Counted from the first letter of the stretch, positions 1 through 43,932 are shown. The stretch is DNA of 43,932 nucleotides from Deltaproteobacteria bacterium (GCA_021162935.1 JAGGXR010000035.1:1-43932); one strand, 5' to 3'. A program made the numbers and translations. The notes: generated by a model not told the origin, from the letters alone.

Positions 1-288
1 ACCCAGTGGCAGTCCGAGTCGGCGCAGTCGGTGGCGCCGTCGCCGTCGTTGTCGATGGAGTCAGCGCAGTGTGCTTCGGTCTGCTCGCAGGGAGCGACCC
101 AGTGGCAGTCCGAGTCGGCGCAGTCGGTGGAGCCGTCGCCGTCGTTGTCGATAGAGTCAGCGCAGTGTGCTTCGGTCTGCTCGCAGGGAGCGACCCAGTG
201 GCAGTCCGAGTCGGCACAGTCGGTGGCGCCGTCGTTGTCGTCGTCGAGTCCATTTGAGCAGGCCTGTTCAGGGCCGAGACAGGTGGTC
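1..288. repeat. 96-bp tandem DNA repeats inside the lipoprotein gene
   Basis: Units start at 1, 97 and 193. The first two are 96 bp each and differ at only two positions that I can see; the third diverges after about 30 bp. A further relative starts at 673, exactly five periods after 193. Each unit encodes 32 residues with one DNDGDG loop and a CHWVAPCEQTE linker. The near identity suggests recent tandem duplication. Confidence 0.85.
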
Positions 289-1001
289 GTGTCGGCACAG
301 TCCGAGTCGTCACAATCGGTGGCGCCGTCGCCGTCGTTGTCGAGGGTGTCGTCACATGTGACCTCGCCCAATGGCTCGCAGTAGAACTCAGGGCTGCAAT
401 CGGAGTCAGCGCAGTCGGTGGCGCCGTCGCCGTCGTTGTCCTCGCCGTCCAGACAATTGCGTTCCGCCGAGCAGGCGGCCGCGTCTGCACAGTCCGAGTC
501 GGCGCAGTCGGTGGCGCCGTCATTGTCGTTGTCCCGGTTATCGTTGCAGATGCTCTCGACGCCGGCACAGTGCTCGTCGTTTTGGCATGTAGGGTCGGCG
601 CAGTCGGTGGTGCCGTCGCCGTCGTTGTCGATGGAATCTGCGCAGTGTGTTTCGGTCTGCTCGCAGGGAGCGACCCAGTGGCAGTCTGGGTCGGCACAAT
701 CGATCAGGCCATCGTGATCATCATCTTGACCATCGGCGCATCGCTGTTCCACGATGCCGGTGCATGTGTCGTCCGTTCGGCAATCGGAGTCTGTGCAGTC
801 GGTGGTGCCGTCGCCGTCGTTGTCGACACCGTCGTTGCAGATCTGCTCGATTGGCGTACCGCTATCAGGCGTGTTTTCTTGGTGGCCGCCACAACCGGTC
901 GCTAGGGCCCAGATGAATGCGATCGCCAGTGGGGCAAGGGCTCGCAAGGGATTTGCCTCGATGAGCAAGGAGTTCACTTTTTTTCGTCCCGACAGGTCCA
1001 T
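1..1001 (-). CDS. Cys/Asp-repeat surface lipoprotein (C-terminus beyond window)
   Basis: The reading frame starts at ATG 1001 (GGAGG about 8 bases upstream) and runs off the left edge, giving about 333 residues. The N-terminus has basic residues, a hydrophobic stretch and a lipobox-like ALATGC, so I infer a lipoprotein signal with lipidated Cys near residue 38. The rest is at least nine repeats of the type C-x-D-x-x-DNDGDG-x-TDC-x-D-x-DC, separated by variable Cys-containing linkers. The Asp-rich loops resemble calcium-binding DxDxDG motifs and the MopE-type/thrombospondin-3-like repeats common in myxobacterial surface proteins; metal binding is inferred. The part nearest the window edge is built of almost identical 96-bp units. 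No catalytic domain is visible. A MYXO-CTERM could lie beyond the edge. The palindromic repeat at 1053-1193 lies between this gene and any promoter. Confidence 0.85.
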   Translation of the reverse strand, partial: MDLSGRKKVNSLLIEANPLRALAPLAIAFIWALATGCGGHQENTPDSGTPIEQICNDGVDNDGDGTTDCTDSDCRTDDTCTGIVEQRCADGQDDDHDGLIDCADPDCHWVAPCEQTETHCADSIDNDGDGTTDCADPTCQNDEHCAGVESICNDNRDNDNDGATDCADSDCADAAACSAERNCLDGEDNDGDGATDCADSDCSPEFYCEPLGEVTCDDTLDNDGDGATDCDDSDCADTTTCLGPEQACSNGLDDDNDGATDCADSDCHWVAPCEQTEAHCADSIDNDGDGSTDCADSDCHWVAPCEQTEAHCADSIDNDGDGATDCADSDCHW

Positions 1002-1052
1002 GGCTTTGCCCTCCCAGACGGCGGCCTTCGAAAAAGTGTCTTGAGTCGGTTG

Positions 1053-1193
1053 ATCAGAATAAATTTGCCATTGAGAACACCGAACCATCGCATCTGGCGT
1101 TGTCGTACCTCACCAGTACGCGCCCTCGGCGTTTCGTGCCAGACGAACGCCTCGATACCCAAAAATGGCAACCCTATTTTGAACAGCCTCCTT
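1053..1193. repeat. Long imperfect palindromic repeat, copy 1
   Basis: About 141 bp related along its length to the sequence at 13397-13563. Shared blocks in order: ATCAGAATAAA, GAACAC, CTGGC, CAGTACGCGCC, TGCCAG, GGCAA, TATTTTGAACAG and CTCC. The two ends are imperfect inverted repeats (ATCAGAATAAA..TGCCATT against TTCAAAATA..TTGCCATT read from the other end). The centre is also palindromic, CGTAC-7 nt-GTACG. No protein coding is evident. It looks like a MITE-like or REP-like element. It lies 52 bases upstream of the lipoprotein ATG at 1001 and so may be in that gene's leader. Confidence 0.75.
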
Positions 1194-1496
1194 AGGGCCG
1201 TTTTCTGTCCATGGTACCACATTTTTCGACGTCCGGCGCCCAGTGGCACAACGGATTCAGGCTTGATCGGTGAGTGCGACGACGACAGGGTGGTATGGCG
1301 ACTGTTGGGGCCGCGTGGCGCGTCCTGTGTCCATATGCCCTGCGTCGAGCGAGACCAGGGCCTTTCCGCCCAGAGGGCGTCGAGCACGGACGTTTTGTCA
1401 ACCGGCGTGCGGAAGGGCCCAGAATCAGACGCCGGGAGCGACCATGAGCGGCTCGATTGCCGGGCTTATCGAACAGGCGCCACCATGACAAGATGC
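1194..1496. other. Intergenic stretch without recognised gene
   Basis: About 300 bases between the palindromic repeat and the lysozyme stop codon. I see no credible coding frame, no clear promoter and no intrinsic terminator. The long plus-strand frame across it continues antisense into the lysozyme gene and shows no protein-like pattern. Confidence 0.5.
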
Positions 1497-3029
1497 TCAC
1501 CCGCGGCGTTTGTGCCGCCACGAAAGTCCGATCAACGCCAGGAGCCAAAGACCGATCCAAGGGGCTCCCGCGCCATGGCCCGTATTGCAGGAACAGCCGC
1601 CCCCGGTTTTTGGAGGCCGGACCTGACCGTCCTGATCCGCACCGCCATCCGAGCCCGTAGCGTCCCCGGCATCGAGCGGTTCGATCCCGCCATCCGACCC
1701 ACCATCTCCATCCACCCCGCCATCTTGCTGAGGCAGATCGAGCCGGGTCAGACGAACCGCGTCGAACACGATCTGAATGTTGTCCGAAAGAGGCTCACCG
1801 GAATAGTCTTCCAAGCGTATCCACTGGTCGCCTCCAGCCGCAAAATCGAACTCCCCGACCACGGCCCAGCCGTCCGTGCCGGTTTGGTCCAACACGACCA
1901 TTTCCTCGGTCCCGACGTGTCGAACCTGGTAGCGGGCCTGCTTGGACTGCGCGTAGGCCGCATCCATGTACGCCTCCACCCGGTAGCGTCCCGCCTGGTC
2001 GAAGTTCGTCTGCCAGACACCGTAGTTGTCCATCTGATCAGCCGTGGCCACCGTATGGGTCCAAAGCAACGTGTTGTCCCAACCGGCATCCTGGACGTGT
2101 CGCCACCACCTCGGGTCGCCTCCCGCCTCGAAACAAAGATCCGAGTCATCCACGATGCGGCCGGCGGCAGGAATATTTTCGCAAACAGGGCAATCCTGGG
2201 GACAAGAGGCATGGTCCTCGTCTCCCGTGCAGTACCCATCTCCGCAGACCGGATCGCCCACGGTAAACGCCACCAGGGCGGTCCGATCACCGTTGAAAAA
2301 GTCCATGTCCACGTTGCCGGAAATACCGGCCACTGAGCCCGAACTGGAGTATTGCCAGAACTCCCAGTTGGACCAAGCATCTGGCACCCAAAAAGGTCCG
2401 GACGGTGAAGTGTAATGCGCCACCCACAGAGGGTAGTCAGCAAAGGCCGCGCTGTTGTCCGTATACTGGCTCCACAGCGATGCACTCGTGTACACGATCG
2501 GTTGGACCCCGAGCTGACCTTCCACGCGATCGATCCACTGTTGAATCGCCGACACAACCTGACTGTCCGACAGGCCGCCGTTCACCTCGACGTCGATGAC
2601 AGGCGGTAGATCGCCCGACGTCACTGCTCCGCCGAGTTTTGAAAGCAAGAAATTCGCCTGGGCGATTACGTCCTGGTTCGGTCTAAAAAACTGGTAGGCC
2701 CCAACGATGAGACCCGCGGCCCGGGCATGAGACCAATTCTCGTCGAACTGCGAATCAGCCACCCCATTCGCATTGGATGGATCCCCGTCCGAGACCCGAA
2801 TGAACGCGTATACGATGCCGTCGCCTGCCACCTGGTCCCAATTGATGATTCCCTGCCAATACGACACGTCAATGCCGTCAACCGTGTTCGTACCAGGATA
2901 TGCACTCCAATGTGGCCTGCTCAACTGCTCCAGCGACGGATCGTCGCCCTGGTCCATGCAGCCAGGCAAGGCAATAACGAACAACAGCACCACCACGGTC
3001 CGCCGAACGCTCATCCAATTCTGAATCAT
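1497..3029 (-). CDS. GH25 lysozyme-like lipoprotein with golvesin-like domain and MYXO-CTERM
   Basis: About 510 residues from ATG 3029. An in-frame GTG at 3038 and an ATG at 3014 are alternatives, and no strong ribosome site decides. Lipoprotein signal: basic start, VVVLLFVIALPGC. Residues ~45-250 match glycoside hydrolase family 25 (muramidase): DGIDVSYWQG at the first strand, YAFIRVSDG, AGLIVGAYQFFRP and the acidic pair in PPVIDVEVNG, so peptidoglycan cleavage is the likely chemistry. A short Cys linker (CGDGYCTGDEDHASCPQDC) follows. Residues ~290-430 resemble the golvesin C-terminal-like domain (IVDDSD, WRHV, FDAVRL). Then come a Gly/Asp-rich stretch and a C-terminal GGGCSC, a hydrophobic segment and RHKRRG, a MYXO-CTERM-like sorting tail. 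It therefore carries surface signals at both ends. A promoter lies at 3093-3122. Confidence 0.88.
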   Translation of the reverse strand: MIQNWMSVRRTVVVLLFVIALPGCMDQGDDPSLEQLSRPHWSAYPGTNTVDGIDVSYWQGIINWDQVAGDGIVYAFIRVSDGDPSNANGVADSQFDENWSHARAAGLIVGAYQFFRPNQDVIAQANFLLSKLGGAVTSGDLPPVIDVEVNGGLSDSQVVSAIQQWIDRVEGQLGVQPIVYTSASLWSQYTDNSAAFADYPLWVAHYTSPSGPFWVPDAWSNWEFWQYSSSGSVAGISGNVDMDFFNGDRTALVAFTVGDPVCGDGYCTGDEDHASCPQDCPVCENIPAAGRIVDDSDLCFEAGGDPRWWRHVQDAGWDNTLLWTHTVATADQMDNYGVWQTNFDQAGRYRVEAYMDAAYAQSKQARYQVRHVGTEEMVVLDQTGTDGWAVVGEFDFAAGGDQWIRLEDYSGEPLSDNIQIVFDAVRLTRLDLPQQDGGVDGDGGSDGGIEPLDAGDATGSDGGADQDGQVRPPKTGGGCSCNTGHGAGAPWIGLWLLALIGLSWRHKRRG

Positions 3030-3092
3030 GGTTCGCACAGAAACACACCCACATCATCCCAGTTTCGTCATGATCGACCCCTTGTTCCATGG

Positions 3093-3122
3093 ATTATCCG
3101 TCAGGCATGGTCCATTCGTCAA
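3093..3122 (-). promoter_or_regulatory. Sigma-70-like promoter for the lysozyme gene
   Basis: On the minus strand TTGACG (3122-3117), 18 bases, then GATAAT (3098-3093), about 64 bases before ATG 3029. The region also holds an imperfect 16-base direct repeat with an 18-base period (TGACGAATGGACCATG, then TGACGGATAATCCATG) that overlaps both promoter boxes and could be an operator. Confidence 0.55.
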
Positions 3123-3268
3123 CCAGTTCGAACAGGATGACCAGTCCCTTGGTTCACTTTTGAGGTGCGAATGCGACTTTGAAAATGCCGATTTTCGAAC
3201 ACATACCCGCATGTGTATGCCTGGCGCACCCAGGAGCGGACACCAATCAAGCCTGACGGCGGATTGGT

Positions 3269-6200
3269 TCATGCTTTTCGGTCGTTGTCTCCCTTTCCCT
3301 CGTCGGACGACTTTGGGCCGTTCGACGAGGGCCGATTCGTCCTGTCTTGATTGCCTGGTGTTCGGCTGTGATGCTCTCCATTGGACGACGCGGTTTGTCT
3401 CACCTTTGCCTCGAGTTCCGAAATTTTGGTTCGACAGATCTCCAAGGATGTGATGCTCGCTGCGAGTCGGGCCGCATTTCGATTGGCCTCGTCGGACAGT
3501 TCCCAGATTCGTCCTTCGCGTTGCTCGATGAGGCGTACGGCCTCTTCCATTTCGTCCGCACGAACATCGATCTCCATCTGCATGCGATGGATGGCTGCAT
3601 GTGCAGCCTCTTCGAATCGTTCGGTCTCGGATCGAATGGTCGACAATGTGTCCGCATGCTTTTGTTGGATGTGGGCGAGCCGGTCCTTGGTCTCTACCAA
3701 CGAAGCATGAAGGGTTTCTGCCACCTGTCGGGCCTTTTCGACATCCTTGGTACGCTTTTCCAGTGAGTTGCGGAGGTCCTCGATCGAGTCGCGCATGGAC
3801 GAGAGTGCGTGATCCTTGGCTGACGCTTCCGAGGACAGCCGTTCGATGCGGGCCTGTGCTCCATCGAGATTCGCCCTGGTTTCCGCCAGTAAGGAAACGA
3901 GTCGGACGCGCTCGGCCTCCGCGGCTTCGATGCGCAGCCAGGTCGCCTCGATAGCCTTTGCTGCACCGTCGACTTCCGGAGGAGGTTCCACCGGCCCCGC
4001 GTTCTTCACTTGGTCTGTGTGCAAAGTTTTTCGAAGCGCCTCCAGTTTTTGCACCTTGATGCGGGACAGAACCGCCTCCTGTTGCAGCGTTGCCGCAGCG
4101 GCGCTTACTGATTCGAGGTGGTTCGTCGTTTCGGCGTGGCGACGTCGCTCCTGTTCGAGTTCTTCCTGGAGCGCTTCCATCCGCCGTTGCGTGGAACGTT
4201 CGAGTTTCTCGATGGAGGACCTGTACTTTCGAATGGCGGCCTGGTGGTCGTTCTTTTCGCGGGCAATGGTGTCTTCATATTTTCCAATGCGTTCGTCGAA
4301 GGAGTTCTGTAGGGCGTCCACCTCAGCCTGACGTGCCGACAGCTCCCTCCGCAATGCCTCGATTTCGGCCTGACGATTCCTCCGTTCGGCATCGAAGCCT
4401 TCCTGCCGCTTGTCGCGTTCAGCGAGCTCAGCCTCCGCCTCCGCAAGCCGAGCCGTGGTGACCTCTGCCTGATGTTCGAGGTCGCCGATGGCGTTTTCCT
4501 GCTTCTGGATGGTCTGCCTGGCTCGGTGAATCTGTTCTTTTAGGCCGGCCTGTGTGCGTTCGGATTCAGACAGACGACTGGTGAGGTCTGCAACTTGCTC
4601 CGTGCGCTCGGCGAGCATGTTGGTCCGATCGCGGCCATCCTGCTCTATGTGGTGCATTCGGTCCTGGAGGCCCTTCGTCTCTGCCTCCTTGGTCATCAGG
4701 TCGGCGTGGGCCTGTTCGATTTGCTGCTGCAGTCCGGCAATTTCCTTGCCGCGCTTTTCGATGAGACTCTGGAGGCTCGTCTTGTCAGCGTGACTTTCCA
4801 CGAGGCGGTCCAGCTCAGCCTTCAGACGATCGACTTCCAGAGATCTGCCTTCGAGTTGGTTGGTCAGCTCCTGCACGTGCGCTTTGGTTTGCTGAACCGA
4901 CTTTTCCAGATTCAGGTTGTCTTCCTTGAGTCGAGCCACGACGCTCTTGCTGCGTTTGAGTTCCGATGCGGTTGTCTCTGATTGCACCAACGCGTCTTTG
5001 AGATGCGATTGGAGCTCGGCCAAGGCCGATTCCTGCTCAGCCACTTGGTCGTTTCGATCTTCGAGAGCCTGGCGGAGTCGGTCTCGTTCATCGATGACCG
5101 TGGCCAAGATGGAACTACGTTCGGCACCCTGGACGGCACGTGCGCGCAGTGCTTCGTTGTCCGAACGGACCTGACGTAGTTCATCGTTCAGCGTCCGGAC
5201 ACGATCATGGAGGCTGCGCAATTCCGCTTTCGCCGTGGCACTTTGTTCCACCTGCGTGAGAAGTTTGGTTTGGAGTGCTTCGAGTTTTGAATCCCGAGCC
5301 GCGAGTTCGTCCTCGATTCGGGCTGCCATGTTCTGGGCACCGACGAGTTCCGCCTGGCCGACCTCGGCGGCTTTTTCTAGGAGGGCGATCCTGTCCTGAT
5401 AGGTTTTTCTGTCTGCGATGAGCGCTGTCCTCGCCTGTTCGAGTTCGTTGGTCGCGGCCTGGTAGTCGGCCCGTGCCTTGGAAACCTCCTGGCGTGTTTT
5501 GTCCAGGTCCTGTTCGGTTTCTTCGAGATGCTTCTTCAAAAAGGCCGCCTGGTCGGCCAGTTTTCTGGCATCGATGAGTTCTTTTTGGAGATCTTCGGTC
5601 TGCTGGGCGTGACGCGCCACCTGGTCCGAGCCGTCTCGGTGCGTCTGCTTCAGCGTCTCCACCCGCCCTTTGAGGCGGTCTGCCTCCCGCTTGTACTGAT
5701 CGGCTTTGCTGCGTGCCTGCTCGTAGGCCGTGCGTACCTTGACCAGTTCGGCCTCGACTTGCGCCAGATGCTGCGCGAAGGCTTCTGCCTTCATTTTTTC
5801 AGAGGCCAGCGCTTCTTTGACCGAGGACGTCTCGCTCTGTAGCTGGTCGACCTGGCGATGGAGTCGCGTCACCTCGGTCTGTCGATCTTCGAGATTTTTT
5901 TTGAGTTCTTGGACCTGCTGGTCGGATTGGGAGGCGTCTTGTTTGCTGCGTGACTTCCATGCCTCGAGTTCCGCTTCGAGCCGCCCAAGAAGTTGTTTCG
6001 TGGCGAGCAATTCGCCCTCGAGGTTTTCTGCTTTGCGTTCCGAATCCAGCGCAAGGTCCCGGAGGACGTCCGCCTCCTCGGCCTTTTCTGATAGTTTTGT
6101 TTCTACGTCCCTGATACGGGCGCTGAGTTCATGCTGGCCTTCTGAGGCCGCGTGGCGCGCCTCGGTCAGTTCGGCCTCCAGACGCGTGGCGACTTCTCTG

Positions 6201-8287
6201 GTGCCGCGCAGTTCGGCCTCGGCGACTTCGACCTGTTTGGTCAGTTCTGATGTCTTGGTTCGGAACTCTTCGAGTTCGGCCGTGCGTTTCTGGAGCTGTT
6301 CCTCACAGGTTTCGATGCGTCTGGATCGCTGTGCGAGTTCGTCGTCCAGCCTCTTGAGGGTTTCATCCCGTTCTCGAATGCGGACGGCGAGCAGTTCACG
6401 CATGCGACTTTTTTCGCCCACGGATCGTTGAAGCTCTCCAATCGCCTCACGACGCTCTTCGAGCTGGTCCTTGAGTTTGGTCACGATGCCTGAGAGGGCC
6501 TCTTCTTTCGACCGGGCTTGGGCGAGCTCTCGATCTCGGTTGGCGAGTTGCTGCTTCAGATCGTCGATGCGGTCTTGGAGATCCGCCAATTCTTTGGCCC
6601 TGGATTTTAGCTCGTTTCTGGAACTGGACACGACCTGTTCAAGATGGACGTTGCGTTGCGTTTGTTCATCGAGATCGCGGGCGAGACGGTCCCGTTCCTG
6701 CTGGAGTCGGTCCACGAGGACTTTGAGATCGTGGATTTGACGGCTGTGATCCCCCAGGGCACCCTTGAGTTCTTCGACTTGGGCATTGAGTTTGTCACGG
6801 TGCTCTCGAACGCCAGCCGCTTCGATGAGATCATCGCTCGATCGACGTAAATCGGCTTCGAGCCGAGTGATTTCCGTGCTGAGTTTTTCACGTTCGGTGG
6901 CGAGTTCCTGCTGCCGAGAGACGCCTGCTTCCAATTCGTCCTTGAGCCCCGCCAGTTGGGCGGCCAGGTCCTGGATTTGAAGTTTGAGATTGGATGTTTC
7001 TTCTCCGCGTCTCGCATTTTCGGCAACGAGGTTCTCGATTTTGTCGAGGGCCGCAGTGAGGCTACGTTTTCGCTCGTCCGCCTGCTGCCGAATCTGGTCG
7101 TACCTTGCTTGTGTGGACTCATGCTCTTTTTGGAGCTCGCGGAGTGCCTCCATGAGGCGCTTCTGTTCCGACAGCGCCGAGTCCCGTTCCGTGGCGAGTT
7201 CGTAGAGGGCCCGTTCGGTGTCGGTGGAACGGCTTTTTTGGTCCATCAAGGCCTTCCGGGTGTCCTCCAACTCCTTTCCGAGTGCGTCGGCCCGATCCCG
7301 GTAGGTGTTCGCCTGACGGGAAACCTCCGTCATTGTTCCATCGATTTGGTGCCGCTGCCGTTCCAGATCGACCAGGTTCGCCTTGGCATCTGACAGCGCC
7401 TGGGCGAGTTCCTCTTTTTGTTTTTCGAGACGCGCTGTTTGATCCCGGAGGTTGGTCAAGGATCGGTCACGGCGCTCCATATCCTGTTCAAGCGACTGGC
7501 ACCGAGAGCTTTGTTCGGTCACGGCCCGCTCCAGACGGTCCATTTTCGCCAGTCGGCCTGCAAGGAGCAGAATTTCGGACTCGGCAGCCTGATTATCCCC
7601 CTTGAGACGCTCCATTTTTCTTCGGAGAACGGACAGTGATTCCCGCAACTGCTCTATTCCGTCTTCGTTTTCGCCTGCAGGCAAGGCCACCAGATTGACG
7701 GCTGCAAGGATGGTGTCCAGGGGAGGGCCGGCCGACAAGAGCGCCCATCCGAGTTCCTGTCTCGATCGGTCGGTTTCGTCGATGACGAGATAGCCGGGTC
7801 TGAAGGCGGATTGATCCATGGGCACCAGGGACTGCCCAGGAAAGGCGGATTGTGCGATGATGGTCGAGTTCGGGAAGTGTTTGGTCCACAGGCTCTTGAG
7901 CTGCCATTTCAGGCTGCCGACGAGGCGGTCCATGGGACCGAGCTGTAGGAGGAAGAGACCGTCTTCTCGGCAGACCCGTCGTGTCTCGCCGAGAAGCTCA
8001 TTCTGATCCTGTATCGGGAGATCCAGGATCGGTCTGCCGAAGATCACGCTCCTGAATGTATCTGAAGACGCAGGGAGTGCCCCGAGTTTGGCCTGCATAG
8101 AGGCGAGTTGTGTGTTCGGGGTCGATTTTTCGTCGGTCGTTTCAACGATCACGAGATCGTCGACGTTCCATGATTCCACGAAGAGTCGCCCGTGATTCGG
8201 TGGATCGACGAGCAGGATGGGACCGTCTGCCGTGTGTTCCTTGAGCAGGGTATATGCTGCCAGTTCGGCCGAATGGTCTTCAGTCAT
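3269..8287 (-). CDS. Giant coiled-coil protein with degenerate methyltransferase-like N-terminus
   Basis: About 1672 residues from ATG 8287 (MTEDHSAEL). A GTG 36 bases upstream is possible but has no better ribosome site. Residues ~1-220 look like a Rossmann-type class I methyltransferase remnant: a strand ILLVDPPNHGRLF where the GxGxG loop would be, DLVIVE where the acidic ribose-binding residue would be, and RRVCREDGLFLLQLGPM like the motif after the active site. The Gly-rich SAM loop is absent, so I infer a binding or structural role. Residues ~225-1640 are continuous heptad-like sequence rich in Glu, Lys, Arg, Gln, Leu and Ala, with almost no Pro: a very long coiled coil. The tail is short, hydrophilic and low-complexity. 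There is no signal peptide, so it should be cytoplasmic. The architecture recalls myxobacterial scaffold and polarity proteins such as AglZ and FrzS, which carry a receiver-like domain instead; this is an analogy, not homology. Confidence 0.8.
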   Translation of the reverse strand: MTEDHSAELAAYTLLKEHTADGPILLVDPPNHGRLFVESWNVDDLVIVETTDEKSTPNTQLASMQAKLGALPASSDTFRSVIFGRPILDLPIQDQNELLGETRRVCREDGLFLLQLGPMDRLVGSLKWQLKSLWTKHFPNSTIIAQSAFPGQSLVPMDQSAFRPGYLVIDETDRSRQELGWALLSAGPPLDTILAAVNLVALPAGENEDGIEQLRESLSVLRRKMERLKGDNQAAESEILLLAGRLAKMDRLERAVTEQSSRCQSLEQDMERRDRSLTNLRDQTARLEKQKEELAQALSDAKANLVDLERQRHQIDGTMTEVSRQANTYRDRADALGKELEDTRKALMDQKSRSTDTERALYELATERDSALSEQKRLMEALRELQKEHESTQARYDQIRQQADERKRSLTAALDKIENLVAENARRGEETSNLKLQIQDLAAQLAGLKDELEAGVSRQQELATEREKLSTEITRLEADLRRSSDDLIEAAGVREHRDKLNAQVEELKGALGDHSRQIHDLKVLVDRLQQERDRLARDLDEQTQRNVHLEQVVSSSRNELKSRAKELADLQDRIDDLKQQLANRDRELAQARSKEEALSGIVTKLKDQLEERREAIGELQRSVGEKSRMRELLAVRIRERDETLKRLDDELAQRSRRIETCEEQLQKRTAELEEFRTKTSELTKQVEVAEAELRGTREVATRLEAELTEARHAASEGQHELSARIRDVETKLSEKAEEADVLRDLALDSERKAENLEGELLATKQLLGRLEAELEAWKSRSKQDASQSDQQVQELKKNLEDRQTEVTRLHRQVDQLQSETSSVKEALASEKMKAEAFAQHLAQVEAELVKVRTAYEQARSKADQYKREADRLKGRVETLKQTHRDGSDQVARHAQQTEDLQKELIDARKLADQAAFLKKHLEETEQDLDKTRQEVSKARADYQAATNELEQARTALIADRKTYQDRIALLEKAAEVGQAELVGAQNMAARIEDELAARDSKLEALQTKLLTQVEQSATAKAELRSLHDRVRTLNDELRQVRSDNEALRARAVQGAERSSILATVIDERDRLRQALEDRNDQVAEQESALAELQSHLKDALVQSETTASELKRSKSVVARLKEDNLNLEKSVQQTKAHVQELTNQLEGRSLEVDRLKAELDRLVESHADKTSLQSLIEKRGKEIAGLQQQIEQAHADLMTKEAETKGLQDRMHHIEQDGRDRTNMLAERTEQVADLTSRLSESERTQAGLKEQIHRARQTIQKQENAIGDLEHQAEVTTARLAEAEAELAERDKRQEGFDAERRNRQAEIEALRRELSARQAEVDALQNSFDERIGKYEDTIAREKNDHQAAIRKYRSSIEKLERSTQRRMEALQEELEQERRRHAETTNHLESVSAAAATLQQEAVLSRIKVQKLEALRKTLHTDQVKNAGPVEPPPEVDGAAKAIEATWLRIEAAEAERVRLVSLLAETRANLDGAQARIERLSSEASAKDHALSSMRDSIEDLRNSLEKRTKDVEKARQVAETLHASLVETKDRLAHIQQKHADTLSTIRSETERFEEAAHAAIHRMQMEIDVRADEMEEAVRLIEQREGRIWELSDEANRNAARLAASITSLEICRTKISELEAKVRQTASSNGEHHSRTPGNQDRTNRPSSNGPKSSDEGKGDNDRKA

Positions 8288-8445
8288 GGCTTCTGTTTTG
8301 CCTGATGATGGCGGTCGGATCACTTACACTCGAGACGGGCCGTCTAAGGAGCATCGATTCGAGCCTCCGCATGCGCCATTGCGATTGACGCCGATTGTGG
8401 GAATACGCCCGATTTTACGCGGAGGAGCCGAGGGGGGCAACTGTT

Positions 8446-8473
8446 TTGACAAAGGATGGTTTTGCCTTAGGGT
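8446..8473 (+). promoter_or_regulatory. Possible promoter for the flippase-like gene
   Basis: A perfect TTGACA (8446-8451) is followed after 16 bases by a weak TAGGGT (8468-8473), about 97 bases before GTG 8570, in the gap between two divergent genes. The weak -10 keeps confidence low. Confidence 0.35.
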
Positions 8474-8569
8474 GATGCCCGAGGCACAACGGGTATTGGA
8501 CAGGTTCTTTGGCCTTGACCGCCAAGACGAGAGCCCCGGTTTTCGATTGGCGGCTGGCAGGAGGAATAG

Positions 8570-9544
8570 GTGACCGGCTCAGGCGAGGGTACCAAGCGAC
8601 AAACCGAGGGCGGCAGAGAAGGCCGACCATGGACTCGATTTGTGCCGTGGGTCATCGGTTTGGTCTGTTTGGCCTATGTGTTTTATGTGGTTCCCCTTGC
8701 TGACGTCTGGCGGATTTTAGTGGTTCGGAGGCTGTGGGGGCTGATTCCTCTTGTTTTCGGCGGTGTGGTGGTCCTGTTCATCTTGGATGGTTTTGCTTTA
8801 AAAGTGAACATGAGCGCGTTCGGCGTGCCCGTTTCCTTCCGTGATGCACTGCGTATCCGGGGGCAGAGTTACGCGCTCGCCGCGGTCAACTACAATGCGG
8901 GTCAGGGGGGCCTTGTGGTCCTGTTTCGGCGGGAAACGGGACGGGATGTGGTTGAGTTGACCGGTGCGGTCCTGAGCGTTATGGGGGTGCAGTTCGTCGT
9001 GCTCGCCGGAGCGCTCGTGGTCGGGCTCGTCCTGTCCGATACAGGCGCTCTCCTGGTCCTGCGGCCCTATGCATGGACCGTCGTGCTCGGTTTTTTGGTC
9101 TATTTGGTGGCGGTGTGGTGGTCGCCTGGATTTTTGCGTCGCTGGCGACTGACCAAACCAGTGATGGAAGCAAGGGTCATGGGGAATTTGGCCGCGATTG
9201 CGTCGCGTTTGCCCCACACGGCAGCGTTGTTCGCCATTCATTGGGCCGCCATTTCCATGGTTGGGATTCATCCACCAGCAGGGGACGCCATTGTGCGGCT
9301 TTCGGCGATTTTTTTCGTGGTCGCCCTGCCCATCAGCATTCAAGGTCTTGGCACGGGGCAGGCTACTGCTGTGGCGCTCCTGGCTCCCTATGCGACGGGA
9401 GGTGGCCCGGCGGTGGTCGCCTACTCTCTTTCCGTATGGGCCCTCGGTCTGTTGAGTCAGGTTCTGATCGGCGCTGGATTTTTGGCCCGTGCCACCGTGA
9501 CGAGATCAGGGAACGGGAGCCCGCCCGTCGAATCGGGGTCTTGA
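8570..9544 (+). CDS. Flippase-like integral membrane protein (LPG synthase TM / UPF0104 type)
   Basis: 324 residues from GTG 8570, chosen because AGGAGGA lies just upstream. After a short hydrophilic start there are about seven or eight hydrophobic segments, for example VPWVIGLVCLAYVFYVV, LIPLVFGGVVVLFIL and VQFVVLAGALVVGLVL. The distribution, and the late conserved-looking PISIQGLGTGQATAVALL stretch, fit the lysylphosphatidylglycerol-synthase transmembrane / UPF0104 family. Members without the soluble aminoacyltransferase domain, like this one, are annotated as lipid-linked substrate flippases. The substrate cannot be told. A strong hairpin overlaps its stop codon. The downstream binding protein starts 68 bases later, so co-transcription is possible but not shown. 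Confidence 0.75.
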   Translation: MTGSGEGTKRQTEGGREGRPWTRFVPWVIGLVCLAYVFYVVPLADVWRILVVRRLWGLIPLVFGGVVVLFILDGFALKVNMSAFGVPVSFRDALRIRGQSYALAAVNYNAGQGGLVVLFRRETGRDVVELTGAVLSVMGVQFVVLAGALVVGLVLSDTGALLVLRPYAWTVVLGFLVYLVAVWWSPGFLRRWRLTKPVMEARVMGNLAAIASRLPHTAALFAIHWAAISMVGIHPPAGDAIVRLSAIFFVVALPISIQGLGTGQATAVALLAPYATGGGPAVVAYSLSVWALGLLSQVLIGAGFLARATVTRSGNGSPPVESGS

Positions 9545-9570
9545 GCGCGCGTGGCGCGTCGCTCGAGACC
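9537..9570 (+). terminator. Hairpin over the stop codon (terminator or attenuator candidate)
   Basis: An inverted repeat reading GGTCT-T-GAGCG-CGCG, loop TGG, CGCG-(T)-CGCTC-G-AGACC gives a stem of about 15 pairs, including a T-G wobble, with one bulged T. It covers the TGA at 9542-9544. No T-run follows, so it is not a classical intrinsic terminator; it may protect mRNA or attenuate. Confidence 0.4.
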
Positions 9571-9612
9571 AGGAGATTTGACCGCTTGGCTCCATTTGGT
9601 TAGCATTGCTTC

Positions 9613-10686
9613 ATGCAAGCAAGGGCCATGATAGGCACAGCACCCCTGTTCATCGGATCCGCGGTGGTCATTCTGACCGCGGTCTGTTGGCAGGGAGATG
9701 TTCGTCCCCAGCCTGTTTCCGTGGTCGGTCGGAGTCGTCATCATCATCGACACCACCACCATCGGGGCCGCCACAGGCATCGGTCCGTTCGATCGTCGGC
9801 GCGTAGGAGTGGAGATTCGTCGAATACACCCCGACCGAAGGTGGCTCTTTTGCTCAATACCGGGGTCTGTGACTTCGTGGTGGCTGGTCGGGCCCTTGTT
9901 GCCAAGGGACGATTCGACGGCAGGTTTTTCACAACGCATCCAGGCACGTCGTCCTTGAGTATCAAGAAGCAGGTGGCGGCCTGGCGGCCTGCCGCCATCG
10001 TGTCGTTTGGCCGTGAGCCTGATCGTCTGCTGCACAGCTGGATGGGAATCCCGGTTGTGCGTTTGTACCGAGCGCCGTCGTTCGGGGCGCCGACCGATCG
10101 GACCAAGGTCGGCTCTGATTGGTATAGCCTGCCGTTCGTCGCGGAGCCGGTCCGGATATTGACGAGGCTGCGAAAATTGTCTCCTCGGCGGATCGTGATC
10201 GTCGGTCGACGCGTTTCTCCGTGGACGGTTGCTTTGCACAAACTCGGCACACCCGGAGCGACGATCGAGTCTGCGACCGCGGAATCCTTGGTTGCACGTC
10301 TCGGCGAGTTTAATTTCCGGCGGGGCGACGTCCTTGTCCTCACTCATGAACCCAGGCTGTTTTCTTCGTTAGTCCTGTTGGAGTTGGTGCGATTGCAACT
10401 CGACCAGAAGGTGATGGTGGTTGGTTTTTCTCCGCATCAGGTCCAGTTTGGATTGGCGGCTGCAGGGTGGTATTCGGCTGGGGACTACGGAAAGGCGGCG
10501 GCCGATGCCCTTGTTTCGTACTTTGCGACGAGGAAGTGGGAGGCCAAACCGCCTGTCTTGAGGTGGTCGTACAATGAGACGGTGCAACGGGCTCTTTCAT
10601 GTCCGAAATTGGGCCGTCCCGTCTCTGCGTCGTTTGTCGCACGGTCGGCACGGCCTTGTTTCGTGAAGGAAGGTCGAACTCGATGA
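9613..10686 (+). CDS. Periplasmic ABC-type substrate-binding-like protein, His-rich N-terminus
   Basis: Up to 357 residues from ATG 9613; ATG 9628 is an alternative and no good ribosome site decides. A hydrophobic start (APLFIGSAVVILTAV) suggests export. It is followed by an unusual basic tract rich in His (about residues 38-55, including HHHRHHHHRGRHRHR). From ~residue 75 the sequence resembles the ABC_sub_bind family (PF04392-like): VALLLNT at the first strand, RPAAIVSFG, PRRIVIVGRRVSP, RGDVLVLT, and near the end the family-like FGLAAAGWYSAGDYGKAAADAL. No permease or ATPase is nearby. Its stop overlaps the histidine-kinase start (ATGA at 10683), so it more likely delivers a ligand signal to that kinase than feeds a transporter. 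The ligand is unknown; the His tract could bind metal. Confidence 0.7.
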   Translation: MQARAMIGTAPLFIGSAVVILTAVCWQGDVRPQPVSVVGRSRHHHRHHHHRGRHRHRSVRSSARRSGDSSNTPRPKVALLLNTGVCDFVVAGRALVAKGRFDGRFFTTHPGTSSLSIKKQVAAWRPAAIVSFGREPDRLLHSWMGIPVVRLYRAPSFGAPTDRTKVGSDWYSLPFVAEPVRILTRLRKLSPRRIVIVGRRVSPWTVALHKLGTPGATIESATAESLVARLGEFNFRRGDVLVLTHEPRLFSSLVLLELVRLQLDQKVMVVGFSPHQVQFGLAAAGWYSAGDYGKAAADALVSYFATRKWEAKPPVLRWSYNETVQRALSCPKLGRPVSASFVARSARPCFVKEGRTR

Positions 10687-13289
10687 GTGTGGGAATCGAC
10701 GCAAGCATTCCAAAGTATCCCAGACGTTTCCGGGCGAAGGTGGTGCTTTCGGTCCTACTGGTGACCGTGTTGTTTGCCGTGGCTGGGTCCGGGCTCTACT
10801 TCCTGCGACATCGGCGGTTCGTGGAGGCGGATTGGCAGCAGCGCGGTCGGACGCTCGTGACGAGTCTGGCGGATAACAGCCGCCTGGGCCTCTTTAGCGG
10901 AAACGTGGCCTTTCTCAATGCTCCCATTGCTGCCCTGATGGCACGGGAAGACGTCTTGTTCGTCTCAGTCTACGACAGTACGGGGACCGAGATCGTTCGC
11001 AGGATGAAGCCGCATGCTGCACGGCCCGAGAAAATGGTCCTCCGAGATCTGCGTCGGTTCGTCGATGGAACCGCAGGACAGAGGGCTGGTCGGGATCAGA
11101 TGGAGTTTATCCTGGCGGTGCGACCGGGAGAACAGGATGGTGAGGCTGCCAGCTTTGGAGGGGGGCAGGCGACAAAGGCAAGGCCAAAGAAGGGCGGCCG
11201 CATCCTGGGATGGGTCCGGATCGGGCTCTCGAAACGTCCACTCAAGAAAAGTTTGTCCGAGGCCCTCATGGGGAGCCTGTATCTCAGTGGCGGTCTATTG
11301 ATTTTTGGGATTTTCATGGCCCTGTTGGTCGGTTGGCGTCTGAGCAGTCCGATCCGACGACTAACCGAGGGGGTCGACGAACTCAGACGGGGGAATCTTT
11401 CGTTTCGAGTCGATGTGCAGAGTCACGATGAACTCGGACAGTTGGCGGATTCGTTCAACCGTATGGCATGGAACCTCAAAGATACCATGTCACGTCTCGA
11501 AGGGCTGAACCACCACCTCGAGGACGAGGTTGCGGAGCGGACTGACGAGATTCGGCGTATTTCAGACTTCGTCAAGGTGCTCAACGGCCCGACGAGGATA
11601 GGCCCCTTGGTCGAAGCCTGTATGGGGGCGTTCCAGTTGCTCGCCCAGGCTTTGGCCGTGGCCGTCTACGGTCGAGAAGGGGATGCTTTGGTGCTGGTCG
11701 GCGCGTCGGGGGCTCCCCGAGAGGCTTTTGGGAGTGAACGCACCAAGGTCGGGGAGCGGAACGTCGGAAAGGCCGCAGCGGCTGCAGAACCGCTCGTCGT
11801 GGACCGGATTCCCGAGAATGCTCGGTTGTGTGTGGCCATTGGTCAGGCCTTGGCTTCGCTGGTCTATCTGCCGATCCGGTTCGGTTCGGACCTGCAGGGG
11901 GTTGTGGTGTGCGCGTTTGCGCAGCCGGTGGAGCAGGCCACCATGGGGCTGATGGGGCAGGCTGTGGACCAACTCGCCATCGCCATGGCTAATGCCAGGG
12001 CGTTCGAGGCCGCTGAGCGGCTTGCCAAGGAGTTGGAAACCCGCAATGAAGCGTTGGTGCGGCAGCGTGACCTGCTGCAGCAGCAGAAGCAGAAGCTCGA
12101 AGAAGCAAATCGACTCAAGAGCGAGTTCCTCGCCAACACGACCCATGAACTCCGTACTCCCCTCAATGCGATTCTCGGCTATACGGAATTGGTCCTCGAG
12201 GAGGTCTATGGCCCGATTACTCCAGATCAAAACGAAGCGTTGGTCGGTATTCATGAAAGTGGTCACCATCTCCTTGGCCTGATCAATCAGACCCTCGATT
12301 ATGCCAAGCTCGAAGCGGGGCAGATGCCCGCCGTCGTGACCGAGGTGGATTTGAATCGTCTGTGCAAGGAGGCTGTGGTTGCGTCTGGTGGGCTCACCAA
12401 AGATCGGCCCTATCGGATCACGGTTTCGGATTCAGGTACCGCCGTCCATATCCTCAGTGACGAGGCGAAGGTTCGCCAAATTATTTTGAACCTGCTTTCG
12501 AACGCCGTTAAGTTTACGGAAAAAGGGTCCGTGGTGGTGGGCCTACGGTCCGATGGTCAAGGAGGCGCCGCCATCACGGTGAAGGACACGGGTATTGGGA
12601 TTGCTCCCAAGAATTTGGATGTCATCTTCGATGCATTTCGCCAGCTCGATGGTTCTTCGACCAGGGCTGCTGGCGGGACGGGGTTGGGGTTGGCCATCAG
12701 TCGAAGGCTTGCCGTGCTGCTTGGCGGCAGACTTGCTGTGGAGAGTCGCCCGGGTCATGGTTCGACGTTTACGTTGTATCTGCCGCCTCGTCCGCCCCAG
12801 CAGAGCGTCACTCCAGCTCGGGCCGAATCCATGGACGACGTATCTGCCACCATGGGGGTGGATCTTCAGGGAGAGGATGCAGCGATCGAGGACATCGGTC
12901 TCGATGTCGCTCCTTTGGGAACCATCGCCGAGAGTCAGGGGCCGGCCGGGGACAATGGGGCGATTTCCTGGTCCGGAGGTGCCTCAACTCCAGGGGGGGC
13001 TCCAACTGCGGTCGGGGTGTCCGGGAAAGGTATTCCATCGGGGACTGGCGGATCGTTTGAGTCTGCGCCATCGTCAGATCTGTCAGGGCTGGAATTGCTC
13101 GATCTTTCCCAAGGCTCGGTGCCGGAGGGGAACTCCAGGATGGAGCAGCAGTCCCAAGGTCGAAACGGAGCGTCCGTGGTGCCCGGGGAGGCGGAGTCTG
13201 ATGAGACTCTTTCGACCGATCGTGATGACGAAGGTTCCGGTCTCGAACTGGATCTGGATGCCGTGTTCAAGAAGTTTCCCGGATCATAG
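10683..13289 (+). CDS. Membrane sensor histidine kinase (HAMP-GAF-HisKA-HATPase)
   Basis: 868 residues from ATG 10683, chosen because GAAGGAAGG lies about nine bases upstream and it overlaps the previous stop as ATGA. TM1 is at about residues 17-40, followed by a periplasmic region of ~150 residues. TM2 is at ~198-220 and then a HAMP domain. A GAF-like region lies at ~285-440 and a short coiled coil precedes HisKA, with phospho-acceptor His488 in TTHELRTPLNAILGY. The HATPase has the N box (ILNLLSNAVKF), DTGIGIAP and GGTGLGLAIS. After ~residue 710 a low-complexity acidic tail of ~150 residues ends in SGLELDLDAVFKKFPGS. No receiver domain or response regulator is seen nearby. Overlap with the binding-protein gene suggests the periplasmic domain reads that protein's ligand state. 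Confidence 0.93.
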   Translation: MSVGIDASIPKYPRRFRAKVVLSVLLVTVLFAVAGSGLYFLRHRRFVEADWQQRGRTLVTSLADNSRLGLFSGNVAFLNAPIAALMAREDVLFVSVYDSTGTEIVRRMKPHAARPEKMVLRDLRRFVDGTAGQRAGRDQMEFILAVRPGEQDGEAASFGGGQATKARPKKGGRILGWVRIGLSKRPLKKSLSEALMGSLYLSGGLLIFGIFMALLVGWRLSSPIRRLTEGVDELRRGNLSFRVDVQSHDELGQLADSFNRMAWNLKDTMSRLEGLNHHLEDEVAERTDEIRRISDFVKVLNGPTRIGPLVEACMGAFQLLAQALAVAVYGREGDALVLVGASGAPREAFGSERTKVGERNVGKAAAAAEPLVVDRIPENARLCVAIGQALASLVYLPIRFGSDLQGVVVCAFAQPVEQATMGLMGQAVDQLAIAMANARAFEAAERLAKELETRNEALVRQRDLLQQQKQKLEEANRLKSEFLANTTHELRTPLNAILGYTELVLEEVYGPITPDQNEALVGIHESGHHLLGLINQTLDYAKLEAGQMPAVVTEVDLNRLCKEAVVASGGLTKDRPYRITVSDSGTAVHILSDEAKVRQIILNLLSNAVKFTEKGSVVVGLRSDGQGGAAITVKDTGIGIAPKNLDVIFDAFRQLDGSSTRAAGGTGLGLAISRRLAVLLGGRLAVESRPGHGSTFTLYLPPRPPQQSVTPARAESMDDVSATMGVDLQGEDAAIEDIGLDVAPLGTIAESQGPAGDNGAISWSGGASTPGGAPTAVGVSGKGIPSGTGGSFESAPSSDLSGLELLDLSQGSVPEGNSRMEQQSQGRNGASVVPGEAESDETLSTDRDDEGSGLELDLDAVFKKFPGS

Positions 13290-13353
13290 AAGCCGGTGCT
13301 GCAGGTGACGTAAAGGAGTGTCCTGGGGACGATGCACCGACGTGCGGGCTCAG

Positions 13354-13384
13354 TTGACATTCGTACGAAGCGGTACGATACAAT
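13354..13384 (+). promoter_or_regulatory. Promoter with embedded operator-like sites upstream of the Ser/Thr kinase
   Basis: TTGACA (13354-13359) and TACAAT (13379-13384) are separated by 19 bases; GATACA gives a 17-base alternative. The spacer contains a perfect 10-bp palindrome TTCGTACGAA (13360-13369) and two GTACGA hexamers 10 bp apart, i.e. on the same helix face. Transcription from here would start near 13391, almost exactly at the start of the palindromic repeat. Confidence 0.6.
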
Positions 13385-13396
13385 AGTCGTTCATCT

Positions 13397-13563
13397 TTAG
13401 GAGGCTCATCAGAATAAATTGACCATTTGGAACACGCCCGCCCCGGCGTCTGGCTTTGTTGCTCCTCGGTTGCGTACGACCACAGTACGCGCCTTTGTCG
13501 TTTCCTGCCAGATGGGCGTTTCCGGGCACCAGATTGGCAATCTTATTTTGAACAGTCTCCCTA
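13397..13563. repeat. Long imperfect palindromic repeat, copy 2
   Basis: About 167 bp. The left end TTAGGAGGCTCATCAGAATA and the right end read in reverse (TAGGGAGACTGTTCAAAATA) form imperfect terminal inverted repeats of ~40 bp. Inner arms share TCTGGC and GCGTAC around a 7-nt centre, GCGTAC-GACCACA-GTACGC, so the whole unit could fold into one long hairpin. It is clearly related to 1053-1193. The plus-strand frame through it (from 13419) is a fortuitous N-terminal extension of the kinase. No flanking target duplication was evident. Confidence 0.8.
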
Positions 13564-13589
13564 CGGCAAGGTGTGCCGGATTGTCCACG

Positions 13590-15179
13590 ATGGTTGAGTC
13601 AAACTCGATAACAGGGCGCCAGTTCGGGCGGTTTCAACTTCTCCTGGAGATGTCTCGAGGGGGCATGGCCACGCTGTTTTTGGCCCGTCTCGCTGGGGAG
13701 GAGCATTTCGAAAAACTCGTGGCAATCAAGAAGATTCATGACCATTTGGCTCACGATGAAGAATTTGTTCAGATGTTTCAGGATGAGGCACGCATTGCCG
13801 GCCTGATCCATCATCCCAATGTGGTGACCATTTTTGACCATGGTTCAGAGCAGGGATCGTACTACATTGCGATGGAGTACGTCCACGGACACAATTTGGC
13901 AGAGGTCATGAGGGTCGCCAAGAGGATTTCCGGCTTGTTGCCTTGGCCTCATGTGGTCAAGATCATTGCGGATGCCGCCGCTGGCCTGAATGCGGCTCAC
14001 GAGTTGACGACCCTCGACGGCAAAGTACTCAACGTGGTGCACCGAGATGTTTCGCCCCAGAATTTGTTGGTGAGTTACGAGGGGAACGTCAAGGTGACGG
14101 ATTTTGGAATTGCCTATGCAGCGGAAAAGATTGCCCATACCACGGCGGGAACGGTCAAGGGCAAGTTGGCCTACATGTCACCCGAACAGGCCTCTTCGGG
14201 ACAGGTGGACAGACGATCCGACATCTTTTCCCTGGGCACGGTCCTGTTCGAGGGCATTTGCCTCAAGCGTCTCTTCAAAGCGGAAAATGACGCGGCAACG
14301 CTCTACAATGTTTTGGACGCCAAGGTTCCCAAGCCCTCTTCGTTGCGTCCGGACATTCCTCCGAAGCTGGACGCGGTGATCCGCAAGGCTCTCGCCAAGA
14401 ACCCAGAAGAGCGGTTCTCCTCGGCTGGGGAGTTCGAGGGGGCCCTCAATGAAATTCTCGCCGCTGAAGGCGCTTATGTAGGGCATCAGCAGATCGCCGA
14501 ATTGATGGATACGCATTTCCATGAGCAGCGGGAGATTCGGGATGCCGAGATCCAACGGGCCATCAAGGAGGATATGGATCGACCGGTCCGATCATATGCG
14601 AAGCCGAACGAGACGAGCAAGAGCGCCGGTCCCCTTGAAACGGACATGCTCCTCCAGGAGACGCTCAAGTCCAAGGTTCCCTACGCCGCCGTGTTGGGGG
14701 TCGGCCTGGTCCTGTTCGTATTCGTGGTCGTGGGAGCTTTTTTCTTTGTGCGTTCTCGGACCCCTGCGTCCGGGCAGCCAAAGGACGCCGCGGCTGTCGA
14801 TGCAACACCAGTCACTGGGCGACGGTCGATTCACCCGGCTCTGGATGCCGGGAGGCGTCGACCAGCCAAGGTGACCATTAGCGTTCGAGTGCGTCCTAAG
14901 GTGAAGGGAACGGTCGTAATCTTTCGGGGAAAGAAGACGGTGACCACCCATTTCGTACAGGATCTGCCCGCCTCGACCGAGTCCGAGGATGTGGTGGTCA
15001 AGGCTCCTGGGTTTCAGAGAGAGGTGGTTCCGGTCACTCCGGCGCGGGACATGGAGGTCATCGTGACGCTCAAGCCTGAATTGCGACGACTGAGATTCAG
15101 GGGCGGTAATCGGACTGGGGGGAGCCGTGTCGGGCCGTCGAGACAGAGAGGTTTGAGGTTGAAGCCGCCGCGGTTTTAG
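13590..15179 (+). CDS. Transmembrane Ser/Thr protein kinase with PEGA-like tail
   Basis: 529 residues from ATG 13590 (MVESNSITGRQFGRFQLL). An in-frame ATG at 13419 is rejected because that stretch lies in the palindromic repeat; no good ribosome site precedes 13590. The kinase domain covers ~residues 12-285: Gly-rich MSRGGMATLFLA, Lys47 in VAIKKIH, HRDVSPQN with catalytic Asp153, DFG Asp171, and the activation segment TVKGKLAYMSPEQ. All key catalytic residues are present, so it should be active. A hydrophilic linker leads to one TM segment (~365-388, VLGVGLVLFVFVVVGAFFFV). The extracytoplasmic ~130 residues resemble a PEGA-type domain (VRPKVKGTVVIFRGKK, VVVKAPGFQREVVPV) and end in a basic tail. 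Next gene starts 41 bases on; this is the likely first gene of an operon reaching 19819. Confidence 0.92.
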   Translation: MVESNSITGRQFGRFQLLLEMSRGGMATLFLARLAGEEHFEKLVAIKKIHDHLAHDEEFVQMFQDEARIAGLIHHPNVVTIFDHGSEQGSYYIAMEYVHGHNLAEVMRVAKRISGLLPWPHVVKIIADAAAGLNAAHELTTLDGKVLNVVHRDVSPQNLLVSYEGNVKVTDFGIAYAAEKIAHTTAGTVKGKLAYMSPEQASSGQVDRRSDIFSLGTVLFEGICLKRLFKAENDAATLYNVLDAKVPKPSSLRPDIPPKLDAVIRKALAKNPEERFSSAGEFEGALNEILAAEGAYVGHQQIAELMDTHFHEQREIRDAEIQRAIKEDMDRPVRSYAKPNETSKSAGPLETDMLLQETLKSKVPYAAVLGVGLVLFVFVVVGAFFFVRSRTPASGQPKDAAAVDATPVTGRRSIHPALDAGRRRPAKVTISVRVRPKVKGTVVIFRGKKTVTTHFVQDLPASTESEDVVVKAPGFQREVVPVTPARDMEVIVTLKPELRRLRFRGGNRTGGSRVGPSRQRGLRLKPPRF

Positions 15180-15220
15180 GGCATGATCGATTTCATTCGA
15201 ATGAGTGGAGGATGCCCTGC

Positions 15221-16177
15221 ATGAAACGCGTATTGCTGGCTGTGTGTGTGTTGGGCCTGTTTTTGGGGAGGGCTGAGGCCCAGAACGCAGCGGATAAGGT
15301 GCAGGCGAAAAAACTCTACTTGAAGGGGATGTCCCTCTTCGGTCACAAACAGTATAAGCAAGCGGCATCGGCCTTTTTGAAAGCCTATCGCGTGGTTCAC
15401 ATCCCGGACATCGAGTACAACCTGGCCATTGTCTATTATAAGCAGGGTGATGTGATTCGTGCGGTCAAGTACCTTCGTCGGTACCTCAAACACGTATCGG
15501 TCAAGGAACGTCAGGCGGTGCCGGGGCCGTTGCTGGACATGCAGCGTCGGGTTGGGGTCTTGGTGGTCCGAGTTCCAAGCAAGAATGCCCTCGTCGTTGT
15601 CGGAGGAAAAGTGAGAGGGCGTGGTGGGTTGGAGATGGTTCTCAAGCCTGGTCGTACGACCGTATGGGTGCGCATCAAAGGGCGGGTTGTGGCCTCGAAG
15701 GTGGTCGACATCCTGCCTGGAACCGAAAAGGTGTGGGAGTTGTCTGCCATGCGCGGGAGTTTTGGGGCACAGACCCATGGGCGCAGGGAATTTGGTGATC
15801 ACCACATGAGATCGCAGCCCAAGAAGCCCATCAGACTAGGGCGCCTCCACTGGGGATATTTTGCAGGGACTCTGGCGCTGGCGTTGGGTTTGGGTGCTGG
15901 AGGTTTGGTCACGGGACTCAAGACGTTGGATGTGAAATCCAAGTTCGACAAGACTCCAACCGATGACCTCAAGGCGCAGGGGGAACAATATCGAACCCTG
16001 ACGAACGTGTTCATCGGTCTGAGTGCCGGTGCCGCCACCGCCGCCATTGTGCTCGCGGTTTTCACGAGATGGCATCCGAAGACGAAGGAAGACCAGAATC
16101 CTGGAGGATCTGGCTTCATGATCCTGCCCAGCGTTGCACCAGATGGTGGTATGCTGACCATTCAGTGGAGGCGCTGA
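15221..16177 (+). CDS. Exported TPR protein with PEGA-like domain and a membrane segment
   Basis: 318 residues from ATG 15221. The ATG at 15212 is rejected because GGAGG abuts it directly, whereas it is nine bases from 15221. Signal peptide: MKRVLLAVCVLGLFLGRAEA. Residues ~25-100 form TPR-like helices (KKLYLKGMSLFGHKQYKQAA, NLAIVYYKQGDVIRAVKYL). Residues ~110-175 look like a PEGA-type beta domain (GVLVVRVPSKNALVVVGGKV, LKPGRTTVWVRIKG). A hydrophobic segment at ~210-232 and another near residue 270 suggest two TM helices near the C-terminus. Myxobacterial kinases are often followed by such TPR/PEGA proteins. I infer an envelope partner or target of the kinase, or an assembly factor for the next gene product, which starts 24 bases downstream. 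No enzyme motif is visible. Confidence 0.75.
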   Translation: MKRVLLAVCVLGLFLGRAEAQNAADKVQAKKLYLKGMSLFGHKQYKQAASAFLKAYRVVHIPDIEYNLAIVYYKQGDVIRAVKYLRRYLKHVSVKERQAVPGPLLDMQRRVGVLVVRVPSKNALVVVGGKVRGRGGLEMVLKPGRTTVWVRIKGRVVASKVVDILPGTEKVWELSAMRGSFGAQTHGRREFGDHHMRSQPKKPIRLGRLHWGYFAGTLALALGLGAGGLVTGLKTLDVKSKFDKTPTDDLKAQGEQYRTLTNVFIGLSAGAATAAIVLAVFTRWHPKTKEDQNPGGSGFMILPSVAPDGGMLTIQWRR

Positions 16178-16201
16178 CCGCCCTGGGTGGATGCGGCCGT
16201 C

Positions 16202-19200
16202 ATGTCTGATCGTCGAAGTTTCTCGTCGTTTCTCATCGCGTTCATTGTGTTCGCTGCTGCCGCAGCCGTGTCTCAGGCTCTGCTGCTTCGTGAGAGTCTC
16301 GTCAGTTTTCACGGCACGGAACTGACCATTGGCGCCTTCTATGGCTCGTACTTCTTGTGGATTGCACTTGGGGCTCTCGTCTGCAAACGGGTCGTTTCTC
16401 GGTCGGGGCCGGGGCCGGTTTTTCTGTGGTCCAGTGCGGCCTATGGTCTGACCCTTGTTGTCGGACTGCTGATCGTCCGTTCCTGGAAGGTCCTGCTTGG
16501 GGTCGGCCCCCTCGTTTTTTTGCCGCTTGAAACATCTCTGGTGGGCGTGGCCCTGGGCACGGCCGGGCCCGCCTTTTTGGTGGGATTTGTGTTTCCCGCT
16601 GCTGCTTCGCTTCTTTCTGACCGGCGGGATTCGGTGGGGTTGGCCTATGTGCTGGAGGCTTCGGGGAGTCTGGCCGGAGGGCTGTTCTTTTCATTTGTTT
16701 TGGCCACGCATCTTCGGGTCTCCACGGCGTTGGCCATCGTCGGGATCGCCGGGGCCCTGTCGTTCGTGGTGCTGTCCTGGTCGCGACGAAGATGTCGGTT
16801 CGTTGTCGGCGGCCTGCTCTATGCGGTTTTGTGGCTTGCGACACTATTCGGGCCCGGGCAGGCTTTCGATCGTCGAAGTGAATCGATCCGCTGGAACAGC
16901 CTGCAGCGCGGGTATGTGCTCAAAACAGTCGAGTACAGTCCGTACGGGCATCTCGCGTTGGGGAAGACCGAACGGGGCGACCAGTTCGGCCTGTTCGTCG
17001 ATGGGGTGCAGGTCGATTCCTTTCCAGATCCGCGCCGCTTTGGAGAACAGGCGGCCCATCTTTTGGCGCAAGCGCCCCAGGCCAGGCGGGTCCTGTTGAT
17101 CGGAGGCGGGCAGACCGGGCTGCTGTCCGCGCTGCTTCTTTCGAATCGGATCGACCATGTGGATCTGGTGCTCCAGGACCCATGGGAACTCGCCTTGGTG
17201 CGGCCCCACCTGGCACGGACGGATCGAGCGGCGCTCGATGACCTGAGGGTGACGGTCCATTTGACGGACCCGAGGCGTGCCGTTGCGGACCTGGTTCGAA
17301 AGCGTCGGGCCGGGACGATTGCCAGCTATGGGCTGGTCGTGGGACTGACGGCGCGACCAACCACCATTGCGGAAAACCGATTGTTCACGGTCGAGTATCT
17401 GCGTACGGTCAGCCAACTCATGCTTTCCGGAGTCTACGTTCAGTTCTTTTCCCGGGATGAGGTTGCCTATGTGCCGAAGGAGGAACGGCTCGCCCTTGGG
17501 TCCATATACCACAGCCTCGCGGCCGTGTTTGCAAACGTGTCGGTGGCCACGGGGCGCTTCCATTACTTTGTGGCTTCGGACGGCCTTGTTTCGGTGGACC
17601 CAACACTGTTGGCTCGCAGATATCGGTCCTTGGGCCTGGCCCGGTATCCCTATCCGCCCGATGCCTTTCCCGGCAAGAGCATCGACAAAGAGCGTTCCCG
17701 GTCCCTGGTCGCGTCGTTGCGTCGCACTGGTACGGCTCTGAACCGGGACGGATTGCCCATCACGGCCCTCTATGGACTCGCCTATCTCGGAAGAATTTTC
17801 CGATCCAGTCTCACCGCAGTGCTTCGGAAGCTCGATCGAACAGGCCACAAGATCGTCTGGGCCATTCTTTTGGCTCTCATGGCCATCGTGTTTGTACGTC
17901 CTCTGTCCGATCCTGAACCTCATCGGGACCGGGTTCGGCTCATTGCCTGGTCGGTCGGGATGGTGGGCTTTGTGGCCATGGCGCTCCAGGTGGTCCTCTT
18001 GGCTTCGTTTCAGAGTCGCTTCGGGTCCTTGTACCGCCAGATGGGCCTGCTTTTGGGCGCATCCATGGCGGGCCTGGCGATTGGTGGCCTGGCAGGCCGT
18101 TGGGGGTTCGCAAGGCTGCGCGGCCTCCGGGTGGGCCTGGCATTGTTCGGCCTGGTTGGGCTGTCCTTCGTGCTGGGAGTCTGGTCCTTGATCCTGCCGA
18201 GGCTCCTCGTAGCTGGGGCGTGGTGGTGGTGGATGCTCTTTGCCCTGGTTTCGTCGGTCCTGACAGGTGCGGCATTTCCTGGAGCCGCTGCTGTGCGTGA
18301 TCCACGATCGTCTGACCCGGCGGGTACGGCATCTGTCCTCGATGCGTCGGACCACCTTGGGGCTGCGGTTGGTGGTGCCCTGGGCGGCCTGGTTTTGGCT
18401 CCGGTTTTGGGTACGGTATCCACCTGTCGGCTGTTGGCGGCAGCCTCCCTGGCCGCCGGTTCGATGGTGGGATTCGAGCCGGTCCTGTCGAAGTTGCGTT
18501 CGGTGGGGCCTGCCAAGCGTCTGAGCTTTCCCTGGCGCAATCTGTCTTGGCGATTGGCATTGGTCGTTGCGGTCACCTGGGCCGGGGCCTGGGCGGCGAG
18601 TCGGCCCAACCGGAGACCCCGTCGCGGGTTCGTTCCGAGTCCCACCCTGGCGAGGGTGGTGGAACGAGCCAGAGCCAGCGGGTACCGGATCGAGGAGAAA
18701 GCGCGTCCGTTTTCACATGTGCGCCTCATACGTCAGGGGACGCTGCAGGCCGTGGTTTTCTCCACCCGGCAGACCGCTCCCGACGTCCGGGGATACGCGG
18801 GGCCCATCGAATTGGTGGTCACCATGGACGTGAGCGGACGCATCGACGATGTGACGCTGGGTGAAAATCAGGAAACCCCATCATACGTTTCGATGCTGCC
18901 GAAATGGCTGACTCGATTCAGGGGGCTGCCCATCGGGCACCCCATCTTGGGCCATGGAGGCATCGATACGATCACCGGGGCCACGGTCAGTATGCACGCC
19001 ATCGAATCGATCCTAGCGCGATCCCGCGCGATGGCCTATCGACACCTCTTGGGAAAACAGGATCGATCGGCGCAGACGACCCCGTCGGGTGGCTGGTTTG
19101 GCAAGCCCATGTTTTGGGCGGTTTTGGGCTTTATCCTGTTGCTCGGGATCGGCTATCTCCGGCAGGGATTGGTCGCCAGACTGGTGGGGATGGGGTTTTC

Positions 19201-19819
19201 GTTCGTGGTGCTTGGGGTGTGGTTGAACGTGCCTTTGACCATGGTGGACGTGGGGCTGCTGGCATTCGGCCATCTTCCAACAGCGGCCGACAAGGCGGCC
19301 GTGGCGCTTGGAGCTCTGCTGCTCGCCCTGCTGTTTGGTCAGGTGTGGTGCGGGTCGATTTGTCCTTTTGGTGCGTTGCAGGAGTTCATCTGGCTGGCCG
19401 TTCACCCATCAGGCCTATGGGCGGAGGCGCGTCAGGCACAGTTCGGTCCAGGAGAGCACGCGGTGGAGCAGCGTGCCCGGTACGTGAAGTTCGTTTTTGC
19501 CACCCTCGTGCTCGGTTCGTTTTTCCTGTCGAGACGCCAAGAGTTCCTCCTCTTCGATCCCATGGTCTGGACGTTTCGGCTGCAGCTCACCTGGGCCCGT
19601 GGTCTGCTGTTAGCCGCCGTGCTTGTGACAGCACTGTTCTATTTTCGGCCTTGGTGTCGCTACGTTTGCCCGGTTGGCGCGCTGATGGCGTTGACGAACA
19701 AGATTGCACTGCTGGATCGATGGACCATGAGACGTCGGGTCAATCAATGCGACCTCGGGGTAGAGACAGCCAAAGATCTGGACTGCATTCGTTGCAATCG
19801 CTGCATGAAGAGGCGATAA
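16202..19819 (+). CDS. Membrane fusion: spermidine-synthase-like module + FMN-binding domain + NosR/NapH-like Fe-S domain
   Basis: 1205 residues from ATG 16202; GTG 16187 is an alternative. (1) Residues ~1-220: about six or seven TM segments. (2) ~230-530: Rossmann domain like spermidine synthase, with RRVLLIGGGQTGLLSALL, but the usual acidic site (SDSSDP, or SEPSNPW in membrane homologues) reads VVGLTARPTT, so aminopropyl transfer is unlikely. (3) ~540-790: a second set of TM segments. (4) ~815-945: FMN_bind domain with GYAGPIELVVTMD and the flavinylation motif D922-T-I-T-G-A-T928-V-S, Thr928 being the expected covalent FMN site. (5) ~960-1205: NapH/NosR-like polytopic domain with CGSICP (Cys1050, 1054), CRYVCP (Cys1152, 1156) and Cys1183, 1195, 1198, 1201. 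Electron transfer across or along the membrane is the likely role; donor and acceptor are unknown. The flavin transferase ApbE is not in this window. Confidence 0.85.
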   Translation: MSDRRSFSSFLIAFIVFAAAAAVSQALLLRESLVSFHGTELTIGAFYGSYFLWIALGALVCKRVVSRSGPGPVFLWSSAAYGLTLVVGLLIVRSWKVLLGVGPLVFLPLETSLVGVALGTAGPAFLVGFVFPAAASLLSDRRDSVGLAYVLEASGSLAGGLFFSFVLATHLRVSTALAIVGIAGALSFVVLSWSRRRCRFVVGGLLYAVLWLATLFGPGQAFDRRSESIRWNSLQRGYVLKTVEYSPYGHLALGKTERGDQFGLFVDGVQVDSFPDPRRFGEQAAHLLAQAPQARRVLLIGGGQTGLLSALLLSNRIDHVDLVLQDPWELALVRPHLARTDRAALDDLRVTVHLTDPRRAVADLVRKRRAGTIASYGLVVGLTARPTTIAENRLFTVEYLRTVSQLMLSGVYVQFFSRDEVAYVPKEERLALGSIYHSLAAVFANVSVATGRFHYFVASDGLVSVDPTLLARRYRSLGLARYPYPPDAFPGKSIDKERSRSLVASLRRTGTALNRDGLPITALYGLAYLGRIFRSSLTAVLRKLDRTGHKIVWAILLALMAIVFVRPLSDPEPHRDRVRLIAWSVGMVGFVAMALQVVLLASFQSRFGSLYRQMGLLLGASMAGLAIGGLAGRWGFARLRGLRVGLALFGLVGLSFVLGVWSLILPRLLVAGAWWWWMLFALVSSVLTGAAFPGAAAVRDPRSSDPAGTASVLDASDHLGAAVGGALGGLVLAPVLGTVSTCRLLAAASLAAGSMVGFEPVLSKLRSVGPAKRLSFPWRNLSWRLALVVAVTWAGAWAASRPNRRPRRGFVPSPTLARVVERARASGYRIEEKARPFSHVRLIRQGTLQAVVFSTRQTAPDVRGYAGPIELVVTMDVSGRIDDVTLGENQETPSYVSMLPKWLTRFRGLPIGHPILGHGGIDTITGATVSMHAIESILARSRAMAYRHLLGKQDRSAQTTPSGGWFGKPMFWAVLGFILLLGIGYLRQGLVARLVGMGFSFVVLGVWLNVPLTMVDVGLLAFGHLPTAADKAAVALGALLLALLFGQVWCGSICPFGALQEFIWLAVHPSGLWAEARQAQFGPGEHAVEQRARYVKFVFATLVLGSFFLSRRQEFLLFDPMVWTFRLQLTWARGLLLAAVLVTALFYFRPWCRYVCPVGALMALTNKIALLDRWTMRRRVNQCDLGVETAKDLDCIRCNRCMKRR

Positions 19820-19965
19820 TCGAGCAAGCCTGTGGCGCGTGAGCGGTCCGAACGCGAAGACGTGGCGTTCCAGGGCGCACCCTGTCGGCGCAAGGGACGA
19901 CATGATGTCGGCGGATGATGGCTCATGCCTCTTGGGGGAGCGGCGAGAATGATGGGAGGCGATTC

Positions 19966-21690
19966 ATGAAGACTCGATGGTTGGTTGGGCTTTGGGTGTT
20001 CGTATGGTTGTTTGGGTGCAACGACGCACCCAAGACCCTTGGTCGGGTGTGTGAGCCTGCTGATCATCCTTCTTCGAAGGTGGGCACGCCCAAGTTTGTT
20101 CGAAACGTGAGCAACGGCAATACGGGTTGGTATGCCTCGCCTGCGGTGGTCGACTTGGACGGAGACGGACGCAACGAGTTGGTAGGTGCTTTCTATGATA
20201 TCGGTGTTTGGGATAGCGATGGGAACCTCTTGTCCGCGATGGAACGTGGCGATCACAAGGGGCGCGTGTATGCGCCTGAAGTGGTCGCAGATTTGGATGG
20301 GGATGGGGTCATGGAGGTTGTGGTGGCTGCCGGCGAGGGCACCGTGGCTGCCTACGAATGGCGCAATGGCGGACTCGTGCTGAAACATGGATGGCCAGCG
20401 AGTACCTGTGCGAATGGGCAATGTCCTGAGAATCGTTCGATCGCAGCAGCGGATCTCGATGGGGATGGGCGGATCGAGATAGTGGTCGGCTCCACCCAGA
20501 CAGAAGGTGAAGGGCATGTGTTCGTCTTTTCTCCCGATGGTTCCCTGTTTCGGCCTGCTGGCCTGGCTTGGCCTGCCTGGCCTCGCTACAACACGAACAG
20601 CGGCCCGGGTGGGGATGTCGATGTCAATTGTTCAGGCCAGCACGGCTATGGGATGTACGGCCTCAACTTGGGCATCGGCAACCTAGACGACGATTCGGAC
20701 CTGGAGATCGTGGCCACCTACGACAACCATCAGATCCAGGTATTCAATCTGGATGGGAGCACCCTGCTGACGGACCAGGATTTCTTCACGAATCGGAGCA
20801 ACGACTGCGAGGACCAGCCCATGTCCTGGGGACAGTTTATCCACTACATCGATCCGGAGGTGGAGAACAACCACTATCATCTTCATCAAGGAAAGTGGCC
20901 AGGTCCGGACTGGACCCTTTGGGCGCAGTTCACGAAGTCGCCTCCCAGTGTGGCGGACGTGGACGGCGATGGTCTGAATGAAGTGGTCGTGATCCCCAAT
21001 GCGGAACAGGACGAGCCCTATCACACGTATCACCATGCGTTTTTCGTGCTGCGGGGTGACCAGGTCATTGCCAACGACCCGGACGATCCGTCCGGTGACG
21101 GACATGGGGCGACGCGACTGGCTGGCTGGGAGCACCCGCCTTTGACCGAAGAGCCTTTACCCAACGACGACTGGTACCCGCCGGACACGATCCCAGCCCC
21201 CACGGTGGCGGATATCGGCAACGGACCGAGTCCGGAGATTCTGGCTCCCATCGATGACGGATACGTTTATGCGTTCGATGCCCAGGCGAAGCTGTTGTGG
21301 CGCTACGACTACACGAGAGGCAAGCCCTTGATGTACGCCTCAGAGGTCGTGGTGGCGGATTTGAATGGGGACGGCAGTCCGGAAATCATCTTCGGAACCT
21401 ATGGTGAGGATGTGGGAGATGGCCATCTCGTGATTCTGTCATCAGGCGGCGACAAACTGTATGATGTGAAGCTTTCCGGTCAGCGCGCGAATGGCAACGG
21501 CATCGGCGTGGCCGCAGCGCCAACCGTGGCGGATTTGGATGGTGACGGAACGTTGGAAATCGTGCTTCTGACCATCGATCACGGGATGGACGTCTACACG
21601 ATTCCTGGGTCTTTTGCCAACTGCATGCCGTGGCCCACGGGTAGGGCCAATTATCTGCGGAACGGCATGGGACCGGCTACCCAGCCCTGA
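19966..21690 (+). CDS. FG-GAP/VCBS beta-propeller lipoprotein
   Basis: 574 residues from ATG 19966 (MKTRWL), chosen for GGGAGG about seven bases upstream; an in-frame ATG at 19915 lacks one. Signal with lipobox VWLFGC. The mature part holds about eight FG-GAP-type repeats, each a VADLDGDG-x-x-E-I/V-V pattern (VVDLDGDGRNELV, VADLDGDGVMEVV, AADLDGDGRIEIV, VADVDGDGLNEVV, VADLNGDGSPEII, VADLDGDGTLEIV and two weaker ones). Such repeats form a beta-propeller that binds Ca2+ through the DxDxDG loops. A His-rich insert (NNHYHLHQ) sits mid-protein. No catalytic site is recognisable. It lies 146 bases after the redox fusion, so it may be co-expressed as an outer-surface component, but this is only positional. 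Confidence 0.85.
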   Translation: MKTRWLVGLWVFVWLFGCNDAPKTLGRVCEPADHPSSKVGTPKFVRNVSNGNTGWYASPAVVDLDGDGRNELVGAFYDIGVWDSDGNLLSAMERGDHKGRVYAPEVVADLDGDGVMEVVVAAGEGTVAAYEWRNGGLVLKHGWPASTCANGQCPENRSIAAADLDGDGRIEIVVGSTQTEGEGHVFVFSPDGSLFRPAGLAWPAWPRYNTNSGPGGDVDVNCSGQHGYGMYGLNLGIGNLDDDSDLEIVATYDNHQIQVFNLDGSTLLTDQDFFTNRSNDCEDQPMSWGQFIHYIDPEVENNHYHLHQGKWPGPDWTLWAQFTKSPPSVADVDGDGLNEVVVIPNAEQDEPYHTYHHAFFVLRGDQVIANDPDDPSGDGHGATRLAGWEHPPLTEEPLPNDDWYPPDTIPAPTVADIGNGPSPEILAPIDDGYVYAFDAQAKLLWRYDYTRGKPLMYASEVVVADLNGDGSPEIIFGTYGEDVGDGHLVILSSGGDKLYDVKLSGQRANGNGIGVAAAPTVADLDGDGTLEIVLLTIDHGMDVYTIPGSFANCMPWPTGRANYLRNGMGPATQP

Positions 21691-21765
21691 GCCGTTTCTT
21701 CGGGCGTTGCAGACGCGATGAATGGCCGCCCATCGGATCCAGACGGAGGAACGGAGGTGCCCGGC

Positions 21766-22368
21766 ATGGCGGAACAGGTTTTGCAATGGATGGCCCATCA
21801 GGGCTCGTGGTTGGACGTGGTGTTCATTGCGATCCTGGTGGTGTTTGCCGCCGTCGTCACCAGATTAATCGTGTCCACGGCGTTTCGAATCGTCGTGCTG
21901 TTCCTGTTTTTGGCCATGATGGCGGGCGGACTCGGTGTTCTGCGGCGGGTCCGACACGCTCGTGCCGTGCAGACCTGGACATGGAAGGGGCGAGGTCACG
22001 TCCATTCCAGGGTTCGGAAGGGCCCTCGCGGCGACTGTGACGTCGTCTTGCGGGCCAGGTATCGGACCATCGACCTGTCGGCTGCCCGCAAGCAGCCCGA
22101 GCGGCGAGGAGAAACAGTGGCTGTTCCAGCCCGATGCGAGGCCACGGTGCATTGTGGAAAGCAATGGCGCTGGCACGTGGGCCCCGGAGTGCCCTGTCGA
22201 TATTTTCCCAAGAAGCAGTTTGTGGTTTTTTTCTGCAATCAGTGTGGGCAGGGCATCGATCGATTTCTCGTGGACACGCAACGGGGGCGCTGTACGGTTC
22301 AGTACCAAAACGACGGCAAGAAGAGTGGCATCGTGCTCCACATGTTGCGTCACGACCGGTCTCGTTGA
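21766..22368 (+). CDS. Small membrane protein with Cys-rich soluble domain, unknown function
   Basis: 200 residues from ATG 21766 (MAEQVLQWMAHQ), chosen for GGAGG about 11 bases upstream; the frame also opens further upstream at 21718. Two adjacent hydrophobic segments at ~residues 15-60 (WLDVVFIAILVVFAAVV, AFRIVVLFLFLAMMAGGLGV) are followed by a basic linker and a ~120-residue soluble domain containing six cysteines, including a pair CNQC near residue 160. I recognise no family. The Cys pairs could bind metal or form disulfides. It sits between two genes of the same strand with short gaps. Confidence 0.6.
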   Translation: MAEQVLQWMAHQGSWLDVVFIAILVVFAAVVTRLIVSTAFRIVVLFLFLAMMAGGLGVLRRVRHARAVQTWTWKGRGHVHSRVRKGPRGDCDVVLRARYRTIDLSAARKQPERRGETVAVPARCEATVHCGKQWRWHVGPGVPCRYFPKKQFVVFFCNQCGQGIDRFLVDTQRGRCTVQYQNDGKKSGIVLHMLRHDRSR

Positions 22369-22583
22369 GCGCGACGTTTTCTTATATGGCGCCGGGCGGG
22401 CTGGGCCTTTCGAGTTTCTTGGTTTCGCCGGGAGTGTCTTGCCGTTCGCAACGAGTTCAGAGTCCGGATGGAAGAGACGGTGGTGCCTGCTCTTGCTAAA
22501 AGCTCATCGCCAAGAACTGACAGCTTTGATACCATCTTGCGCAGGATTGGATTGAGAAGGGACTAAGCAGTACAGGTGTCATC

Positions 22584-23219
22584 GTGGAAGAGGTATCAAC
22601 CGAAGGAGAAACCCAACAGGACGAGGAATCCATCGGACGGAACGAGGACGATCTCGTCACGATCGGCATCTTTTGGAACGGTGCGAATGCGGCCATCGCG
22701 CAGCAGTACCTCGTGTCTATGGGCATCGAAGCCTTTGTGATGGACGACGTTACGGCGAACATGCTGTCTTTTACCGGCATGTTTTCCGTCAGGGTCCAGG
22801 TCCCTGGGCATCAGGCTGAGATGGCTCGAAAGCTCCTGGAGGAACAGCAAGAGTTTGCATTGGAGGACGGGCTGGACGGGGAGTTCGCAGACGGCGCATC
22901 AGACGGCGGTGCAGGCGTCGATGGAACTGGCGACTGTACGGACGACGGTGATCCCGATGCTGCAATCATCAGGGCCGAGAATCATGCATTTTCGTTTGGG
23001 TTCGTGGGGGCCGTGCTCGGCGTCCTCGTTGCAATCTTCATGGCCCAGATGCCTGGTTATTCCCTGCTGGCCATCGTGGGTTGTCCCATTGTCGGGTATG
23101 TGATTGGTGGGTGGTATGTGACCCATTCCTGTTCTCGATGTGGTGCTTCTCTGCATTCGGGAGATCGAAAATGCCCCGAGTGCGGAGCTTCGTTGACCCG
23201 CGATGTTTCTTCACAGTAA
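22584..23219 (+). CDS. DUF2007-like membrane protein with C-terminal zinc ribbon
   Basis: 211 residues from GTG 22584. Residues ~22-88 resemble DUF2007, a small putative signal-transducing/ligand-binding fold (IGIFWNGANAAIAQQYLVSM, FVMDD, VRVQVPGHQAEMARKLLEE). An acidic Gly/Asp linker follows (~95-130). Two hydrophobic segments, GFVGAVLGVLVAIFMAQM and LLAIVGCPIVGYVIGGWYV, lead to a zinc-ribbon with CSRCGAS and CPECGAS, two CxxC knuckles suited to one Zn2+. The order DUF2007, TM hairpin, zinc ribbon puts both soluble parts on the same side, presumably cytoplasmic. Function is unknown; the 215 bases upstream hold no clear gene. Confidence 0.7.
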   Translation: MEEVSTEGETQQDEESIGRNEDDLVTIGIFWNGANAAIAQQYLVSMGIEAFVMDDVTANMLSFTGMFSVRVQVPGHQAEMARKLLEEQQEFALEDGLDGEFADGASDGGAGVDGTGDCTDDGDPDAAIIRAENHAFSFGFVGAVLGVLVAIFMAQMPGYSLLAIVGCPIVGYVIGGWYVTHSCSRCGASLHSGDRKCPECGASLTRDVSSQ

Positions 23220-23358
23220 TTGGATTGGTGGTCTGTGAGCGACTCGTTTCGGGCGGTGAACGAGCAGGAATATGAGGTGATTCAGGAACGCAGGCAGGGT
23301 GGCCATGGTGGGTAGGTTGGGCCGGCTGATCCTGGTCCGACGGTCCCATTCGTTGTCG

Positions 23359-23736
23359 TCAGTGGATCGTGATGGTCAGTTGAGTGTGTGTCTTCAGCTT
23401 GAACGATCGGCTCATTTCGGACGTGCTGCCGTCGTGGTTTTCGATTCTGGTCCGAACTTTGTAGTCGCCCTTCTTGAGGTGGAAAACCTGTTTGTACGTG
23501 GGACCGACACCTTCCAGGTGGCGGAGGGAGACCTGTCCTTTGGCTGCGCCCTTGCGGGAAACTTCTACCGTGACCGATTGCGCATGGGGATGCGCGGGAA
23601 TCCGGACCAGGATGACCAGGTCCACCCTGCGTCGGGCCGTCCAATAGGCGAGACCGAGCGCCACGGCTCCGGCCACGGCAGCGGTCCCCACGACGCGTCT
23701 CCAGCGTGAACGTAACCTTGGTTTCTGTTCCGACAT
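23359..23736 (-). CDS. Small single-pass membrane protein with beta-rich domain, unknown
   Basis: 125 residues from ATG 23736 (MSEQKPRLRSRW), selected because AGGAG lies about eight bases upstream; the same frame continues upstream without a ribosome site. A basic start precedes one TM helix (residues ~17-34, VGTAAVAGAVALGLAYW), then RRR and a ~80-residue domain of alternating hydrophobic strands (VDLVILVRIPA, SVTVEVSRKG, YKVRTRIENH, LKLKTHTQLTITIH-like end). It looks like an immunoglobulin-like or similar beta-sandwich facing the periplasm. I do not recognise the family. It is divergent from the HEAT lipoprotein with only 69 bases between the starts. Confidence 0.65.
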   Translation of the reverse strand: MSEQKPRLRSRWRRVVGTAAVAGAVALGLAYWTARRRVDLVILVRIPAHPHAQSVTVEVSRKGAAKGQVSLRHLEGVGPTYKQVFHLKKGDYKVRTRIENHDGSTSEMSRSFKLKTHTQLTITIH

Positions 23737-23749
23737 GACAGGCTCCTGG

Positions 23750-23778
23750 TTGTACCTCCGAAGGTTTCGGAGTAGATA
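23750..23778 (+). promoter_or_regulatory. Promoter with a palindromic operator filling the spacer
   Basis: TTGTAC (23750-23755), 17 bases, TAGATA (23773-23778). The whole 17-base spacer is a perfect inverted repeat, CTCCGAA-GGT-TTCGGAG. It would drive the HEAT lipoprotein with a leader of about 20 bases and could also control the divergent small gene. A repressor or MerR-like activator would fit this layout; no candidate regulator is adjacent. Confidence 0.5.
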
Positions 23779-23805
23779 TACGGGCTGCAACAGGAAGGTG
23801 CAACG

Positions 23806-25170
23806 ATGAATTGGAGACAGACGTTCATTTTGGGATGTGCACTGGCCCTCTCGGGATGCACTCCGAGTGCGGTGGGCCGTGCCTGGAAGAGGATTCATGC
23901 CGGCGACCTGCCGGGAGCCAGACGGACGGTGCTGGTGGGGTTGCATCGGCATCCCACCAGTCTGGATCTGTGGGTCATGCGTCTTCGCGTCGGCCTGCTG
24001 GGCAAGGATTTCAAGGATGCGGGCCTAAGCTATCTCAAGATTCGCAAGAGGGCGAGCCGTCGCGAGCGGCGTCGCGCCACTGACATGCTCGTTGCCCAGA
24101 CCCTGTGGATTGCCTTGGGGACGCCGAGGTTCAAGCTTCGTGCTGTTCGGCTGGCCAGGGACATGCGACTGCCCGGGCTCGAAGACCGCATCGAGCCGCT
24201 GCTCGACGATCCAAATCCCTTGGTTCGGGTCCTGGCGGCTGGTGCATTGAGGAAGAAGAACAAGACCGCGCGCCACCTGATTCGGAGCCTCGCCTTTCAT
24301 GCGAGCCCTGCCGTGCGACGCGAGGCGGTCGCCTTCGTGCCACCTCCGTGGGATCAAGAGGCTTGGCGGATCTTGACGAAACTTCTATCCGATCCGGACC
24401 CGGAGGTGCGCCGTGCTGCCGCGGCCGTGTGCGGTCACGCCAAGGGCCATGAGAATCGGGCGCATGCGGTTTCTCTTTTGATCGAGGTGTTGTCGGACCC
24501 GGTGGGGATGGTGCGTGCCGAGGCGGCTTCGACGTTGCGTCGGTGGCGACGCAGCGGGTCCTGGATGCTGCTTGCCCGAACCGATCCGCATCTTGGTGTG
24601 CGCCTTGCCTCGGTGGGATCGAGTCCAAAAGACCTTCGCGTCGTCATGCAAGGATCGGATCCCTATCTGGCTCTGCGGGCCGCGGTTCGCCTCTGGAATC
24701 GCGGTGACCACCGTTCCGATCAGGTTCTCGTGCGATGGGCTCGGGATCGGCAGTGGTCGGTTCGCGCAGCCCTGTGCAACGCGGCCGGCTCCATGAGAGG
24801 GAGCAGCGTTGCCAAGAAGGTTGTCCGATCCCTGCTCACAGATCCGCATCCCTGGGTGCGTCTGTCTGCCTGTGAAGCGGCGTTCCATCTCAAGGTGGCG
24901 AGGCGGCTGGCACGAACCACGGCCCGTGCCTTGGCACAGCGCCCCGCTGACGCCACCGCGGTCGAGGCGGCAGCCGTCTTGGCGCGTTGGGACAACGATC
25001 AGTCCATTTTGGAAGCCATGGCTTCCAAGGTCGGCCCCTGGCAGATCTCGGCGATTCGACATCTGGGCCCGTTCCGTTCGTCGGTGGGGGCAGTGGTCGA
25101 TGCCTGGGCCAAGGGGCCCTGGCCCGTGCGTCTCGTGGCGGCGGAGGTTTTGCGTCGGCATATGCGATAG
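23806..25170 (+). CDS. HEAT-repeat lipoprotein
   Basis: 454 residues from ATG 23806, with AGGAAGG about eight bases upstream. Signal FILGCALALSGC with lipobox LSGC. Residues ~25-85 look TPR-like. From ~110 the protein is a solenoid of HEAT/PBS-lyase-type helical repeats, seen as recurring patterns such as DDPNPLVRVLAAGALRKK, SDPDPEVRRAAAAVCGHA, SDPVGMVRAEAASTLRRW and TDPHPWVRLSACEAAF. These repeats make protein-protein interaction surfaces. Only the repeat fold is visible, no active site. The lipid anchor places it at the inner or outer membrane. tlyA follows 95 bases later on the same strand. Confidence 0.85.
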   Translation: MNWRQTFILGCALALSGCTPSAVGRAWKRIHAGDLPGARRTVLVGLHRHPTSLDLWVMRLRVGLLGKDFKDAGLSYLKIRKRASRRERRRATDMLVAQTLWIALGTPRFKLRAVRLARDMRLPGLEDRIEPLLDDPNPLVRVLAAGALRKKNKTARHLIRSLAFHASPAVRREAVAFVPPPWDQEAWRILTKLLSDPDPEVRRAAAAVCGHAKGHENRAHAVSLLIEVLSDPVGMVRAEAASTLRRWRRSGSWMLLARTDPHLGVRLASVGSSPKDLRVVMQGSDPYLALRAAVRLWNRGDHRSDQVLVRWARDRQWSVRAALCNAAGSMRGSSVAKKVVRSLLTDPHPWVRLSACEAAFHLKVARRLARTTARALAQRPADATAVEAAAVLARWDNDQSILEAMASKVGPWQISAIRHLGPFRSSVGAVVDAWAKGPWPVRLVAAEVLRRHMR

Positions 25171-25265
25171 ACTGTGCGTTTTTGGAACGGATCGGAGCCT
25201 CGGTGAATCGATTGGACCATTTGTCGGCGCTCTTTCCTGAGAAGCGTGGTTTCAACAAGGAGAGG

Positions 25266-26042
25266 ATGGTCGTCTCCATGAAAGGGTTGCGACTGGATCA
25301 GATCCTGGTGGACCAAGGCCTTGCAGAGAGTCGGCACAAGGCCCAGGCGCTCATCGTGGCCGGGAAGGTGCAGGTCGACGGTCGCCCTGTGACCAAATCG
25401 GGGGCCAGAGTGCATCCGGACCAGACGGTCGTGGTCGCCGCGCCGAATCATCCATATGTATCACGTGGTGGTCTGAAGCTGGAGCAAGCCCTTGCGACCC
25501 TGCCCGTGGATTTTTCCGGGAAGGTCGTGCTCGACGTGGGCGCCTCGACCGGTGGCTTCACCGATTGTTTGTTGCAGCACGGGGCGGCGCAGGTGGTGGC
25601 CCTCGACGTCGGGTACGGACAGCTTCATTGGAAGTTGCGCACCGACGCTCGCGTCCACGTCCTGGAGCGCAGCAACGTTCGTCATGTCCAATCCGACGAC
25701 CTTCCTCTCCCCGTCGAGGGCGCGGTCGTGGACGTTTCCTTCATTTCATTGAGGCTTGTTTTGCCCGTGCTGGCAGGATTGCTGCCGGAGTTTGCCCCGG
25801 TCGTGGTGCTCGTCAAGCCCCAATTCGAGGCGGGACGGGACGCCGTGGGCAAGAACGGCGTGGTTCGAGACGAAGCAGTGCGGGCCCACGTGGTCGACGT
25901 GATCGCCGATTGCGCCAGGGATCTTGGTTTCGAGGTCTTGGGACAGGCTGAGTCACCGATCACCGGGCCGAAAGGAAACAAGGAGTTCCTGTTGGGACTC
26001 GAGGCTCCGGGACAGGACAAGAAAGGATCGTTATGCGAGTGA
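25266..26042 (+). CDS. tlyA: TlyA-type rRNA 2'-O-methyltransferase
   Basis: 258 residues from ATG 25266 (MVVSMKGLRLD), with AAGGAG just upstream; ATG 25278 is possible. Residues ~5-65 are an S4 RNA-binding domain (LRLDQILVDQGLAESRHKAQ, GKVQVDGR). Residues ~80-245 are an FtsJ/RrmJ-like SAM methyltransferase: motif I VLDVGASTGGFTDCLL, ALDVGYGQL, DVSFISLRL and VVVLVKPQFEAGR with the catalytic Lys. The family (TlyA/YqxC) methylates ribose 2'-O of 16S and/or 23S rRNA; some members were first named hemolysins. Length and motifs are normal. Its stop overlaps the epimerase start by 10 bases, so the two are translationally coupled although functionally unrelated. Confidence 0.93.
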   Translation: MVVSMKGLRLDQILVDQGLAESRHKAQALIVAGKVQVDGRPVTKSGARVHPDQTVVVAAPNHPYVSRGGLKLEQALATLPVDFSGKVVLDVGASTGGFTDCLLQHGAAQVVALDVGYGQLHWKLRTDARVHVLERSNVRHVQSDDLPLPVEGAVVDVSFISLRLVLPVLAGLLPEFAPVVVLVKPQFEAGRDAVGKNGVVRDEAVRAHVVDVIADCARDLGFEVLGQAESPITGPKGNKEFLLGLEAPGQDKKGSLCE

Positions 26043-26992
26043 TGGTAACAGGCGGCGCCGGATTCATCGGGTCGCACCTTTGTGAAGCGCTTCTGGAGCG
26101 GGAGCACGAAATCTGTGGGTTGGACAATTTCGACCCCTATTACGATCGGGGCATCAAGGAGCGCAATCTCGCTGGATGTCGAGAGCACCGGAACTTCGAA
26201 TTTCAAGAACTGGACATCCTGGACTGGGAGAGTCTCAAAAAGCTGGCCCGACGATTTCGGCCGGAAGTCGTCGTGCATCTGGCGGCGCTGGCAGGGGTCC
26301 AACCCTCGCTCGATCGTCCGAAGAAATACGAAGAGGTCAACGTCCGCGGGACCATGAACATCATGGAAATGTGTTTGGAGGCTGGTTGCTCACGGGTGCT
26401 TTCCGCGTCGTCGTCGTCGGTGTACGGCGATGCGAGCCGGGTGCCCTTCGACGAGGCCGATCCCTGTGACCGTCCGGTTTCGCCCTATGCCGCCAGCAAG
26501 AGGAGCGCGGAACTCATGGCACACACCTACCACCACATCCATGGGCTGGACGTGGCGAATCTGCGTTTTTTCACGGTTTACGGTCCGAGGCAGCGGCCCG
26601 AGATGGCCATTGCCAAGTTTACCAGGCTCATTGCTTCGGAGCGCCCCGTGACGCTCTATGGCGATGGATCCTCCTCGCGAGACTATACGTTCGTGTCGGA
26701 TATCGTATCAGGTGTCGTTTCCCTGGTGGAACGTCGTCTGGGCGGTTATCGGATCTACAATTTAGGAGACAGCAGTCCCGTGCGTTTGAGTGATCTGGTG
26801 ACAGTGATCGAGCATGAGGTGGGCCGCAAGGCCAGGATCCAGTATGGGGAGGCGCGGCCTGGCGACGTGCGCCGGACCTGGGCTGCCGTGGACCGGGCGA
26901 AGCAGGATCTGGACTATCACCCGAAGGTCTCCATCGAACAGGGTGTCGGACGGTACGTAGCCTGGGCCAAGAAGATCGGGGCCATTTCATAG
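26033..26992 (+). CDS. NAD-dependent UDP-sugar epimerase (GalE/UDP-glucuronate 4-epimerase type)
   Basis: 319 residues from ATG 26033. Extended short-chain dehydrogenase fold: NAD-binding GGAGFIGSH at residues 7-15, acidic residue in LDNFDPYYD, VVHLAALAGVQPS, a Ser-rich strand with SSSSVYG, catalytic YAASK, then FFTVYGPRQRP and YGDGSSSRDY for nucleotide-sugar binding. These favour a 4-epimerase acting on UDP-glucose or UDP-glucuronate, supplying precursors for surface polysaccharide. Exact substrate cannot be read from sequence. It overlaps tlyA and is followed after 17 bases by the serine-hydrolase gene. Confidence 0.9.
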   Translation: MRVMVTGGAGFIGSHLCEALLEREHEICGLDNFDPYYDRGIKERNLAGCREHRNFEFQELDILDWESLKKLARRFRPEVVVHLAALAGVQPSLDRPKKYEEVNVRGTMNIMEMCLEAGCSRVLSASSSSVYGDASRVPFDEADPCDRPVSPYAASKRSAELMAHTYHHIHGLDVANLRFFTVYGPRQRPEMAIAKFTRLIASERPVTLYGDGSSSRDYTFVSDIVSGVVSLVERRLGGYRIYNLGDSSPVRLSDLVTVIEHEVGRKARIQYGEARPGDVRRTWAAVDRAKQDLDYHPKVSIEQGVGRYVAWAKKIGAIS

Positions 26993-27009
26993 GACTGAGG
27001 AGGAAACAG

Positions 27010-29121
27010 ATGAATCGTATCAAATGGTCGTGCATCGTCGTTGCTGGCTTGACGATGGGATGTGGCACGACGACGACATCGACCGGTGGCGCGTCTCGTC
27101 CCATCGCATCACAGCCTGCACAACATGGCCCCTCGGACACTTCGTCCCAGTCGACTTCGATGCCCCGGCCTGCGGCGCGTCAGGTCGCGGGTCAGCATGC
27201 CAAGGCGCCTGTGTTCCGGCAGGCTGGAAAGGAGCAGCGGATCAAGACACCCTCCGGTGCCACGTTTTTGGTGCCTGCCAGATGGTACTTGGGAAAGAGC
27301 GCTGGGGCGTTTGTGCTCCAGGATCCGGAAAAGGACGTGCTTGTTGCGCTCGTCGAGACGGCGGCTCCCAATGTCCGAACCGCGGTGTCCAAGGCTTGGA
27401 AGCTCGTTCGGCCCGGATTTGGCCTCAAAATGAAACATGTCGTGACGCCGCCTTCTTCGGGAGGCTGGGACCAGGTGAGCCAGATCGGCTACGAAGTTTC
27501 CGATACGCAGCACAGGATTGTGTTTGCTCTGGCCCGGCGCAAGGGAGCGTTGTGGTACGTGGCTTTGCTCGACGGCTCCCAAAAGGGGTTTTCCCGGCGT
27601 GGCGCTCAGGCCGTCACCATCGTCAAAAGCGTCAAAGTCGCTGGTGTCCGAGAGGAGAACTTCGGTGGTCGCAAGGCGCATCGGCTCGATGTCCAGCGAC
27701 TGCACGCCTTTGCGACCTTCTTCGATGAGGCACGAAAGAGGCTCGAGATTCCAGGTGCCGCCGTGGCCATCGTGCAGGGCGGCAAGGTCGTGTACAAGAA
27801 GGGGTTTGGTGTTCGTCTCCTGGGTGGACAGCGGCCAGTGACGACCAAGACGCTGTTCATGATCGGTTCCACCACCAAGTCCCTGACGACTTTGATGATG
27901 GCTAGGTTGGTGGACAAAGGGCTGTTCTCCTGGCAAACTCCGGTCACCAAGGTGCTGCCTTCGTTCGCCTTGGGTGATGCAAAATTGACCCGAGAGTGCC
28001 AGATGCGCCATACGGTCTGCGCCTGCACGGGCATGCCCAGGCAGGATATGGAGTTCATCTTTCAGTACGACGGTGTCACCCCGGAGGAGCGGGTCGCGTT
28101 CATGAAGACCATGAAGCCTACGACCGGTTTTGGTGAGACATTCCAGTATTCGAATATGATGGTGGCTCTTGGCGGCTTCGCTGCGGCACATGCACTGTAC
28201 CCGAAAAGGAAGCTGGGCCCGGCCTACGACCGAGCCATGTCCAGGTTGGTCTTTCGTCCCCTGGGTATGAAGCGCACTACGTTCGACTATCGGCGGGCCA
28301 GCCGACGTGATCATGCCATGCCGCATGCGATGGGGCTCGACGGAGCCTATCATCACATTCCCATCCATGCCGAACTTGGGGTCTATCCCATCCGACCGGC
28401 CGGTGCGGCCTGGTCGAACGTGGAGGACATGACCCGTTTCCTCTTGCTCGAGTTGGGCAAGGGCCGTCTGCCCAACGGAAAGCAGGTCGTCTCTGAGCAG
28501 AACCTGCTCATGCGCCGGAAGCCGCAGATTCGTATCCTTCCGAAGTTGTTTTATGGGCTCGGGTTGATGATCCGAACAGAGTATGGCGTGCGGGTCGTGC
28601 AGCACGACGGCAACAACCTCGGGTTCACTACGGGCATGTTCTTTCTGCCGGATCAGGACGTTGGAGTGATCATCTTGACCAACAGAGGGAGTGCAAACTC
28701 GTTGGCGAAACTCGCCAAGCGTCGTCTGTTCGAAGTCCTCTTCGACGCCAAGCAGAAGGCGGCTTCGCTGCTTGCCTTCGTGGTGAAGCAGGAAAAGAAG
28801 AGCCTGGCGGATTTTACCAAGAAATTGAACCTTCACCCGGATGCGGCATGGCTGTCGCAGGTGGGTGGATGCTACCAGAACGCAAGCCTTGGCGTGATCA
28901 GAATTGGTGGCCCGACCGATGCAGCCTGGTTGAACGTGGGAGAGTGGCGTGCGCCGATTGCACAAAAGAGGGAGGCTCATGGCCCTGCTTGGATCATCAC
29001 TGGTGAACCTGTGACCGGTCTCGCCTTTCAGCCTGGTCGCGCCCAGGGCCGAAAGACGCTGACTTTTGCGGTCGCACAAAAAAAGTATGTTTTCGTCCAG
29101 ACTCCCTGTCACACCAAGTAA
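27010..29121 (+). CDS. Beta-lactamase-fold serine hydrolase lipoprotein
   Basis: 703 residues from ATG 27010, with GAGGAGG upstream. Lipobox LTMGC near residue 18, then a Ser/Thr/Pro/Gln-rich linker. Residues ~75-215 form an extra N-terminal domain (FLVPARWYLGKSAGAFVLQD) I cannot assign. Residues ~235-580 are the beta-lactamase (PF00144) domain with S287-T-T-K290, Y380-S-N and a late HDGNNLGF matching the third HxG motif. Class C beta-lactamases, esterases and D,D-peptidases share this fold. The long extra domains and lipid anchor favour a cell-envelope peptidase or esterase over antibiotic resistance. A ~120-residue C-terminal beta domain ends the protein. It sits in an operon-like row with the epimerase. 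Confidence 0.88.
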   Translation: MNRIKWSCIVVAGLTMGCGTTTTSTGGASRPIASQPAQHGPSDTSSQSTSMPRPAARQVAGQHAKAPVFRQAGKEQRIKTPSGATFLVPARWYLGKSAGAFVLQDPEKDVLVALVETAAPNVRTAVSKAWKLVRPGFGLKMKHVVTPPSSGGWDQVSQIGYEVSDTQHRIVFALARRKGALWYVALLDGSQKGFSRRGAQAVTIVKSVKVAGVREENFGGRKAHRLDVQRLHAFATFFDEARKRLEIPGAAVAIVQGGKVVYKKGFGVRLLGGQRPVTTKTLFMIGSTTKSLTTLMMARLVDKGLFSWQTPVTKVLPSFALGDAKLTRECQMRHTVCACTGMPRQDMEFIFQYDGVTPEERVAFMKTMKPTTGFGETFQYSNMMVALGGFAAAHALYPKRKLGPAYDRAMSRLVFRPLGMKRTTFDYRRASRRDHAMPHAMGLDGAYHHIPIHAELGVYPIRPAGAAWSNVEDMTRFLLLELGKGRLPNGKQVVSEQNLLMRRKPQIRILPKLFYGLGLMIRTEYGVRVVQHDGNNLGFTTGMFFLPDQDVGVIILTNRGSANSLAKLAKRRLFEVLFDAKQKAASLLAFVVKQEKKSLADFTKKLNLHPDAAWLSQVGGCYQNASLGVIRIGGPTDAAWLNVGEWRAPIAQKREAHGPAWIITGEPVTGLAFQPGRAQGRKTLTFAVAQKKYVFVQTPCHTK

Positions 29122-29321
29122 CACGAATGCGCAGAACATGGTTCGGCCGGTCAGGCATAGGTGACGATTCGTTCTCGCTGTGGTAGCCTTCCTTGGTGGG
29201 TTTAGGGGCCGGATCGTATCCTGACGGCGACTTTATCGTATCCTAAGGAGCCGGTGGAGCGAGCGATTCGGTCGTGATGCCCGCTGGCATGGGAGACGAC
29301 TCTTGGAACAGGAGGAAAACG

Positions 29322-29918
29322 ATGCGAGCGATGAAGATGTTCATGGCGTTTCTGGTTGTGGCAGGCCTGCTGGCATCACCGCATGCCGCTCGGGCGGCGG
29401 ACTTCAATCATGGTCCCAATGAGTTTTCGTTTCATATCGGCGGCCAGGGCGGCTGGTGGGACTGGACACCAGGCGGTGCGAAGCTCTTCTTCGAATACGG
29501 TCGTTGGCTCAAGGATCAGGAGTGGCTCGACCTCCAGGCGAATTTTGTATTCGGTGATCGCTGGGGCAATGATGACTGCCATTGGGACGGTCACCACTGG
29601 GTCTGTCACCACTGGGGGTATCGTGGCTTCGAGACGGAACTCGTCGGCGGCGTGAAGTGGAAGTTCGTGCACGTCATTCCCCCCTTCGTGCCCTATGCCA
29701 AGGTTGGTGGCCTCGTGGGCCTCATCAGCTATCCGAATCTCTATGGTTTTGCCATCGGTGTTCGAGGGGGTGGCGGATTCAAGTATTTCTTTTTGAAGAA
29801 TTTTGGAGCAGGGATGGAAGTGAACATGGCCATGGGGTTTAACATGATCAACCATGACGTGGGGTTTCACTTCTTTTGGGCCATCGATATCGGTTTCGGT
29901 ATCGAGGTCCTGTTTTGA
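29322..29918 (+). CDS. Small outer-membrane beta-barrel-like protein with His/Trp/Cys loop
   Basis: 198 residues from ATG 29322, with AGGAGG six bases upstream. Signal peptide MFMAFLVVAGLLASPHAARA, cleaved near residue 25. The mature part has alternating hydrophobic and aromatic strands rich in Gly, Phe, Trp and Tyr (FSFHIGGQGGWWDW, AKLFFEYGRWL, FKYFFLKNFGAGMEV) and ends with a hydrophobic C-terminal residue (GIEVLF), as outer-membrane barrels do. Eight strands would fit the length. Residues 86-98 hold a striking loop C86-HWDGHHWV-C95-HHW, a possible metal site or disulfide loop. Not assigned to a known family. The PEBP lipoprotein follows after 18 bases. Confidence 0.75.
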   Translation: MRAMKMFMAFLVVAGLLASPHAARAADFNHGPNEFSFHIGGQGGWWDWTPGGAKLFFEYGRWLKDQEWLDLQANFVFGDRWGNDDCHWDGHHWVCHHWGYRGFETELVGGVKWKFVHVIPPFVPYAKVGGLVGLISYPNLYGFAIGVRGGGGFKYFFLKNFGAGMEVNMAMGFNMINHDVGFHFFWAIDIGFGIEVLF

Positions 29919-29936
29919 GGCACAGGAGGTGACGTC

Positions 29937-30593
29937 ATGATGGGGCGTGTCGTCGTTTTTTCCTTCTTGATGCTCGTATCAGGAGGATGCAGTCGTTCTG
30001 AGAAGCATCCAGCGCACGTGGGCTCTGCGGATCGGCAGATTCCGCCGCCGCCTTCGGAGAGCAAGGCTGCGGCAAGACTGTCTGGCCGTCCTGCATCCAG
30101 TAGCAAAGGGGAGGTGCACAGCATGGCAACGTTCAAGGTCACCAGTTCTGCGTTCGAACCGGGCAAACCGATACCGTCTGTTTGTGCGTACAAAGGAGCC
30201 GGGCAGAATCAATCCTGCCCAGTGTCCTGGAGTGGTGCTCCCGACGGGACCAAATCTTTCGTCCTGATTGTGGACGATCCCGATGCCCCATCGCCCCGTC
30301 ATCCACGTGCCAAACCCTGGGTGCATTGGGTCCTGTACGACATTCCATCCGAGACGACCTCATTGGGTCAGGGGCAGTCGGTCGGGTTGGTAGGGCGAAA
30401 CGACTTCGGTGAGACGAAGTGGGGCGGCCCGCTGCCTCCTCCGGGCAGCGGACGTCACCGATATTTTTTCAAGGTCTACGCGTTGGATAAAATGCTGCAT
30501 CTGTCTGCCGGAGCCAGCAAGGATCAGGTCATTGCCGCCATGAAGGGCCACGTCGTGGCCCAGGGCGAGTTGGTCGGCACGTACGAACGGTAG
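29937..30593 (+). CDS. PEBP/YbhB-YbcL family lipoprotein
   Basis: 218 residues from ATG 29937, with AGGAGGTGA just upstream. Signal and lipobox VSGGC near residue 18, then a Ser/Pro-rich linker to about residue 60. From there it is a phosphatidylethanolamine-binding/Raf-kinase-inhibitor-like domain: FKVTSSAF, the anion-pocket motif DDPDAPSPRHP, WVHWVLYDIP and GGPLPPPGSGRHRYFFKVYA. Bacterial YbhB/YbcL proteins share the fold; their substrate is mostly unknown. The lipid anchor is a departure from the usual soluble form and suggests an envelope role, probably with the barrel protein upstream. Confidence 0.9.
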   Translation: MMGRVVVFSFLMLVSGGCSRSEKHPAHVGSADRQIPPPPSESKAAARLSGRPASSSKGEVHSMATFKVTSSAFEPGKPIPSVCAYKGAGQNQSCPVSWSGAPDGTKSFVLIVDDPDAPSPRHPRAKPWVHWVLYDIPSETTSLGQGQSVGLVGRNDFGETKWGGPLPPPGSGRHRYFFKVYALDKMLHLSAGASKDQVIAAMKGHVVAQGELVGTYER

Positions 30594-30621
30594 GCACTGA
30601 CGGTCATAGGACAAAATTGCG

Positions 30622-30635
30622 GGACCGTTCGGTCC
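30622..30635. terminator. Small hairpin between convergent genes
   Basis: GGACCG-TT-CGGTCC is a perfect short inverted repeat between the PEBP stop and the convergent relic. There is no T-run on either side; a weak bidirectional terminator is possible. Confidence 0.3.
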
Positions 30636-30641
30636 GTGCCT

Positions 30642-30908
30642 TCAACCGGACTCCTTGACCAGAGTCGTGACCGAGAACCATTGGTTCGTGTCGAACGCCA
30701 TCCAATCGATGGAGAGCCCCGAGTGTTCGGCGAGACGCTCGATATGCCTCACTCGGTACTTGTGTGAGTTTTTCGTGTGGATGGTTTCGCCTTCGTGCAG
30801 TGTGATTGGTTGGGGAAGATAACGGCTCGTGACCGTGACGGGTTTCATGGCCCGGAGATGCATTTCGATCCGATCGTTTCGTTCATCGTAGAACGCGACA
30901 TGTTCAAA
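30642..30908 (-). pseudogene. C-terminal fragment of a histidine methyltransferase (EgtD/EanA type)
   Basis: About 88 residues beginning FEHVAFYDERNDRIEMHLRA and ending FSVTTLVKESG. This matches the last part of the EgtD-type SAM-dependent histidine N-alpha-methyltransferase family: the F-x-HVA..RIEMHL strand, GE-x-I-HT-x-NS-x-KY and the closing hydrophobic strand. The ~230 upstream residues with the SAM site are missing. The Glu normally expected in the TE-x-S-x-K histidine-binding motif reads Lys here (HTKNSHKY). It is joined in frame at its 5' side to the rhodanese fragment, so it is a deletion remnant rather than a gene. Confidence 0.75.
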
Positions 30909-31557
30909 ATAGACAGACGTCTGCGGCCAACCCATGAGCCAGGAGTTGAAAAACGCTTCGCTCGCACGCCAGCCCGTCCCACAGTAGAAGGCGATGTGTT
31001 TGTTCGGGATGATGCCCGACTCTTTTCAGAAGGCCTCGATTTCGTGGTCTCGCGCGTTGTGTGGTCCTTGTTTCGATAGCTTTCCATGTGATAGGCATCA
31101 CTGCCGCAGTTGCCGAACACGGCACCGGGAATGCGGCCCTTTTTGTCAATATAGTTGTATCCGCTCACCTCGCCGATGAACTCGTTCCAGCTCCGGACGG
31201 ACACCAGTTCGCCGTCCATTGCAGCCAACAACTTTTTTGCTTCGAGAAGGTCCACGAAGACCTCCGGTCTTGCGGGAATCGTGACTCCAAACTCCGAGAC
31301 GGGCTCCGGTGCGGTCGACTGCTTGGTGAGCTCGAATCCGGCCCGCTGCCAGGAATGGATGCCGCCGTTGAGCACGCGGACGTGCTTGACACCTGCGTAC
31401 ATCATGATAGCCGCACAACGCATGGCAGCCAGGTGTCCTGCGTTGCTGCCAGGGAACGGATCGGCGTTGTTGGGTGATGAAAAACGGCCATAGACGATTT
31501 GTCATCATGAGCGTTCCGTGGATGCAAAGCGGATGACTTTGGGCGTGGTCGATCCAG
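30909..31557 (-). pseudogene. Disrupted multi-domain rhodanese (EanB-like sulfurtransferase)
   Basis: Read on the minus strand from ~31502 the frame gives IVYGRF..NNADPFPGSNAGHLA, MRCAAIMMYAGVKHVRVLNG, WNEFIGEVSGYNYI, GRIPGAVFGNCGSDAYHME and YRNKDHTTRE, all typical of a tandem rhodanese. It then loses frame near 31041-31056. The next frame gives DHEIEAF, a TGA stop at 31028-31026 where Trp is expected, then IPNKHIAFYCGTGWRASEAF with the active-site Cys loop, and MGWPQTSVY. Just upstream of IVYGRF are two in-frame stops (TGATGA, 31508-31503). The 5' part of the gene is missing, and the frame runs into the 3' end of the neighbouring MYXO-CTERM gene. In Chlorobium, EanB of this type makes ergothioneine from hercynine and polysulfide, next to the methyltransferase EanA, which fits the fragment downstream. 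Confidence 0.75.
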
Positions 31558-31569
31558 CACCGAGTCGCC

Positions 31570-34404
31570 TCATTTGTTCGGTGAGCGGCGTTTGCGTCGC
31601 ATGAACCACAGTCCCGTCATCAGAAGCGCGATCCACCACAGAGCCGGCAGTCGACTGGATGTGTTGCAGGTGCTTGGACACTTGTCTGAGGCCACGGTTT
31701 TGCCGTCGCAGTTCTTGTCCTTGTCGCCACAGGTTTCCGGCGCGTGGGGATGGATGGAATCGTCCATGTCGTTGCAGTCCCGCAACAGACAGTGGGAGCC
31801 GACCCCGTAGCCGTCATGGTCGAGATCCACACAGAGCAGGCAGCCGTCGTCGGCGACGCCATCCCCATCCTGATCGATGCCGTCTCCACAGATGTCCCTG
31901 GCTCCTGGGTGGACCGATGGGTCCGTATCATCGGGGTCCTGTTCGGCGCAGTCTGGCCCGGTGCCCCATCCGTCGCCGTCCTTGTCTTCACATTCCACCT
32001 TGGGGCATTGTGAGACACAGGTTTGGTCGGTGGTCCCACATTCGTAGAGGCAGGCTTCATCGGTTCCACAGCCCTGCCGACAGGACTCGGAGCCACAGTT
32101 TTTCACGCAGTCCGGATTGGGGCAGGCCGGTTGATCGGCGCTGTGGTCGTCGACCGTCCCGTTGCAGTTGTCGTCTTTGCCGTTGCAGGTTTCTTCCTGT
32201 CCCGGGTAGATCGAGTTGTCTCCATCGTCACAGTCGGACCAGGAACAGTCGGGTCCAGATCCCCAGCCGTCATTGTCATGGTCCACGCAGTCCACGGTGC
32301 CGCATGCCGAGGCGCAGGTCGTGTTCTTTTGTCCGCACGTGTAGAGACAGGCTTCGTCGGGTACGGCGCACTTGGAGACGCAATTCGCTTGGGCGCAGGA
32401 TTCCACGCATTGCGGATTGGGACAGAGATGATCGGCTGGGCCATTGTTGACCGTGCCGTCGCAGTTGTCATCGATCACGTTGTCGCAGGAATCCTGCGCT
32501 CCTGGGTGAACGTCCTTGTTCGTGTCGTCACAGTCCTTGGGCTTGTTTACGCATCCAGGATGGGACTGGGAACAGTCGCCGTCGCCCACACAGTAGCCAT
32601 CTCCGTCGTTGTCCGTGCAGGTCTCGCGGCATCCGTCGTCTGGGATGCCGTTTCCGTCGTCGTCCAGTCCGTTTCCACATATTTCGACGGGCGCGGGAAT
32701 GTTTGGATCATTGTCGTCGGGATCCTGTGGTCCCTCGCATCCGACGCCCACGCCGTAGCCATCGTTGTCCGAGTCGCAGCACAGAACGCCAGGGCAGCAG
32801 TCGTCGACGATGCCATCGCAGTCGTTGTCCTTGCCGTCTCCGCAGACCTCGTCGCTCGATTCTCCTGCCTGGGGATTATCGTCGTTGCAGTCCTGCGGAC
32901 CCGGGCAATCCGTGCCCACGCCGTAGCCGTCGTTGTCCGAGTCGCAGCAGGTCGAGCCGGGGCAGCAGTCGTCGACGATGCCGTCGCAGTCGTTGTCCTT
33001 GCCGTCTCCGCAAGTCTCTTGCAAAAGGGGGCTCCGTTCCGGGTCTGCATCGTCGCAGTCCGGCTGCTGGCAGTCGGCCCCCGACGGTGAGCCGTCTCCG
33101 TCCAGGTCGTTGCAATCGACTCCTGGACAGCCGTTGTCGATGTTTCCGTCGCAGTCGTTGTCCAGGTCGTCTCCGCAGATTTCCGCTGCGCCTGGGTGGA
33201 TGGCCTGGTTGTTGTCGTCACAGTCGGGGCGACCGTCACAGGACGCGCCCACCCCGAATCCGTCCTTGTCGTTGTCCAGACAACCGGCCGGGAGTACGCC
33301 GCCCGGCACGTGGATTTCCAGCGGGCCTTTCAGGTTGTTCGAGCGGTCCGGGTCGGTCACGAATTTGTCTGAGTCCGCCTGGACCCAGGATTGGTACATC
33401 TTTTCCTCGGGAGGTACGCGATCGTACCAACGTTCCACGCAGCGGCCGACCGCCAGGTTCCTGATCCGTTCGTGAATCTCTCCTGGTTGTCCCTGTTCGG
33501 GTGGATCGTTGATGTCTCGGTCGTAGTACACATCGATCCAGAAGATGCGCGCCGTCGCCGCCCCTTCGTTACAGACCTTGACGTGGTACGTGATTTTGTA
33601 CGGCTTGTTCTTGGCCACCTCTGCATCGAAGGCACGGACCACCAGGTCAGGATTCGCCATGTGGACATACTTGGGGCCACACACGTTATTGTTCTCTAGG
33701 GCCTCGAGTACGAAGTTGCCAGAGTCCACCTTGACCCAGGAAATGTACTCGCCGTTGGGTGTGTTGTGACGCTCGTGTTTGACCTCCTTGCAGGCATTCC
33801 ACCAGAAATTGGGTGCATAGGGCGATGGCCTCAGTTCCTCGATGGATTCGAAGTGGTCCGAGTAACTGCCGTCGGGTGGTGCGTGCGGATACGTGTAGTA
33901 GAATCCGACCCGGAAGTTTTTGGCCACATCCGTGCCGATATTGCAGACCCAGGCATGATATTTCACCGTGGCACCGTCTTTGTTCGCGCTGCACGTGTAC
34001 ACGATTAGGTCGGGGCCGACCACCCATTCTTTCGGGCCCGTCTGTCCGTCGACCTGGTTTGGCTGGCTCGCATCGACGGCCACGCAGAAGGCCTTGTATT
34101 TGCCGTTCGGGACGTTGAACGACACGAGTTGCGGACCCACGGTGGCGCATTGCGTCGTGGGGAGACTGCCCAGATCCGTGCCCGGGCCTGCTGGGCCATT
34201 GTCGTCGCTGAACGGAAAAACAAGGATTCGGACGGTGTGGCCCGTGTTGTTGCAGGCCTCGGCCTGAGCCCAGACCTGATGCTGGGTGACGAGGAGTTCG
34301 CATTTGCTAAAGCTGACTTGAGCTTGGGCAGGACGCTGCCACGCTGCAACGAGGAGAACAACCAGGCCGATGGACAGGAATGCAGGAGATGGTTTTCGAG
34401 ACAT
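31570..34404 (-). CDS. Large surface protein: CARDB-like domains, MopE-type repeats, MYXO-CTERM
   Basis: 944 residues from ATG 34404 (MSRKPSPAF), with AAGGA upstream; the frame also opens further upstream at 34449. Signal peptide to about AQAQ at residue 30. Residues ~31-375 form three CARDB-like beta domains, each with a PDLVV/PDLIV strand and Cys-containing CNIG/CNEG/ENNN turns. Residues ~378-910 are about nine MopE-type putative metal-binding repeats (PF11617-like): DNDGYGVG..C.GPQDCNDDNP..ICGDGKDNDCDGIVDD, with two Cys-rich inserts (CLYTCGQ, CLYECGT). The C-terminus is SDKCPSTC, a hydrophobic segment and MRRKRRSPNK, a MYXO-CTERM-like anchor. A surface adhesin or matrix protein binding Ca2+ or Cu is inferred. 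It has its own promoter at 34472-34501. Confidence 0.88.
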   Translation of the reverse strand: MSRKPSPAFLSIGLVVLLVAAWQRPAQAQVSFSKCELLVTQHQVWAQAEACNNTGHTVRILVFPFSDDNGPAGPGTDLGSLPTTQCATVGPQLVSFNVPNGKYKAFCVAVDASQPNQVDGQTGPKEWVVGPDLIVYTCSANKDGATVKYHAWVCNIGTDVAKNFRVGFYYTYPHAPPDGSYSDHFESIEELRPSPYAPNFWWNACKEVKHERHNTPNGEYISWVKVDSGNFVLEALENNNVCGPKYVHMANPDLVVRAFDAEVAKNKPYKITYHVKVCNEGAATARIFWIDVYYDRDINDPPEQGQPGEIHERIRNLAVGRCVERWYDRVPPEEKMYQSWVQADSDKFVTDPDRSNNLKGPLEIHVPGGVLPAGCLDNDKDGFGVGASCDGRPDCDDNNQAIHPGAAEICGDDLDNDCDGNIDNGCPGVDCNDLDGDGSPSGADCQQPDCDDADPERSPLLQETCGDGKDNDCDGIVDDCCPGSTCCDSDNDGYGVGTDCPGPQDCNDDNPQAGESSDEVCGDGKDNDCDGIVDDCCPGVLCCDSDNDGYGVGVGCEGPQDPDDNDPNIPAPVEICGNGLDDDGNGIPDDGCRETCTDNDGDGYCVGDGDCSQSHPGCVNKPKDCDDTNKDVHPGAQDSCDNVIDDNCDGTVNNGPADHLCPNPQCVESCAQANCVSKCAVPDEACLYTCGQKNTTCASACGTVDCVDHDNDGWGSGPDCSWSDCDDGDNSIYPGQEETCNGKDDNCNGTVDDHSADQPACPNPDCVKNCGSESCRQGCGTDEACLYECGTTDQTCVSQCPKVECEDKDGDGWGTGPDCAEQDPDDTDPSVHPGARDICGDGIDQDGDGVADDGCLLCVDLDHDGYGVGSHCLLRDCNDMDDSIHPHAPETCGDKDKNCDGKTVASDKCPSTCNTSSRLPALWWIALLMTGLWFMRRKRRSPNK

Positions 34405-34471
34405 GATCGTACGAATCCTTATGTGTGCGGGTCGCTGTTTCCAACCCATTTATGTGGAATCATCTTCCAAT

Positions 34472-34501
34472 AGCATAGTCTCCAGGCCGCCGTCCGGTCA
34501 A
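34472..34501 (-). promoter_or_regulatory. Promoter of the CARDB/MopE protein gene
   Basis: On the minus strand TTGACC (34501-34496), 18 bases, TATGCT (34477-34472), about 68 bases before ATG 34404. Confidence 0.5.
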
Positions 34502-34587
34502 GGGACAACGCTGGTTCCTGGTTGGGGCCGCCTGGTTTGTCTGGTCTCCGCCATCGAGGTGCACATCTGCACTGCCCGATGTTTTGC

Positions 34588-34616
34588 TTGCCACGAATAC
34601 GGTTCCTCCCTAGCAT
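34588..34616 (+). promoter_or_regulatory. Promoter of the spermidine-synthase-like/TPR gene
   Basis: TTGCCA (34588-34593), 17 bases, TAGCAT (34611-34616), about 82 bases before GTG 34698. The -10 box lies within the 8-bp palindrome AGCATGCT. It is divergent from the promoter at 34472-34501. Confidence 0.45.
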
Positions 34617-34697
34617 GCTGGCGCTGTGTTCCTGTCGCGCCGAGGCGATACAAGGAGGCGCGGCGCAGCATGAGTGCATCCTGTGACGGAGAAAACA

Positions 34698-37600
34698 GTG
34701 ACGGAACATTCGGGTGAAAGCATGTTCAGGCGGGCGGCCGCGGGCCTGGGGGTTCTGGCTTTCCTGTCGGGAGCTGCTGGTCTCGCCTACGAGGTGATCT
34801 GGACTCGGCTCATGGAGTTGGTGTTCGGATACACCCAGGCCGCGGTCAGCGCGTCGGTGGCCTCGTACATGGCGGGTCTTGCCCTGGGCGCGTTCCTGGC
34901 GGGACGTCGGGTGGACAGGATTCGAAATCCCATATTCGTGTATGGGTTCCTGGAGTTGATCGTTGGGTTCTATAGCCTCGGAGTACCGTCTTTGCTCAAC
35001 GGGGCCACGGGTATCTATTCGATTTTGGGCGTCAGCCCGAGTTCCCTCTCTCTGACCCTCTGGCGGATGGTGGCCTGTTTCGTGATTCTGGCCCCTGCAA
35101 CCATGGCCATGGGAGCCACGCTGCCGCTGCTCGTTCGTGCCTTGGACAGCGCCAGCGCATCCGAGAAAACGGGCCGGACGGCAGCGTTCGTCTACGGCAT
35201 CAACACGGCCGGGGCGGTGATCGGTGCCCTGCTGACCGGTCTGGTACTCTTTCCTGTCGCCGGTCTCCGCATTCCCATTTGGCTTGCAGCGGGAACCAGT
35301 ATTTCGGTGGGGTTCGGGGCGATGCTGCTCGGCCGACGAGGTTTCCTGGTCCGTTCCATTGCAGATGGTCACGAGCCGCCTCGGGCGAGGTCGGACGAGG
35401 CCGACGATCAGGGGTCGGGCATTTTGAGTTCGGATGAAGAGGACGATCTGTCCGCTCTTTCTTGGAGCCCTGCACGATGGACGCCGGCAACCTGGACGCA
35501 CGTGGCCGCGGTCAGTGCTGCGTTTTTTGGGGGCGTGGCTTCTTTGGGGAACGAGGTGCTGTGGAGCCGCGTGTTTGGCCTGCTCCTCGACGGAACCGTG
35601 TACGGCTTTTCCGTGCTGCTGGGAGGATTTTTGCTTGGTCTCGCCCTGGGCTCCCTGGCGATTTCTCCCTTGCTCGACCGTCGTCGTCTCGACCTGTGGG
35701 ATCTGCTTGTTGGGCTGCACCTTATGGCCGGCCTGTCCGCGTTCGTGCTCATGGCGCTCGTGTCCGTGATGCCGGAAATGGCGGCGAAAATCATTGGAAG
35801 CGGGCTGTCGGTACGCAAGGGGTTCTATCTCAAGTCCATGCTCGCTATGGCCGTGTTGCTGCTACCCACCGTGTTTTATGGTGCCGCTTTGCCCACGGCG
35901 ATTCGTCTGGCCGCTTCGGTCCAGGATGTCGCCAAGGCTACCGGGAGGCTGTCCGCCGCGAGTACGCTCGGTGGGATCGTGGGGGCCGTGTTCGTCGGTC
36001 TGGTGCTCATGAGCCTCGGGTTGCGCCTGAGCCAGGCCGGCATCATTGCTACTGGCATGAGTTTTCTTGCCGCGGTCATTGTCGCCTGGATCGGAATCGG
36101 TGTTCGCGCCTGGTCGATTCGCCCAGACCGTCGATTTTGGTTCCGAACCGCAGCCCCGAGGATCGGACTGCCCATCATCGTATTTTTTGGCATCGCCGCA
36201 CTTCATCCGGATTTCAAACCGGTTCATCTCGTTCAGGCGCGGTACGCCATCGAGGACTACGGCAAGGAATTGGACTATCGCATCCAGGGAATGGGACGCG
36301 CGAATCTGGCCTTCGAGGCAGAGGGCAAGCAGACCATTGTCACGGTCCGGCGTAGCAAGGATGGCGGTTTCAGGCTGCGCAACAACGGTTTGAACGAGGC
36401 GTACCATTCCCTGACGGCGCCTCATTTCTCGGACGTCATTTTCTACCTTGGTGTCCTCGGGTACATCGTGCAGCCTCAGGCCGGCACAGCGCTGCTCGTT
36501 GGGCTCGGCAGCGGTGGCACGGCCGAGAGCCTGCTCCAAACGAACCTGAGGCGTCTCATGGTGGTGGAATTGGAACCGAAGGTGGTCGAGGCGTCGAGAT
36601 TCATCTATGCCAGGATCGGGGACAAGAACAGTCCCCATCCCCTCAATGACCCCAGGGCTACCCTGGTCGTGGACGACGCCCGCAACTATCTGCTGCGGAG
36701 GGCACACACGGGTCGGCCCGGATTCGATCTCGTTGTGTCCCAACCGTCCCACCCATGGCTTGCGGGTATGTCGGCTCTCTACACCGTGCAGTTTTTCCGG
36801 CTCGTCCGGCGGAACCTGAGCCCTCATGGTATCTACTGCCAGTGGGTGAACCTGTTCCGTATGGACGAACCCTCCTTGCGGTCGATCCTGGCGGCTGCCA
36901 CGCGGGTCTTCCAATCGGTTCATGCCTTCCGGCCGGATTCGAATTCACTGCTTCTCGTATGCAGCAAGGCGCAGCGACCCATCAACCTCCGTGTCATGAA
37001 GCAGCATCTGGACGAGCCGCATCTGGCGGCGGCCTTCCGTCAGCGATCCCTATCGCTGCTGGATATTTTGCTCATGTACGCCTTTGGTCCAAGCCGAGCC
37101 CGTCGTCTGGCCGCTGGGGCCAGACCGAACGAAGACCTGGAGCCCGTCGTCGAGATGCGTCTGCCCTGGCAGAGCCACAACGAAAAGTTCGATGTGCGTC
37201 GATTCGTGACCCGGAACCATCTGCCTTTTGGGCTCGAATCCGCAGACCTGGATCCCCTTTTCGACCGTACGGACTTTTGGATGCGACTGGCCACTGCCGC
37301 GGTCCAGGCGGTGGAAGCGGGCAAGTTGAGTTTTAGGCGCGGACGCGCTATGCTGGCCCGGATTGCCAAGGAGCATGGGCTGGGCGATGACGGCCTGCGC
37401 CTCGAAGCGCGGCTACGGCTTCGGCGTGGGGATGAAGATGGCGCACTTTCTTTGTACCATCGAGCAGCGGCCAAGGGTGATTTCCTCTCCGCCTACCAGG
37501 AGGCCAAGCTTCGACTGGAGCGGGGTGAGACGGATCAGGCGGTCAGGCTGTTCGGATCGCTTGTGGACGGACCGTTCGATTTTCGCGCCCGCGTTGGTTT

Positions 37601-38234
37601 GGCCGAGGCGCTCGCAGACCGGGCGTCGCTTCGGGCACGGGCCCTGCTGGAGTTTGTCCTGGATGCCCCGGCTATGGACGTGCCCGAGGAAGCTTGGAAT
37701 CGCGCCCTTCTCCTTTTGGCCCGCATGGAGCGCTCAGAGGGGAACCTGGGGCGTGCGGAGCAGCTTGTTCGTCGGCATCTGCAATGGCAGCCGGATTCGG
37801 CCGATGGCCGGTTCCTGCTCGGCTCCATCCAGGATATGGAGGGCCTGTTCGACGAGGCCAAGGACCAGTACAGCATCGCGGTTCGCAGACGATGGGTGCT
37901 CGCAGAGGCCTATTCGAATACCGGCAAGATTGCGGCCGACCATGGCCATCTCGATCGCGCATGGCGCTACTATGAAAAGGCCACGGACGCCGATCCAGGC
38001 TATGCCCCGCCATACAAGTGGATGGCCCGGGCCATGCGTCGGGCCGGTGGGTATCGGAAGATGCTCGACGTGATCGACAGGCTGAAGCTTCGTTCCCGGG
38101 AGGATGTGCGATCCTGGGTCGAGCAGTTCCATCGACAGGACACCGTGGCTCAACGGTTGGGCAGGGTTTTGGCGGAGATTGATCGAGAGCAGGGTACTGA
38201 TTCTGCAAAACGCTCTGGCACTATTGGCGGGTGA
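34698..38234 (+). CDS. Fused membrane spermidine-synthase-like protein with C-terminal TPRs
   Basis: 1178 residues from GTG 34698, selected because GGAG lies six bases upstream. The first ~500 residues hold about twelve TM segments in two halves, like the transporter-like region of fused spermidine-synthase/MFS proteins (AFLSGAAGLAYEVIWTRLME, PATMAMGATLPLL, YGINTAGAVIGALL). Residues ~530-760 are the SAM-type Rossmann domain: LLVGLGSGGTAESLL, VVELEPKVVEA, VVDDARNYLL. Where true spermidine synthases have the catalytic Asp (SDSSDP), this has VVSQPSHPWLAGM, the pattern of the membrane-fused subgroup; polyamine synthesis is therefore doubtful. Residues ~860-1178 are TPR-like helical repeats (LSLYHRAAAKGDFLSAYQEA, DQYSIAVRRRWVLAEAYSNT). 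The substrate is unknown. It is a relative of the module in the redox fusion at 16202-19819. Confidence 0.87.
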   Translation: MTEHSGESMFRRAAAGLGVLAFLSGAAGLAYEVIWTRLMELVFGYTQAAVSASVASYMAGLALGAFLAGRRVDRIRNPIFVYGFLELIVGFYSLGVPSLLNGATGIYSILGVSPSSLSLTLWRMVACFVILAPATMAMGATLPLLVRALDSASASEKTGRTAAFVYGINTAGAVIGALLTGLVLFPVAGLRIPIWLAAGTSISVGFGAMLLGRRGFLVRSIADGHEPPRARSDEADDQGSGILSSDEEDDLSALSWSPARWTPATWTHVAAVSAAFFGGVASLGNEVLWSRVFGLLLDGTVYGFSVLLGGFLLGLALGSLAISPLLDRRRLDLWDLLVGLHLMAGLSAFVLMALVSVMPEMAAKIIGSGLSVRKGFYLKSMLAMAVLLLPTVFYGAALPTAIRLAASVQDVAKATGRLSAASTLGGIVGAVFVGLVLMSLGLRLSQAGIIATGMSFLAAVIVAWIGIGVRAWSIRPDRRFWFRTAAPRIGLPIIVFFGIAALHPDFKPVHLVQARYAIEDYGKELDYRIQGMGRANLAFEAEGKQTIVTVRRSKDGGFRLRNNGLNEAYHSLTAPHFSDVIFYLGVLGYIVQPQAGTALLVGLGSGGTAESLLQTNLRRLMVVELEPKVVEASRFIYARIGDKNSPHPLNDPRATLVVDDARNYLLRRAHTGRPGFDLVVSQPSHPWLAGMSALYTVQFFRLVRRNLSPHGIYCQWVNLFRMDEPSLRSILAAATRVFQSVHAFRPDSNSLLLVCSKAQRPINLRVMKQHLDEPHLAAAFRQRSLSLLDILLMYAFGPSRARRLAAGARPNEDLEPVVEMRLPWQSHNEKFDVRRFVTRNHLPFGLESADLDPLFDRTDFWMRLATAAVQAVEAGKLSFRRGRAMLARIAKEHGLGDDGLRLEARLRLRRGDEDGALSLYHRAAAKGDFLSAYQEAKLRLERGETDQAVRLFGSLVDGPFDFRARVGLAEALADRASLRARALLEFVLDAPAMDVPEEAWNRALLLLARMERSEGNLGRAEQLVRRHLQWQPDSADGRFLLGSIQDMEGLFDEAKDQYSIAVRRRWVLAEAYSNTGKIAADHGHLDRAWRYYEKATDADPGYAPPYKWMARAMRRAGGYRKMLDVIDRLKLRSREDVRSWVEQFHRQDTVAQRLGRVLAEIDREQGTDSAKRSGTIGG

Positions 38235-38275
38235 GCCGAAGAATCCGCGAACAGTCGGGAAGAGGAGGAATGGAT

Positions 38276-39235
38276 ATGAGAACCGTGTTTTTTGTGTCGA
38301 TCGCGTCTATCATGCTGATAAACTTGGGGTGCGGCGATGACGATTCTGGCCAAGTGGGCGATGTACCACGAGATGACGCCGCCCAACAGCTCGCCATCGA
38401 CCTTTCCGGGAGTCTGCAGAATCCGGCCTTTTCGCCAGACGGCAAAGCCATTGTGTTCACGCGATTTCGAAGTGGCTACAATGAAGGCAAGGCCGACCTG
38501 TACATGTATCGTCTCGATACCAAAGCGCTGACCCCTCTGGTTTCGGACGGCAGCGCCAATGTGAACCTACCTGGTTCCGCCTGGAACGGCGCGACTGCAT
38601 CGATTGTATTCTCTTCCGACCGTGCTCCTCACGACGAGATTTACCTCATCGCTGCAACGGGAACCACAGGTGATGAAATCAGGATCACCGATCGAGCGGA
38701 CAAACAATCGTATGAACCCACACTTTCGCCCGATGGTCAGTGGGTGGTCTTCGAATCCCATGACATCGATGTCGAGGGTCATGGCGTGATCACCAAGTAC
38801 AAGATCGACGGTACGTCAGGATACGTTGATCTGACGGATTCGAATGATGACTGCAGACAGCCGAACTGGTCGGCTTCTGGGGACAAGATTTTGTATCAAA
38901 AGCAAGATGGCGGACATTGGGCCATTTGGGTGATGGACATCGATGGTCAGAACAAGACCATGGTGACCCCTTCTGACGAGAATGCAACGGATGCGGCCTT
39001 TTCGCCCGACGGTCAGTGGATTTTCTACAGCTCTGAAAACGATTCGGTGGAGTTGGCCAATGTGTACCAGGTCGCTGTTTCAGGTGGCGCCTCCACACGA
39101 ATCACGCAGTTTCGGGGCTATGACGGGGCATCTTCCATTTCGCCGGACAGTCGCGAGATTGTCTTCGAATCCACGCCCGGCGACCCCGACACATCCAAGG
39201 GGTCTTCCCTCTGGCTCATGGACATGAGCCTGTAG
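38276..39235 (+). CDS. TolB/WD40-like beta-propeller lipoprotein
   Basis: 319 residues from ATG 38276 (MRTVFF), chosen because AGGAGG is seven bases away; the ATG at 38270 is too close to it. Lipobox INLGC near residue 19. The mature part has TolB/PD40 repeats: NPAFSPDGKAIVFTRF, EPTLSPDGQWVVFESH, PNWSASGDKILYQKQ, DAAFSPDGQWIFYSSE and ASSISPDSREIVFES, each a propeller blade with the SPDG turn. Such propellers serve in protein interaction, as in TolB of the Tol-Pal system, but there are no other Tol genes here and the N-terminal TolB domain is missing. It starts 41 bases after the TPR gene and is probably in its operon. Confidence 0.87.
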   Translation: MRTVFFVSIASIMLINLGCGDDDSGQVGDVPRDDAAQQLAIDLSGSLQNPAFSPDGKAIVFTRFRSGYNEGKADLYMYRLDTKALTPLVSDGSANVNLPGSAWNGATASIVFSSDRAPHDEIYLIAATGTTGDEIRITDRADKQSYEPTLSPDGQWVVFESHDIDVEGHGVITKYKIDGTSGYVDLTDSNDDCRQPNWSASGDKILYQKQDGGHWAIWVMDIDGQNKTMVTPSDENATDAAFSPDGQWIFYSSENDSVELANVYQVAVSGGASTRITQFRGYDGASSISPDSREIVFESTPGDPDTSKGSSLWLMDMSL

Positions 39236-39292
39236 TCAGACGCGAGACCCTCCAGTAGAGATGCTTGGCGAGTGCTTTCGTCGTTCAATCGG

Positions 39293-41146
39293 TCACGGCA
39301 GGATGCTGCGTTCGCGCAAGGACGCGACGATCGTTTTGATGGCATCGAGTCGACCGGTGGGCGGCATGACGAGGATGCCGTTGACCTCGGAGGCGATGGC
39401 CTCGATGATTTCGATGGCAATGGCAAGGCCCTCGGCCCTTCCCTTGGGCCCGCTGAGGCCTTTCATGCGACTCAGGAAGGGCGCAGGGATCGAGATGCCA
39501 GGCACTTCGAAATGGAGGTATTCGGCGTTTTTTTGGGAAATCATCGGCATGATGCCGGCCATGACAGGGACACCCAGACTGCGGAGGCTGCGCAAAAACG
39601 GGCTGGAGGCTTGTGGGTCGAAGATGGGCTGGGTGATGATGAAATGGGCGCCCTTTTCGATCTTTGACGCGAGGCGTGTCAGTTCAGCCTCGCCACCTGC
39701 GCCGGCCGAAGCGGCGATGCCGATAAAAAATCCAGATGCCTGGCCAATGGGCGCGCCAAGCAGGTTCTGGCCATGGTTCAGGTCGGAAACGAGTTCCACC
39801 AGTCCTTCGGATGTGAGGTCGTAGACGCCGGTGGCAAAGGGATAGTCTCCAATGGACGGCGGGTCGCCGCCGAGCGCGAGGAAGTTGCGAAGGCCCAGTG
39901 CCCAGGCGCCCAGAAGGTCGGACTGCATACCCAAAACGTTTCGGTCCCGGCAGGTGTAGTGGACCACGGCCTCGACTCCGAGGGCGTCTTGTACGAGACG
40001 ACCCACTGCGATGGGGGACATGCGGGGTCTCGCCATGGGGCTGTCCGAGATGTTGACCACGTCTACGAGATGCGCAAACGGTCGGGCCTTCTCGATGAAC
40101 CGTTCGACGCTGGCTCCCTTGGGTGGATCGAGCTCCAGCCCCACGACGAACCTCTTTTCCATCAATGCTTTGAGTTTGGACGGAATTTCGACCGGGGCCT
40201 GGGGCTCGGTCGCCTGGACTGGTGTCGCCGCCGCCGCCTTGGGCGGCCGCCGTTTGCCCGGCACCTTGTCCATGACGGCCTCGGCCATGGCGGCGATGTG
40301 GTCGGGACCCGTGCCGCAGCAACCACCCACCACTTTGATGCCGGCGGCCACCATCTTGGCCGCGTAGCGCGCGAAGTAGGCTGGATTGTGTGGGTAGGTG
40401 AACCGTCCGTCCGTGAACCGGGCGATACCGGCGTTCGGCATGGCCGAAAGTGGCTTTTGGGTGGATGCCCCCATTTTTTTCACGGCCTCGAGCACGTTTT
40501 GCGGCCCTGCCCCGCAGTTAGACCCGATGACCTGCGCGCTCGTTTGACCCAGAGCTGCCGCCGTCTCATAGGGATTCTTTCCGAACAGGGTCAGCCCGCC
40601 GCCGTCTACGAACGACATCTGGGCGATGACGAAGAGGTCTGGGTCCACGTCGTGTGCCGCCTGGATCCCGGTGACCAGCTCTTCGAGACAGGAAAAGGTC
40701 TCGAAGAGGACGAGGTCTGCCCCACCGTCGAGCAGCGCCTCGATCTGCTCTTTGAAGAGTTCGTGGGCGTGGCTCGAAGCTTCCTGTCTGGCGGATGCTC
40801 GGTCCAATGGTCTCGTGACCGGCCCGATGGAACCCGCGACGAAGGCCTTGCCCTTGGCGGCGCGACTGGCCAGTCGTGCTCCGTAGTAGTTGACGTCCTT
40901 GGTTTTGTCTCCCAGCCCGAAGTACTCTTCCAGGATGAAGCGATTTGCTCCGAACGTATTCGTGGTGACCACGTTCGCACCGGCATCCACGTAGCCGCGA
41001 TGGATGTCCATGATGAGGTCGGGCATGGACAGATTCAACTCGTCGTAGCAATGGCCTTTGGCAATGCCTCGAGCGTAGATTTGGGTACCCATGGCGCCGT
41101 CGAATAGGACGACGGGCTGGTCGTTGAAAAACTCTGCAAAACTCAT
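39293..41146 (-). CDS. Fused homocysteine S-methyltransferase / methylenetetrahydrofolate reductase (YitJ type)
   Basis: 617 residues from ATG 41146, overlapping the metH stop by ATGA. Residues ~1-300 are a homocysteine methyltransferase barrel (LFDGAMGTQIYARG, TTNTFGANR) with zinc ligands Cys211 (GSNCG) and Cys276-Cys277 (GGCCGTGP). Residues ~330-617 are a MetF-type 5,10-methylene-THF reductase (FVVGLELDPPKGA, MARPRMSPIAVG, LALGGDPP, FIITQPIFDP). The MetF half makes 5-methyl-THF, the methyl donor used by MetH, while the N-terminal half could methylate homocysteine from another donor. This fusion is known (B. subtilis YitJ). A 25-residue Ala/Pro linker joins the halves. Confidence 0.94.
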   Translation of the reverse strand: MSFAEFFNDQPVVLFDGAMGTQIYARGIAKGHCYDELNLSMPDLIMDIHRGYVDAGANVVTTNTFGANRFILEEYFGLGDKTKDVNYYGARLASRAAKGKAFVAGSIGPVTRPLDRASARQEASSHAHELFKEQIEALLDGGADLVLFETFSCLEELVTGIQAAHDVDPDLFVIAQMSFVDGGGLTLFGKNPYETAAALGQTSAQVIGSNCGAGPQNVLEAVKKMGASTQKPLSAMPNAGIARFTDGRFTYPHNPAYFARYAAKMVAAGIKVVGGCCGTGPDHIAAMAEAVMDKVPGKRRPPKAAAATPVQATEPQAPVEIPSKLKALMEKRFVVGLELDPPKGASVERFIEKARPFAHLVDVVNISDSPMARPRMSPIAVGRLVQDALGVEAVVHYTCRDRNVLGMQSDLLGAWALGLRNFLALGGDPPSIGDYPFATGVYDLTSEGLVELVSDLNHGQNLLGAPIGQASGFFIGIAASAGAGGEAELTRLASKIEKGAHFIITQPIFDPQASSPFLRSLRSLGVPVMAGIMPMISQKNAEYLHFEVPGISIPAPFLSRMKGLSGPKGRAEGLAIAIEIIEAIASEVNGILVMPPTGRLDAIKTIVASLRERSILP

Positions 41147-43659
41147 GTCGGTTCTCCGTTGTCGTGTGTCACCAGGTCTGCAATGAGGTGGACCGCTTCC
41201 ATGGCGTCGCGGCCATAGGCGTCTGCTCCGATTTCTTTGCAGAAGGCTTTGTTCACGGCGGCTCCGCCGATCAGCACCTTGACCCGAGGCGCCCTTTCGT
41301 TCCGTACCTCGATCACGTCCCTCATGCCGTCCATGGTCGTGGTCATCAGAGCGGACAGGGCAATGATGTCCGCCTGTCGATCGACGGCAACCGTCACGAC
41401 CTGGTCGGCGGTCACGTTCTTGCCCAGGTCGATCACGTCGTGGCCGTAGTTGCGCAGGATCAACGCTACGATGTTCTTGCCGATGTCGTGGATGTCGCCC
41501 TGGATCGTGGCGATCACGACTCGGGCCTTGGCATGGGATGGCTGCGATTCGCCACCTTGGTCTCCGTCGTTGTCCTGCGTCCCGTCGGCCTTGATGGTCA
41601 TGGCTTCCTCGATGACGGCCGAAGCAGCACGCGCCGCCTCGGCGGACATGACGAGTTGCGGCAAGAAATAGACCTTCTGTTCGTAGGCCCGTCCCACGTC
41701 TTCGAGGGCCGGGGCGATGATGCCTTCGACCAGCGAGAGACCAGTTCGTCCCTGGTCGAGCAGGAGTCTGGTGGCCCGTCCGGCCGCGTCTCGTTCGCCC
41801 AGGACGACAGCCTGATGGAGCACCTCGTCGGGCGGTGCTGTTTCGTCGAGCCCTCGCAGAGCCACCTCGTCGGGCATGGCTTCGGCCTTTTTCGTGGAGA
41901 ACAGGTCCACGAAGGCCCGCATGCCGCGGTCGCGCCCGGTAAGCGCTTCTGCCGCGACTCTGGCGTCCACCATGCGTGGGTCGGCTGGGTTGATGATCGC
42001 CGATGAAAGGCCATGGGCCATGGTCATCGACAAGAAGGCGGCGTTGAGTGTCGACCGACCAGGGAGACCGAACGAAACATTGGAGAGCCCACAGATCGTG
42101 GCGATTCCCCGTTTGGAGAGCAAGGCGATGGTTTCCAGGGTGGTCTGGACCGAGCCAGTTGCGGCCGAGGCGGCCAGAACCACAGGATCGGCCACGATGT
42201 CTGTCGGCCGCAACCCGACGTCCAGGGCGCGTTCGTAGAGCCGCATGAGGATCGCCATGCGACCGGCCGCCTGGTCGGGAATGCCTTCGTCGTCCATGGC
42301 GAGCAGCACGACTCCGGCGCCATATCGGGCTGCCAACTCCAAAATCTGGGTCGGAGACGTGTGATCCCGGCGGTGGTCCGCCGACTGTCCGCTGACCGAG
42401 TTGATCGCCGCCTTGCCGGCGTGGACCCGAAGCGCTGCTTCTGCTGCCTCGACGGAACTCGTGTCCAGGAGCAGCGGCAGGTTGGACACGGATTGGATTT
42501 GGGTGATCGCCTCGGCAAACAGGTCCGGGCTCCGGTCGCCGGATCGTCCCAGATTGACGTCGAGCGCATGCGCACCGGCCTGCTCCTGGCTTCTTGCCAG
42601 GTCACGAACCAGGTCCAGTCTGGATTCTTTGAGCTGGCGAGCTAGGCTTTTTCGACCGAACGGGTTGATGGTCTCTCCGATCACGGCGAAGGGGCCAGCG
42701 CCAGCGCGCAGGACTTTGGTGCGGGAGGCGAGGCAGAAGGCTTGCTTCGACGAATCGTTCCGTTGAACCACGGCCCGCCCCTTGATCGTCTGGGCGATTC
42801 GGCGGATGTGATCGGGCGTGGTGCCGCAGCAGCCGCCCACGACCGAGGCCCCCATTTCCTGAAACGAGATGGCGTAGGACGCAAACGCCTCGGGACCGAG
42901 CGGGTATTCGAGGACGCCGCTGTGCTGTACGGGGAGGCCTGCGTTCGCATAGGCGATCACCGGCCGATCCGTGTTGGCGAGGATCGACTGTATGATGGCG
43001 ACGAACCCTTCTGGGTGGAGTCCGCAGTTGACGCCGATGAGGTCCAGATCCAACCCGTCCAAGGCTACGACCGCAGCTTCTGGAGTCGATCCGGTGACCG
43101 TCGTGGGAACGGGTTCTCCCTCCATTGGGTACGTCATGGACAGGGCCACCGGGAGGTTTGTGGCCTGTTTGGATGCCAACACGGCGGTCCTGGCTTCGAG
43201 GATGTCGATCTGCGTCTCGATCATGAGGAGGTCGGCGCCGGCTCGTTCCAGGGCCGTTGCCTGGCGGGCGTAGCTGTCGAACACCTGTTGGACGCTCACC
43301 GGTCCGAGTGGGTCGATGAGGCTGCCGCAAGGGCCCATGGATCCGGCGATGAACACCGGTCGTCCCTGTGCGGCCCGGTGGGCCAGGGCCACGGCTCGTT
43401 CGTTCAGCTCTTCGGTTCGGGCTTCGGCCTGCTGCTGAGCCAGTTTGATCGGCGATCCGCCGAAGCTGTTCGTTTCGATGATGTCGGCGCCCGCCTCCAC
43501 GTAGGCTCGGTGGATGTCCTCGATGACCGAAGGGGCCTCCACGTTGAGCAATTCGGGGAACTCAGGCGCTCGGCCGAGCCGCTTGATCAACTCGGTGCCC
43601 ATGGCGCCATCGAGGAGGAGGACCTTCTTTTTTTTGATGGCTTCGATGAAACGGTTCAT
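41143..43659 (-). CDS. metH: Cobalamin-dependent methionine synthase lacking the activation domain
   Basis: 838 residues from ATG 43659. Residues ~1-300: homocysteine-binding barrel (LLLDGAMGTELIKRL) with zinc ligands Cys212 (GVNCG), Cys277 and Cys278 (GGCCGTTP). ~315-590: pterin-binding barrel (FAVIGETINPFGRK, ALDVNLG, NSVSGQ). ~600-700: B12 cap (ALEDVGRAYEQKVYFLPQLV). ~705-838: B12 domain with QGDIHDIGKNI, His724 being the lower cobalt ligand. It ends there; the ~300-residue SAM-binding reactivation domain of E. coli-type MetH is absent. It transfers methyl from 5-methyl-THF to homocysteine through cob(I)alamin. The activation protein is encoded just upstream with an ATGA overlap. An Asp/Gly/Gln linker (DGTQDNDGDQGGESQ) sits between cap and B12 domains. 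Confidence 0.96.
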   Translation of the reverse strand: MNRFIEAIKKKKVLLLDGAMGTELIKRLGRAPEFPELLNVEAPSVIEDIHRAYVEAGADIIETNSFGGSPIKLAQQQAEARTEELNERAVALAHRAAQGRPVFIAGSMGPCGSLIDPLGPVSVQQVFDSYARQATALERAGADLLMIETQIDILEARTAVLASKQATNLPVALSMTYPMEGEPVPTTVTGSTPEAAVVALDGLDLDLIGVNCGLHPEGFVAIIQSILANTDRPVIAYANAGLPVQHSGVLEYPLGPEAFASYAISFQEMGASVVGGCCGTTPDHIRRIAQTIKGRAVVQRNDSSKQAFCLASRTKVLRAGAGPFAVIGETINPFGRKSLARQLKESRLDLVRDLARSQEQAGAHALDVNLGRSGDRSPDLFAEAITQIQSVSNLPLLLDTSSVEAAEAALRVHAGKAAINSVSGQSADHRRDHTSPTQILELAARYGAGVVLLAMDDEGIPDQAAGRMAILMRLYERALDVGLRPTDIVADPVVLAASAATGSVQTTLETIALLSKRGIATICGLSNVSFGLPGRSTLNAAFLSMTMAHGLSSAIINPADPRMVDARVAAEALTGRDRGMRAFVDLFSTKKAEAMPDEVALRGLDETAPPDEVLHQAVVLGERDAAGRATRLLLDQGRTGLSLVEGIIAPALEDVGRAYEQKVYFLPQLVMSAEAARAASAVIEEAMTIKADGTQDNDGDQGGESQPSHAKARVVIATIQGDIHDIGKNIVALILRNYGHDVIDLGKNVTADQVVTVAVDRQADIIALSALMTTTMDGMRDVIEVRNERAPRVKVLIGGAAVNKAFCKEIGADAYGRDAMEAVHLIADLVTHDNGEPT

Positions 43660-43932
43660 GGTTCTTCGACTCCAATGACGGCGGTGATGCTTTTCTGCGG
43701 TAGGAGCATGTGTCTTTTGGTCACCTGGATACCGATGTCTGTGAGGTGCAGTTCTGCGTGGATGGCCGGTTGGATCGCCAGGGACAGGTCGCCGTATCCA
43801 GGGCTGAAACGCCTCGTGATGGTCGCCTTGGCCTGCCTGGCCATGGTTTCGATGAGCGCATTGATCGACTCGGCGGCGGCCTCCACGGCTTCGGAACCGA
43901 TGGCGTCCAGGATCACGGCCCGTTGTGGCAGG
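43656..43932 (-). CDS. Detached methionine-synthase activation-domain protein (N-terminus beyond window)
   Basis: The frame is open to the right edge; 92 codons including the stop are visible, so the start is not seen (GTG 43916 is internal). The sequence matches the end of the MetH SAM-binding activation domain (PF02965-like): LDAIGSEAVEAAAESIN, the conserved TRRFSPGYGDLSLAIQ, DIGIQVTKRHMLLPQKSITA. In long MetH enzymes this domain allows reductive methylation of inactive cob(II)alamin with SAM; here it is a separate polypeptide. Its TGA overlaps the metH ATG by ATGA. Confidence 0.88.
   Translation of the reverse strand, partial: LPQRAVILDAIGSEAVEAAAESINALIETMARQAKATITRRFSPGYGDLSLAIQPAIHAELHLTDIGIQVTKRHMLLPQKSITAVIGVEEP

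Follow-up and report, generated by a model that had tools for sequence, protein, structure and literature searches.

A predicted flavin/Fe-S membrane protein with an MFS/spermidine-synthase-like module, and its linkage to AmmeMemoRadiSam genes

In most lineages whose contigs permit a view, the gene of a long membrane fusion protein shares an operon with those of AmrS, the radical SAM enzyme of the AmmeMemoRadiSam system, and of an exported MEMO-AMMECR1 protein. The member of this family described here is encoded in a 43,932-nucleotide stretch of DNA from Deltaproteobacteria bacterium (GCA_021162935.1 JAGGXR010000035.1:1-43932), hereafter called the window. Its single chain joins an MFS/spermidine-synthase-like module (N-module), an FMN_bind domain, and a NosR/NapH-like Fe-S domain. 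Judged from the sequences and their gene neighborhoods, the fusion is probably an inner-membrane electron-transfer protein that works as a quinol/Fe-S-to-FMN conduit for an exported AmmeMemoRadiSam system. Because the window protein's own gene lies apart from AmmeMemoRadiSam genes, the evidence for its partnership with them consists of homology and of their joint occurrence in the genome.

The fusion gene and its N-terminal module

The frame ending at 19819 on the plus strand (start at 16187 or 16202) comprised 1205 codons with zero internal stops, and the following features were assigned to it.

16202..19819, +, whole fusion gene, 1205 aa (ATG at 16202; in-frame GTG at 16187 as a possible alternative start)
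16202..16786, +, MFS-type membrane domain, first half (TM1-6), residues 1-195 (AlphaFold model, VIA-align, family hydropathy)
16799..16855, +, additional TM7 preceding the inserted domain, residues 200-218 (mean hydropathy 1.95, 33 homologues)
16892..17746, +, spermidine-synthase-fold domain, residues 231-515, predicted periplasmic, with the Asp pair replaced (profiles, fold, topology)
17840..17896, +, additional TM8 following the inserted domain, residues 547-565 (mean hydropathy 1.91, 33 homologues)
17897..18487, +, MFS-type membrane domain, second half, residues 566-762 (model, VIA-align, family hydropathy)
18791..19015, +, FMN_bind domain, residues 864-938, predicted periplasmic (Pfam E 2e-8)
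18983..18985, +, Thr928, a predicted flavinylation site within the (S/T)GAT motif; the homologues shown have Thr or Ser here
19103..19717, +, NosR/NapH-like membrane Fe-S domain, residues 968-1172 (profiles, hydropathy)
19349..19366, +, CX3CP motif 1 (C1050, C1054, P1055), invariant
19655..19672, +, CX3CP motif 2 (C1152, C1156, P1157), invariant
19748..19804, +, C-terminal CX11CX2CX2C (C1183, C1195, C1198, C1201), one predicted 4Fe-4S cluster on the cytoplasmic side

Homologues spanning the full length, with 30-41% identity, were found in several Myxococcota families and in Gammaproteobacteria. One full-length match in the same family as the window showed 41% identity, its N-terminus being cut by a contig edge, and further fusions were present in the window's order, elsewhere in the class (G250, G199), elsewhere in the phylum (G567, G350, G327, G474, G370, G374, G343, G406, and G486), and in the gammaproteobacterial genomes of Sedimenticola, of Chromatiaceae (Thiodictyon, Lamprocystis), and of the symbionts of the tubeworms Lamellibrachia and Escarpia. 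Since these independent homologues carry the full length in one frame, a frameshift or misassembly joining separate genes is ruled out. A previous sequence-only reading of the window had described one coherent 1205-residue fusion in an open frame, had considered an artefact unlikely, and had proposed looking for the same architecture in other genomes; it was correct on the first two points, with the domains lying where it had placed them, and the proposed search succeeded in both Myxococcota and Gammaproteobacteria. A frame break in the fusion of one genome (G217) was without a slip site and was read as a lesion or an assembly error, and the RNA structure downstream of an A10 slip site in genus g3 was no more stable than in shuffled sequences (z -0.14 and -1.13). 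In an unrooted tree of the N-module, the fused proteins fell into few clades (4 label changes versus 13.6 in shuffles), the window's order forming one clade of four. The N-module without the FMN/NapH half exists in other families.

The NCBIfam profile PRK03612 (membrane spermidine synthase) matched residues 11-411 (E 5e-25), and Spermine_synth of Pfam matched residues 289-408 at E 2.4e-4, narrowly below the Pfam cut-off. An AlphaFold model of residues 1-789, built on 29 homologues, had a mean pLDDT of 90.5 and a pTM of 0.91. The top Foldseek matches of this model were aminopropyltransferases (1uir, E 7e-10). VIA-align matched MFS transporters to residues 2-763 (VMAT1 8tgn, Z 27.7) and spermidine synthase to approximately residues 231-515 (Z 24-26; best 26.1), and these two matches within one chain indicate that in the modelled N-module the two halves of an MFS fold enclose a spermidine-synthase domain. 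Hence, the "TM/Rossmann/TM module" recognized earlier is of the spermidine-synthase type as claimed, while its "TM" parts are a complete MFS fold rather than a few helices. The loss of the acidic catalytic site, which had been read from GLTARPTT, was also confirmed: the segment IIMDLTDP of a solved aminopropyltransferase aligned with VVGLTARP of the window protein, both Asp residues being replaced, by Gly and Ala, respectively. The Asp pair of the D-x-x-D-P motif was not restored in any fusion homologue shown.

NF037959 (fused MFS/spermidine synthase) gave no match to the window protein at E<=1 in the NCBIfam search; the homologue of the Lamellibrachia symbiont exceeds the cut-off of this profile (50.6 bits versus 40). 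Proteins of the NF037959 and PRK03612 types likewise combine a membrane domain with a spermidine-synthase fold. The fusion differs from them in that it lacks the Asp pair, continues into FMN_bind and NapH, and has a synthase domain predicted to be periplasmic.

This topology was predicted from hydropathy and charge (positive-inside rule) using 33 homologues. Two hydrophobic spans (residues 200-218 and 547-565) flanked the synthase-like domain in the 33 homologues, and the K+R values of the strong inner loops were 3.4, 2.5, 4.1, 2.8, and 3.8, compared with 0.5-1.2 outside; two further inner loops were weak. The prediction is therefore that the synthase-like domain and FMN_bind lie outside and that the C-terminal four-Cys set lies inside, together with the CX3CP motifs.

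The flavin and Fe-S half

Thr928 lies in the context TITGATVS within FMN_bind (E 2e-8), and the intact flavinylation motif reported earlier thus stands. Two matches to Fer4_5 (Pfam, E 1e-13) followed, and the C-terminal part of NosR (NCBIfam) matched residues 1043-1183 (E 2e-15). With Spermine_synth just below its cut-off, the domain search located each part where the sequence-only reading had put it, and the apbE gene that it suggested seeking elsewhere in the genome was found on contig C110 (G000:C110:6642-7535, E 3.5e-84). The two CX3CP motifs were present in 23/23 members. The flavinylation Thr/Ser, the four CX3CP Cys, and the four C-terminal Cys were kept in nearly all complete homologues, the exceptions being L158, without one C-terminal Cys, and L175, without the C-terminal set. 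The double-cluster C-terminal ferredoxin of NosR is absent from the window protein, which has a single four-Cys set; consequently, the earlier term "polyferredoxin" was apt for a NosR/NapH-like Fe-S domain but overstated for one four-Cys set and two CX3CP motifs. The model of this half was of middling confidence (pLDDT 78.7 overall).

The closest known arrangement is that of the NapH-like flavinylated proteins (NosR; RdhC/PceC; the class of Meheust et al. 2021), which likewise carry FMN_bind followed by Fer4_5 in one chain and have in common with the fusion the (S/T)GAT motif, two CX3CP motifs, an ApbE in the genome, and an FMN predicted to be outside. Such proteins probably pass electrons to periplasmic or extracytosolic partners through Fe-S centers and covalent FMN and are modular, swapping partners; the donor is probably quinol in some cases, and the partner or reaction of most is unknown (PMC8238504). 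In PceC, covalent FMN has been demonstrated on the exocytoplasmic side (PMC5928378). In contrast to this class, the fusion has a module of approximately 780 residues in front, just one C-terminal four-Cys set, and AmmeMemoRadiSam partner genes instead of nos, rdh, nirS, or exaA. The FMN-binding subunits RnfG/NqrC share the FMN_bind fold and the flavinylation motif, whereas the fusion has no Rnf/Nqr neighbors and its domain is embedded in a far longer chain.

AmmeMemoRadiSam genes beside the fusion

Neighbor clustering, which took in 23 loci, recovered the same two families in 14 of them. One was AmrS (NCBIfam TIGR04337, E 1e-118), and the other was AmmeMemoRadiSam B (MEMO) fused to A (AMMECR1), as identified with NCBIfam. 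When all loci were tallied by tblastn, AmrS, MEMO, and AMMECR1 were all beside the fusion in 23 loci, of which 14 were gammaproteobacterial (some close relatives) and 9 were from Myxococcota; MEMO/AMMECR1 adjoined it in 6 further loci, each ending at a contig edge, and the same tally gave 20 loci, among them the window and those of its order, with no AmmeMemoRadiSam genes beside the fusion. The gammaproteobacterial order was fusion, small 1-TM protein, AmrS, and MEMO-AMMECR1, and that in Myxococcota was AmrS, MEMO-AMMECR1, and fusion. With about two AmrS genes per 5 Mb, an AmrS neighbor within 10 kb would be expected by chance in less than 1% of loci. No other neighbor family recurred across phyla in the clustering. 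The linkage has been lost in the window's lineage, which is why the sequence-only reading missed these partners; the window's own neighbors (kinase, TPR, and FG-GAP genes) were rejected as functional partners, not being conserved with the fusion. The small secreted proteins beside the fusion (family f4) and near the standalone module (family f11) were mutually non-homologous.

No contig in the window's order carried the fusion beside AmmeMemoRadiSam genes. In the window's own genome, AmrS is encoded side by side with MEMO and AMMECR1, both of them lipoproteins, on a contig other than that of the fusion (G000:C155). Accordingly, all three families of the system (TIGR04335, TIGR04336, and TIGR04337) adjoin the fusion in relatives and occur in this genome. 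Its MEMO is circularly permuted: residues 50-127 correspond to the C-terminal part of human MEMO1 and residues 161-351 to the N-terminal part, and profile positions 191-270 precede positions 1-189. It keeps the stretches of the human MEMO1 metal ligands as PHAGY, GPSH, and TICG; human MEMO1 binds iron or copper via H49, H81, and C244 (PMC11081632).

Export of MEMO was judged by a simple hydropathy score. Fusion-linked MEMO began with a signal peptide or lipobox at 24/24 loci tested. The comparison set consisted of 30 genomes that belong to the same class but lack the N-module; 20 of them have a MEMO. Among the strong MEMO matches in these genomes none was exported (0/14), all being ordinary cytosolic MEMO, and the exceptions in the 30 were two exported but divergent MEMO-like proteins. 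Of 24 genomes carrying the fusion or module, at least 17 had an exported MEMO, versus 2 of the 30 lacking the module (Fisher p ~1e-6, uncorrected for relatedness). In two genomes carrying the fusion or part of it (G007 and G217), cytosolic-type MEMO was the only type found, and in two genomes that are 65-70% complete (G001 and G011) no MEMO was found. Compared with the ordinary AmmeMemoRadiSam system, MEMO and AMMECR1 are here exported (signal peptide or lipobox) and often fused, with a predicted membrane electron conduit added.

Proposed role, alternatives, and meaning

The best explanation names a partner, not a reaction; to our knowledge, the AmmeMemoRadiSam system has no assigned function. 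By analogy with the known NapH-like proteins and PceC, ApbE would attach FMN to T928 in the periplasm, and the quinol pool or a donor in the cytosol would supply electrons to the Fe-S centers at the inner face, which would pass them to FMN. From there the electrons may reach the metal site (His, His, Cys) of periplasmic MEMO or a MEMO substrate. The role of the MFS/spermidine-synthase-like module would be to bind or transport the substrate or to serve as a docking site for MEMO-AMMECR1; it would no longer make polyamines. We infer flavinylation, the direction of electron flow, contact with MEMO, and substrate handling by the module in this scheme. Tentatively, and with a likelihood that we put a little short of probable, the whole could form an exported branch of the AmmeMemoRadiSam system consisting of periplasmic MEMO-AMMECR1, a cytosolic radical SAM enzyme, a dedicated flavin/Fe-S conduit, and an MFS/pseudo-spermidine-synthase module that handles the substrate.

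The fusion could instead be a NosR/RdhC-type quinol-FMN conduit for another periplasmic oxidoreductase, with the AmmeMemoRadiSam genes adjoining it because it indirectly matures or regulates that system, or for housekeeping reasons. This alternative would fit the modular, partner-swapping nature of NapH-like conduits (PMC8238504) and the window's order, which is without the linkage; in addition, one fusion copy in genus g3 adjoins an RdhA-like Fe-S protein (G002). However, the sister species G005 lacks that neighbor next to its fusion, the window's genome yielded just a weak, QueG-like match to an RdhA-like query, and the AmmeMemoRadiSam linkage recurs in two phyla with different gene orders, as no other neighbor family does; we therefore regard this alternative as unlikely. 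A reductive dehalogenase partnership (RdhC role) in particular was rejected, the RdhA-like gene preceding the fusion in G002 only.

It is also conceivable, but rather improbable, that the N-module is the functional center, as a transporter or periplasmic group-transferase with a SAM-like ligand from AmrS, the FMN/Fe-S half powering or sensing it. On three Myxococcota contigs (G049:C408, G199:C259, and G346:C187), AmrS does adjoin an N-module that lacks the FMN/NapH half, the GG(G) nucleotide loop is kept in many members, and the fold combines a complete MFS with a synthase. Against this, the whole family is without the catalytic Asp pair, and relatives in the window's order have a Rossmann part that is degenerate (G006, G010, and G003) or gone (G007 and G009) but keep the FMN/NapH half. 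Since the Rossmann domain decays or vanishes there while FMN/NapH persists, the redox half, and not the Rossmann domain, appears from these sequences to be the conserved core in the order. For the earlier idea of the Rossmann domain as a sensor, support was limited to the lost catalytic acids. Finally, it is highly improbable that the fusion is a polyamine synthase of the membrane to which the redox tail is an accessory: residues 231-515 best match aminopropyltransferases in sequence and fold, but both catalytic Asp are replaced and the domain is predicted to be periplasmic, apart from cytosolic decarboxylated SAM and putrescine.

Our literature search, outside which the 2019 Memo superfamily analysis (Burroughs et al.) fell, found no description of the combined chain, of its tie to AmmeMemoRadiSam, or of exported MEMO-AMMECR1. 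The sequence-only reading, which knew of no such combination as a described system, was right in that no paper was found, although the architecture is a widespread family and not a singleton. Each part was already known; within the literature searched, what is new is the chain as a family, the AmmeMemoRadiSam tie, and the exported MEMO-AMMECR1.

Conservation of MEMO and AMMECR1 extends from archaea to humans, and their molecular role is unknown. A subfamily of NapH-like flavinylated proteins that is encoded with MEMO, AMMECR1, and AmrS, and whose MEMO partners are exported to the predicted flavin side, ties two open problems together. If the exported branch suggested above is real, these bacteria would possess a new periplasmic redox pathway, and MEMO and AMMECR1 would gain a testable redox role, for which bacterial hosts could serve as the test system.

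The MFS/spermidine-synthase-like module inside and outside the fusion

In addition to the fusion, the window encodes a second protein of this type, which carries TPR repeats at its C-terminus and scored 47.0 bits against NF037959 (fused MFS/spermidine synthase), above the cut-off of 40:

34674-38234, + strand, window: second MFS/spermidine-synthase-like protein

In other families of the window's order, the spermidine-synthase domain of the fusion relatives was decaying or absent, which leaves just FMN_bind, NapH, and what remains of the MFS part:

L035:7388-10729, L032, L039, L036, and L038: fusion relatives with a decayed or missing spermidine-synthase domain

Small neighbours and putative AmmeMemoRadiSam partners

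Two kinds of small proteins were found beside the fusion:

L129:9704-9970: small single-TM protein, with equivalents in 11 gammaproteobacterial loci
L035:10794-11369, L036:3426-3971, L039:3419-3949, and L033:3254-3799: small secreted protein adjoining the fusion in family f4

The conserved gammaproteobacterial protein, located between the fusion and AmrS, consists of about 85 residues ending in ...WRRIDxE...LSxHEAxWYH, and matched no NCBIfam family. The secreted protein, conserved at these four loci of family f4, is unassigned to a family.

Two putative partners are lipoproteins encoded on C155 of the window's own genome (G000):

L182:3971-5035: lipoprotein MEMO
L182:5118-5891: AMMECR1, a separate lipoprotein (lipobox LLVGC), immediately downstream

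The domain order of this MEMO is circularly permuted relative to human MEMO1, with the metal-ligand motifs kept.

Division of the fusion frame in genus g3

In two genomes of genus g3, which belongs to the same order as the window, the fusion is encoded by two frames, and the break is an A10 run (GAAAAAAAAAAG, CAAAAAAAAAAG) within the linker to FMN_bind:

L031:5044-5053, G002: A10 run splitting the fusion
L034:2714-2723, G005: A10 run splitting the fusion
L031:959-2410, G002: gene for an RdhA-like membrane-anchored Fe-S protein

The RdhA-like gene lies upstream of the split fusion in this one species; relatives in family f11 are found near a separate FMN_bind/NosR protein (e.g., G068:C125). Insertion of a single A into the run would rejoin the two frames of the fusion, as would a shift of -1 at A AAA AAG. 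Because the A10 run is the sole A/T run of at least eight nucleotides in 31 kb and 5 kb of DNA with 65-68 % GC, and is retained in a linker that has otherwise diverged, it likely represents programmed slippage or phase variation.
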